From a virus, in IMG/VR virus record IMGVR_UViG_3300036591_000020, positions 1 through 32,468 of that record: DNA of 32,468 bases; one strand, written 5' to 3'. The position numbers and the translations under genes are program-made. Positions 1 through 32,468 of this stretch are shown here, one piece after another. The notes beneath the pieces are model-generated. The model saw only the letters and a program-made list of their open reading frames with translations. It was not told where the DNA came from and did no database searches. Each line of letters opens with the position of its first letter. Position 1 is the first letter of the stretch.

Positions 1-99
1 CTGATCCTTTGCCTCCATGTCGGCAAACATTTCACCTACCAGCGAAGCTTTCAAAGCTTCTATTTTTTCGAGCAATTCATTTTTTTGATTCTCGTTCAT
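1..99 (-). CDS. Small phage protein, N-terminal part (cut by window edge)
   Basis: The frame is open from the ATG at 97-99 to the window edge and gives 33 residues (starting MNENQKNELLEKIEALKASL, continuing to MEAKDQ). It is charged and probably helical, with no recognised domain. It is the last gene seen in the early operon, downstream of the 57-aa gene. A peptide ending in CVGCGS at the other window edge (32431-32468) could be its C-terminus if the genome is circular; the two halves do not join in frame directly, so a short piece would be missing. That link is inference, based on the tail looking like the end of a small Cys-containing phage protein. Confidence 0.7.
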   Translation of the reverse strand, partial: MNENQKNELLEKIEALKASLVGEMFADMEAKDQ

Positions 100-196
100 T
101 ATAAGTTAGTTACTTTCTATTGGTTTTGTTTTTAATTTATTTTTTTTTAGCCAGAGCGAAATTTTAGAATAGTGTTAGTTATAGGTCATAATTAAG

Positions 197-370
197 CTAT
201 TGGTTATCTGAATTTGAAACTAATCCACGTTCACGCCAACCTTTACCATATTTAATATTCATTTGCTTTCTTGCGTTTCTAATTGAAACCCCTTGTTCAT
301 TTACAAGTATTGCAATTTCTTTTCTAATTAATGCAATTTTATTTTCGGAGGCTGTTATTTCGTAGTTCAT
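197..370 (-). CDS. Hypothetical 57-aa phage protein
   Basis: ATG at 368-370 and TAG at 197-199 give a 57-residue basic protein (start MNYEITASENKIALIRKEIA). It lies 12 bases after the stop of the preceding gene in the same direction, as expected in this compact operon. The middle (about 12-40) could form helices with many Lys and Arg, but no motif is clear enough to name. The bases just before its ATG (ATTCTAAAATG on the minus strand) recur almost exactly near 163-176, where no start codon follows; this may be a relic of a lost gene start. The family is not recognised. Confidence 0.6.
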   Translation of the reverse strand: MNYEITASENKIALIRKEIAILVNEQGVSIRNARKQMNIKYGKGWRERGLVSNSDNQ

Positions 371-382
371 TTTAGAATAGCG

Positions 383-712
383 TTAAATTAAATTTAAAAA
401 TCCGCTAACAAAATTAATCCACCATTTTTCAGACTCTAACTTTGCCTCTTCAATATTTTTACAATGGCTACAAATACTATAACCTCCGTTCATCAACCAC
501 AAAGTAGCATTGAAACCGTAATTATCTTCATCGCAAACAGCAATATGAGATTTCCAATCGCCTTGAACTGGTAAGTTTACATAAGTGGCCGAAACACACT
601 TATAAACGTGTTTGATTTTAGTTTCATCATCCCAGATTAAAGGCTTAATAAAACCATCCGGAAACTCTTTCATAGCATCCAGGCAATCCCGATTAAATAC
701 CTCAGAGCGCAT
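383..712 (-). CDS. Chimeric small protein: DNA methyltransferase N-terminal stub joined to a small phage protein
   Basis: The 109-aa product begins MRSEVFNRDCLDAMKEFPDG, which matches the usual first strand and helix of phage DNA N6-adenine or N4-cytosine methyltransferases (consensus like EVxNxDCLxxMKxxPD, normally followed by a DPPY catalytic motif). Here the sequence departs after residue about 21 and no DPPY or FxGxG motif follows. Residues 22-109 resemble a separate small phage protein with an acidic-aromatic start, a CDEDNYGF segment, and C81/C84 in ICSHCK. A deletion inside a methyltransferase gene that fused its start to the next gene would explain this. The start overlaps the end of the exonuclease gene by 11 bases. 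Methylation activity is not expected. Confidence 0.6.
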   Translation of the reverse strand: MRSEVFNRDCLDAMKEFPDGFIKPLIWDDETKIKHVYKCVSATYVNLPVQGDWKSHIAVCDEDNYGFNATLWLMNGGYSICSHCKNIEEAKLESEKWWINFVSGFLNLI

Positions 713-1316
713 CTACAAGAACTTTAACGTGCTCCCTGCATTCAATTACTCTAGCCTCAACCGATAGCATAAAATCAGGATCGTAATCAAATGAGAACTC
801 CTTTATCCGAAACTTTGAATTAATTTCAGAATAGTCCTTAGCTTCACCAAATACCAGCTCCTCGGGTGTATTCTGCAAAGTATAAACCAGCTTTGAACTA
901 TTTAGTCCTGTTAGGTGCATATACCCCTGCAACTGCATCCAGTAGCCCTTATCAACTTCATTCTCAAACAATGGAAAAGTAAAGCAATCCCAAGAAGACT
1001 TAAAGTCGTAAACTGTTTCCTTAAATATTAGATCTGGTGTTCCAGTGATAAACTCATTTTCGTAACCCTCTTGATTGATAACCAAGAACCCCAATTCATT
1101 CACATCAGAATAGTATTCCAAAGCCTGAGACTCAACCGCAATACCCTTACTTAGGTACTTTGACTTGATCTCTTTTCTAGTGCTGTAGATTTGCTCTTTT
1201 ACCCATGTTTCAAGGTAGGATTTGCAAGTCTGACTTAATATGTCAGACTTGGATCTTGGATTTGTCATGATGTCCGAAATGGCCGAACATCTGATTTGAA
1301 ACTCTTTAATTTGCAT
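702..1316 (-). CDS. PD-(D/E)XK exonuclease, YqaJ/lambda-Exo-like (phage recombination)
   Basis: The 204-aa protein carries the core motifs of the RecB-like/YqaJ nuclease fold: a helix with E62 (VESQALEYY), GTPD at 92-95, YDFKSS at 103-108 (D104 and K106 as the DxK pair), and a WMQLQGYM helix at 126-133 that matches the conserved Gln helix. Such enzymes digest one strand of double-stranded DNA ends so that an annealing protein can pair single strands. The upstream overlapping gene (1306-1779) is the natural candidate for a partner, though it is not a recognisable RecT or Erf. The 11-base overlaps on both sides indicate a translationally coupled operon. Length is typical for phage members of the family. 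Confidence 0.8.
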   Translation of the reverse strand: MQIKEFQIRCSAISDIMTNPRSKSDILSQTCKSYLETWVKEQIYSTRKEIKSKYLSKGIAVESQALEYYSDVNELGFLVINQEGYENEFITGTPDLIFKETVYDFKSSWDCFTFPLFENEVDKGYWMQLQGYMHLTGLNSSKLVYTLQNTPEELVFGEAKDYSEINSKFRIKEFSFDYDPDFMLSVEARVIECREHVKVLVDAL

Positions 1317-1779
1317 CGCTCAATAATTTTTGGTTTTCCTCTGAAATTGAATAGGTTTTTTTAATTGCCTCAATAGTGACATTTCCTTCTGCTAATGCTT
1401 TCTTAGCGCCCGCCCATTTTGGATGCTTTGGTGTCAGTGTTAAATCGGTAGAAACAACCCTCAACGCGTCATGCATCTCTCCAAATGCTCTAATTTTTTT
1501 AACGGTGATTTCAATTTTTTTACTGACCCAATCTTCGATAAACGGAGTGTCTAAAACCTTGCAAATGGTCTTGATATTTGTGCTGTTAAGAATCATTGGT
1601 TTTGCGCCTGTAAAAGTCAAAACCGTGCATTCCTCACTTCCGCCTTTACCATCGAAAACAGTATCATTTTTGACTGATTCAATGGTTAGTATTCGATTCT
1701 TGCAAATCCCGTTCTCGTCGAGTAAATCCCAGCTTCCAATATAATTTGGGTTCCGTAGCTTCTTAATGTGAGTCTTCAT
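1306..1779 (-). CDS. Conserved phage protein of the recombination operon, function unknown
   Basis: A 157-aa protein with a compact, mostly beta-looking middle (about 28-115) containing PMILN, IEDWVSKKIEI and AFGEMHDALRV stretches, followed by a helical C-terminus (125-157). From memory, proteins with this KPMILN...IEDWxGKKIxLxxxKxxAFGE pattern occur in many phages next to exonuclease or ssDNA-annealing genes; their role has not been stated. By position, directly before and overlapping the exonuclease gene, a nucleic-acid-binding or exonuclease-partner role is a reasonable guess. The ORF overlaps its upstream neighbour by 4 bases (ATGA), so translation is coupled. No catalytic motif is visible. 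Confidence 0.65.
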   Translation of the reverse strand: MKTHIKKLRNPNYIGSWDLLDENGICKNRILTIESVKNDTVFDGKGGSEECTVLTFTGAKPMILNSTNIKTICKVLDTPFIEDWVSKKIEITVKKIRAFGEMHDALRVVSTDLTLTPKHPKWAGAKKALAEGNVTIEAIKKTYSISEENQKLLSDAN

Positions 1780-2069
1780 AGCTCAGTCAATTTCTCTATT
1801 TCAGTTAGGACTTGGCACAGAACGTAATTGAACTCCTGCTCTGTGATGGGGATAATTTCCCCGCTTCCAATGGATGATACGTATTGGATTAGCTCTATTC
1901 TGATCGTAGGGAATAAGCCTAAATCAAAAGAATCAGCACCGCCTTTGTAAGTCCTAGCCTCAGTAACATATTCGTTATTGATGCTAAGTTTATAAGAGTG
2001 TCGCCCAATCCTGAAAAACTTAGGGATCTCTATTTCCCTTTGCTCTGTTTTGTTTACTGTAATTTTCAT
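1776..2069 (-). CDS. Hypothetical 97-aa phage protein
   Basis: The product starts MKITVNKTEQREIEIPKFFR and ends with a helical EFNYVLCQVLTEIEKLTEL segment. Residues 10-65 alternate in a way that suggests a small beta domain; no known motif is visible. The ATG has the leader AAGAGCGACAAAATG, the same AGCGAC element found before several other genes of this phage. It follows a short C(UUCG)G hairpin (2096-2107) and overlaps the next gene by ATGA. It belongs to the early operon that starts at the promoter/operator near 2700. Confidence 0.6.
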   Translation of the reverse strand: MKITVNKTEQREIEIPKFFRIGRHSYKLSINNEYVTEARTYKGGADSFDLGLFPTIRIELIQYVSSIGSGEIIPITEQEFNYVLCQVLTEIEKLTEL

Positions 2070-2095
2070 TTTGTCGCTCTTTTGTTAAGTGTTTA

Positions 2096-2107
2096 GCCCC
2101 GAAGGGC
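2096..2107 (-). repeat. Short C(UUCG)G hairpin in the early operon
   Basis: On the minus strand the bases read GCCCTTCGGGGC, a 4-bp GC stem closed by a UUCG tetraloop in its stable C(UUCG)G context. The same 12 bases form the terminator stem at 5246-5257, but here no U-run follows (CTAAACAC), so it is unlikely to stop transcription alone. It lies between genes 2117-2389 and 1776-2069, and may be an RNA processing or stability element. Confidence 0.45.
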
Positions 2108-2116
2108 ATTATTGTT

Positions 2117-2389
2117 TTAAATCATCCAAGACTTTATACCGTGCGCATGCAGGCAATGCCACCGCATTGTCATACTATCAAATGATTGATCTTCATAGGC
2201 ATAACCTATGAAGTCATCCTTTGAAAGTGTCGCCACTACTTGTCCTAGTGTAACTGTCTTCGCTATGAACCTGTCTTTCATCCATGGCATCTCAGACGCC
2301 ACTTCGATTTTTCTTGAAAGCCTTTTAATCAAGCTCTTTTGCGCTGCACATATTAATTCGTGTGTTGTTACTCCTTTTTGAGTTGTCAT
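2117..2389 (-). CDS. Hypothetical 90-aa phage protein
   Basis: Begins MTTQKGVTTHELICAAQKSL and is mainly helical and basic up to residue 40, then has mixed structure with a C-terminal MRWHCLHAHGIKSW stretch rich in His, Trp and Cys. No family recognised; the His/Cys content might bind metal, but spacing does not match a known finger. The leader AAAGCGATTATG carries the AGCGAY element 6 to 9 bases from the start. It lies 11 bases after the upstream gene (2401-2661) and is part of the same early operon. Confidence 0.55.
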   Translation of the reverse strand: MTTQKGVTTHELICAAQKSLIKRLSRKIEVASEMPWMKDRFIAKTVTLGQVVATLSKDDFIGYAYEDQSFDSMTMRWHCLHAHGIKSWMI

Positions 2390-2400
2390 AATCGCTTTGT

Positions 2401-2661
2401 TTAGTTAAAATTTAATTTGCCTGCCGTAAAATAACCGTCAGTATCTTTTGTAAAATAATGATGCCATTCTCCAATTTCGTTTTCAGTAGAATTTAATCCT
2501 CTTAAAAATCCGTTACTCACATAAACAAATTCGCTTTGATCTGCAAGTAAAACAAAGATATGATCTACATTAAGACCTTTTTCTTCTAAAGAAAATTCAA
2601 TCTCTGAAAACGAAATCTTATTTACCTCTGTGCCTCTAATGTTTATTTTTTGAGTTTTCAT
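2401..2661 (-). CDS. Hypothetical 86-aa phage protein, first gene of an early operon
   Basis: An acidic protein (start MKTQKINIRGTEVNKISFSE) with alternating hydrophobic pattern at 30-60 suggesting a beta-rich fold; the end GEWHHYFTKDTDGYF is aromatic. No recognised family. It is the first gene after the promoter/operator at 2691-2721 and has the leader AAAGCGACAACATG. All genes from here down to the left edge (2117, 1776, 1306, 702, 383, 197, 1) are closely spaced in the same direction, so this promoter probably drives the whole recombination operon. Confidence 0.55.
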   Translation of the reverse strand: MKTQKINIRGTEVNKISFSEIEFSLEEKGLNVDHIFVLLADQSEFVYVSNGFLRGLNSTENEIGEWHHYFTKDTDGYFTAGKLNFN

Positions 2662-2690
2662 GTTGTCGCTTTTTGTTTGTTTATGTTATG

Positions 2691-2721
2691 TAATATTAAC
2701 TATTTTATTTAATATTTACAA
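2691..2721 (-). promoter_or_regulatory. Promoter with embedded 19-bp operator, early operon
   Basis: Minus strand: TTG at 2721-2719, a 20-base spacer, then TAATATTA at 2698-2691, resembling the Bacteroidota -33 TTG and -7 TAnnTTTG boxes (the second is imperfect). The plus strand at 2695-2713 is exactly ATTAACTATTTTATTTAAT, the pseudopalindrome found at six other places. The expected start of transcription is about 20 bases before the ATG at 2661. Confidence 0.6.
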
Positions 2722-2970
2722 CTACCAATCGAATTTATTTTCATCAAATCCGCAAAGAAAGTTAGGACTGCATTCTAATTTATCGCAAATAATGCGTATC
2801 ATGCTAAGCGGAATCCTGGTAGTTTCGCCTCGAACTAACTTGTAAGCCGACACCATTTGAGAGACCTCTGCGCTATCGGGCCAAAGTGCCGCACCCAGTT
2901 CCGGTATTGTAATTGTTTTTTCCGCTGTGGAATTGAAGCGAATCAACGCCTCTTCTATTCGTAAGATCAT
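2722..2970 (-). CDS. XRE/Cro-like helix-turn-helix DNA-binding protein
   Basis: The 82-aa protein has the five-helix layout of XRE repressors at about residues 18-75: ITIPELGAALW (helix 2), EVSQMVSAYKLVRGETTRI (recognition region; short turn before SQMVSAYKL) and PLSMIRIICDKLECSPNFLCG, the usual last helix and LDVSPxxLxG-like ending. Proteins of this kind bind short pseudopalindromes. The stop codon directly abuts one dispersed operator (2695-2713), and the gene sits in an operon started by another (3680-3698), so it is the best candidate for the regulator of those sites, possibly autoregulated. That pairing is inference. Overlaps the upstream gene by ATGA. Confidence 0.75.
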   Translation of the reverse strand: MILRIEEALIRFNSTAEKTITIPELGAALWPDSAEVSQMVSAYKLVRGETTRIPLSMIRIICDKLECSPNFLCGFDENKFDW

Positions 2971-3245
2971 AAGTTTTTCTCTAGTTCAAATTTCCAATCT
3001 ATTGACTTTCTTATTTCCGCTAATAATACTCTGTTGGTAACTACTTCCGTTTTATTCGACATATAGTTATAAGCAAGCGTCTTGCCCACATACTCAACCC
3101 GATCAATAATAGTATCGGAAAAGGTAGGGTGCATGAAGTCACCTTCTTCTATGTCAACCGTATAAGTGATCTGAGCGTCAAAAGAATACTCAGTGTTACC
3201 GACTGTGTGACAGACTGCGATTTCCTTAGTTTGTTGTGTTTGCAT
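2967..3245 (-). CDS. Hypothetical 92-aa phage protein, coupled to the XRE regulator
   Basis: Starts MQTQQTKEIAVCHTVGNTEY; alternating hydrophobic segments at 18-35 and 45-75 suggest a small beta protein. It contains no recognised motif. It ends with ATGA overlap on the XRE gene, so the two proteins are made together, which would fit a modifier of the regulator, though there is no sequence evidence for this. The gap to the upstream gene (3253-3654) is 7 bases. Confidence 0.55.
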   Translation of the reverse strand: MQTQQTKEIAVCHTVGNTEYSFDAQITYTVDIEEGDFMHPTFSDTIIDRVEYVGKTLAYNYMSNKTEVVTNRVLLAEIRKSIDWKFELEKNL

Positions 3246-3252
3246 TTTTTGA

Positions 3253-3654
3253 TTAAAATTCTAGTGATAGTAATAATAAATCTTCTTTTGTTAATTCTCC
3301 ATCATAATTATCGTAGTAATCTTCAAAAGTATTATCTCCCCCATTTCCTTCAATAACCGCATATTCATCAAAATCAATTCCTTCTACCATTAAAACAGTA
3401 GCTTTTATATTTCCCCGAATAACAACTTCAAATTCATAACCTCTATTTTCCATTGCAAAAAGCGTGTTACTCCAATCAATTTCATCTTCATTAACATCTG
3501 CCTGAAGAACAACAAAACCATCTTTTTTTAAATCTCCGTTAATATCCTTTGCGTGGTCTTCAGCAAATATTTCACATAGTGTCCAAGAGCAACCTAAGTT
3601 GTCTTTGTTTATTTCTTCGCCTTCGTTTAGTAATATGCTTCTGTATATTTTCAT
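3253..3654 (-). CDS. Acidic hypothetical protein, weakly ADP-ribosyltransferase-like N-terminus
   Basis: A strongly acidic 133-aa protein. Its start (MKIYRSI ... GCSWTLCEIFAEDHA) recalls small phage proteins with an ADP-ribosyltransferase-like pattern, in which an R near the start, an S-W-T strand followed by an Ala-rich helix, and a late acidic strand form the site; here the last part could be EGIDFDEYAVIEG at about 92-104. The resemblance is weak and the catalytic residues are not secure, so no activity is claimed. The end is a run of Asp, Glu and Asn. It is the first gene after the promoter/operator at 3676-3706, with a variant leader AACGAC. Confidence 0.55.
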   Translation of the reverse strand: MKIYRSILLNEGEEINKDNLGCSWTLCEIFAEDHAKDINGDLKKDGFVVLQADVNEDEIDWSNTLFAMENRGYEFEVVIRGNIKATVLMVEGIDFDEYAVIEGNGGDNTFEDYYDNYDGELTKEDLLLLSLEF

Positions 3655-3675
3655 GTCTTTGTCGTTTTGCTTATG

Positions 3676-3706
3676 TAATATTAACTATTTTATTTAATAA
3701 TTACAA
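3676..3706 (-). promoter_or_regulatory. Promoter with embedded 19-bp operator, regulator operon
   Basis: Minus strand TTG at 3706-3704, 20-base spacer, TAATATTA at 3683-3676. Plus-strand 3680-3698 is an exact copy of the pseudopalindrome ATTAACTATTTTATTTAAT. It drives 3253-3654, 2967-3245 and the XRE gene. It starts 22 bases before the ATG. Confidence 0.6.
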
Positions 3707-3715
3707 AATTTACAT

Positions 3716-3746
3716 AAAAAAATCCCGATTATTTTCACAACCGGGA
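3716..3746 (-). terminator. Rho-independent terminator after the coiled-coil/micropeptide unit
   Basis: On the minus strand TCCCG pairs with CGGGA around a 14-base loop (extended by G-U pairs), followed by seven T. It lies between the 26-aa gene (ends 3803) and the next promoter (3676-3706), so it closes the 4956-3803 transcript. Confidence 0.65.
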
Positions 3747-3802
3747 CCAATCACACAACTAAACAAAGAGCGACCTTCGAGATAAAGATAGCTATTTTTA
3801 TG

Positions 3803-3883
3803 TTAAATAAGCAATCCGAAAATAAAGAAACTATGAGCTGCAATCATTGCTAGAATTGGAATTATAATTAGTAATAGGATCAT
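3803..3883 (-). CDS. 26-aa hydrophobic membrane micropeptide
   Basis: ATG at 3881-3883 overlaps the TGA of the coiled-coil gene (ATGA, 4-base overlap), and TAA is at 3803-3805. The product, MILLLIIIPILAMIAAHSFF followed by IFGLLI, is hydrophobic along its whole length and would span the membrane once. The start overlap implies coupled translation, and a terminator follows 57 bases later, so the transcript ends with this gene. Candidate roles for such a phage peptide are membrane interference, superinfection exclusion or a lysis helper; none can be chosen from sequence. The main doubt is the shortness; the coupling and the terminator argue that it is real. Confidence 0.5.
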   Translation of the reverse strand: MILLLIIIPILAMIAAHSFFIFGLLI

Positions 3884-4956
3884 AATTTTTCAATCTCCTT
3901 TTTAGCCCAATTTTTGAAAGATTCAAACTTTAGCATTATATCTTTTACAGTTTCGTCTTCGCTCATTCCTGAAGGTGTAACGATAGCAAAATCATTTACC
4001 CAGTTCGTAATCTTTACTTTTTTAGGGGCTTTTAGGGCTTCTAATTCAGCTTTTAGTTCTGCTTCTGCCTTGGCTTGAATAGCCTTATTTATTTTCATTT
4101 CCTCATTAGCTTTTGCCCTAACCTGATTTTCAAGGTCTAAACGAGCTGCTTTTTCTGTTAGAAGGATATTATAAGCTTTTAGTTGAGCCGCTTCTTTTGC
4201 CTGATCTGACCTTTTTCTTTCGGCTGCTAGGATAGCGTTATTCCTAGATGTTTCCTCATCAGCCTGAATCCTTGCGAGGATTAATTTTTCTCGCTCAGCT
4301 TTTAACTCCAAAGCCTTAACGTCCGCCTCCTTTCTAAGCCTTTCATTCTCTTTTTGCATCCTTACACGCTCATCTTCATCAGCCTTAATTTTTGCCAATC
4401 GCTCAGATTCAATCCTTTTTTCTTCCTCAATCCTTTTATTGAATTTAGCCTCAACGCCTGAAAGGAAAATTTCAAATGAATCGGAACTCATTTTCTCAAA
4501 TTCAATCCGGTTAATATCAGAATCAAATTTTGATACTTGAATCATTCTTTGCTGAGTTTCAAGTTCCTTTGCTTCCAAGTCAAAACGGATCTTAGTTTCT
4601 TCCTTCCATTTTGCGGTTGCCTCTAGTTCTTTAGTCATTATTTGCGTGACTTGCTTACCCTTCAGCCACAGCTGATCTAGTGTTTTGTAAGAAATCATTA
4701 GCTCCTGAACCTCGGACCTTTTTTGGTCAAAGGTTCTTTCGGCATCTAGTCTAACTTGCCGAATACCAAGCCTGATCGTATTAGCAAGTTTCATGTTGAC
4801 CTTATCGTTTTCACTAGTAACCTCGACTAGATCCAACTGCTCTCGCATCTTGGAGACACCTGCAAAGACGCTGTTAAGAACACTCTGAACCTCATTTCTT
4901 TTTTCTACATTTACATTTTTGGCAATCTCTACCAATTCATTAGGTAATTCGCTCAT
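3880..4956 (-). CDS. Long coiled-coil phage protein (DUF1351-like arrangement)
   Basis: A 358-aa protein that is almost wholly helical. Residues 1-130 contain an N-terminal helical domain (VEKRNEVQSVLNSVFAGVSK ... RLGIRQVRLDAERTFDQKRSE), and about 165-320 is an uninterrupted coiled coil very rich in Glu, Lys and Ala. The last 40 residues (KKVKITNWVNDFAIV ... KNWAKKEIEKL) form a small C-terminal domain. The layout resembles DUF1351-type phage proteins usually found next to recombination genes; the function of the family is not established. It is alone with a 26-aa micropeptide in a unit that has its own promoter/operator and terminator. The leader is AACGACAAAATAATG. Confidence 0.65.
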   Translation of the reverse strand: MSELPNELVEIAKNVNVEKRNEVQSVLNSVFAGVSKMREQLDLVEVTSENDKVNMKLANTIRLGIRQVRLDAERTFDQKRSEVQELMISYKTLDQLWLKGKQVTQIMTKELEATAKWKEETKIRFDLEAKELETQQRMIQVSKFDSDINRIEFEKMSSDSFEIFLSGVEAKFNKRIEEEKRIESERLAKIKADEDERVRMQKENERLRKEADVKALELKAEREKLILARIQADEETSRNNAILAAERKRSDQAKEAAQLKAYNILLTEKAARLDLENQVRAKANEEMKINKAIQAKAEAELKAELEALKAPKKVKITNWVNDFAIVTPSGMSEDETVKDIMLKFESFKNWAKKEIEKL

Positions 4957-4978
4957 TATTTTGTCGTTTAAGTACTCC

Positions 4979-5008
4979 CAAAATTAACTAATTTATTTAA
5001 AAAAACAA
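4979..5008 (-). promoter_or_regulatory. Promoter with embedded operator, coiled-coil gene
   Basis: Minus strand TTG at 5008-5006, 19-base spacer, TAATTTTG at 4986-4979, a perfect TAnnTTTG box. Plus-strand 4983-5001 is ATTAACTAATTTATTTAAA, the operator with two changes. This is the best promoter match of the set. A half-site (ATTAACTA) repeats at 5028-5035. Confidence 0.7.
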
Positions 5009-5045
5009 ATACTTTTAATTATTAAAAATTAACTAAATTAGATGA

Positions 5046-5172
5046 ATGAATAAACCCCCCAGCTGCAAAGAAAGAATTAGAACCAGCTCCGATTCAGCAA
5101 TACGATTACTTTACTTTTTTGAATGATAAGAAAGCAGTTGTAATAATTGATATTAGCGGTTTGAAAAAATAG
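5046..5172 (+). pseudogene. Plus-strand 41-aa microgene with a frame break in a C6 tract
   Basis: This is the only convincing plus-strand coding stretch. From ATG 5046 the frame reads Met-Asn-Lys-Pro-Pro and then, in this frame, a sequence that soon stops. Skipping one C of the C6 run at 5055-5060 instead gives an open frame to TAG at 5170-5172 encoding about 41 residues, including AAKKELEPAPIQQYDYFTFL and DKKAVVIIDISGLKK. The normal amino-acid mix and the strong plus-strand terminator 31 bases later support a real gene. Three explanations fit: a sequencing or assembly error in the C-run, a phase-variable on/off switch, or +1 ribosomal frameshifting on CCC. Function unknown. The rest of the gap 4957-5263 holds promoters and two terminators. 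Confidence 0.5.
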
Positions 5173-5202
5173 ATGTTAGGTTATGTTTTAGTAGTGCGGA
5201 AA

Positions 5203-5232
5203 AGGAGCGGTTTATGACTGCTCCTTTTTTTT
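5203..5232 (+). terminator. Plus-strand rho-independent terminator
   Basis: AGGAGC and GCTCCT form a 6-bp stem around an 11-base loop, followed by eight T on the plus strand. It faces the opposite way to nearly all genes here and follows the plus-strand microgene, which supports real transcription of that strand. Confidence 0.75.
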
Positions 5233-5236
5233 GCGC

Positions 5237-5258
5237 AAAAAAATAGCCCCGAAGGGCT
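5237..5258 (-). terminator. Minus-strand rho-independent terminator with UUCG loop
   Basis: Minus strand AGCCC-TTCG-GGGCT followed by A and seven T, only six bases after the stop of the 58-aa gene. It is back to back with the plus-strand terminator at 5203-5232. The stem and loop repeat those at 2096-2107. Confidence 0.8.
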
Positions 5259-5263
5259 TTAGG

Positions 5264-5440
5264 TTAATTTACCTTTTTGAAAGTTCTCCATACGTCTAGA
5301 AAACCTATAGTACCTTCAGGCTGGTATTCTTTGCAGGTAAGAAAAGGCAAACCATTTTTTGGATCAATGGAGTGGAAATGAAAAACATATTTTCCATCTG
5401 TAAATACTGAACCCGGTGTAAAATCTTCTATTTTGCTCAT
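5264..5440 (-). CDS. Hypothetical 58-aa phage protein
   Basis: ATG at 5438-5440 and TAA at 5264-5266 give a 58-residue protein (start MSKIEDFTPGSVFTDGKYVF). Alternating residues in VFTDGKYVFHFHSID and a central LTCKEYQPEG suggest a small beta fold; the family is not recognised. It is a single-gene transcription unit: a promoter/operator at 5479-5508, the leader AAGAGCGATCATG with the AGCGAY element, and a terminator directly after the stop. Such isolated units are typical of phage accessory genes (morons). Confidence 0.65.
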   Translation of the reverse strand: MSKIEDFTPGSVFTDGKYVFHFHSIDPKNGLPFLTCKEYQPEGTIGFLDVWRTFKKVN

Positions 5441-5478
5441 GATCGCTCTTGGTTTGTTATAGCATCATTGCTATACCA

Positions 5479-5508
5479 TAAAATTAAACAATTTATTTAA
5501 TAATGCAA
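5479..5508 (-). promoter_or_regulatory. Promoter with variant operator, 58-aa gene
   Basis: Minus strand TTG at 5508-5506, 19-base spacer, TAATTTTA at 5486-5479. Plus-strand 5483-5501 (ATTAAACAATTTATTTAAT) matches the operator with three changes but keeps both ATTAA/TTAAT arms. It sits just after the lysis operon ends. Confidence 0.6.
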
Positions 5509-5517
5509 AACAAAAGA

Positions 5518-6006
5518 CTATTTATTTTTCCAGTAAAAGAACCAACCAACCCCCAAAGCGATGACAACTAAAAAAATACCCAAAACAGTATTAGGCTTCC
5601 GCTCAACTTTTTTCTCAAAGACTTCTTTACGCTCAATCCTTTCAGAATCATTTTTACTATCCTTCTTAGCCTCCGACTCCTTTACCTGTGTAATTACATT
5701 ACTTTGATTATGAACCTCTATAACAGCCTTATTTTTGACCTGAACAACTGAATCAGCTTCCCCGGTGAAAGTGCCGGACAAATCAATAACGAAAACGCCT
5801 TTGGGGTAAATTTTCAGTCCTACAATCTCCAAGGACTCCGAAGCTTTTTTTAGCTCAGATACGGATTTTACAACTGCCTTTTCGTTTACGGTTTCTGTGA
5901 TTTGCTCAGTATTTTTTTCCGCTAAGGTTTCGGATGACTTGCTTAGGTCCTTTTTCACAGTCCTGCAAGAGCTGAAAAGCATTAAGAATAGTAAGAGGTA
6001 TTTCAT
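5518..6006 (-). CDS. Unimolecular spanin (outer-membrane lipoprotein with C-terminal membrane anchor)
   Basis: The 162-aa protein starts with a lipoprotein signal, MKYLLLFLMLFSSC, with the lipidated Cys at 14. A long charged middle (20-138), rich in Lys, Glu and Ser, would cross the periplasm. One transmembrane helix follows near the C-terminus (NTVLGIFLVVIALGVGWFFY, about 139-158) with a short KNK tail inside. This double anchoring is the definition of a u-spanin such as T1 gp11, which links inner and outer membranes and fuses them in the last step of lysis of Gram-negative hosts. It is the last gene of the lysis block, overlapping the amidase by ATGA, which strongly supports the call. Confidence 0.85.
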   Translation of the reverse strand: MKYLLLFLMLFSSCRTVKKDLSKSSETLAEKNTEQITETVNEKAVVKSVSELKKASESLEIVGLKIYPKGVFVIDLSGTFTGEADSVVQVKNKAVIEVHNQSNVITQVKESEAKKDSKNDSERIERKEVFEKKVERKPNTVLGIFLVVIALGVGWFFYWKNK

Positions 6007-6410
6007 GTGCTCAGTTCTTTATACTCGATCTGTGCATCAAATCTAGGACATTCTTTTTTCACATTTGGAAAATCCCTATGCCCCTGAATCTTTACTTTTT
6101 TTCCAGCATAAATAAAAGCGCGTTCAATGCAAACAATTATAGATTTCTTTTGCGCTTCGGTCCTGTCATCTACCTTCGCACCCCCGATATAACTAATGTG
6201 AATAGACTTGGAATTATAGCCTTTTACACCATTAGTAATTTCATCAAAAGACGCAAGTGTATGAATCCTTCCGCTTTGCTCAATCAAACAATGATACCCA
6301 ACGCTCTTCCAATTCAGCGTATTTTTCCAATGATTTATTATACTTTCTACGGTAGTGCTTTGCGGTGTTGCGGTGCAATGTATTACAACATGATCTATTT
6401 TTCTTTTCAT
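6003..6410 (-). CDS. N-acetylmuramoyl-L-alanine amidase endolysin (Amidase_2)
   Basis: A 135-aa single-domain enzyme of the T7-lysozyme/PGRP fold, cutting the bond between MurNAc and L-alanine in peptidoglycan. Visible residues: zinc ligands H11 (VVIHCTAT), H111 (GHRD) and C121 (KKECPRFD), plus Y39 (SVGYH) and K119, which match the catalytic Tyr and Lys of T7 lysozyme. There is no signal peptide, so release needs the holin. It overlaps the spanin (ATGA) and the metallophosphoesterase (ATGA) and forms a tight lysis operon with the holin. Length is normal for a minimal phage amidase. Confidence 0.9.
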   Translation of the reverse strand: MKRKIDHVVIHCTATPQSTTVESIINHWKNTLNWKSVGYHCLIEQSGRIHTLASFDEITNGVKGYNSKSIHISYIGGAKVDDRTEAQKKSIIVCIERAFIYAGKKVKIQGHRDFPNVKKECPRFDAQIEYKELST

Positions 6411-7279
6411 AACGGAAATTTTATTGAGTCAACTAAAACATCATATTCATTATTTTTCAAGTGACTTGTAAGCGTTAAGATCCTGCCTCCAATATACTTT
6501 ATAGGTGCATTCCGCTCAATGTGCCAACCACTCGAACCATCAGTAAATTCCTCTTTGTACGTGCCTGTAATCATTAGGTGAACATTTCTGTGTATCTGTT
6601 CAAAATTATGGCTTCCATTGTTGAATCGAACCGCTTCACGAACTATGTCGGTAGCTTTATTTTCGTGAATGTGCGCAAGGCAATAGATGTCAAATCCCTC
6701 GTGTATTTCCAAAGCCCTGGTAAGGTTAATTTCGCCTCTAGTCACAACACCTCCACCACCCGAACCGTGAAAATATTTCAGTGTTCGAGTCAGAACTTTA
6801 TCGCTGGTTTCTTTATGTTTTTTGTCCAGTATCAGCCATCCACCATACCCACCCGCAAAAACATTGCTTTTGCATTTGTAATTCAGCAGGTCTACAAATC
6901 GCTGTAATAGGTCGGTTTCTTGATGTTTGATAATTGCAGTTTCATGATTCCCGTAACCGATTACAGTTAGGATTGAAGCGTAGGGCGCAAACCATTCAAC
7001 AGCGGTTTCGACGACAGAATCAAGATACTTCGCGTTGTTGTGTTCGGCCCGAATGTCTGATTTATTTCCCCTGCGATCTCCCTTCCCTTGCATTATACAA
7101 AAGAAGTCACCGTTTACAAATACCGGTATCTTATTTTTTAGGCAATAATCTAAGTGCGCTTTCAATTTTTCCCGATCGCATTTCAGATTATCCCAGTGGA
7201 GGTCTGAGATTACCGCAAGCCTGCCCGAAATTCCTAAATCAATTCTGTGAATATTCTTAGTTATTTTTGTAACTATCAT
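6407..7279 (-). CDS. Calcineurin-like metallophosphoesterase
   Basis: The 290-aa protein has the full set of dimetal phosphoesterase motifs in order: SDLH (D26, H28), NGD (D58), GNHE (N111, H112), a FHGSGGG stretch (H171), and AHIHENK (H203, H205). Enzymes of this superfamily hydrolyse phosphomono- or diesters, including nucleic acids and nucleotides. The substrate cannot be read from the sequence. It lies between the holin and the amidase, overlapping both by ATGA, which is an unusual place; expression must be late. Possible roles are breakdown of host nucleotides or signalling molecules, or DNA processing at the end of infection. No signal peptide is seen, so it should act in the cytoplasm. 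Confidence 0.85.
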   Translation of the reverse strand: MIVTKITKNIHRIDLGISGRLAVISDLHWDNLKCDREKLKAHLDYCLKNKIPVFVNGDFFCIMQGKGDRRGNKSDIRAEHNNAKYLDSVVETAVEWFAPYASILTVIGYGNHETAIIKHQETDLLQRFVDLLNYKCKSNVFAGGYGGWLILDKKHKETSDKVLTRTLKYFHGSGGGGVVTRGEINLTRALEIHEGFDIYCLAHIHENKATDIVREAVRFNNGSHNFEQIHRNVHLMITGTYKEEFTDGSSGWHIERNAPIKYIGGRILTLTSHLKNNEYDVLVDSIKFPL

Positions 7280-7761
7280 TCTTTTTTGATTTTGGTAATG
7301 ATCCCTTCGGCAAATTTGTAGATGCTCGTGCGTAGGGCATTGATAAGGATCTCGACTAGATCCCTGTTAATGTAGCGTTTCTTGGTTTTGATTGAAAGCA
7401 AGTTCGTGAAACAACTAATGGCATCATTTGCAATTAGGACATAAATAGAACTAAATACAAATATGTTCAAATTAAACCCTGCCAAGGCTCCTGTAATTGC
7501 CAAGCTAAGCGGAATGAAAAGGATCGAAATTTTCGTAAGTATGCCCGCCCAAAATCTGGTTTTTGTGATTGATGACCATCCATTTATTACGATTGAAGCG
7601 ATTAGCCCAAGTAGCGTATCAAAAACCATAAAAAACCATAGCAGCAAAATAAGCCCGTAACTTATGCCTAGAAAAGACATGCTAGTTATTAGAAGAACTT
7701 TGGCCCCGATAAAGTTTTCTTCTGTGTAGTCGATTGGATCGGTTAGTTTATCGAATTGCAT
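7276..7761 (-). CDS. Holin, phage_holin_4 (TcdE/Cph1-like) family
   Basis: A 161-aa membrane protein with hydrophobic segments at about 22-59 (LILLLWFFMVFDTLLGLIAS, long enough for one or two helices), 72-93 and 97-113, and a charged C-terminus. The D-x-x-x-G motif (FDTLLG), the SS after the loop, and the later IANDAISCFTN stretch match the usual holin family 4 pattern (DxxxG ... nExxSxxEN). Such holins form the membrane lesion that lets the cytoplasmic amidase reach the wall. It is the first gene of the lysis block and overlaps the phosphoesterase by ATGA. Confidence 0.8.
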   Translation of the reverse strand: MQFDKLTDPIDYTEENFIGAKVLLITSMSFLGISYGLILLLWFFMVFDTLLGLIASIVINGWSSITKTRFWAGILTKISILFIPLSLAITGALAGFNLNIFVFSSIYVLIANDAISCFTNLLSIKTKKRYINRDLVEILINALRTSIYKFAEGIITKIKKE

Positions 7762-8127
7762 TTATATCTTTTTTGCTTCGATAAAAAAATCATCTGTTTG
7801 ATCTTCGCTCATTTCTAGCATACCTGCCATTGCTGCGATGTGGATATTATCCCTATTCCAGCTAAGTGAATACTCCCAGAATATTGCCAAAGCATCCTCG
7901 GTTGAGTTTTCGACTGCTTCTTTGACCGCTGCTAATAATCCCATTTGTAGCAACATCATTCTACCTTGGGATGGTGTGATTGAGAAGGGTACCTCTTCCA
8001 AAGGTAAATCTTCGCCCGTTGCCAAGATATATGCTTCCCTTGTGATGTACTCTATACTACGCTCAGTTGTAATTACTTGATCATCTATAAGTATTCCGTA
8101 TTCTTTTGCTAGTTTGTAGAATTTCAT
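7762..8127 (-). CDS. Tail-fibre-associated small phage protein (fibre-adjacent family)
   Basis: The 121-aa protein has a pattern seen in many small phage proteins encoded just after tail fibres: ITPSQGRMMLLQMGLLAAVK (about 50-69), then an ALAIFWEYSLSWNRD stretch and a final MLEMSEDQTDDFF. This matches the family consensus QaRLaLlqaGLLdqVe ... ieWeyat.vrRd ... LgLt..qlD.lF, whose exact role is unclear; fibre assembly or attachment has been suggested because of location. Here too it follows and overlaps the BspA-repeat fibre by ATGA and lies directly before the holin. Confidence 0.65.
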   Translation of the reverse strand: MKFYKLAKEYGILIDDQVITTERSIEYITREAYILATGEDLPLEEVPFSITPSQGRMMLLQMGLLAAVKEAVENSTEDALAIFWEYSLSWNRDNIHIAAMAGMLEMSEDQTDDFFIEAKKI

Positions 8128-9800
8128 ATTCCTCCGTCGATTATTGTCCAGAAATTAGGCGAACCCGTTAAAACTGCTCTTGCTACGCTTGCCGCTGACG
8201 TATATCGTATAGTTCCAAAGTTGATAGAGATATTTGGCTTTACGGGTCTATTTGCCCACCCTATTAGCAATGCATTGTAATTTACTGTGGAGTAGTTTAA
8301 GAACGTCTTACTTATCATAAAATTTGTAAAATTAGTAACATTGCTAACATTCCAAGCTCCAATATTCTGATTGAAAGCAGTTGCGTTATTAAACATATCA
8401 ACCATAGTAGTAACATTGCTAACATTCCAAGCTCCAATATTCTGATTGAAAGCAGTTGCGCTTTGAAACATCTGTTGCATATTAATAACATTCTGAGTAT
8501 TCCAAGCTCCAATATTCTGATTGAAATCAGTTGCGCTATTAAACATACTACCCATATTAGTAACATTGCTAACATTCCAAGCTCCAATATTCTGATTGAA
8601 AGCAGTTGCTCTAAAAAACATAACTGCCGTATTAGTAACACTACTAACATTCCATTCATTCATACCCCTCACCTTTGTAAGGTTTACACAATTTCGAAAA
8701 GCGGTGGAAATATTTGTAGAAATATTATAAGGAGCATCTTTCACGTCTATAGCCGCTAAATTTTCACAACCGTAAAAAGCAGATGTACCTATAACAGTTC
8801 CACCCCAATAAATTATTTCTCCAATTTTCAAACGCTCAGCTCCGTTATTGAACTGCAAAAAGAAGATATTACCGTAGATTTTAATTCTGTATTCCCCTCT
8901 TACAAGGTATGTTTTAGTTGTATTTTCAGCGTTAAAAGTTGATATGTTTTCAACATCACCATTACCCCAATCAACTATTACAGGTTCAAAACTTACACTT
9001 GAAAATGGTAGCCTAACCTGAAAATCGTTACTTCCACCTCCTCCTAAAACATTTCGTGTATCAAAGAATGCCTCGAAAGGTGTACTTATAATATTTCCCG
9101 TAATAATTATTTCTTGAGTTAATCCTCTTTGTCGAATGCTAAAATCAGATTTTGGATTAATTAAAGGTTCTGGATTTCCAAATGGAAAAGTCTTTGCTCC
9201 AAGTTTTGAAATTTGTAAAAATCCGTTTCGTACAATTACTCGAAAAGTCCAGTTAACCGAAAATAGCTGTGCTGGAATTGTTATTGTAGAATCATTTGTG
9301 ACTATGATTACTTTGTTTCTCCAAGCTTCCAAAGCAGTTACATCTTCAGAAACTTCTATTTGCGTTGCTGGATCAATGATGTTAGCTAATACTATATTCT
9401 TCGCAGCCTCCGCAGCCGCAGCACTTGCAGCCGATTCACCAGCTTTGGTTAATGATTTTCCAGCCTCTTCAATAGCGATGCCCTGCGCTGCCACACTAGC
9501 TAGTCTAGCAACCTCAGAAGCAACTGCCGAATCATTGGAGTCCGAAGCAAAGCCCCCCGAAGCAGTAGCGGCACTTTCAGCATCTACTTTTGAAGCAAGT
9601 GCCTCCGCTGCATCCTCCACCGTTTGCGCTGCTTTTTCGGTAGCTACCTGCTCAGAGTCACCTGCTGCAATAGCCGAAATTCTAGCCTCTTCCGCACTGA
9701 TTGCAGCTTTTACCGCCTCTTGTCTAGCTAGATCCTCGTCACCTGCTTTGACAAGAATCCTGTATTCGTTAGTTTCTGACTTAACTACTATAACGCTCAT
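8124..9800 (-). CDS. Tail fibre with BspA-like (DUF285) repeats, probable receptor-binding protein
   Basis: A 558-aa protein with three parts. Residues 20-135 are an Ala/Glu/Ser-rich helical stalk, typical of phage fibre N-terminal regions. Residues about 160-380 are a beta-rich middle with a VDWGNGD element near 277. Residues about 381-505 hold five 25-residue BspA-type repeats (core AFNQNIGAWNVSNVTNM then a variable part and MF), followed by the usual BspA end (LLIGWA ... YTSAASVARAVL ... WTIIDGG). BspA repeats occur in surface adhesins of Bacteroidota and protists; on a phage fibre they most likely bind the host surface. It is the last structural gene before lysis and overlaps both neighbours by ATGA. 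Confidence 0.8.
   Translation of the reverse strand: MSVIVVKSETNEYRILVKAGDEDLARQEAVKAAISAEEARISAIAAGDSEQVATEKAAQTVEDAAEALASKVDAESAATASGGFASDSNDSAVASEVARLASVAAQGIAIEEAGKSLTKAGESAASAAAAEAAKNIVLANIIDPATQIEVSEDVTALEAWRNKVIIVTNDSTITIPAQLFSVNWTFRVIVRNGFLQISKLGAKTFPFGNPEPLINPKSDFSIRQRGLTQEIIITGNIISTPFEAFFDTRNVLGGGGSNDFQVRLPFSSVSFEPVIVDWGNGDVENISTFNAENTTKTYLVRGEYRIKIYGNIFFLQFNNGAERLKIGEIIYWGGTVIGTSAFYGCENLAAIDVKDAPYNISTNISTAFRNCVNLTKVRGMNEWNVSSVTNTAVMFFRATAFNQNIGAWNVSNVTNMGSMFNSATDFNQNIGAWNTQNVINMQQMFQSATAFNQNIGAWNVSNVTTMVDMFNNATAFNQNIGAWNVSNVTNFTNFMISKTFLNYSTVNYNALLIGWANRPVKPNISINFGTIRYTSAASVARAVLTGSPNFWTIIDGGI
8288..8660 (-). repeat. 75-bp tandem repeats encoding BspA units
   Basis: Equivalent bases recur at 8341, 8416, 8491, 8566 and 8641, an exact 75-bp period, with near-identical cores and differences limited to a few codons per unit. 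The repeats are within the fibre gene and would allow unit gain, loss or shuffling by recombination. Confidence 0.85.
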
Positions 9801-10168
9801 ATCGTAACTGTGTTATTAATATTTATGGATCCACCAATCAAATTGGCAAAGTCCTGATCTTCTCTGAAAAGAATGTCATAGACATATTGAATTTCATTTA
9901 CCTCAATAAATTCACGTGCAAAGGTAATTTTGAGAATATTAAAATCTTCTCCTATGATTGCAAGCCCCGTACCGATTGCAAAGGATTCGATAACAGGACT
10001 ATTAACGTCAGTAGTCTTTTTAATGTCCATTCTGATCGCGTTGTAGATCCTTAGATCCTTTGGCTTTTGGCTGTTGTCCACTGCAACATCGAAGAACGCA
10101 AGGGTTATAGCCTTATTGTTTCCTCGCCTCAGCTGAATGGTAACTATTCCTATGTCGGTTGTTTTCAT
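9797..10168 (-). CDS. Small tail/baseplate-associated structural protein
   Basis: A 123-aa protein starting MKTTDIGIVTIQLRRGNNKA with alternating hydrophobic residues throughout, suggesting a beta sandwich. The pattern of an early strand, IRMDIKK, a charged break and a later ILKITFAREF resembles the N-terminal baseplate-binding module of upper baseplate or fibre proteins (BppU-like), but the match is only by general look. It overlaps the BspA fibre by ATGA, so it could be the adaptor that anchors that fibre. About 50 bases with no visible feature separate it from the next upstream gene. Confidence 0.5.
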   Translation of the reverse strand: MKTTDIGIVTIQLRRGNNKAITLAFFDVAVDNSQKPKDLRIYNAIRMDIKKTTDVNSPVIESFAIGTGLAIIGEDFNILKITFAREFIEVNEIQYVYDILFREDQDFANLIGGSININNTVTI

Positions 10169-10220
10169 TTAGGATTTTTGTTTTAAGAATTCTTTAATAG
10201 TGCATGTGAAGCCTTTCAAT

Positions 10221-11180
10221 TTAAGTGCTTGCTCTATATTGCCCAGAGAGCTTAATTCTACCTTGCGGAGACATAGCCCATTGATACGGAAAAATAAATT
10301 GATTTTTAGACTTGAAATTTATTTTTGTACCTCCACCGCTTACCTCGGCAACTAACAAAGAAACCTCAGTTTCTGTAAATGTCGATCCAGTTATTTCCAT
10401 GATAGCTATATCTGAAGATAGCGCAAAATCGTTATAGGACGTAAAGGGAAGCCCTGTAATGGCTACTCGACCGCTTGGCGTCCCGCTTAATGAAGAGACG
10501 TTTATAAATATAGTAACATTAACCATCAATCCTGTTTTTACAAATCTACCCAAAGCAAAATTGCTGTTATAAGTAGCAGCACCATCATCATCTATAATTA
10601 CAGGAGTAAAAACTCCGCTTGTTTGTGCAAGCCCACCCGCGCCCTTAACAATATTCCCGTTAGTGTCTCGCATCAAAGACTCGCCCGTACCGTCAGGAAT
10701 GTTAGGAAGATTTACTTTCCCTGTCCCGTTAGTAGCGATTACGATATCCGCATTATCTCCTATAGTCTCAATCTTTAGATTTTTTTCAGAATCATTATAA
10801 GATATTTCTCCGATATCCTCATTTGCAACCGTCCTGAATTTTATAGCAGTTTTATTGCTGCTCGCTCGTAATCTGATTTCAGGATTAATCCCCTCAATTC
10901 TCACTAATTCGTTTTCAAATGTTTTTGCGCCCGTAATGGTTTGAGCCCCCAAAATAGTGACTATATCATCTTTTTCCGCCTCAGTCAAATGATACCTTTC
11001 GCCTTCAATTCCGCCTTGAATGCCTTGTAAATCATTATGGGTTCTAGTGCCACCATTAGGATTAGACCCCGGAGGATTAACCGGAGGTAAAGGTTCGCCC
11101 TCAACCCCCGAAGGAATGGAAGGACTAACTCCCATCAAAGTCTTTCTGCTCTTGAATATTTTTACCGGTACATCTGCCAT
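10221..11180 (-). CDS. Tail fibre protein
   Basis: A 319-aa protein with a Pro/Gly-rich linker (30-45) and the fibre motif HNDLQGIQGG ... YHLTEAE (48-70), common in phage tail fibres. Repeated polar beta segments follow (80-180), with a C-terminal head (about 190-319) that includes GVFTPVIIDDDGAATY and RFVKTGLMVNVTIFI, a pattern seen in fibre tip domains. The end of the fibre lies in a beta-rich region typical of trimeric fibres. It follows the large tail tip protein by two bases, which supports a fibre role. Which receptor it binds, and whether it or the BspA fibre is dominant, cannot be told. Confidence 0.7.
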   Translation of the reverse strand: MADVPVKIFKSRKTLMGVSPSIPSGVEGEPLPPVNPPGSNPNGGTRTHNDLQGIQGGIEGERYHLTEAEKDDIVTILGAQTITGAKTFENELVRIEGINPEIRLRASSNKTAIKFRTVANEDIGEISYNDSEKNLKIETIGDNADIVIATNGTGKVNLPNIPDGTGESLMRDTNGNIVKGAGGLAQTSGVFTPVIIDDDGAATYNSNFALGRFVKTGLMVNVTIFINVSSLSGTPSGRVAITGLPFTSYNDFALSSDIAIMEITGSTFTETEVSLLVAEVSGGGTKINFKSKNQFIFPYQWAMSPQGRIKLSGQYRAST

Positions 11181-11182
11181 AA

Positions 11183-13360
11183 CTACAATTCAAATAATTC
11201 AACTCTCCAACGATCCCGAAAACAATCCCAATTAACCGCAAGAACTAACCAATACTTTTCTTGGTACAAAACTGACTGATAAGGCCTAGGTTTTACGCGT
11301 TCTAAGGTTCCGATTATCCTTCTATTCCTAATTCCCTTCAAGTTAGCTAATTCGATGCAAACTACATCTAACAAAGGTAATTCCTCAATACCATCTCTAG
11401 TCCACAATTCAGAGACTGCATTGTTGTAACCTACTAATCTAATTGCTGAAGAACTCATATTAGTTTCCGAATCGCCTATGAAAGTCTCAAAATCAGGATG
11501 AACATAAGTATGCGGGCTATCTGTAACGGCTCGACTTGAAATTTCCGATAATTGAAATGCGCTATTCTGTTCAATACTCAGTTTGAAATCGTCAAATGCA
11601 AGGCAAAATAAATGCCTCGGGCCCGACGTGTTAATCAGTTGGTACAATCGCACTTCAAATTTACCTGTCGTGGGAACCACTACACCGTCAATCTTAACAA
11701 TATTAAATACATCTCTATTTTCCGCATCAAATAAAATTATATTCTCAGTTGTGCTAAAATCAAATACAAGCTCAGAAACCCGATAAAGGTAAAAATCTCC
11801 GATCTTGACCATGAACCCTACTTTGTGATCTCCGTAATTTGTAGCTGGCTGAGCAACCGCAACCGATAACAGCATAAACTTAAATGAGATGCTTACCTTA
11901 TTCGCAAGCTCTTCCGCAATAATTAACGGCCTGCCTGCAATATCCTGAGTCAGGAATACAAAACTCAAATTAGGGTCGTTTACACCTGCATTAGTTGTAG
12001 TTGTCCAAATTTGCAAGTAGTCTCCTGCTTGATCTGATTGGTATTGAACCAAGGCAGTTTCACCATCGGGTCTCCTCCCTTTTGGCTGACTTATTTCACG
12101 TGATTTTGAATAACCCCAATAGCGTAACCTGTAAATATCACCTCCGATTGGAAGCCACTCATCAACTGCAAATTTAGCTTCATAAACCGCCCCTTCTGTC
12201 TGTACGAAAAGTTTTCCTAGTTTCAAAATTGAGGTGAAAGAAGTAAATACCCTTCGAGCTGTGCGCTGAGGTAAATTGATACTGCAATCAACAGTAAGAT
12301 CATTATTAATAATAAAAGGCCCTTTAAGATCTGCATAAGGATTGTAAACAAATCCCAAAGATTGAGACTGATTTAGGTCAGGAGTTCGAACTATCCAAAA
12401 TTCATTCTCGTACAAAAAAACCCGACATTGAAATGGGTTTAAAATCCTTTCTAAGGTCTCTTTAACATACAACAAATTATTTTCTACTGAACCGTTATTT
12501 GAGAATCGTGAAATTTCTCCATCCGTATAAACTGAATTATCAGGAGTCAAAAATTGCTCAAATAATCCCTGATCCCGATCCATTCTTTTTTCGTGAATGT
12601 TGCAAATGATATTCACATCCCGAAACTCTTTATAGGATTGATTTAAGCAGCCCACCAATGCCCCGTGAACTCTGCTAGATAGAAATAAAGGCCACACTCT
12701 CCGATCTGACCTAATAGATTCAAATCCCTTTATTCCATCCGTAGCGGTGAATGTTTGAAGTTGCTTACCTGCTTTGTCTACCGTATCTAAGAAATCAGCA
12801 TTTATAAAACCAGTCCAAAAAATAGATCCGGCATCCTTCAAAACTACTTTCCAATCCCGATTACCACCAATCAAAAATTCATCAAATTGATTCATCGTTC
12901 CTGCAATCGTAAAATCGACAGTTGACCCGATAACCACGTCCAAAGGATCGGCTCCAAAATTTCCAAAGCTGTAAAAAATAGATTCAACTTCCAATAAACT
13001 AGAATCTCCATCGTAACCGTCATTAAATATCTCTATTCTAATACATCTTGCATTTGTCCCTGTATTCTGCAAAAACTCAGAAAAGTATTTCAATCCGTAG
13101 CTTGAAATAGGAGCCGAAGCACCAGAGGCAACACCTATCAAAAAGCTCGTTTGTGAAGGCATCACAAAACTAAATGTATTCACATTAGATATTGAAATGT
13201 TATTCAAGCTATACGCAACCGAAGACCATCCCGGGTCTATGTTAGCCGTTATATTTACGGTTTCGCCCTCTTCAATAAATTGAACTAGATTATCCTCCCC
13301 GTTTGTGAATATGGTTCCTGAACCTGGTATTAATCCAGTTAGTAGCTGATAAGTAGCCAT
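11183..13360 (-). CDS. Large tail tip / hub protein
   Basis: The 725-aa protein directly follows the tape measure gene (1-base overlap, ATG adjoining), where siphoviruses encode the distal tail and hub proteins. The N-terminal 90 residues look like an Ig-like bacterial domain (GSGTIFTNGEDNLVQFIEEG then WSSVAYSLNN). Beyond about 110, beta segments such as LLEVESIFYSF and a long mixed region follow, and the C-terminus has LPLLDVVCIELANLKG and a Trp-rich end. I do not recognise a named hub family; call rests on size, position and composition. Similar ~700-800-aa proteins occupy this slot in other Bacteroidota siphophages. Confidence 0.6.
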   Translation of the reverse strand: MATYQLLTGLIPGSGTIFTNGEDNLVQFIEEGETVNITANIDPGWSSVAYSLNNISISNVNTFSFVMPSQTSFLIGVASGASAPISSYGLKYFSEFLQNTGTNARCIRIEIFNDGYDGDSSLLEVESIFYSFGNFGADPLDVVIGSTVDFTIAGTMNQFDEFLIGGNRDWKVVLKDAGSIFWTGFINADFLDTVDKAGKQLQTFTATDGIKGFESIRSDRRVWPLFLSSRVHGALVGCLNQSYKEFRDVNIICNIHEKRMDRDQGLFEQFLTPDNSVYTDGEISRFSNNGSVENNLLYVKETLERILNPFQCRVFLYENEFWIVRTPDLNQSQSLGFVYNPYADLKGPFIINNDLTVDCSINLPQRTARRVFTSFTSILKLGKLFVQTEGAVYEAKFAVDEWLPIGGDIYRLRYWGYSKSREISQPKGRRPDGETALVQYQSDQAGDYLQIWTTTTNAGVNDPNLSFVFLTQDIAGRPLIIAEELANKVSISFKFMLLSVAVAQPATNYGDHKVGFMVKIGDFYLYRVSELVFDFSTTENIILFDAENRDVFNIVKIDGVVVPTTGKFEVRLYQLINTSGPRHLFCLAFDDFKLSIEQNSAFQLSEISSRAVTDSPHTYVHPDFETFIGDSETNMSSSAIRLVGYNNAVSELWTRDGIEELPLLDVVCIELANLKGIRNRRIIGTLERVKPRPYQSVLYQEKYWLVLAVNWDCFRDRWRVELFEL

Positions 13361-15441
13361 TAATTTTTCCTGTTTTGTCCCTGTGCCAATGCGAACCCTA
13401 TTGCCTCGCCTGTAATTTCTCCTACAACCTCAATTTTAAAAGACCTGAAAGGATCAAAAGAATTAGACCCGGATCCCGTGAACGAACCACCCGAACCGCC
13501 CGCGCCAACTCCTGAAGATCCCGAACCGCCTGAGCCAATAGACTTAGCTTTTGAAGATACAAAACCAGCTAATGCAATAAGTGCAACACCTGCTGCAACT
13601 GCTACAACTGGGTTTAATGTCTTTAGTGCCGTTTTAATTGCTTTAATAGTTATACCCACACCTATTGCCATTTGTCCTAATTGATTCAAGACGCCACCCA
13701 ATGCGCCCAATAAAGCCTTACCTCCAGCCTCTAATACATTTGCGCCATTACCTAGAGCCTCACCTATTGAAAAAGCAAAATCACCTAATCCCATTTCCAA
13801 AGATGATTCTAAAACTTTTGATACATCTATTCCTAATTGCTGAGCACTTGCCACGAATTTAGAATTAGCTTCTATTATTTTTTGATCCGTTAAACTTACA
13901 CTTTCATCAAATTTTGAGGTATCAATTTCAGGCATGGTGATTTGAGAAAGATTAGTCATTAGAGCATCAGTTGATAATCCTAATTCCATTTTAGTCCCTC
14001 CATTTTCAGACCCTCCAAACTCTTGCAATATTTTTTTAGGTCCTTGATTAGCTATATTTTGAGATACCGAAATAATGGTGTCCTGCAATCTTTTAGTTTC
14101 TGCCAAAGAAGCATTGTAATTATCTACATAGTCTTGCCCGTCCTGAAAGATCTTCTTATTTGCTGCGTCTGCAATCTTCGAGAATTCCTCAAATGTTTGT
14201 GCTGCTTCTGGAATATCAGTTCCTATTGTATTGGTTAAATCCTCTACAGCCTTGACTGATTTGACCGCAAAGCTATCCAAGAATGATTTAGCAACATCTT
14301 TTGCAGTCTGTTCTAATGCAAGTAAAGCCACTTGACTAATTGCCTTGAATTGTGGAAATGCACCTGCCAAGAAATCAATTGCTCTAGCTGTTTTGGTAGC
14401 AAAGTTAATCACCTCTAAAAGTGCTAACTTCAATTGCCTTTGAAACCCCTCTAAATCGGAAACAATGGCTATAATTACTATTGAGATTGCAGAAAGCGCA
14501 ATTCCTATAGGCCCGGTTAGTGCAACAAAGCCCGCTCCGATAATAGGTAAAATAGTAGTTATTGAACCTAAAGCCAAAAGCAAAGGCCCAATAGCAATTG
14601 CTATTCCTGTAAAAATTACTATAGATTTTTTGGCCTCTGGGCTTAAATTAGAAAACCTTTCAGCTAATACTCTTACAACACCAGTTAATTGAGTTGCAAT
14701 TGGAAGTAATATAGATCCAATAGAAGCTGCAATATCTTCTAAGACGGCCCCTAATCTTCTTTGTTGGTTTGCGAAACCGTCTGATGTTCGTGAATAATCC
14801 CCTATTGCATTTGTGCTTTGTTCAATTGCAATATCTAAGGTGGCTTGAGCTTTAGCTTGTCTTTCAGTCGCAAAAGTAAATCCTTTTGCCGTGTTTATTG
14901 CAACTTGCTTTTTTACATCTTCTTCTAAAATGGATATTCCCAAAGCCTTAACAGAATCCCTTTCACCTAGCAAAGCTTTAGTCAATGCAGATGAAGCACC
15001 TTCTGCACCGCCTGAGAAATTGGTAAATGATGCCAAATCAACGGCTAACTCATTAACCTGCTTAGAAAGCGATAATGCTGATTCTTGAGTAAAACCGAAC
15101 CCAGTAAGCAAATCACCAGTATCTCCAAGTAATTCTTTTGAAGCGTTTGCGCTTAATCCAAATGATTTTGACAAGTCATCAGCAGCATCATTTGCAGTTT
15201 TTTGAATGCTCTTAAACACAGTATTGAACTTGGAAGATGCTTCTTCGGCATCACTGCCTGATTTTATCGCAGCGACACCTAAAGCTAGTAATGGCAAAGA
15301 AACTCCTAATGATAAGGCTTTTCCTGCTACTTTTGCTCTTTCTGAAACAGAATCTAATGAGCTTAATGCTTCATTAATTGAGGTTCTGAAATTACCTAAA
15401 ACCCGTGCTCCTATTTCTACCGATATACTAGGATTCGACAT
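13360..15441 (-). CDS. Tail tape measure protein (TP901 core type)
   Basis: The 693-aa protein starts with a coiled-coil N-terminus (VEIGARVLGNFRTSINEALS) and the TP901-like core: GKALSLGVSLPLLALG, KFNTVFKSIQ, GDLLTGFGFTQESALSLSKQ and ALTKALLGERDSVKALGI. Hydrophobic stretches at about 271-321 and near 610-640 fit the membrane-active parts seen in tape measures. The last 60 residues are Gly/Ser-rich (SKAKSIGSGGSGSSGVGAGG). This protein sets tail length; at roughly 1.5 angstrom per residue the tail would be about 100 nm (estimate). The start overlaps the tail chaperone gene by 14 bases. Confidence 0.9.
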   Translation of the reverse strand: MSNPSISVEIGARVLGNFRTSINEALSSLDSVSERAKVAGKALSLGVSLPLLALGVAAIKSGSDAEEASSKFNTVFKSIQKTANDAADDLSKSFGLSANASKELLGDTGDLLTGFGFTQESALSLSKQVNELAVDLASFTNFSGGAEGASSALTKALLGERDSVKALGISILEEDVKKQVAINTAKGFTFATERQAKAQATLDIAIEQSTNAIGDYSRTSDGFANQQRRLGAVLEDIAASIGSILLPIATQLTGVVRVLAERFSNLSPEAKKSIVIFTGIAIAIGPLLLALGSITTILPIIGAGFVALTGPIGIALSAISIVIIAIVSDLEGFQRQLKLALLEVINFATKTARAIDFLAGAFPQFKAISQVALLALEQTAKDVAKSFLDSFAVKSVKAVEDLTNTIGTDIPEAAQTFEEFSKIADAANKKIFQDGQDYVDNYNASLAETKRLQDTIISVSQNIANQGPKKILQEFGGSENGGTKMELGLSTDALMTNLSQITMPEIDTSKFDESVSLTDQKIIEANSKFVASAQQLGIDVSKVLESSLEMGLGDFAFSIGEALGNGANVLEAGGKALLGALGGVLNQLGQMAIGVGITIKAIKTALKTLNPVVAVAAGVALIALAGFVSSKAKSIGSGGSGSSGVGAGGSGGSFTGSGSNSFDPFRSFKIEVVGEITGEAIGFALAQGQNRKN

Positions 15442-15730
15442 TCTTTATTTTTTTTATTAGATCAATAGTTTCATTTGCTTTCCTGAAATCCTCACTACTT
15501 GAGAAATAAACCTCGTCTTCTAATTCCCAATTAAATGGCCACATTTTTTTTAAAGTCAATCCATGATCTTTTTTTAAATGAGGTTCTAGTAAAATAAAGG
15601 TCTGTACTCTGATCGCATATAAATTATCTTTTTGGTTTTCATTGAACCCGTTTACCAAGGCTTCGCGCTCATCATAATTCAAAATAAAAAAGTCGTTGTA
15701 AGGAATGCTAATTCTCCCAACAACGACCAT
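15428..15730 (-). CDS. Tail assembly chaperone, second part (GT-like, made mainly as frameshift fusion)
   Basis: The 100-aa frame (ATG at 15728-15730) ends inside the tape measure start. The frame is open upstream of that ATG, without stops, back to the A8 run at 15766-15773 in the preceding gene, and is exactly in the -1 phase. A -1 slip there would give a 220-residue fusion of both products, as lambda G/GT and most siphophages do. The helical region (NETIDLIKKIKNVE) fits. The fusion is expected to bind the tape measure. Independent start at the internal ATG is possible but less likely. Confidence 0.8.
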   Translation of the reverse strand: MVVVGRISIPYNDFFILNYDEREALVNGFNENQKDNLYAIRVQTFILLEPHLKKDHGLTLKKMWPFNWELEDEVYFSSSEDFRKANETIDLIKKIKNVES

Positions 15731-15756
15731 GAATTTTGATCTAATAGACGTTTTGT

Positions 15757-16089
15757 CTATTTCGCTTTTTTTTCGGTTTTTGCGGGATCTCCTCCGAAGT
15801 CTGCTAATATATCACCGATAATAAGCGGTATAATTTCGGTTAATTTCTTTCCTGAAACATTAAACTTAATATCCTCACGATCCATTATAACAGGCTTTTT
15901 TAATCGCTTTGAAGCAACGTAATGTGACCAATACAAAACGCAATACATTAGAGATACAGGTATTGTTCCGCTTTGTGCTTTTTCAATAAACGATATATCC
16001 AATTCATCTTCAACTTGTGCCATTACTCCTGCATTGCCAAAAAAGTCAATTTCGCCAAATCCTTCAATGTCTAGTTTTCTGTATGCCAT
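15757..16089 (-). CDS. Tail assembly chaperone, first part (G-like)
   Basis: A 110-aa protein located between the tail tube and tape measure genes, as for lambda gpG. It starts MAYRKLDIEGFGEIDFFGNA, then is helical (EDELDISFIEKAQSG ... LYWSHYVASKRLKK). The end, DPAKTEKKAK, is encoded by the A8 run that supplies the slippery site. The gene starts 2 bases after the tube protein stop. Together with the GT-like frame it is likely to chaperone polymerisation of the tape measure and tail tube. Confidence 0.8.
   Translation of the reverse strand: MAYRKLDIEGFGEIDFFGNAGVMAQVEDELDISFIEKAQSGTIPVSLMYCVLYWSHYVASKRLKKPVIMDREDIKFNVSGKKLTEIIPLIIGDILADFGGDPAKTEKKAK
15766..15773 (-). promoter_or_regulatory. 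Programmed -1 ribosomal frameshift site
   Basis: Minus strand reads GAA AAA AAA GCG in the zero frame, that is A AAA AAA, a standard X XXY YYZ slippery heptamer. After a one-base slip back the reading frame continues through AGC GAA ATA GAC without a stop into the GT-like gene. The zero-frame stop follows two codons after the run. No downstream pseudoknot was worked out. Confidence 0.8.
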
Positions 16090-16091
16090 AA

Positions 16092-16505
16092 TTAAGATGC
16101 TGTTACGACCTCTGGAACACCTGAAATATCAAAGGTTCCCGAAAATGTGATTTGTGTATTTCGTTCGGCTGTAAGCTCCAAAGCATTTAGCTGAGAATCG
16201 AAAAGGAAATACTTTTGACCCACTGTTTTGTCTCCAAAGATAGTGGTAAAAACTTTTCCTAAATCTTCGTACAAATCGAAATAAGAGTAAGCTGTAGCCG
16301 GATCGCTTCCAAAATCTACGTCACCCGTAAAGGCAAAAGAACCGGACTTGTCTCCACCTTCAAGCCTTACACCCCAATCTCCAGAGCAGTTGTTACGTAC
16401 TGTAATACCCTCATTAGTCAACGATAGCGAACCTGAAACCTGACAAACCACAGGCAAGCCCCTCCACTGAAATACAAAAGATTTACCTAATTTGTGTGTT
16501 GCCAT
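16092..16505 (-). CDS. Major tail tube protein
   Basis: A 137-aa protein in the tail tube slot just before the tail chaperones. The composition is beta-rich: KSFVFQWRGLPVVCQVSGSL, GDKSGSFAFTGDVDF and ITFSGTFDISGV are the type of alternating strands seen in tube proteins of the TP901-1/lambda-V fold. The length (137) is in the low end of the range for tube proteins of small siphophages. It follows the tail terminator candidate by 9 bases. It should be one of the most abundant virion proteins. Confidence 0.75.
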   Translation of the reverse strand: MATHKLGKSFVFQWRGLPVVCQVSGSLSLTNEGITVRNNCSGDWGVRLEGGDKSGSFAFTGDVDFGSDPATAYSYFDLYEDLGKVFTTIFGDKTVGQKYFLFDSQLNALELTAERNTQITFSGTFDISGVPEVVTAS

Positions 16506-16514
16506 GATAAATTT

Positions 16515-16973
16515 CTATGATTGAATAATAATATGACTAAATGTAATTCTTTTTCTGAATACTACCAAAGATTGACCAGGTTCAACGAATGAGGTACTAG
16601 CCACTTTGGTAGTCGATAGTACCTGAATAACCGAGTTATCAATATTAATTGATTGACCGTTTAGCAGATTTATCTGTGTTTGAATTGCATTTGATATAAG
16701 TTCACTTGCGAGCCGAGATCCTGATCCGTTCGGAAACTTTGTGATTATGTCGAGTGAAATGGTGGCCGTTTGTCTGAATGTTGAAAAGTTGTTAGAAGTC
16801 TCAACCTCATTTTGATCTGTAATTAAAACATAAGCCTGACTAGCCCGATAGGTTGCCGTTTGCTGATTTGGGTTTACCATTTCATCCAAAACAGGAATCG
16901 TAACACCCTCCAATACTAATGGATTAAGTAATTCCAAGTAAGCAAGCCTTAGCAGGTTTGAAACTTCTTTCAT
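16515..16973 (-). CDS. Tail terminator / tail completion protein
   Basis: The 152-aa product begins with a helix (EVSNLLRLAYLELL), followed by IPVLDEMVN, then ATYRASQAYVLITDQ and a long strand (QTATISLDIITKFP), then a second helix (RLASELISNAIQTQINLL) and final strands (LVVFRKRITFSHII). This helix-strand-helix order matches gpU/gp17-type tail terminators that cap the tube. Position between the neck protein and the tube gene is the normal one for this role. No exact family name can be assigned from sequence alone. Confidence 0.65.
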   Translation of the reverse strand: MKEVSNLLRLAYLELLNPLVLEGVTIPVLDEMVNPNQQTATYRASQAYVLITDQNEVETSNNFSTFRQTATISLDIITKFPNGSGSRLASELISNAIQTQINLLNGQSINIDNSVIQVLSTTKVASTSFVEPGQSLVVFRKRITFSHIIIQS

Positions 16974-16975
16974 AA

Positions 16976-17458
16976 TTATCTAATAGCGTTTGCAATATTT
17001 GTGTTCAAATCAGAAACTAAATTAGCTGTATTCCTGATCCACGCAGGGAATAAAAACGGCCTCCCTCTTAAGGTACCCAGACCATTCTTGAAAAACGTCA
17101 TCGCAATGGCCCGCATTTCTGAAGTGTAACCCGGACCATTCAATATTTGTACCGCACTTTGCCCCGTACCGAACTCCGCATACGCATCAAAATCCTGTGT
17201 ACCCTGAATACCGATTACAAATGTAAGACCATTATTTGAAGCTACTTTATCAATACGCTGCTTAAGATTTAAAATGACTCCATCGACTTCTGAATCCAAT
17301 GAGTTTCCGGAAAGACTTCGTGGAGCTGCGTTTTTTGCCTCAAAATCAATAGCTGAAGCAGTTGACGCCAAGGTTCTTTTTGCTGCATCAATAGCCAAAG
17401 ACCCCCTGTTATTAATATCCCGCAAAGCTGCATTTAACCCTATGACTCTTACTGACAT
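16976..17458 (-). CDS. HK97 gp10-like neck/head-tail protein
   Basis: The 160-aa protein resembles the HK97 gp10 family: an N-terminal helical part (RVIGLNAALRDINNRGSLAI), a middle AEFGTGQSA loop at about 92-100 that matches the family's conserved YxEFGTxxxxP-type motif, and a C-terminal RGRPFLFPAWIRN (GRPFLxPA) segment. These are the two signature stretches of the family, which closes the head-tail joint. It is placed between the head-tail adaptor and tail terminator genes, the standard order. Confidence 0.85.
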   Translation of the reverse strand: MSVRVIGLNAALRDINNRGSLAIDAAKRTLASTASAIDFEAKNAAPRSLSGNSLDSEVDGVILNLKQRIDKVASNNGLTFVIGIQGTQDFDAYAEFGTGQSAVQILNGPGYTSEMRAIAMTFFKNGLGTLRGRPFLFPAWIRNTANLVSDLNTNIANAIR

Positions 17459-17460
17459 AA

Positions 17461-17784
17461 TTATAATGTTGATCCTGTAATGATATATTCCCGATGTTGT
17501 CGCTCATCATTTTCCTGAATTGACTTTATTTGAATATCCTTACCCTTGTACGTTATTCTCATTGCAACCGTTGGAATGAATGAATTTCTGTATTGAATCC
17601 GAAAGGTATAAATCAATGGTAGATCCATTTGTCCAGCCTCAGTAATATTGAAAGCTTTGGTAATCTTGACCGCTGCAAAGGTTGTGATCAGATTTACGAA
17701 ATTAGGGACAGTACCGCCAAACCCATCAGAAATATTCTGGAATGACTTGAAATTAATCTTTTGATCGTATGATCCTGATTTCAT
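17461..17784 (-). CDS. Head-tail joining protein (SPP1 gp16-like stopper)
   Basis: A 107-aa protein with the usual start of this family, YDQKINFKSFQNISDGFGG, followed by TTFAAVKITK and a RITYKGKDIQIKSIQENDER strand pair near the end (family pattern: RI..G..y.I..v.......l.l.....). It forms part of the connector below the portal and stops DNA leaking out. It overlaps the gp6-like connector by 4 bases and follows the normal order of HK97-type phages. Confidence 0.8.
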   Translation of the reverse strand: MKSGSYDQKINFKSFQNISDGFGGTVPNFVNLITTFAAVKITKAFNITEAGQMDLPLIYTFRIQYRNSFIPTVAMRITYKGKDIQIKSIQENDERQHREYIITGSTL

Positions 17785-18224
17785 CCTATGAATGAGTGTC
17801 TATACTTGTTTTCCTTATTGATCGAGCTGTTTACAGTCATATTTATTGCCTGTGTAGTTCCGTTTTCCCGGTAGCTGTAACCTGTAGCAACTCGCATAAG
17901 AATTGCTAGTTTCAAGTCAGCAGGCAAAAAAGAATATCCAGCTTCATACCTATAATCCTTGTTATCGTCTTCTTTGTCCCAAGATTTAGGCTCGACATAA
18001 GGGAGTATTGGGTATATCTTCTCATGATCCGTATTACCTGTTATCTGAATAGTTTTCAGTCCGTAGGCTCTTCCTGTGTAGCTCTCAGACTCAGATCGTG
18101 CTGCAATTATGAGTAAACTAATAAGCAAATCCCAATCGGGATAATCTATCTGTAAGAAGGATTTCGCCTCCTCTAAGCTTACAGGTTCATTTGCTAGATC
18201 TGTTATTACTTCAATTTGTAGCAT
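17781..18224 (-). CDS. Head-tail connector protein (HK97 gp6-like)
   Basis: The 147-aa protein starts MLQIEVITDLANEPVSLEEA, then KSFLQIDYPDWDLLISLLI and AARSESESYTGRAY: this is the characteristic beginning of gp6/gp15 connectors (vSLeEaK.hLrid...dd.li..li.aAr...e.ytgr). A LPADLKLAILMRVATGYSYR helix matches the later conserved helix. It binds below the portal ring. Overlap with the adaptor gene by ATGA and a 3-base gap upstream place it firmly in the head-tail operon. Confidence 0.85.
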   Translation of the reverse strand: MLQIEVITDLANEPVSLEEAKSFLQIDYPDWDLLISLLIIAARSESESYTGRAYGLKTIQITGNTDHEKIYPILPYVEPKSWDKEDDNKDYRYEAGYSFLPADLKLAILMRVATGYSYRENGTTQAINMTVNSSINKENKYRHSFIG

Positions 18225-18227
18225 GGT

Positions 18228-18572
18228 TCAGCTATTTTCGTTTCCCAAATGTAAGGATTTTTTTGGAGCTTCTGGTAGAGGCATCCAATGGGTAGCGTCT
18301 ACTATGCAATATAACCCCTCGCCATTGTCATCAAATGATCCCAATCTATTGTAAACAAATCCTGACATAACCACGCCGTTAAAAATAATGCATTCTTGAT
18401 ACAATTCAGGCTTTATATCTTTTAGTAGAATCCATCCATCATTAACCAACGTATCAATAGCTATTCCTATTTCTTTAGGGTTTTCCATCCTAGGACTTTC
18501 AGTAAATGATGAGTCATATCTTCTCCACTGATTAAACCTAACTAATATCTGTTTTGCTTCTTTAATATTCAT
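18228..18572 (-). CDS. DUF551-type accessory protein inserted in the structural block
   Basis: The 114-aa protein has an N-terminal region (KQILVRFNQWRRYDSSF ... NPKEIGIAIDTLV) typical of early phage genes that act on replication or are unknown, and a C-terminal DUF551-like part (WILLKDIKPELYQECIIFN ... ATHWMPLPEAPKKS) that ends in the hallmark THWMPLPE. The function of DUF551 is unknown. Such genes normally lie in early regions, but this one lies between the capsid terminator (18620-18648) and the connector gene, so it looks like a moron. Its promoter is not certain; TAGATTTA at 18599-18606 is only a partial -7 box. Confidence 0.65.
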   Translation of the reverse strand: MNIKEAKQILVRFNQWRRYDSSFTESPRMENPKEIGIAIDTLVNDGWILLKDIKPELYQECIIFNGVVMSGFVYNRLGSFDDNGEGLYCIVDATHWMPLPEAPKKSLHLGNENS

Positions 18573-18619
18573 ATTTCGATATTTAGTTTAATTACCCATA
18601 AATCTAATCAATTTTAACC

Positions 18620-18648
18620 AAAAAAAAGCCCCCGATTTCTCAGAGGCT
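18620..18648 (-). terminator. Terminator after the major capsid gene
   Basis: Minus strand AGCCTC and GGGGCT make a 6-bp stem (one G-U pair) around a 10-base loop, followed by eight T. The loop and one arm share 15 bases with the terminator at 20642-20673. It insulates the protease-capsid unit from the genes downstream. Confidence 0.75.
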
Positions 18649-18671
18649 CCCAATCTATTTTTTGCTAAGTA

Positions 18672-19937
18672 CTAGACTGCTGAATCTAGTTCCGTAATCG
18701 CATCGGAGAGTAAACCCTTAACTAATACTTGCGTATCATTGGCAGAAACAAACTGAACTAGCTCCTGCTCAACCAATACCGTTTTCAGATTCTTGATAAA
18801 ATCGTCTCCCGACATTTCAATTTGTACGGTCATATTACCAGTGAACCCGACATTAATAACACTCAAGTCACCGCCCATAAAATCAAATGATCCCAAGTTT
18901 GCTTCTGTACGAATCAAAGGCACTCCGAAAGCGGAAACCTCGCCTTGCGCGTTGATCGTAACCCCTGCTGGCAAAATGTACCTGCCATCAGCGTCCTTTG
19001 TGGATAGCAGTACATCAACGATACCGCCTTTTACATAGATACCATTTGTAACTCCTGAAGCTTTTCGAACCTGTGAAATGACTCCCAACATCACATCCCA
19101 TCCGGTAGGGCTTGCTACCTTACCATTCAAATCTCCACCCGTGAATAATGTAGCGTCTAGCATTACCCCTTTCAAATTATTACCAGTTCCGTCACCTGTG
19201 AATAGTTGGTTTTCGGTAGCAATATCCACACGCTTCATCATGAAGTTTTGAATGTGCGAAACCAGTTGAGGTAAATATCTCAAGAACTCAGTAGTGATTT
19301 TTGAGTAAACAGGTATTTTTTTAGCTTTTCTACTTCTTTCCTCAAATCTAACCCCAATCTCTGTTTTTTCAGCAGCCTCAGCAATAAAAATTGGCGTGCC
19401 TGTGGAATCCAACATCTCCATCCACAGCGCGATAGGATTGTCCATCGCTAAAGATGCCTGAGAAACCCTTGTTAAATAAGAGGTGATTCTAGTACGAATA
19501 TCAGATATGATCCCCGTGTTTTGAGTGATCGAAACCTGAGAGGCGGAGCCACTTGCTTCTACGGTATTATTAAGCCCAATCGCTTTTAGATTCAAGACTA
19601 AAGGCCCTGTCATTCTTCCCCCTGCTGCCAAAATAGAATCTATTTCAGCTTTCTTTTCTTTTGCGGCAATGTAGAAAGAATCTTCAAAACTCATTCGTTT
19701 TGTTTCTACCTTGGATCCAGGCTTATTCATGTTTGCAGAAAGTGTGTTTAAATCCTTTCGCAAAGCCTCCAACTCAGTAGCGTTCTTTGTACTTGCATCC
19801 TTATTTAACGCCAATTCTCCAATAAGCCCATTAGCTTTTTCAAATGCTTCAACTGCCTTTGCCTGCGCTCCATCTACATTTGTTTTTAATGCGAGCTGTG
19901 CGTCTTGTATTTGTTTCTTTAATAGTTCAGGGTCCAT
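18672..19937 (-). CDS. Major capsid protein, HK97 fold
   Basis: The 421-aa protein has an N-terminal helical delta domain (LLKKQIQDAQLALKTNVDGA and coil to about 75), then the usual HK97 region. Stretches such as ISDIRTRITSYLTRVS, IPVYSKITTEFLRYLPQLVS (spine-like), ATENQLFTGDGTGNNLKGVM (P-domain and GTG-loop) and KGGIVDVLLSTKDADGRYIL plus FGVPLIRTEAN match the family in order. The delta domain is likely removed by the protease encoded upstream. The gene is two bases after the protease stop and is followed by a strong terminator, consistent with high expression from the promoter before the protease. Confidence 0.9.
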   Translation of the reverse strand: MDPELLKKQIQDAQLALKTNVDGAQAKAVEAFEKANGLIGELALNKDASTKNATELEALRKDLNTLSANMNKPGSKVETKRMSFEDSFYIAAKEKKAEIDSILAAGGRMTGPLVLNLKAIGLNNTVEASGSASQVSITQNTGIISDIRTRITSYLTRVSQASLAMDNPIALWMEMLDSTGTPIFIAEAAEKTEIGVRFEERSRKAKKIPVYSKITTEFLRYLPQLVSHIQNFMMKRVDIATENQLFTGDGTGNNLKGVMLDATLFTGGDLNGKVASPTGWDVMLGVISQVRKASGVTNGIYVKGGIVDVLLSTKDADGRYILPAGVTINAQGEVSAFGVPLIRTEANLGSFDFMGGDLSVINVGFTGNMTVQIEMSGDDFIKNLKTVLVEQELVQFVSANDTQVLVKGLLSDAITELDSAV

Positions 19938-19939
19938 TT

Positions 19940-20605
19940 TTAGGATTTTAGAATGTTAATTAATGATTTATATTGATCGGCTTCCAATTCCTTCAAAGTG
20001 TCTTTTGACGGCTTTAACAGTAATTCAAGTGATTTAAATTCTAGTTCTAACTTACTGAGTGTTTCATCTGTGCAATCCGAAGTCTGCAAGAATCTTTTTA
20101 GTTTTTCAAGGTAAAAAAATGCGTCTGCCTCGCTTTTTAGGTCTATTCGTGTTGTGTCAGGATTCATGCCCAAAAACTGAATAGCTGAAACCTCTAATAG
20201 CATTACTTCTTTCAGAATGTTGGCTTTTCGATTCCCATCGTACATTTCTTTGATTGTCACGTAACCGTACGAATGCTGGTTAATAATTCCAGACTCAACC
20301 ATCTTGACAAAATCAACTCCTTGGTTGTGGGTTCCTGCTTTCATCTCATAGCTCGCTGTCTGAGCATCTTCGTACACGTCAGTAAGAACACCGGGAACCA
20401 TTTTTTTATCGTGATCTAAAAGGAACTTCATAAGCCTAGATCCTTTAGGGCCTCTTTCCATAATTGACTTTGCAAAAACTCCCTGCTCGGATATGTCACC
20501 GCCTAAGTCTTTGGTATTGTGCTTTGCAAATTGACCCGTAACAATTCCCTGCTTTAGATCAACATCTTTGAAACCTACATCAAGCCCTTTAGTTAACATT
20601 TGCAT
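19940..20605 (-). CDS. Prohead protease (Caudovirales prohead protease family)
   Basis: A 221-aa protein with the S78-type catalytic pattern: H65 in LLDHDKK, S112 in HSYGY, and acid E138 in LLEVSAIQF, preceded by a GQFAKHNTKDLGGDIS strand-loop. It cuts the delta domain of the capsid protein and matures the head. The C-terminal 60 residues are helical (SKLELEFKSLELLLKPSKDT) and could be a self-cleaved scaffold tail. The -7 box at 20617-20624 suggests transcription begins about 5 bases before this ATG; an alternative start at the third codon (20599) is possible. Confidence 0.9.
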   Translation of the reverse strand: MQMLTKGLDVGFKDVDLKQGIVTGQFAKHNTKDLGGDISEQGVFAKSIMERGPKGSRLMKFLLDHDKKMVPGVLTDVYEDAQTASYEMKAGTHNQGVDFVKMVESGIINQHSYGYVTIKEMYDGNRKANILKEVMLLEVSAIQFLGMNPDTTRIDLKSEADAFFYLEKLKRFLQTSDCTDETLSKLELEFKSLELLLKPSKDTLKELEADQYKSLINILKS

Positions 20606-20616
20606 ATTCGTTTAGG

Positions 20617-20624
20617 CAAATATA
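20617..20624 (-). promoter_or_regulatory. Promoter -7 box for protease-capsid unit
   Basis: Minus strand TATATTTG is a perfect TAnnTTTG box, placed between the upstream terminator and the protease ATG. No clear TTG is found at the -33 distance. Notably it lacks the 19-bp operator present at early and accessory promoters. The leader would be only about 5 bases long. Confidence 0.55.
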
Positions 20625-20641
20625 CATTAAAAAGTAATTAT

Positions 20642-20673
20642 AAAAAAAATCCCTCCGATTTCTCAGAGGGATT
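20642..20673 (-). terminator. Terminator after the 104-aa accessory gene
   Basis: Minus strand AATCCCTC pairs with GAGGGATT (8 bp) around loop TGAGAAATCG, then eight T. It lies just after the stop at 20679 and before the protease promoter. The loop and arm are shared with the terminator at 18620-18648. Confidence 0.85.
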
Positions 20674-20678
20674 AAGTT

Positions 20679-20993
20679 TCATTTTGTTAGTTCAAATATT
20701 ATTTCTTCTGATCGCTTTTCTATTTTGGCTAGTATTTCTTTTGCTTTTTGCCATTCACATTCCTTAATTGCGTAATAAAAATTAACGCCCAAACTTTCTA
20801 ATTCCGTATCACTAGGACGGCCAATCGGGCTCCTCGGTATAATATCGCAAAGGTTACCGCACGCGCAAGTAACCCATTCGCCCGATAAATCACAGGCACG
20901 GTAGTGTTCATTTGAAAGATATTCAGGAGGGTTTTCCAAAAGAGCATTCCAATCAAATGCGCTCTCTCCTTTTGTTTCTGCGTAGTTTTCCAT
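20679..20993 (-). CDS. Accessory (moron) protein with Cys pairs, inserted in the head block
   Basis: With the start at 20993 (MENYAETKGESAFDWNALLE) the product has 104 aa. This ATG is preferred over the longer one at 21020 because the promoter's -7 box (21018-21025) covers the latter and because the leader AGAGCGATTATG is here. Residues 35-60 include a WVTCACGNLCDIIPRS stretch with C-A-C and another C, which could bind metal together with C34 (RACDLSGEW); the rest (EWQKAKEILAKIEKRSEEI) is helical. The function is unknown. It has its own promoter/operator and terminator between the Mu F-like gene and the protease, so it is a classic moron. Confidence 0.6.
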   Translation of the reverse strand: MENYAETKGESAFDWNALLENPPEYLSNEHYRACDLSGEWVTCACGNLCDIIPRSPIGRPSDTELESLGVNFYYAIKECEWQKAKEILAKIEKRSEEIIFELTK

Positions 20994-21017
20994 AATCGCT
21001 CTATATTTTAGTGAACC

Positions 21018-21040
21018 CAAATATAAACAAAATAGTTAAT
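21018..21040 (-). promoter_or_regulatory. Promoter with inverted operator copy, accessory gene
   Basis: Minus strand TATATTTG at 21025-21018 is a perfect -7 box; no exact TTG at -33. Plus-strand 21022-21040 reads TATAAACAAAATAGTTAAT, the operator in the opposite orientation with three changes. The binding site thus overlaps the -7 box, consistent with repression. Confidence 0.5.
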
Positions 21041-21041
21041 A

Positions 21042-21803
21042 TTATTGTAATGCCTCTGGAAATCTTTCCCGAACAAAATCCTCTGTCACTATAGCTATTG
21101 AGCAACCGCAATTTATCACTTGTCTCGCCACGTCTTTACCCCCTTCGCCTCGTGCCGGATTACCAGGAGAATCTAATTTAACCCCTTCAATATTGAAAAA
21201 CTGACTTTTTGGAATAGGCTTGCCTTGCGCTGAAATATGGCTTTGCCGTGGTTCGCGTCTTGCGCCTGAGTGAATCCAAAGCTTGTACGTCTTTAGTCCT
21301 GTAACTAACTCAAAGTCATCACCTGATCGCATTAACCCCATGTTATTAGCTCGTGTTCCTTCGGTGATCGCTATGGCTCGCGCTCTGGCTCTGCTTCCGA
21401 TGGTTTCCGTTAGCAGTTGCTGAGTCTGAAATGGATTTAAACCTAATTCAATGGCCCTTTCGAGTATTTTCCTAATCTCTAGTCTAGTCCCATTATTCAC
21501 GTTTGTGATAAGACCGCCTAAGTTTTCGCGGACCCAAACCCCAATCCAAGCTTTCCAGGTATTAAGAAACAAATCGCTCATTTCAAAGTCCTTAGTTTTC
21601 TGCATCGCACGGATCTGGAAATAACCCCTTCGGGCCGCATCTGGAAAAACTTTCTGATAGTATTCCACATAGGCCGAAGTCATAAGCCTTTCATCGAAAA
21701 AATCAGCTTGCGAGATAAGCGTTTTTAAAAACAATTCTTCGCCGAACTTTTGGTATTGCCTGTTAGCTTTTTTGTTCTCGCGTCTGATTTTGGCTATGTT
21801 CAT
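21042..21803 (-). CDS. Minor head protein, Mu F-like / SPP1 gp7 family
   Basis: A 253-aa protein with the family hallmark near its C-terminus: WIHSGARREPRQSHISAQGK (about 176-195), then PIPKSQFF, DSPGNPARGEGG and VINCGCS (W..sG...R.sH...dG..i....F......l..PgdP......v.NCRC). The N-terminal 110 residues are helical. Members are associated with the portal inside the head and in some phages with DNA ejection. The gene overlaps the portal by 1 base (stop and start meet at 21803), as usual for this pair. Confidence 0.85.
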   Translation of the reverse strand: MNIAKIRRENKKANRQYQKFGEELFLKTLISQADFFDERLMTSAYVEYYQKVFPDAARRGYFQIRAMQKTKDFEMSDLFLNTWKAWIGVWVRENLGGLITNVNNGTRLEIRKILERAIELGLNPFQTQQLLTETIGSRARARAIAITEGTRANNMGLMRSGDDFELVTGLKTYKLWIHSGARREPRQSHISAQGKPIPKSQFFNIEGVKLDSPGNPARGEGGKDVARQVINCGCSIAIVTEDFVRERFPEALQ

Positions 21804-23182
21804 TATAGGTTTAAATCCTGAAAGTCCGCACCACCTTCAAATGCTTCCTGAAGTGTGATTTTATTCGCCTCTGTGTAAATGGCCCGCGCATAGTCCTCGT
21901 CTATTTCGTCAAATCCAAGCATCGTTCTAACCTCGTTCAAGGTGGCTAATCCTCCATGCCAAAACGTTTCCATTATTAGTTTTGAATCTGCATTAAGCTC
22001 AGAATATTCTGAGATGTCAAAGTCTAAATAATCAGCTTCACCCGGGAACGCTGGCAAAAGAAACTCGCTCAATGCCTGTTCTAGCTGCTTCAAAAATGGT
22101 AAAGAGACATCTACAACTAACTGCTTTTTGGCTTCGTTTAAGTTATCGAACTTTGAATCTGAGCGGAAAAGAGCGGGATTAATACCCCATAGATTACATA
22201 ATTTCTCATCATCGTACTCCATGCCTTTCAATATATCAAGAGCAACCGGGCTGAGTGCGATTGATTGATATTGCATAGGAATACCCAAAGCACCAACACG
22301 GTTTTTATTCATGCTGCCATCCCAATATTTTTGTAGTTGCTGCCTCAAAGTCGGTAGCTGTTCGGCTGTTAGCCACTTTTCAGGATCTTGAGACGCATCA
22401 GGACTGATAAAACCTTTTGCACCTTCATTCTCAAGTGATCTTTTTAAGCTTGAAACTGCCTCGTTATTCTTGCTTAAAAACTTAATACCTGCAAGTAGTG
22501 GACTTTGACCTCTTAGCTGTGTTCCCTGCAAATCCCAATACGGATTTATCGTTTTCATGTGCTTAATTTCAGAGGCTGGAATTTCAATGGTTTGATCTCC
22601 AATATTAAATTTTACCCCCTTAAAGGGCATGAACATATCGCCCTGAATAAGGTCCAATCTATTGACCGGCAAACAATACAGTTCTTTGAATTTGTTAGCA
22701 TCTCGCAAACCGCCTCCAATCCTAACCCCGTAAATAAAAACTTCGCCTGTTAGCCTGAACCACATTGATATTTCTTTAAAAAACTCAATTTGCGTCTGTC
22801 TTGGGTTTGGGTGTTTTAGAAGCTGCAACAAATCACCTGACTCAACCGCTTCAAGGTTCTTAACCCGCTCAAATTTGGACTGAGCGCGATCTAATTCTCC
22901 TGACTTGTATTTTATTGCTTTGTATCGCTTTTCCTTTCCGTTTTCCTTGAATGCCTGCAAAGGGACTTCTGAGTCTTTTTCTCCAATCTTTTTTACTATC
23001 GAATAAATCATGGCATTACCCCGATACCCTTCGTTAATGAATGTATCTACCCTATTATCCATCCACACAACTAAATTATTCACGTTAAATTGCCCGTAAA
23101 TAGCTTTGTTAAATAGATTAACGTCTAAATCGGCTGTAGGCCTTGGACTTGTAAGGAGGTATTTTTGAATAAGAGAAATCAT
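21803..23182 (-). CDS. Portal protein, HK97 family
   Basis: The 459-aa protein starts with the portal's N-terminal helix region (LIQKYLLTSPRPTADLDVNL), then GNAMIYSIVKKIGEKDSEVP, LLKHPNPRQTQIEFFKEISM and RLTGEVFIYGVRIG, all conserved for phage portals, followed by LYCLPVNRLDLIQGD, IKHMKTINP, RGQSPLLAGIKF and LWGINPALF. It builds the ring through which DNA enters and exits the head. It overlaps the membrane micropeptide upstream by ATGA and the Mu F-like gene downstream. Confidence 0.9.
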   Translation of the reverse strand: MISLIQKYLLTSPRPTADLDVNLFNKAIYGQFNVNNLVVWMDNRVDTFINEGYRGNAMIYSIVKKIGEKDSEVPLQAFKENGKEKRYKAIKYKSGELDRAQSKFERVKNLEAVESGDLLQLLKHPNPRQTQIEFFKEISMWFRLTGEVFIYGVRIGGGLRDANKFKELYCLPVNRLDLIQGDMFMPFKGVKFNIGDQTIEIPASEIKHMKTINPYWDLQGTQLRGQSPLLAGIKFLSKNNEAVSSLKRSLENEGAKGFISPDASQDPEKWLTAEQLPTLRQQLQKYWDGSMNKNRVGALGIPMQYQSIALSPVALDILKGMEYDDEKLCNLWGINPALFRSDSKFDNLNEAKKQLVVDVSLPFLKQLEQALSEFLLPAFPGEADYLDFDISEYSELNADSKLIMETFWHGGLATLNEVRTMLGFDEIDEDYARAIYTEANKITLQEAFEGGADFQDLNL

Positions 23183-23349
23183 TTATTATTCTTTAAGTCG
23201 ATTGCAATAACCAAAAATACGTAAAATATTACGAAAACTGAACGACCCACCCAAAGCCACTTAATAGGGTTTAGGTTCCAAGCTATGAAACTGCCCAATA
23301 AGTACATGGCAATTAGTAGTGATAAGTAAATAGTTAAAGTTTTTAGCAT
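23179..23349 (-). CDS. 56-aa two-helix membrane protein between terminase and portal
   Basis: ATG at 23347-23349 overlaps the large terminase stop (TAATG), and TGA at 23179-23181 overlaps the portal ATG. The product (start MLKTLTIYLSLLIAMYLLGS) has two hydrophobic stretches, about 4-24 and 33-50, with a short WNLNPIKWLW loop between, so it should be a double-span membrane protein. Coupling on both sides in the packaging operon argues that it is real and made in similar amount. Its role is unknown: a membrane-linked packaging helper, a host-defence inhibitor or an exclusion peptide would fit. No family is recognised. Confidence 0.65.
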   Translation of the reverse strand: MLKTLTIYLSLLIAMYLLGSFIAWNLNPIKWLWVGRSVFVIFYVFLVIAIDLKNNK

Positions 23350-24569
23350 TAGCTCATATCAATTAGTCCAACAGGGTTTTTGTTGTTTATCATTAATTCA
23401 GTCAGTCCCCACACCAGAGCATCAACTCGGTTAGGAGATTTACCTTTTGTCGGGTTCCAAGAAGTCATTTCAATTTCCAGTTTATTTAGATTGCCGTAAT
23501 GAAGTACTTTACCCTGCTCGTATATGTTTACAATAGGTTCCGCTCTTGTTACTTTTCCCCTACTTGCATGGACTTTTTTGTAAGCCACCGATTTATCCAC
23601 AGATCTGATTACCGCCTCAATAAAGTCGCCCCCATTATTTGCCTCTCCAATTATTAGGTTTGCCTGCCATTTGTCGTACAATCCAATAGCCTTAACCGCC
23701 ATTCCGTTAGGCGTGTATATTCCACTTTCGTCGTCAAATACGTAAGCATTACCATCAAATCCAAGACCTACCGCCAATATTCCATGCTCGTCTGAATTTG
23801 GATCCGATGTAACAGCCGGGTCAATCGGGATTACTATTTTCTTCATTAATGGAAGCGAAGATACTTTTTTGATTAAGCTGTAATTCCATAAAGCCCCCTC
23901 AGCATCTTCAAAGTTTATTCCTTCGTAATCTCGTTCGTACTTTCTTCTGTCTCTATTCTTGACTATCAACCGTTTTTGGTGCCAAGATGCAGAAAGGTTT
24001 TGCAGGTTGTCCCGGTATGTTGTGTTGATTCTATCGGTCATGGTGTAATACAATCCATCAGGTTCAAAAAATTGTTTGTGCTGCCATGATTGTTTGTGTA
24101 GTGCATTTGATACTAAGACCATCTTATTGGATGCGATTATAGAGCGTACTGATTCGTCTAGCTTATCAAAGGAATCTTGGTCCGGGTGTTCCTCAAACTC
24201 GTCATATATTACATCTGTAAGCCCTTGAACTGATTTTAGATTTGCGGTTTGATTCAGCGACGATGTTCTAACGCCCTTGAAAATAATCTTTGACCCTGTT
24301 TTTTTGTTGGTAATTTCTGAGCCTGAAATGTGAAATTCATGCTTACAATCATTATTAGACATTTGAGTCTCAAATTCTGGCACGATTGAAACCGAAGCGG
24401 AAACCATCGTATAACGCAAAAATAGAACTACCCGATTAAGGTCGTAGGTTAGTCTTAGCGCATAATCAGAAATAACGAAAGATTTACCCGAACCCCTTCC
24501 GCCTTTTTCATAGACATACCTCTGATCAGAAGTGTATAGCAGTTGATGTATGTCATTAATCTTCGGCAT
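23349..24569 (-). CDS. Terminase large subunit
   Basis: The 406-aa packaging motor has an N-terminal ATPase with Walker A GGRGSGKS at 23-30 and Walker B VIYDEFEE at 120-127 (D123, E124), and a C-terminal RNase-H-like nuclease with D250 (IPIDPAV), E309 (IIGEANNGG) and D383 (NRVDALVWGL), which would hold two metal ions. This fits the terminase_3/6 arrangement. The first residues overlap the small subunit by 14 bases. It cuts concatemeric DNA and drives it into the prohead. Confidence 0.95.
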   Translation of the reverse strand: MPKINDIHQLLYTSDQRYVYEKGGRGSGKSFVISDYALRLTYDLNRVVLFLRYTMVSASVSIVPEFETQMSNNDCKHEFHISGSEITNKKTGSKIIFKGVRTSSLNQTANLKSVQGLTDVIYDEFEEHPDQDSFDKLDESVRSIIASNKMVLVSNALHKQSWQHKQFFEPDGLYYTMTDRINTTYRDNLQNLSASWHQKRLIVKNRDRRKYERDYEGINFEDAEGALWNYSLIKKVSSLPLMKKIVIPIDPAVTSDPNSDEHGILAVGLGFDGNAYVFDDESGIYTPNGMAVKAIGLYDKWQANLIIGEANNGGDFIEAVIRSVDKSVAYKKVHASRGKVTRAEPIVNIYEQGKVLHYGNLNKLEIEMTSWNPTKGKSPNRVDALVWGLTELMINNKNPVGLIDMS

Positions 24570-24936
24570 CTTTTGACTTTACCCATTCGATAGGTTTAAT
24601 TCCTGTTACGTCTTTGCCGTTGGTTGTGTGGTCAATATTAGATTTTTCAAAATACCCTCGTTTCTTTGCTTTAGTTTTTAGGTAAAAAATAGTCGAAGCA
24701 ACATCTCCATTATTAATATTACTAAATAATTTTGATTCGACAAAGTCAATCTGAAACTCTAATAGGTCATCAACTGCTAATTTATATTCATTGTCTTCTT
24801 TCATCCAAACATAATGAGTATTCCTAGAAATGCCTACCATTTCGCAAGCTGGAGCAACTACTCCCAAAGTTTCCTTCAGTGCTGCAAGCATCTCCTTTTT
24901 TATAGTGTCATTGTTTGTCCTTGATACTTTATTCAT
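24556..24936 (-). CDS. Terminase small subunit
   Basis: The 126-aa protein has a DNA-binding helix-turn-helix at about 11-55 (ALKETLGVVAPACEMVGISR, then NTHYVWMKEDNEYKLAVDDL), and a helical oligomerisation part (LEFQIDFVESKLFSNINNGD followed by ASTIFYLKTKAKKRGY). FYLKTKaKkRGY matches the family's end of the core domain. It recognises the packaging site in the phage DNA. The gene lies directly before and overlaps the large subunit. The acidic C-terminal end (EWVKSKDAED) may bind the large subunit. Confidence 0.85.
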   Translation of the reverse strand: MNKVSRTNNDTIKKEMLAALKETLGVVAPACEMVGISRNTHYVWMKEDNEYKLAVDDLLEFQIDFVESKLFSNINNGDVASTIFYLKTKAKKRGYFEKSNIDHTTNGKDVTGIKPIEWVKSKDAED

Positions 24937-25573
24937 TAGTCATTCTGAAAAACCCAAATGATTGTTTAGTTTCTACTTTTTTAACCTCTCCAAAAAACTT
25001 GTCCAAAGCGGCATTTACAATCCACATCTTCTCAACAAATCCTTCAGGCGTATTCTTAAATGTTTCTTCAATAAAGTTAAGATAAAAATCATGAATTTCC
25101 TTATTCTCGTCAATTTCAAAGGTTTCGCAAGTCTTATTATCATTTAGATTCATGGATGTTCTTATACAGATATTCCAATTATCATTTCTTATTAATACGA
25201 ATTTTGCGTGAATATCCGAAGTTCTGATATTCTCATTACCAAATAAATCAGAGATTGCCATCGAGTACTTTTTCTGTCTTATGGCAAAAGAATAATCAGT
25301 TACCAAAGTAAAGCTTTCAATTAAATTTGAGTTAATCAGCCATTTTATTTGATTAGCGTCCTTTATCCCAGCCGACCAAGTGCAACATATTATTTTCGAC
25401 TTCCCTATTTTTTTTAGTATTGAGTGGATAAGATCAATCAGACTAAACTGACCCCTTGTAAGGCCAATCATTCTAAAGTCTTTTTCCAAGCATTCAATCG
25501 CTTGATCTGAATTTCCTGAAAAAACCCCTAGTTCTGTTTCTTTAAAACGGAAACCCTTGCTATATTTGTTCAT
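24929..25573 (-). CDS. PLD-like (phospholipase D superfamily) protein, possible nuclease
   Basis: The 214-aa protein contains one PLD-like motif set: I121-H-A-K-F (H122, K124), a D near 131, and a later TSMNLN (S140, N142) in place of GSxN, followed by E150/E153 (ETFEI). It begins with SGNSDQAIECLEK and a SKIICCTWSAGIKDA strand (57-71) typical of this fold. Single-HKD members work as dimers and include nucleases and non-enzymatic DNA-binding proteins. It overlaps the terminase small subunit by 8 bases and might be a DNA-processing partner, or an accessory antihost gene. Its leader is a near copy of the one at 25844-25892. Confidence 0.65.
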   Translation of the reverse strand: MNKYSKGFRFKETELGVFSGNSDQAIECLEKDFRMIGLTRGQFSLIDLIHSILKKIGKSKIICCTWSAGIKDANQIKWLINSNLIESFTLVTDYSFAIRQKKYSMAISDLFGNENIRTSDIHAKFVLIRNDNWNICIRTSMNLNDNKTCETFEIDENKEIHDFYLNFIEETFKNTPEGFVEKMWIVNAALDKFFGEVKKVETKQSFGFFRMTNE

Positions 25574-25612
25574 GATGTTGTTTGGTTAGAAAGGGAACCT
25601 TTTCCCTTTTTT
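25564..25612 (-). repeat. Leader repeat, copy B (before PLD-like gene)
   Basis: A stretch of about 49 bases that includes the ATG of the PLD-like gene and the 5' hairpin AAGGGAA/TTCCCTT. It is identical to 25844-25892 except for two base changes and the last few bases. In this copy the stem is fully Watson-Crick. Confidence 0.85.
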
Positions 25613-25615
25613 GTT

Positions 25616-25642
25616 AAAAGCCCGAAAAGTTAATCCCGGGCT
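25616..25642 (-). terminator. Terminator after the 62-aa gene, copy B
   Basis: Minus strand AGCCCG pairs with CGGGCT (6 bp) around loop GGATTAACTTTT, then four T and an A-rich stretch; the T-run is weak, so partial read-through into the PLD-terminase operon is likely. The 12-base loop is identical to that at 25941-25970. Confidence 0.6.
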
Positions 25643-25664
25643 AATGTTACTTTTTTAGTCTTGC

Positions 25665-25853
25665 TCATTTTCCAGAAATTTCAATACAAGCTGCGTGATA
25701 AGCATCTTCCGTATTATTAAAAACGTAAGGACTTATATAAGACCAAAATTTACCAGACTCATTTAGCCCTTTTAATACGAAGGCTACCAAATCAGTACAA
25801 CCATCAAAGTTGTAATCTATTGCTATTTCTTCTATTGTTGTGCATTTGTTCAT
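25665..25853 (-). CDS. Hypothetical 62-aa accessory protein
   Basis: The product starts MNKCTTIEEIAIDYNFDGCT and ends with EDAYHAACIEISGK; four Cys are spread over its length. Its first residues (MNK) match those of the PLD-like protein because both starts lie in the duplicated leader. Helical stretches are likely at 6-12 and 22-30. The function is unknown. It forms a single-gene unit with promoter/operator (25899-25929), leader repeat, and terminator (25616-25642), which marks it as a moron. Confidence 0.6.
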   Translation of the reverse strand: MNKCTTIEEIAIDYNFDGCTDLVAFVLKGLNESGKFWSYISPYVFNNTEDAYHAACIEISGK

Positions 25854-25892
25854 GATGTTGTTTGGTTAAAAAGAGAACCTTTTCCCTTTTTG
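25844..25892 (-). repeat. Leader repeat, copy A (before 62-aa gene)
   Basis: Near-identical copy of 25564-25612, including the ATG and a 5' hairpin. One of the base changes turns a G-C pair of the stem into G-U, so the hairpin is kept. Seven bases upstream lies the -7 box of the promoter. Confidence 0.85.
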
Positions 25893-25898
25893 CTTATA

Positions 25899-25929
25899 CT
25901 AAATTAACTATTTTATTTAATAATTGCAA
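25899..25929 (-). promoter_or_regulatory. Promoter with exact 19-bp operator, accessory gene
   Basis: Minus strand TTG at 25929-25927, 20-base spacer, TAATTTAG at 25906-25899 (close to TAnnTTTG). Plus-strand 25903-25921 is an exact operator copy. It lies between terminator copy A and leader copy A. Confidence 0.7.
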
Positions 25930-25940
25930 ATAAATAACCA

Positions 25941-25970
25941 AAAAAAAACCTGAAAAGTTAATCCCAGGCT
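25941..25970 (-). terminator. Terminator after the lipoprotein genes, copy A
   Basis: Minus strand AGCCTG pairs with CAGGTT (6 bp, one G-U) around loop GGATTAACTTTT, followed by a run of T. It has the same 12-base loop as 25616-25642, with a C-G to T-A exchange in the stem that keeps pairing. Confidence 0.75.
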
Positions 25971-25979
25971 AATTAGGTG

Positions 25980-26237
25980 TTAATCAACTTTACTGCTAAT
26001 TCTCACTATATCCCCTACATTTATACCTAACCTCATTGGGTGGTCGCTGATTCCAAAGCAAGGTTGATTCTTATACCTTGGATTGTCGCAATCCCAAAAT
26101 ACAGTGTAAAAACCGTATTCCCTGTTAATCGCTATCACAGTGCCTTCTTCGCTCATGATGCGCTGCCTGATTACATTCCGCTTGTAAGTCTCGCAACTTG
26201 ACAAGAGAAGAAAAATGATAATTAACAGCACTCTCAT
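25980..26237 (-). CDS. Small lipoprotein (85 aa)
   Basis: Starts MRVLLIIIFLLLSSC: a short lipoprotein signal with the lipid Cys at 15. The mature part (ETYKRNVIRQRIMSEEGTVI then YTVFWDCDNPRYKNQPCFGI) holds two Cys (W-D-C and Q-P-C) that could form a disulfide, and ends with GINVGDIVRISS. Expected location is the periplasm, attached to a membrane. Phage lipoproteins of this size often block superinfection by shielding a receptor, but nothing here is diagnostic. It overlaps the upstream 40-aa lipoprotein by ATGA and is the last gene before a terminator. Confidence 0.7.
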   Translation of the reverse strand: MRVLLIIIFLLLSSCETYKRNVIRQRIMSEEGTVIAINREYGFYTVFWDCDNPRYKNQPCFGISDHPMRLGINVGDIVRISSKVD

Positions 26238-26356
26238 TTCCTCCTGTATTCATGCCTCATTTCGCATTGATGAGATGGACTTTTTACGCTTGAGCAACTG
26301 GAAAATATGGCTACCAGTATTAGAGTGATTATTCCTATTTTTATAGATCTAGTCAT
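26234..26356 (-). CDS. 40-aa lipoprotein micropeptide
   Basis: ATG at 26354-26356 and TGA at 26234-26236. The first half, MTRSIKIGIITLILVAIFSS then C21, is a clear lipoprotein signal with lipobox FSSC; only about 20 residues remain after cleavage (CSSVKSPSHQCEMRHEYRRK). The gene overlaps the preceding gene by 8 bases and the next lipoprotein by ATGA, so the two lipoproteins are coupled and may act together. Size is like Rz1-type outer-membrane spanins, but the phage already has a u-spanin and this gene is in the early/accessory operon. Function unknown. Confidence 0.65.
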   Translation of the reverse strand: MTRSIKIGIITLILVAIFSSCSSVKSPSHQCEMRHEYRRK

Positions 26357-26762
26357 TTTCGAGTTCTCTTTTAATTGACTCTATTAGTTGTTGTTGTTTG
26401 GCTTGAACCTGTAAAATACCCAAGTTAACACAAAAATATACGCTTGTAAAGCCATTTTTATACACTTTACTTAGATGAAAATCTGTAATCTCAACCTCGT
26501 GGTGAAGCTCAAAAGTTACCGAACAAATCATTCCGTCCTTAGCAGCTTTTTTGTTTAGGAGTTCTATCAGCTGATTAGTTGATAGTTCTTTTTTTACTCG
26601 CTTCCATCCCTTAGCCAGTGATTTAGAAATAAGCCAAAAAGATACGTTCTCTCCTCCTATTTCTGCATCACCAGGATATATATTCCCTATTATAGGAATA
26701 GGTTCTTTGTAAAAATCTGCCTGCTCTTGTGTGCCGATATACTCATAATATTTAGTTTCCAT
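26349..26762 (-). CDS. Hypothetical 137-aa phage protein
   Basis: The product begins METKYYEYIGTQEQADFYKE, and its first half (GNIYPGDAEIGGENVSFWLI then KGWKRVKKEL) resembles short phage proteins with an SH3-like, surface-exposed beta part; the second half is helical and ends with QQQLIESIKRELEND. No family name is secure. The ATG is preceded by GAAGAGCGAAATG, a variant of the leader element lying within the end of the upstream gene, which it overlaps by 11 bases. It is part of the operon running from 27387 to 25980. Confidence 0.55.
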   Translation of the reverse strand: METKYYEYIGTQEQADFYKEPIPIIGNIYPGDAEIGGENVSFWLISKSLAKGWKRVKKELSTNQLIELLNKKAAKDGMICSVTFELHHEVEITDFHLSKVYKNGFTSVYFCVNLGILQVQAKQQQLIESIKRELEND

Positions 26763-26949
26763 TTCGCTCTTCGATTAATTGATTGTTGTATAATAATTTA
26801 GCACTCGTAAAATCTGTAACCTGACTCATAATCTTATCAAACATTTTTCTAGCTTCATCTTCGGTTTCAGCAAAACCTTCTGCCTGATCTACTGTATATA
26901 GTTTGACTAGGACTATCCGGTAGTTTGTTCTTAGTATTGATCTTTTCAT
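26752..26949 (-). CDS. Hypothetical 65-aa protein, heavily overlapping the upstream gene
   Basis: The product starts MKRSILRTNYRIVLVKLYTV and is followed by ETEDEARKMFDKIMSQVTDF and a TSAKLLYNNQLIEE strand. This resembles small phage proteins with an RIVL strand, a T-E-D-E-A helix start and a tSAKLy..g.lIee end. The overlap with the 82-aa gene is 83 bases in another frame, unusually long; both frames look coding by composition, so it is likely an overlap that arose by a lost stop in the upstream gene. Function unknown. Confidence 0.55.
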   Translation of the reverse strand: MKRSILRTNYRIVLVKLYTVDQAEGFAETEDEARKMFDKIMSQVTDFTSAKLLYNNQLIEERNGN

Positions 26950-27115
26950 CCTTGCTAAGGTAGTCCATAAAATCCTGAACTCGCTTCTGCTTTATCAGTT
27001 GGTTTTTCTCGTACCTGCTTTCAAATATCTTCCAAAATGATATTTTATATTCTAGCGGAACTTTTGAGAACTCCACTCCTTTGTACGCCCCAAACTTTAG
27101 TTTTAGCCCTTTCAT
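26867..27115 (-). CDS. DUF3820-like small protein
   Basis: Starts MKGLKLKFGAYKGVEFSKVP, then LEYKISFWKIFESRYEKN. The FGAYKGxxFSKVPxxY pattern is that of DUF3820-type proteins (FGkyKGk.l.dvP..Yl.WL), small proteins common in phages and plasmids near replication genes, function unknown. The C-terminal 28 residues (from about KINTKN) overlap the next gene and look less conserved, so the original stop may have been lost. ATGA overlap with the SSB-like gene upstream. Confidence 0.6.
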   Translation of the reverse strand: MKGLKLKFGAYKGVEFSKVPLEYKISFWKIFESRYEKNQLIKQKRVQDFMDYLSKDEKINTKNKLPDSPSQTIYSRSGRRFC

Positions 27116-27387
27116 CAGAATGGAAGTTTATCAGCATCGTCATCCTGAAAATTAGCCGGCTGAGCTGCTGGCTGGCCTTGCGTAGCGGCTGGAAGTTTAG
27201 CCTCCTTGACCTGCATTGTAAAACTCATAAATGTAACGCCCTTGGCTGAGGTCTTAATCCATGCCGAAACGTTGAACTCTACACCGTTATCGTCTGTGTA
27301 GCTTCCACGGTAATCTGGTCTTTTAGGATTGTCACCTTTGTCGTTCTTGAATAACGCTCCGCTTAGTTTGTTGTCGTAATCTGCCAT
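27115..27387 (-). CDS. SSB-like / DUF736-type protein with acidic C-terminal tip
   Basis: The 90-aa protein has an OB-like pattern: YDNKLSGALFKNDKGDNPKR, then DYRGSYTDDNGVEFNVSAWI and TFMSFTMQVKEAK, similar to DUF736 proteins (GalFkNdkk.n.kaPDYrGs..i.G.ef..saW.k). The end is a flexible Gln/Pro/Ala linker followed by DDDADKLPF, which mimics the acidic tip of bacterial SSB (DDDIPF) that binds replication and repair partners. A single-strand-binding role beside the helicase and nuclease is therefore likely, but unproven. It is the first gene after the promoter/operator at 27409-27439. Confidence 0.65.
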   Translation of the reverse strand: MADYDNKLSGALFKNDKGDNPKRPDYRGSYTDDNGVEFNVSAWIKTSAKGVTFMSFTMQVKEAKLPAATQGQPAAQPANFQDDDADKLPF

Positions 27388-27408
27388 TTTTATTTATTTT
27401 TTGGTTTG

Positions 27409-27439
27409 TAATATTAACTATTTTATTTAATTATTGCAA
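27409..27439 (-). promoter_or_regulatory. Promoter with exact operator, SSB-like operon
   Basis: Minus strand TTG at 27439-27437, 20-base spacer, TAATATTA at 27416-27409. Plus-strand 27413-27431 is an exact copy of the 19-bp operator. It overlaps the last codons of the nuclease gene, so replication and SSB genes can be expressed separately. Confidence 0.65.
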
Positions 27440-27758
27440 GTATTATAGAAATAAATTCTTCTTTGGATTGAAATATTTGATAACTAAATCCTGCCTGAAT
27501 TATTTTTGACTCCCAAACTTTCTGGTTCGGTTGCTGTGTCCCTTTCTCAGTCTTGGCTTCCAGCATATACGCTATGCCTTTGTAATAGAGAACTAGATCC
27601 GATCTTCCCGGTTGCAATCCCATGCCTTTGTCCATCATTCCCCTAATTTTATTTTTTGAGTTGTTGAGATTGTAGCATAGCAAACCCCTCAAATCTGGAT
27701 AAGTAGCGTGAAACCATCGGTAACAATCGCTTTGCAGTTTATCCTCGCTTATTTCCAT
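27423..27758 (-). CDS. VRR-NUC domain nuclease (Holliday-junction-resolvase-like)
   Basis: The 111-aa protein is a single VRR-NUC domain: LQPGRSDLVLYY (D54), YMLEAKTEKG (E67, K69) and QQPNQKVWESKI (Q76, Q79). These make a PD-(D/E)XK active site of the type found in phage structure-specific nucleases. N28-Y-N30-L-N-N within the helix before it is usual (NlnN-type). It probably trims branched DNA during replication or packaging. It overlaps the start region of the upstream gene by 10 bases and is placed after the helicase. Confidence 0.85.
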   Translation of the reverse strand: MEISEDKLQSDCYRWFHATYPDLRGLLCYNLNNSKNKIRGMMDKGMGLQPGRSDLVLYYKGIAYMLEAKTEKGTQQPNQKVWESKIIQAGFSYQIFQSKEEFISIILAIIK

Positions 27759-27949
27759 GTTACTGGGTATTTATTCATGTAACTTATTACACCGCTTAGT
27801 TTTGCGAACTTAATATACTTACCATCAGTGTCAAGAACCTTAACTTTTTCAATGATAATTTTTTCGCCGCTTTCGGTTTTACCTATATAGTAAGTTGTTA
27901 TTTCAAAACTACCTACTACTCTTCCGTTAATCTCTAGTTTTTCAGACAT
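27749..27949 (-). CDS. Hypothetical 66-aa protein between helicase and nuclease
   Basis: The product starts MSEKLEINGRVVGSFEITTY and has a dense alternating pattern up to VKVLDTDGKYIKFAKLSGVI, so it is likely a small beta barrel; the end (YMNKYPVTWK) is basic and aromatic. No family recognised. It overlaps the helicase by 16 bases and the nuclease by 10 bases, so the three are expected in fixed proportion. A nucleic-acid-binding helper of either enzyme is possible by position only. Confidence 0.6.
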   Translation of the reverse strand: MSEKLEINGRVVGSFEITTYYIGKTESGEKIIIEKVKVLDTDGKYIKFAKLSGVISYMNKYPVTWK

Positions 27950-29385
27950 TCAAATCTATCTTTATTTATATGTAACCATACTTTTTTATATCCCATAAGA
28001 TTTATAAACTCCAACGCCTCATTTCGGTCTGTCAAATTATGCAGCACCCAATACGGGCTAATTAATCCCGCTTTTGCCATTCTAGATTTTTCTTCTAGTC
28101 CAGCATTATTCGCATTTCTCATGCGCTCCTGCTTAGTTAGTAACTGTAAAAAAGCTATTTCCGCTTCCTCTTTTTGCTTTTCCGAGACAGGGAAAACATA
28201 ACCGCAAGCCGCGCAAACCGTAACACTTGCATAGCATAGCGCACCGCATTCTCTACATTCTTTTACAGGTGCTGCCCCTTCTTTTTTCTTCTTCTTTTTC
28301 TTTAAGCTCCATGCGCGTTCATCTTCCCAAAATCCGTGTTCATTGACGTTATTGCCAAAATCCAAAAGATTGAAAGTTTCTTTGATTCCCTTAATAATTC
28401 GGCTTCCACGCCCGACCATTTGAAGAAACAAAGGAAGTGACTTGGTAGCCCGATATAGAATAATTGTCTGAATTGTAGGTTCATCGAATCCAGTTGTCAA
28501 TATCCCGACATTGCAAAGTATTGCGTCCGGTGTATTTTTGAACCACGCTAAACAGTCCGCGCGCTCTTTTTTAGTAGATCCAGCATCCAGGTGTTTTGCG
28601 TTCAAGCCCGACTCGATCATTTCATCTCTTAATTTTATTGAGCTTTTGATATTTGGGCAAAAAGCAATCGCTTTGGTTTTATCGCAGATCTTCTTGTAAT
28701 TCTCAATTACACCCTCGTAAACTTTTGTCTCAGTCATGAAAGAACCAAGCGAATCATTGTCGTAATCATTGTCGTAATCATTGCCTTTGATCTTAACGCT
28801 GCTCAGGTCTAGCTTAACGCCATAGCTCAGGGGCTTTGATAGGTAACCCTGCTCAATTAATTCTGGAATAGATACGACCTCTATAAGGCCCTCATAAAAC
28901 TCATCCAAAGCAATCTGATTCTTTTCCCGGTGTGGGGTTGCTGTAAATCCGATTACTACACTTGCCTTTGCAATCTGAGAAAAGAACTTGTCGAAGTTCC
29001 CGAAGTGGCACTCGTCTATAATGATTAGGTCAAGCGACTGAACGAAATTAATGTACTCAAGCTTTTGCATCCTACGTGAAATTGTCTCAATCATTCCAGC
29101 GTAAAGTTGGCCCGAAAAATAGGCTATACTTTTGCCAGCTTCAATCTTGGTTGGACTTAGCCCGATTGACTCAAGCGCACCGCCTGCCTGCGTCAATAGC
29201 TCTGTTCTGTGTGTCAGTATCAGAACCCGTTTCCCCTTTGCTATCGCGCTCTTAACGATGAAAGAAAAGGTAAAAGTTTTTCCGCTTCCCGTGGGGCTGC
29301 TGAACACAAACTTTTTCTTCCCTTCTAGGATCATTTCCCTAGTCTTTTTTACTGCCTCTAATTGGTACGGTCTTAGCTCGATCAT
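27934..29385 (-). CDS. SF2 helicase (DEAD/DEAH, RadD/SSL2-like) with zinc ribbon
   Basis: A 483-aa helicase with the Q-like ELRPYQLEAV start, Walker A PTGSGKT (31-37), DECH (124-127), motif III TATP (148-151), and motif VI QMVGRGSR (323-330). At 377-394 a Cys set (C377, C380, C384, C391, C394) forms a zinc-ribbon-like finger after a run of seven Lys. Such enzymes open DNA during replication or repair; RadD-like members bind SSB. A DNDYDND segment (about 202-211) is encoded by a short tandem repeat. It is first in the operon after the origin-like gap. Confidence 0.9.
   Translation of the reverse strand: MIELRPYQLEAVKKTREMILEGKKKFVFSSPTGSGKTFTFSFIVKSAIAKGKRVLILTHRTELLTQAGGALESIGLSPTKIEAGKSIAYFSGQLYAGMIETISRRMQKLEYINFVQSLDLIIIDECHFGNFDKFFSQIAKASVVIGFTATPHREKNQIALDEFYEGLIEVVSIPELIEQGYLSKPLSYGVKLDLSSVKIKGNDYDNDYDNDSLGSFMTETKVYEGVIENYKKICDKTKAIAFCPNIKSSIKLRDEMIESGLNAKHLDAGSTKKERADCLAWFKNTPDAILCNVGILTTGFDEPTIQTIILYRATKSLPLFLQMVGRGSRIIKGIKETFNLLDFGNNVNEHGFWEDERAWSLKKKKKKKEGAAPVKECRECGALCYASVTVCAACGYVFPVSEKQKEEAEIAFLQLLTKQERMRNANNAGLEEKSRMAKAGLISPYWVLHNLTDRNEALEFINLMGYKKVWLHINKDRFECLKN
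28752..28783 (-). repeat. 12-bp coding tandem repeat in the helicase gene
   Basis: Two full copies and one 8-base partial copy of aatcattgtcgt on the plus strand, coding the Asn-Asp-Tyr-Asp repeat. The unit keeps the frame, so slippage would change protein length by four residues. Confidence 0.8.
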
Positions 29386-29618
29386 TTTTTTTTGTAGTTA
29401 GTTGTATTCACCTTGTATTCACCTTTTATTTTGAAAGCTGAATACAAAAAAACAGCCTTCATTAATCCTAAACCCATCTTTTAACCCTTTGTAGTCAGTG
29501 TAGTTACTATATATAAGTATAAAGTATGTAGATAGTAAATGCAATCATAAAAATAATTTTCGCGTAAGAAAAATTCTCTATAAGTTTATGCAAGTTGGTT
29601 ACTACACTGACTACGTGA
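29386..29618. other. Repeat-rich gap, candidate replication origin or control region
   Basis: A 233-bp AT-rich gap between the helicase and primase-helicase. It has a direct repeat of TTGTATTCACC (29402-29412 and 29413-29423), an inverted match TGAATACAA (29439-29447), and a perfect 14-base inverted repeat, GTAGTCAGTGTAGT (29491-29504) with ACTACACTGACTAC (29601-29614). Words like TGTAGTYA recur in both orientations and again at about 29660 inside the next gene. This is iteron-like. No gene fits well. Confidence 0.45.
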
Positions 29619-31856
29619 CTACACTATTTTATAAAACGCTGATTGTGAATCACTTGCGTTTTTATTGTAGTCACCTCTTTTTATTACCTCGTACACGTTT
29701 CTAGGCATCCCATCTATTCGTTTGCTTATTTTCTCAAATCCCAGCTTTTTTAAGTTCATTCCCAATTTGAAAGGAGAAATCTTTAGTCGTGTATGTGTTT
29801 CAATGAAATTGACTATTTCAGTGTTGGTCATCCATTCGCAAAAACCACCTTTGTCCGGTCTGTCAAAAAACATCTGTATAGCCTCAAACTCTAGACTGGC
29901 CTGCTCATTTACACGTGTGATCTGGTTTAGGTAAGAGATTTCCTGTCTACTGAGCATCCAAGATTCGCCGACTTCCTTAAGCTCCCAATACAGCTCCATC
30001 CAAAGTGCTGTTTTGTCAATCAAACTGTATTTCTCGTGGTCTATTGATAGGACATTAACGGGAATTACTCTCCTGTTCCCTGTTGGATCGTTAATAATTT
30101 CATCCTCGTTTGAAGTTCCGCAAAGCACCGCTATACGCTTTAGATCCTCGTGAAATTTTCCGTAAGGCTTGCGAATTGAGAACTTGTCTTTCGATGACAA
30201 ATCCTTTAGTTTTTTAGCTTCCTGCTTGCTTTTGCCTCCAAACTCGTCATCCATTATGATTGCCTTTTTGCACATCAAAGCCGCGTCATCTTCAGGCTTT
30301 CCATCTAGCTTACTTTCCGCGTAATACGCTTGCAGCTCTTCGGGGAAAAGGTTGCGAAAGAAGTTTGTTTTCCCTTCGTATTGACCGCCCGTCAAAACCA
30401 ATATCATTACTGAGTGCGTGCCAAGCATCGACGCGACTACAGAAAGTAACCATTTGTGGCCGAAAACATCCAAGTAATTTGTCACGTGCATACCGTCAAG
30501 ATCGGCCTTATATTTGATACACGATAGCAATTCATCTACTAATCCCACAGGTTTTAAGTGCTTATTTTTCTCAAAGAACTTTAGAAACGGATTGTATTCT
30601 TTAGTGAAATCTGATTCGATAATAGAGAATAATAAGTCCTTAGTAGTCTTGTCAGAAACAACTTCCTTTGATTTTATATACAACGAATTATACATCCTAT
30701 CATCAATAATTTCACCGTTTATTTCTATGTGCCTAGTTATAGTATTGAATAGAATATTGTACTCAGAAAGAAATGCTTTTAAATCAGAAATTAGATCGTC
30801 GGTTCGCTCATTTTCAATTTCGTGATTAGGCATATTCATGACCTGATCTATGATTTTTTCGCTTTCTTCACGCTTGATTCCAGAAAGTTCTAAGGTCTTA
30901 ATTGCTCCTTCTTTCGGGTCCTTTATACCCCCATTTTTAACGGAGCTCTTCCGTCTCAGCTTTGCGATACGCTCGATCTGCTCAGTTTTTGGGGTCTTAA
31001 TTTTGATACCCTGGTTCTGGCATAGGTAGAAAAAAGTAGCGATTGAATTGTCACTTCGCTTTCTTTTAAGGAACCCATCATAACTTTTATCGCATTCGTT
31101 TTGGTCGTATTTTATTGAAAAAGAAGATACAAAATTGAACTTGTCGCGCCCCGATTCACCTAAAGAGTTTGCAAACCCCATCCCGACTTTTACCCAGTCT
31201 GAATAATCTTCGCAAATATTCAAGCTCCTGTCTTTGATTTGCTGCAATATAAAATCCATGTCATCCCCTGTGTGAACGTATGTTTTTTGAGGTACAACTT
31301 TCTTTTTAGGAACGTACTTTTTGAATATCTTACTACTAGGATTATAGAAGATATTTGCATCCATCGATACAAAACGAAATCGAGAAACATCTTTGCAGGA
31401 TTCATCTAGTATTACCTTATACTCATTTGCAAAGTATTTCTCTAACCCTATGAATGAGTCCAAGTGCCGTGACGGGTCAATCTTAACAAAACCAACATAT
31501 CCACCATTTCCAGAAATTGACTCGTGAAAGGCCATTATATAGGGGTCTGCTGCCACCTCATCAATCGACCAATTAGGATTGTCTTTTGCATCGATGTCAA
31601 TCGCTATAATTCCCGAATGCTCAATTAGTCCCTTTACGTTTCGATATTCAAACGTTCCCGAAGCGGTTATTCCCTGAGCTTGTACCTTTTCCCAACGTCC
31701 AGCACGCACATTTATAACAGCATCTTCCCACTTTCCGTTTTTGATATTGTAGATGTAATCCTCAAAGTCGATTGACTCTTTAGGCTTAGTTGAAGGTACA
31801 TATTCGCCCAACTTTGCAGAGAAATACCCTTCTGGAAAAACTGATATTTTAGACAT
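29619..31856 (-). CDS. Primase-helicase with VirE N-terminal (BT4734-like), PriCT-like and VirE helicase domains
   Basis: The 745-aa protein has an N-terminal VirE_N/BT4734-like primase part (about 30-180): AIDIDAKDN (D87, D89) and HESISGNGGYVGFVKID (111-127), similar to archaeo-eukaryotic primase folds. At 205-270 is a PriCT-2-like helical region (SDWVKVGMGFANSLGESG). From about 440 the VirE helicase follows, with Walker A GGQYEGKT (490-497), Walker B AIIMDDEFG (532-540) and GTSNEDEIINDPTGNRR (580-596). It probably primes and unwinds the phage genome; it could make the phage independent of the host primase. The start overlaps the HTH micropeptide gene by 8 bases. Length is normal. Confidence 0.85.
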   Translation of the reverse strand: MSKISVFPEGYFSAKLGEYVPSTKPKESIDFEDYIYNIKNGKWEDAVINVRAGRWEKVQAQGITASGTFEYRNVKGLIEHSGIIAIDIDAKDNPNWSIDEVAADPYIMAFHESISGNGGYVGFVKIDPSRHLDSFIGLEKYFANEYKVILDESCKDVSRFRFVSMDANIFYNPSSKIFKKYVPKKKVVPQKTYVHTGDDMDFILQQIKDRSLNICEDYSDWVKVGMGFANSLGESGRDKFNFVSSFSIKYDQNECDKSYDGFLKRKRSDNSIATFFYLCQNQGIKIKTPKTEQIERIAKLRRKSSVKNGGIKDPKEGAIKTLELSGIKREESEKIIDQVMNMPNHEIENERTDDLISDLKAFLSEYNILFNTITRHIEINGEIIDDRMYNSLYIKSKEVVSDKTTKDLLFSIIESDFTKEYNPFLKFFEKNKHLKPVGLVDELLSCIKYKADLDGMHVTNYLDVFGHKWLLSVVASMLGTHSVMILVLTGGQYEGKTNFFRNLFPEELQAYYAESKLDGKPEDDAALMCKKAIIMDDEFGGKSKQEAKKLKDLSSKDKFSIRKPYGKFHEDLKRIAVLCGTSNEDEIINDPTGNRRVIPVNVLSIDHEKYSLIDKTALWMELYWELKEVGESWMLSRQEISYLNQITRVNEQASLEFEAIQMFFDRPDKGGFCEWMTNTEIVNFIETHTRLKISPFKLGMNLKKLGFEKISKRIDGMPRNVYEVIKRGDYNKNASDSQSAFYKIV

Positions 31857-31986
31857 TGTTATTCTTTACAAGGTGAAAAGATCCGATCTTTTTGTATTCC
31901 AATCGCTTTTTTTTAATTCGTTGGTAGACCGCTTGAACTGTAATGTTAGCCAGTTCAGCATATTCCTTTACGGGTATATATTCCAT
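31849..31986 (-). CDS. 45-aa helix-turn-helix protein (excisionase/MerR-like)
   Basis: ATG at 31984-31986 and TAA at 31849-31851. The product is MEYIPVKEYAELANITVQAV followed by YQRIKKKRLEYKKIGSFHLV and a short end. VKEYAELANITVQAVYQRIK is a textbook winged-helix/HTH of excisionase type, with basic residues in the recognition part. It overlaps the primase-helicase start by 8 bases, so it may control replication gene expression, or act as a replication accessory factor. Without an integrase in the window, an excisionase role is unlikely. Confidence 0.65.
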   Translation of the reverse strand: MEYIPVKEYAELANITVQAVYQRIKKKRLEYKKIGSFHLVKNNNV

Positions 31987-32016
31987 GCTACAATTTAATA
32001 TTTTCAACTAGATAAT

Positions 32017-32044
32017 AAAAAAAAAGGGCGTTTTAAACCCTTTT
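32017..32044 (-). terminator. Terminator after the 61-aa HTH-like gene
   Basis: Minus strand AAAAGGG and CCCTTTT make a 7-bp stem around a 9-base loop, followed by further T (nine in a row). The stop codon of gene 32033-32218 lies within the stem. A separate start of transcription would be needed for the downstream HTH-primase operon. Confidence 0.65.
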
Positions 32045-32218
32045 AAAATCCCAAACATAATTCTTCTCATCATTAAATCCTTGGTTCTTGAGCTTGTACT
32101 TCATATTCAAAACCGAAGCCTTGCTCCTTCCTACCAGTTCAGAAAGGTCTTCAAGCGACATCATAAAATTATTTCTTACGATCTGGATTTCGGGTTCGGT
32201 CCATATTTTATTTTTCAT
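32033..32218 (-). CDS. Myb/homeodomain-like HTH 61-aa DNA-binding protein
   Basis: The product starts MKNKIWTEPEIQIVRNNFMM and continues SLEDLSELVGRSKASVLNMK. W-T-x-x-E (WTEPEIQIVRNN) and LVGRSKASVLNMKYKL are the SANT/Myb-like start and recognition helix found in many small phage proteins. It probably binds DNA near replication genes. The gene overlaps the 55-aa gene upstream by 11 bases and ends in a terminator. Confidence 0.7.
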   Translation of the reverse strand: MKNKIWTEPEIQIVRNNFMMSLEDLSELVGRSKASVLNMKYKLKNQGFNDEKNYVWDFKRV

Positions 32219-32375
32219 TTTGTTTAATTTTCATTTTCATTTCGTGGAATCGTTCCGAATATATATTAATTGCTTCGTTAATATCTTTAGTGTTTTCATT
32301 TTTTCCGATTAGATCATTCAAAATATAATCTTTTAATGAATCTAAATTTTTCAATTCCCAAGTTATATCCTCCAT
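32208..32375 (-). CDS. Hypothetical 55-aa phage protein
   Basis: ATG at 32373-32375 and TAA at 32208-32210. The sequence (start MEDITWELKNLDSLKDYILN) is helical and highly charged, ending EMKMKIKQNEK; no motif. It is followed with an 11-base overlap by the Myb-like gene. An inverted repeat (32400-32415) lies 25 bases upstream of its ATG, which could be its operator. Confidence 0.6.
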   Translation of the reverse strand: MEDITWELKNLDSLKDYILNDLIGKNENTKDINEAINIYSERFHEMKMKIKQNEK

Positions 32376-32399
32376 AATATTCTATTTTGGTTTCTAATT

Positions 32400-32415
32400 C
32401 CATCGATTTCGATGG
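32400..32415. promoter_or_regulatory. Perfect inverted repeat, possible operator
   Basis: CCATCGATTTCGATGG: 7-bp arms around a TT centre. It lies in the gap between a gene end (32431) and the ATG at 32375, where a promoter is expected, and its sequence is unlike the dispersed 19-bp operator. It could also form a small hairpin, but no T-run follows on either strand. Confidence 0.45.
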
Positions 32416-32430
32416 GGTTAAAACATTAAT

Positions 32431-32468
32431 TCAACTCCCACAGCCCACACAATCAAACTCCGATCCTT
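32431..32468 (-). CDS. C-terminal fragment of a small Cys-containing protein (cut by window edge)
   Basis: Reading from the right edge on the minus strand in the frame beginning at 32466 gives GSEFDCVGCGS and a TGA at 32431-32433. The CVGC pair and GS ending look like a genuine conserved C-terminus. It may be the end of the gene whose start is at 1-99, if the molecule is circular. Confidence 0.45.
   Translation of the reverse strand, partial: GSEFDCVGCGS

Follow-up and report, generated by a model that had tools for sequence, protein, structure and literature searches.

Phage morons, such as those of the lambdoid phages, are accessory genes that carry their own promoter and terminator, and the classical examples belong to prophages, with expression in lysogens. 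A review on Campylobacter (PMC8355987) deals with contingency genes that have homopolymeric G/C tracts. The locus analyzed here, a small plus-strand gene at the end of a lysis operon in an uncultured phage, has features of both. Like a moron, it would form an independent unit on the plus strand, running against its neighbors and closed by its own terminator, and some related phages have an unrelated gene in its place; it differs from the classical morons expressed in lysogens in that the unit is known from its sequence and its promoter is putative. Like contingency genes, it has a short run near the start of the frame whose length decides whether the frame is read, but this tract is short and of mixed A/C composition, and the C run in intact relatives ranges only from C1 to C4.

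We propose, with a probability of about two in three, that the small gene is accessory, resembles a moron and occupies an exchangeable slot, and that its copy in our sequence is out of frame either by a natural frameshift or by an assembly error.

Source Record and Searches

The window, by which we mean the whole stretch of DNA analyzed, is the metagenome-derived IMG/VR virus record IMGVR_UViG_3300036591_000020 (32,468 bases). The record is classed as linear, but in two relatives, G002 and G006, about 41 bases separate its two ends (1–65 and 32391–32468), and it therefore probably represents an almost full-length phage genome with a circularly permuted map; the map of a third relative, G003, is apparently circular as well. 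The gene content includes a portal, a holin, an amidase and a VapE-like/BT4734-like primase-helicase, which together with a TTTG-N19-TAATTTTG promoter suggests that the host of this tailed phage is probably a member of the Bacteroidota; a TAnnTTTG promoter consensus is given for Flavobacterium in the literature. Within the large gene at 8124–9800, the segment 8331–8640 matches several places in the relative G005 (79–91%), which suggests repeated domains in a tail-type protein. Copies of the small gene were sought by way of neighboring genes, by DNA patterns drawn from the small frame and its terminator, and by profile search of whole records.

The Small Gene in the Window and in Related Phages

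The small gene occupies positions 5046–5172 of the plus strand, with an ATG at 5046–5048, AAA at 5052–5054, a run of six C at 5055–5060 and a TAG at 5170–5172. The frame that begins at the ATG stops after 26 codons (translation MNKPPSCKERIRTSSDSAIRLLYFFE, then a stop), and an offset frame, open from 5050 to 5172 just after a TGA at 5047–5049, encodes INPPAAKKELEPAPIQQYDYFTFLNDKKAVVIIDISGLKK up to its stop. The description of the site in the sequence-only reading, with its ATG, C6 run, offset frame and downstream plus-strand terminator, is thus borne out by direct reading, as is the proposal of a lone plus-strand gene with its own terminator, all long genes of recognizable type in the window being on the minus strand. 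In the window by itself, neither an open frame of such length nor a single C6 exceeds chance. Among simulated sequences with the composition of this AT-rich gap, 41% contain a plus-strand open frame of 40 codons or more (6% for frames started by ATG), and two C/G runs of six or more are observed in the window against about six expected under a first-order model.

The grounds for calling it a gene lie in the relatives. Five further copies, with about 90% DNA identity, were found in contigs of related uncultured phages (L006/L013, L012/L016, L010/L014, L009/L015 and G003, the last comprising L008/L018 and L022). The sequence-only reading had made its case depend on a conserved frame in homologous phages, and such a frame is present: four of the five relatives are in frame from the ATG, with 41 codons wherever the gene is complete (three copies complete, one split by contig ends). 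Three of these begin MKKKAAAKK.., MKKNPAAKK.. and MNKTPATKK.., and that of G003 reads MNKTPAAKK.. up to the contig break; this copy is divided over both ends of the 32439-base contig, L022:1–76 holding one part and the end of L018 the other, and some 10 bases between them are absent. In the fifth relative, L009 (record G004), the ATG is not joined to the frame, the same state as in the window.

The frame changes at an A/C tract after the second codon, taken here as the stretch that separates the first two codons from the AG of the shared codons that come next. In each of the four in-frame copies the tract is 8 nt long (A6GC, A5C3, A4C4 and A4C4), whereas the tract is A3C6 in the window (9 nt, 5052–5060) and A4C2 in L009 (6 nt). 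Because intact tracts are always 8 nt and the broken ones 9 and 6 nt, the state of the frame is not set by the length of the C run alone, which is C1, C3, C4 and C4 in intact copies and C6 and C2 in the two that are broken. All copies share an unvarying core, QYDYFTFLNDKKAVV. The local sequence of the window is otherwise a mosaic, with GCTGCAAAG as in G003, L006 and L012, and ACTTTTTTG and ATTAGCGG as in L006, a pattern that fits recombination among related phages and also misassembly.

Comparison of the 41-amino-acid protein with families, solved structures, annotated phages and bacterial genomes yielded no match, and no further homologues were detected in bacterial or archaeal genome contigs, annotated phages or the PDB; by these comparisons, it belongs to no family found in the databases searched. 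A pattern match at L021 was rejected as unrelated DNA, and a match to PHROG 37744 (E 0.05–0.06, two of five members) was discarded as being at noise level.

The tests for coding, which draw on six copies from a few metagenomes, gave 6, 2 and 8 variable sites at codon positions 1, 2 and 3 in the 36 codons that follow the tract, with position 2 the least variable, and pN/pS ranged from 0 to 0.65 among the pairs, always below 1. There are no indels in the 108 nt after the tract and several in the 90 bp upstream. In a neutral simulation, the combination of no stop codon and at least 6 synonymous changes out of 16 had a probability of 0.11. The signal is weak, and we regard the small frame as probably protein-coding and translated. 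The AlphaFold model of the protein is poor (mean pLDDT 66.8, pTM 0.22) and hence no fold supports a function.

Terminators, Promoters, and Neighboring Genes

The sequence-only reading had described a strong plus-strand terminator, and this holds: a predicted intrinsic terminator at 5200–5232, which would end the small-gene transcript, has a fold of −23.5 kcal/mol (z −5.75), and every one of the eight related loci has it, even where the slot holds a different cargo. This predicted hairpin would supply the terminator of its own that a moron carries. On the minus strand, a second predicted intrinsic terminator (5238–5258) lies tail-to-tail with it and would end the convergent lysis-gene transcript.

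The likely promoter region of the small gene is a conserved stretch at 5010–5041 (..TTTTAATTA..CTAAATTAG), and alignment places similar sequence upstream of the different gene that fills the same slot in L007 and L011. The stretch ends in CTAAATTAG, its counterpart before the large gene of L007 being CTAAATTG, and we consider it a putative plus-strand promoter; no exact match to the Bacteroidota promoter consensus is found on the plus strand at the small gene. The gene had been said to lie between two operator-like promoters. These sequences are copies of a 30-bp repeated element found at 3677–3706, 4980–5009 and 5480–5509, with a weaker copy at 5025, and the copy at 4980 contains a putative Bacteroidota-type minus-strand promoter (TTTG-N19-TAATTTTG, 4979–5009) for the gene at 3880–4956; matches of this type occur at chance frequency over the whole window. 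The promoter-like element of about 30 bp is also seen on the minus strand near 2686, 25889 and 27400, and it stands upstream of several transcription units.

The divergent neighbor at 3880–4956 (minus strand) encodes a 358-amino-acid protein with no assigned function, and it too varies among relatives, with no DNA match at this place in G003, L006 or L012. A variable gene for 58 amino acids (5264–5440, minus strand), for which no relative was found in viral contigs, adjoins the terminators. Farther along the minus strand is the lysis operon, with holin, phosphoesterase, amidase and lipoprotein genes. The amidase gene at 6003–6410 precedes the gene for a 162-amino-acid lipoprotein-like protein (5518–6006, minus strand) with a C-terminal membrane segment, which is spanin-like in its anatomy and may act as a spanin.

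A Candidate Exchangeable Slot

Where the minus-strand lysis operon ends, the proposed plus-strand slot would be bounded by a divergent promoter region and, on its other side, by a bidirectional terminator. It is occupied by the 41-codon gene in six phages, the window included, and by an unrelated 495-codon gene in two (L007 and L011), that is, by the replacement at one place between close relatives that is typical of morons. The two loci with the larger gene have a terminator block matching 5169–5266 (94%), yet it is the 495-codon plus-strand gene that precedes it, and what lies upstream of this gene in L007 is 89.8% identical over 197 bp to the sequence preceding the small gene of G003. The divergent region found ahead of the 495-codon gene in L007 directly adjoins the small gene in G003; in the window, the 358-codon minus-strand gene intervenes between that region and the small gene. 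Because unrelated cargoes sit between similar upstream sequence and the same terminator, the locus behaves as an exchangeable cassette, and as judged from these comparisons it is an opposite-strand, moron-like accessory slot in which the 41-amino-acid protein would be one cargo, presumably a dispensable one.

The 495-codon gene, located at L017:6899–8410 and L011:6986–8473, was seen in two relatives only; it matches nothing in Pfam or PHROGs and has no other relatives among viral contigs. A resemblance by eye between the 41-amino-acid protein and the N-terminus of the 495-amino-acid protein was rejected as a sign of homology, since alignment scores were at the level of shuffled sequences.

Origin of the Frame Break

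We envisage a small accessory gene in a tailed-phage slot whose terminator stays fixed while the cargo changes, and in the window the A/C tract after the second codon has 9 instead of 8 nucleotides. The extra nucleotide puts the ATG out of phase with the codons that follow, and no full-length protein is therefore expected from the window sequence. Most likely the gene, presumably dispensable, underwent a natural frameshift, or else the assembly is in error. The long genes that the window shares with G004, the record holding the other broken copy, have 0 persisting frame offsets over 14.4 kb, and in seven comparisons covering 56 kb of long genes an offset was flagged in only two genes; with two of six copies of the small gene out of frame and the long genes in frame, weak constraint or some local trouble at the tract is suggested. 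That the fault is one of sequencing or assembly only, the real genome being intact, is a sub-case of this explanation that we regard as possible but doubtful. The record is derived from a metagenome, the locus is mosaic among relatives, and relatives have contig ends inside or close to it (G003 within the gene, L009 about 160 nt away), a typical place for an assembler to fail, but the long genes of the window have no comparable frame break relative to their counterparts, and C6 is short for typical read errors.

The sequence-only reading had described a gene switched by a C6 tract, with polyC slippage among its explanations and one C fewer restoring the frame; such switching finds no support among the relatives, where no intact copy has a C5 version. 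It is improbable, in our estimate, that slippage at the A/C tract toggles the gene within the phage population, with the window and L009 in the OFF state. The break does fall at the identical tract in two of six copies while neighboring long genes are in frame, and the tract differs in length and composition among relatives; however, the C1 to C4 runs of intact copies are hardly slippage-prone, L009 has only C2, and more than a one-base slip separates A3C6 from A4C4, its nearest intact form. Moreover, C6 is short for a slippage switch and is neither rarer nor commoner in the window than chance allows, and each OFF copy comes from a single assembly, with the tract of L009 close to its contig end. 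A long hypermutable tract kept in relatives, as expected of a phase-variable gene, is not found, and we consider it very unlikely that the mixed A/C tract is a true contingency site toggling a 41-amino-acid accessory protein, of which the two off copies would be snapshots. Least credible is programmed +1 ribosomal frameshifting on CCC-CCC-A, also raised in the sequence-only reading, by which the ATG would be linked to the downstream frame. Although the AAA CCC CCC A of the window would allow a +1 slip of a proline tRNA, neither the slippery site nor the offset frames are conserved among homologues, as four need no shift and L009 has AAA ACC AGC, without CCC; the predicted fold near the tract is also not significant (z −1.33). 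The weakness of the coding signal, and a 3′ part and terminator conserved at least as well as the frame, would suit a short RNA or a non-coding spacer with a terminator; we hold this to be unlikely in the face of intact ATG-started frames of 41 codons in three complete relatives and one split one, a frame free of indels, no matches in Rfam and tRNA scans, and no strong RNA structure in the body of the gene.

The suggested genetic switch would thus give way to a simpler picture, in which a slot for exchangeable accessory genes, placed where the lysis operon ends, keeps its terminator while its cargo changes; in uncultured phages of this kind, searches for small accessory genes could usefully be directed at such a slot.
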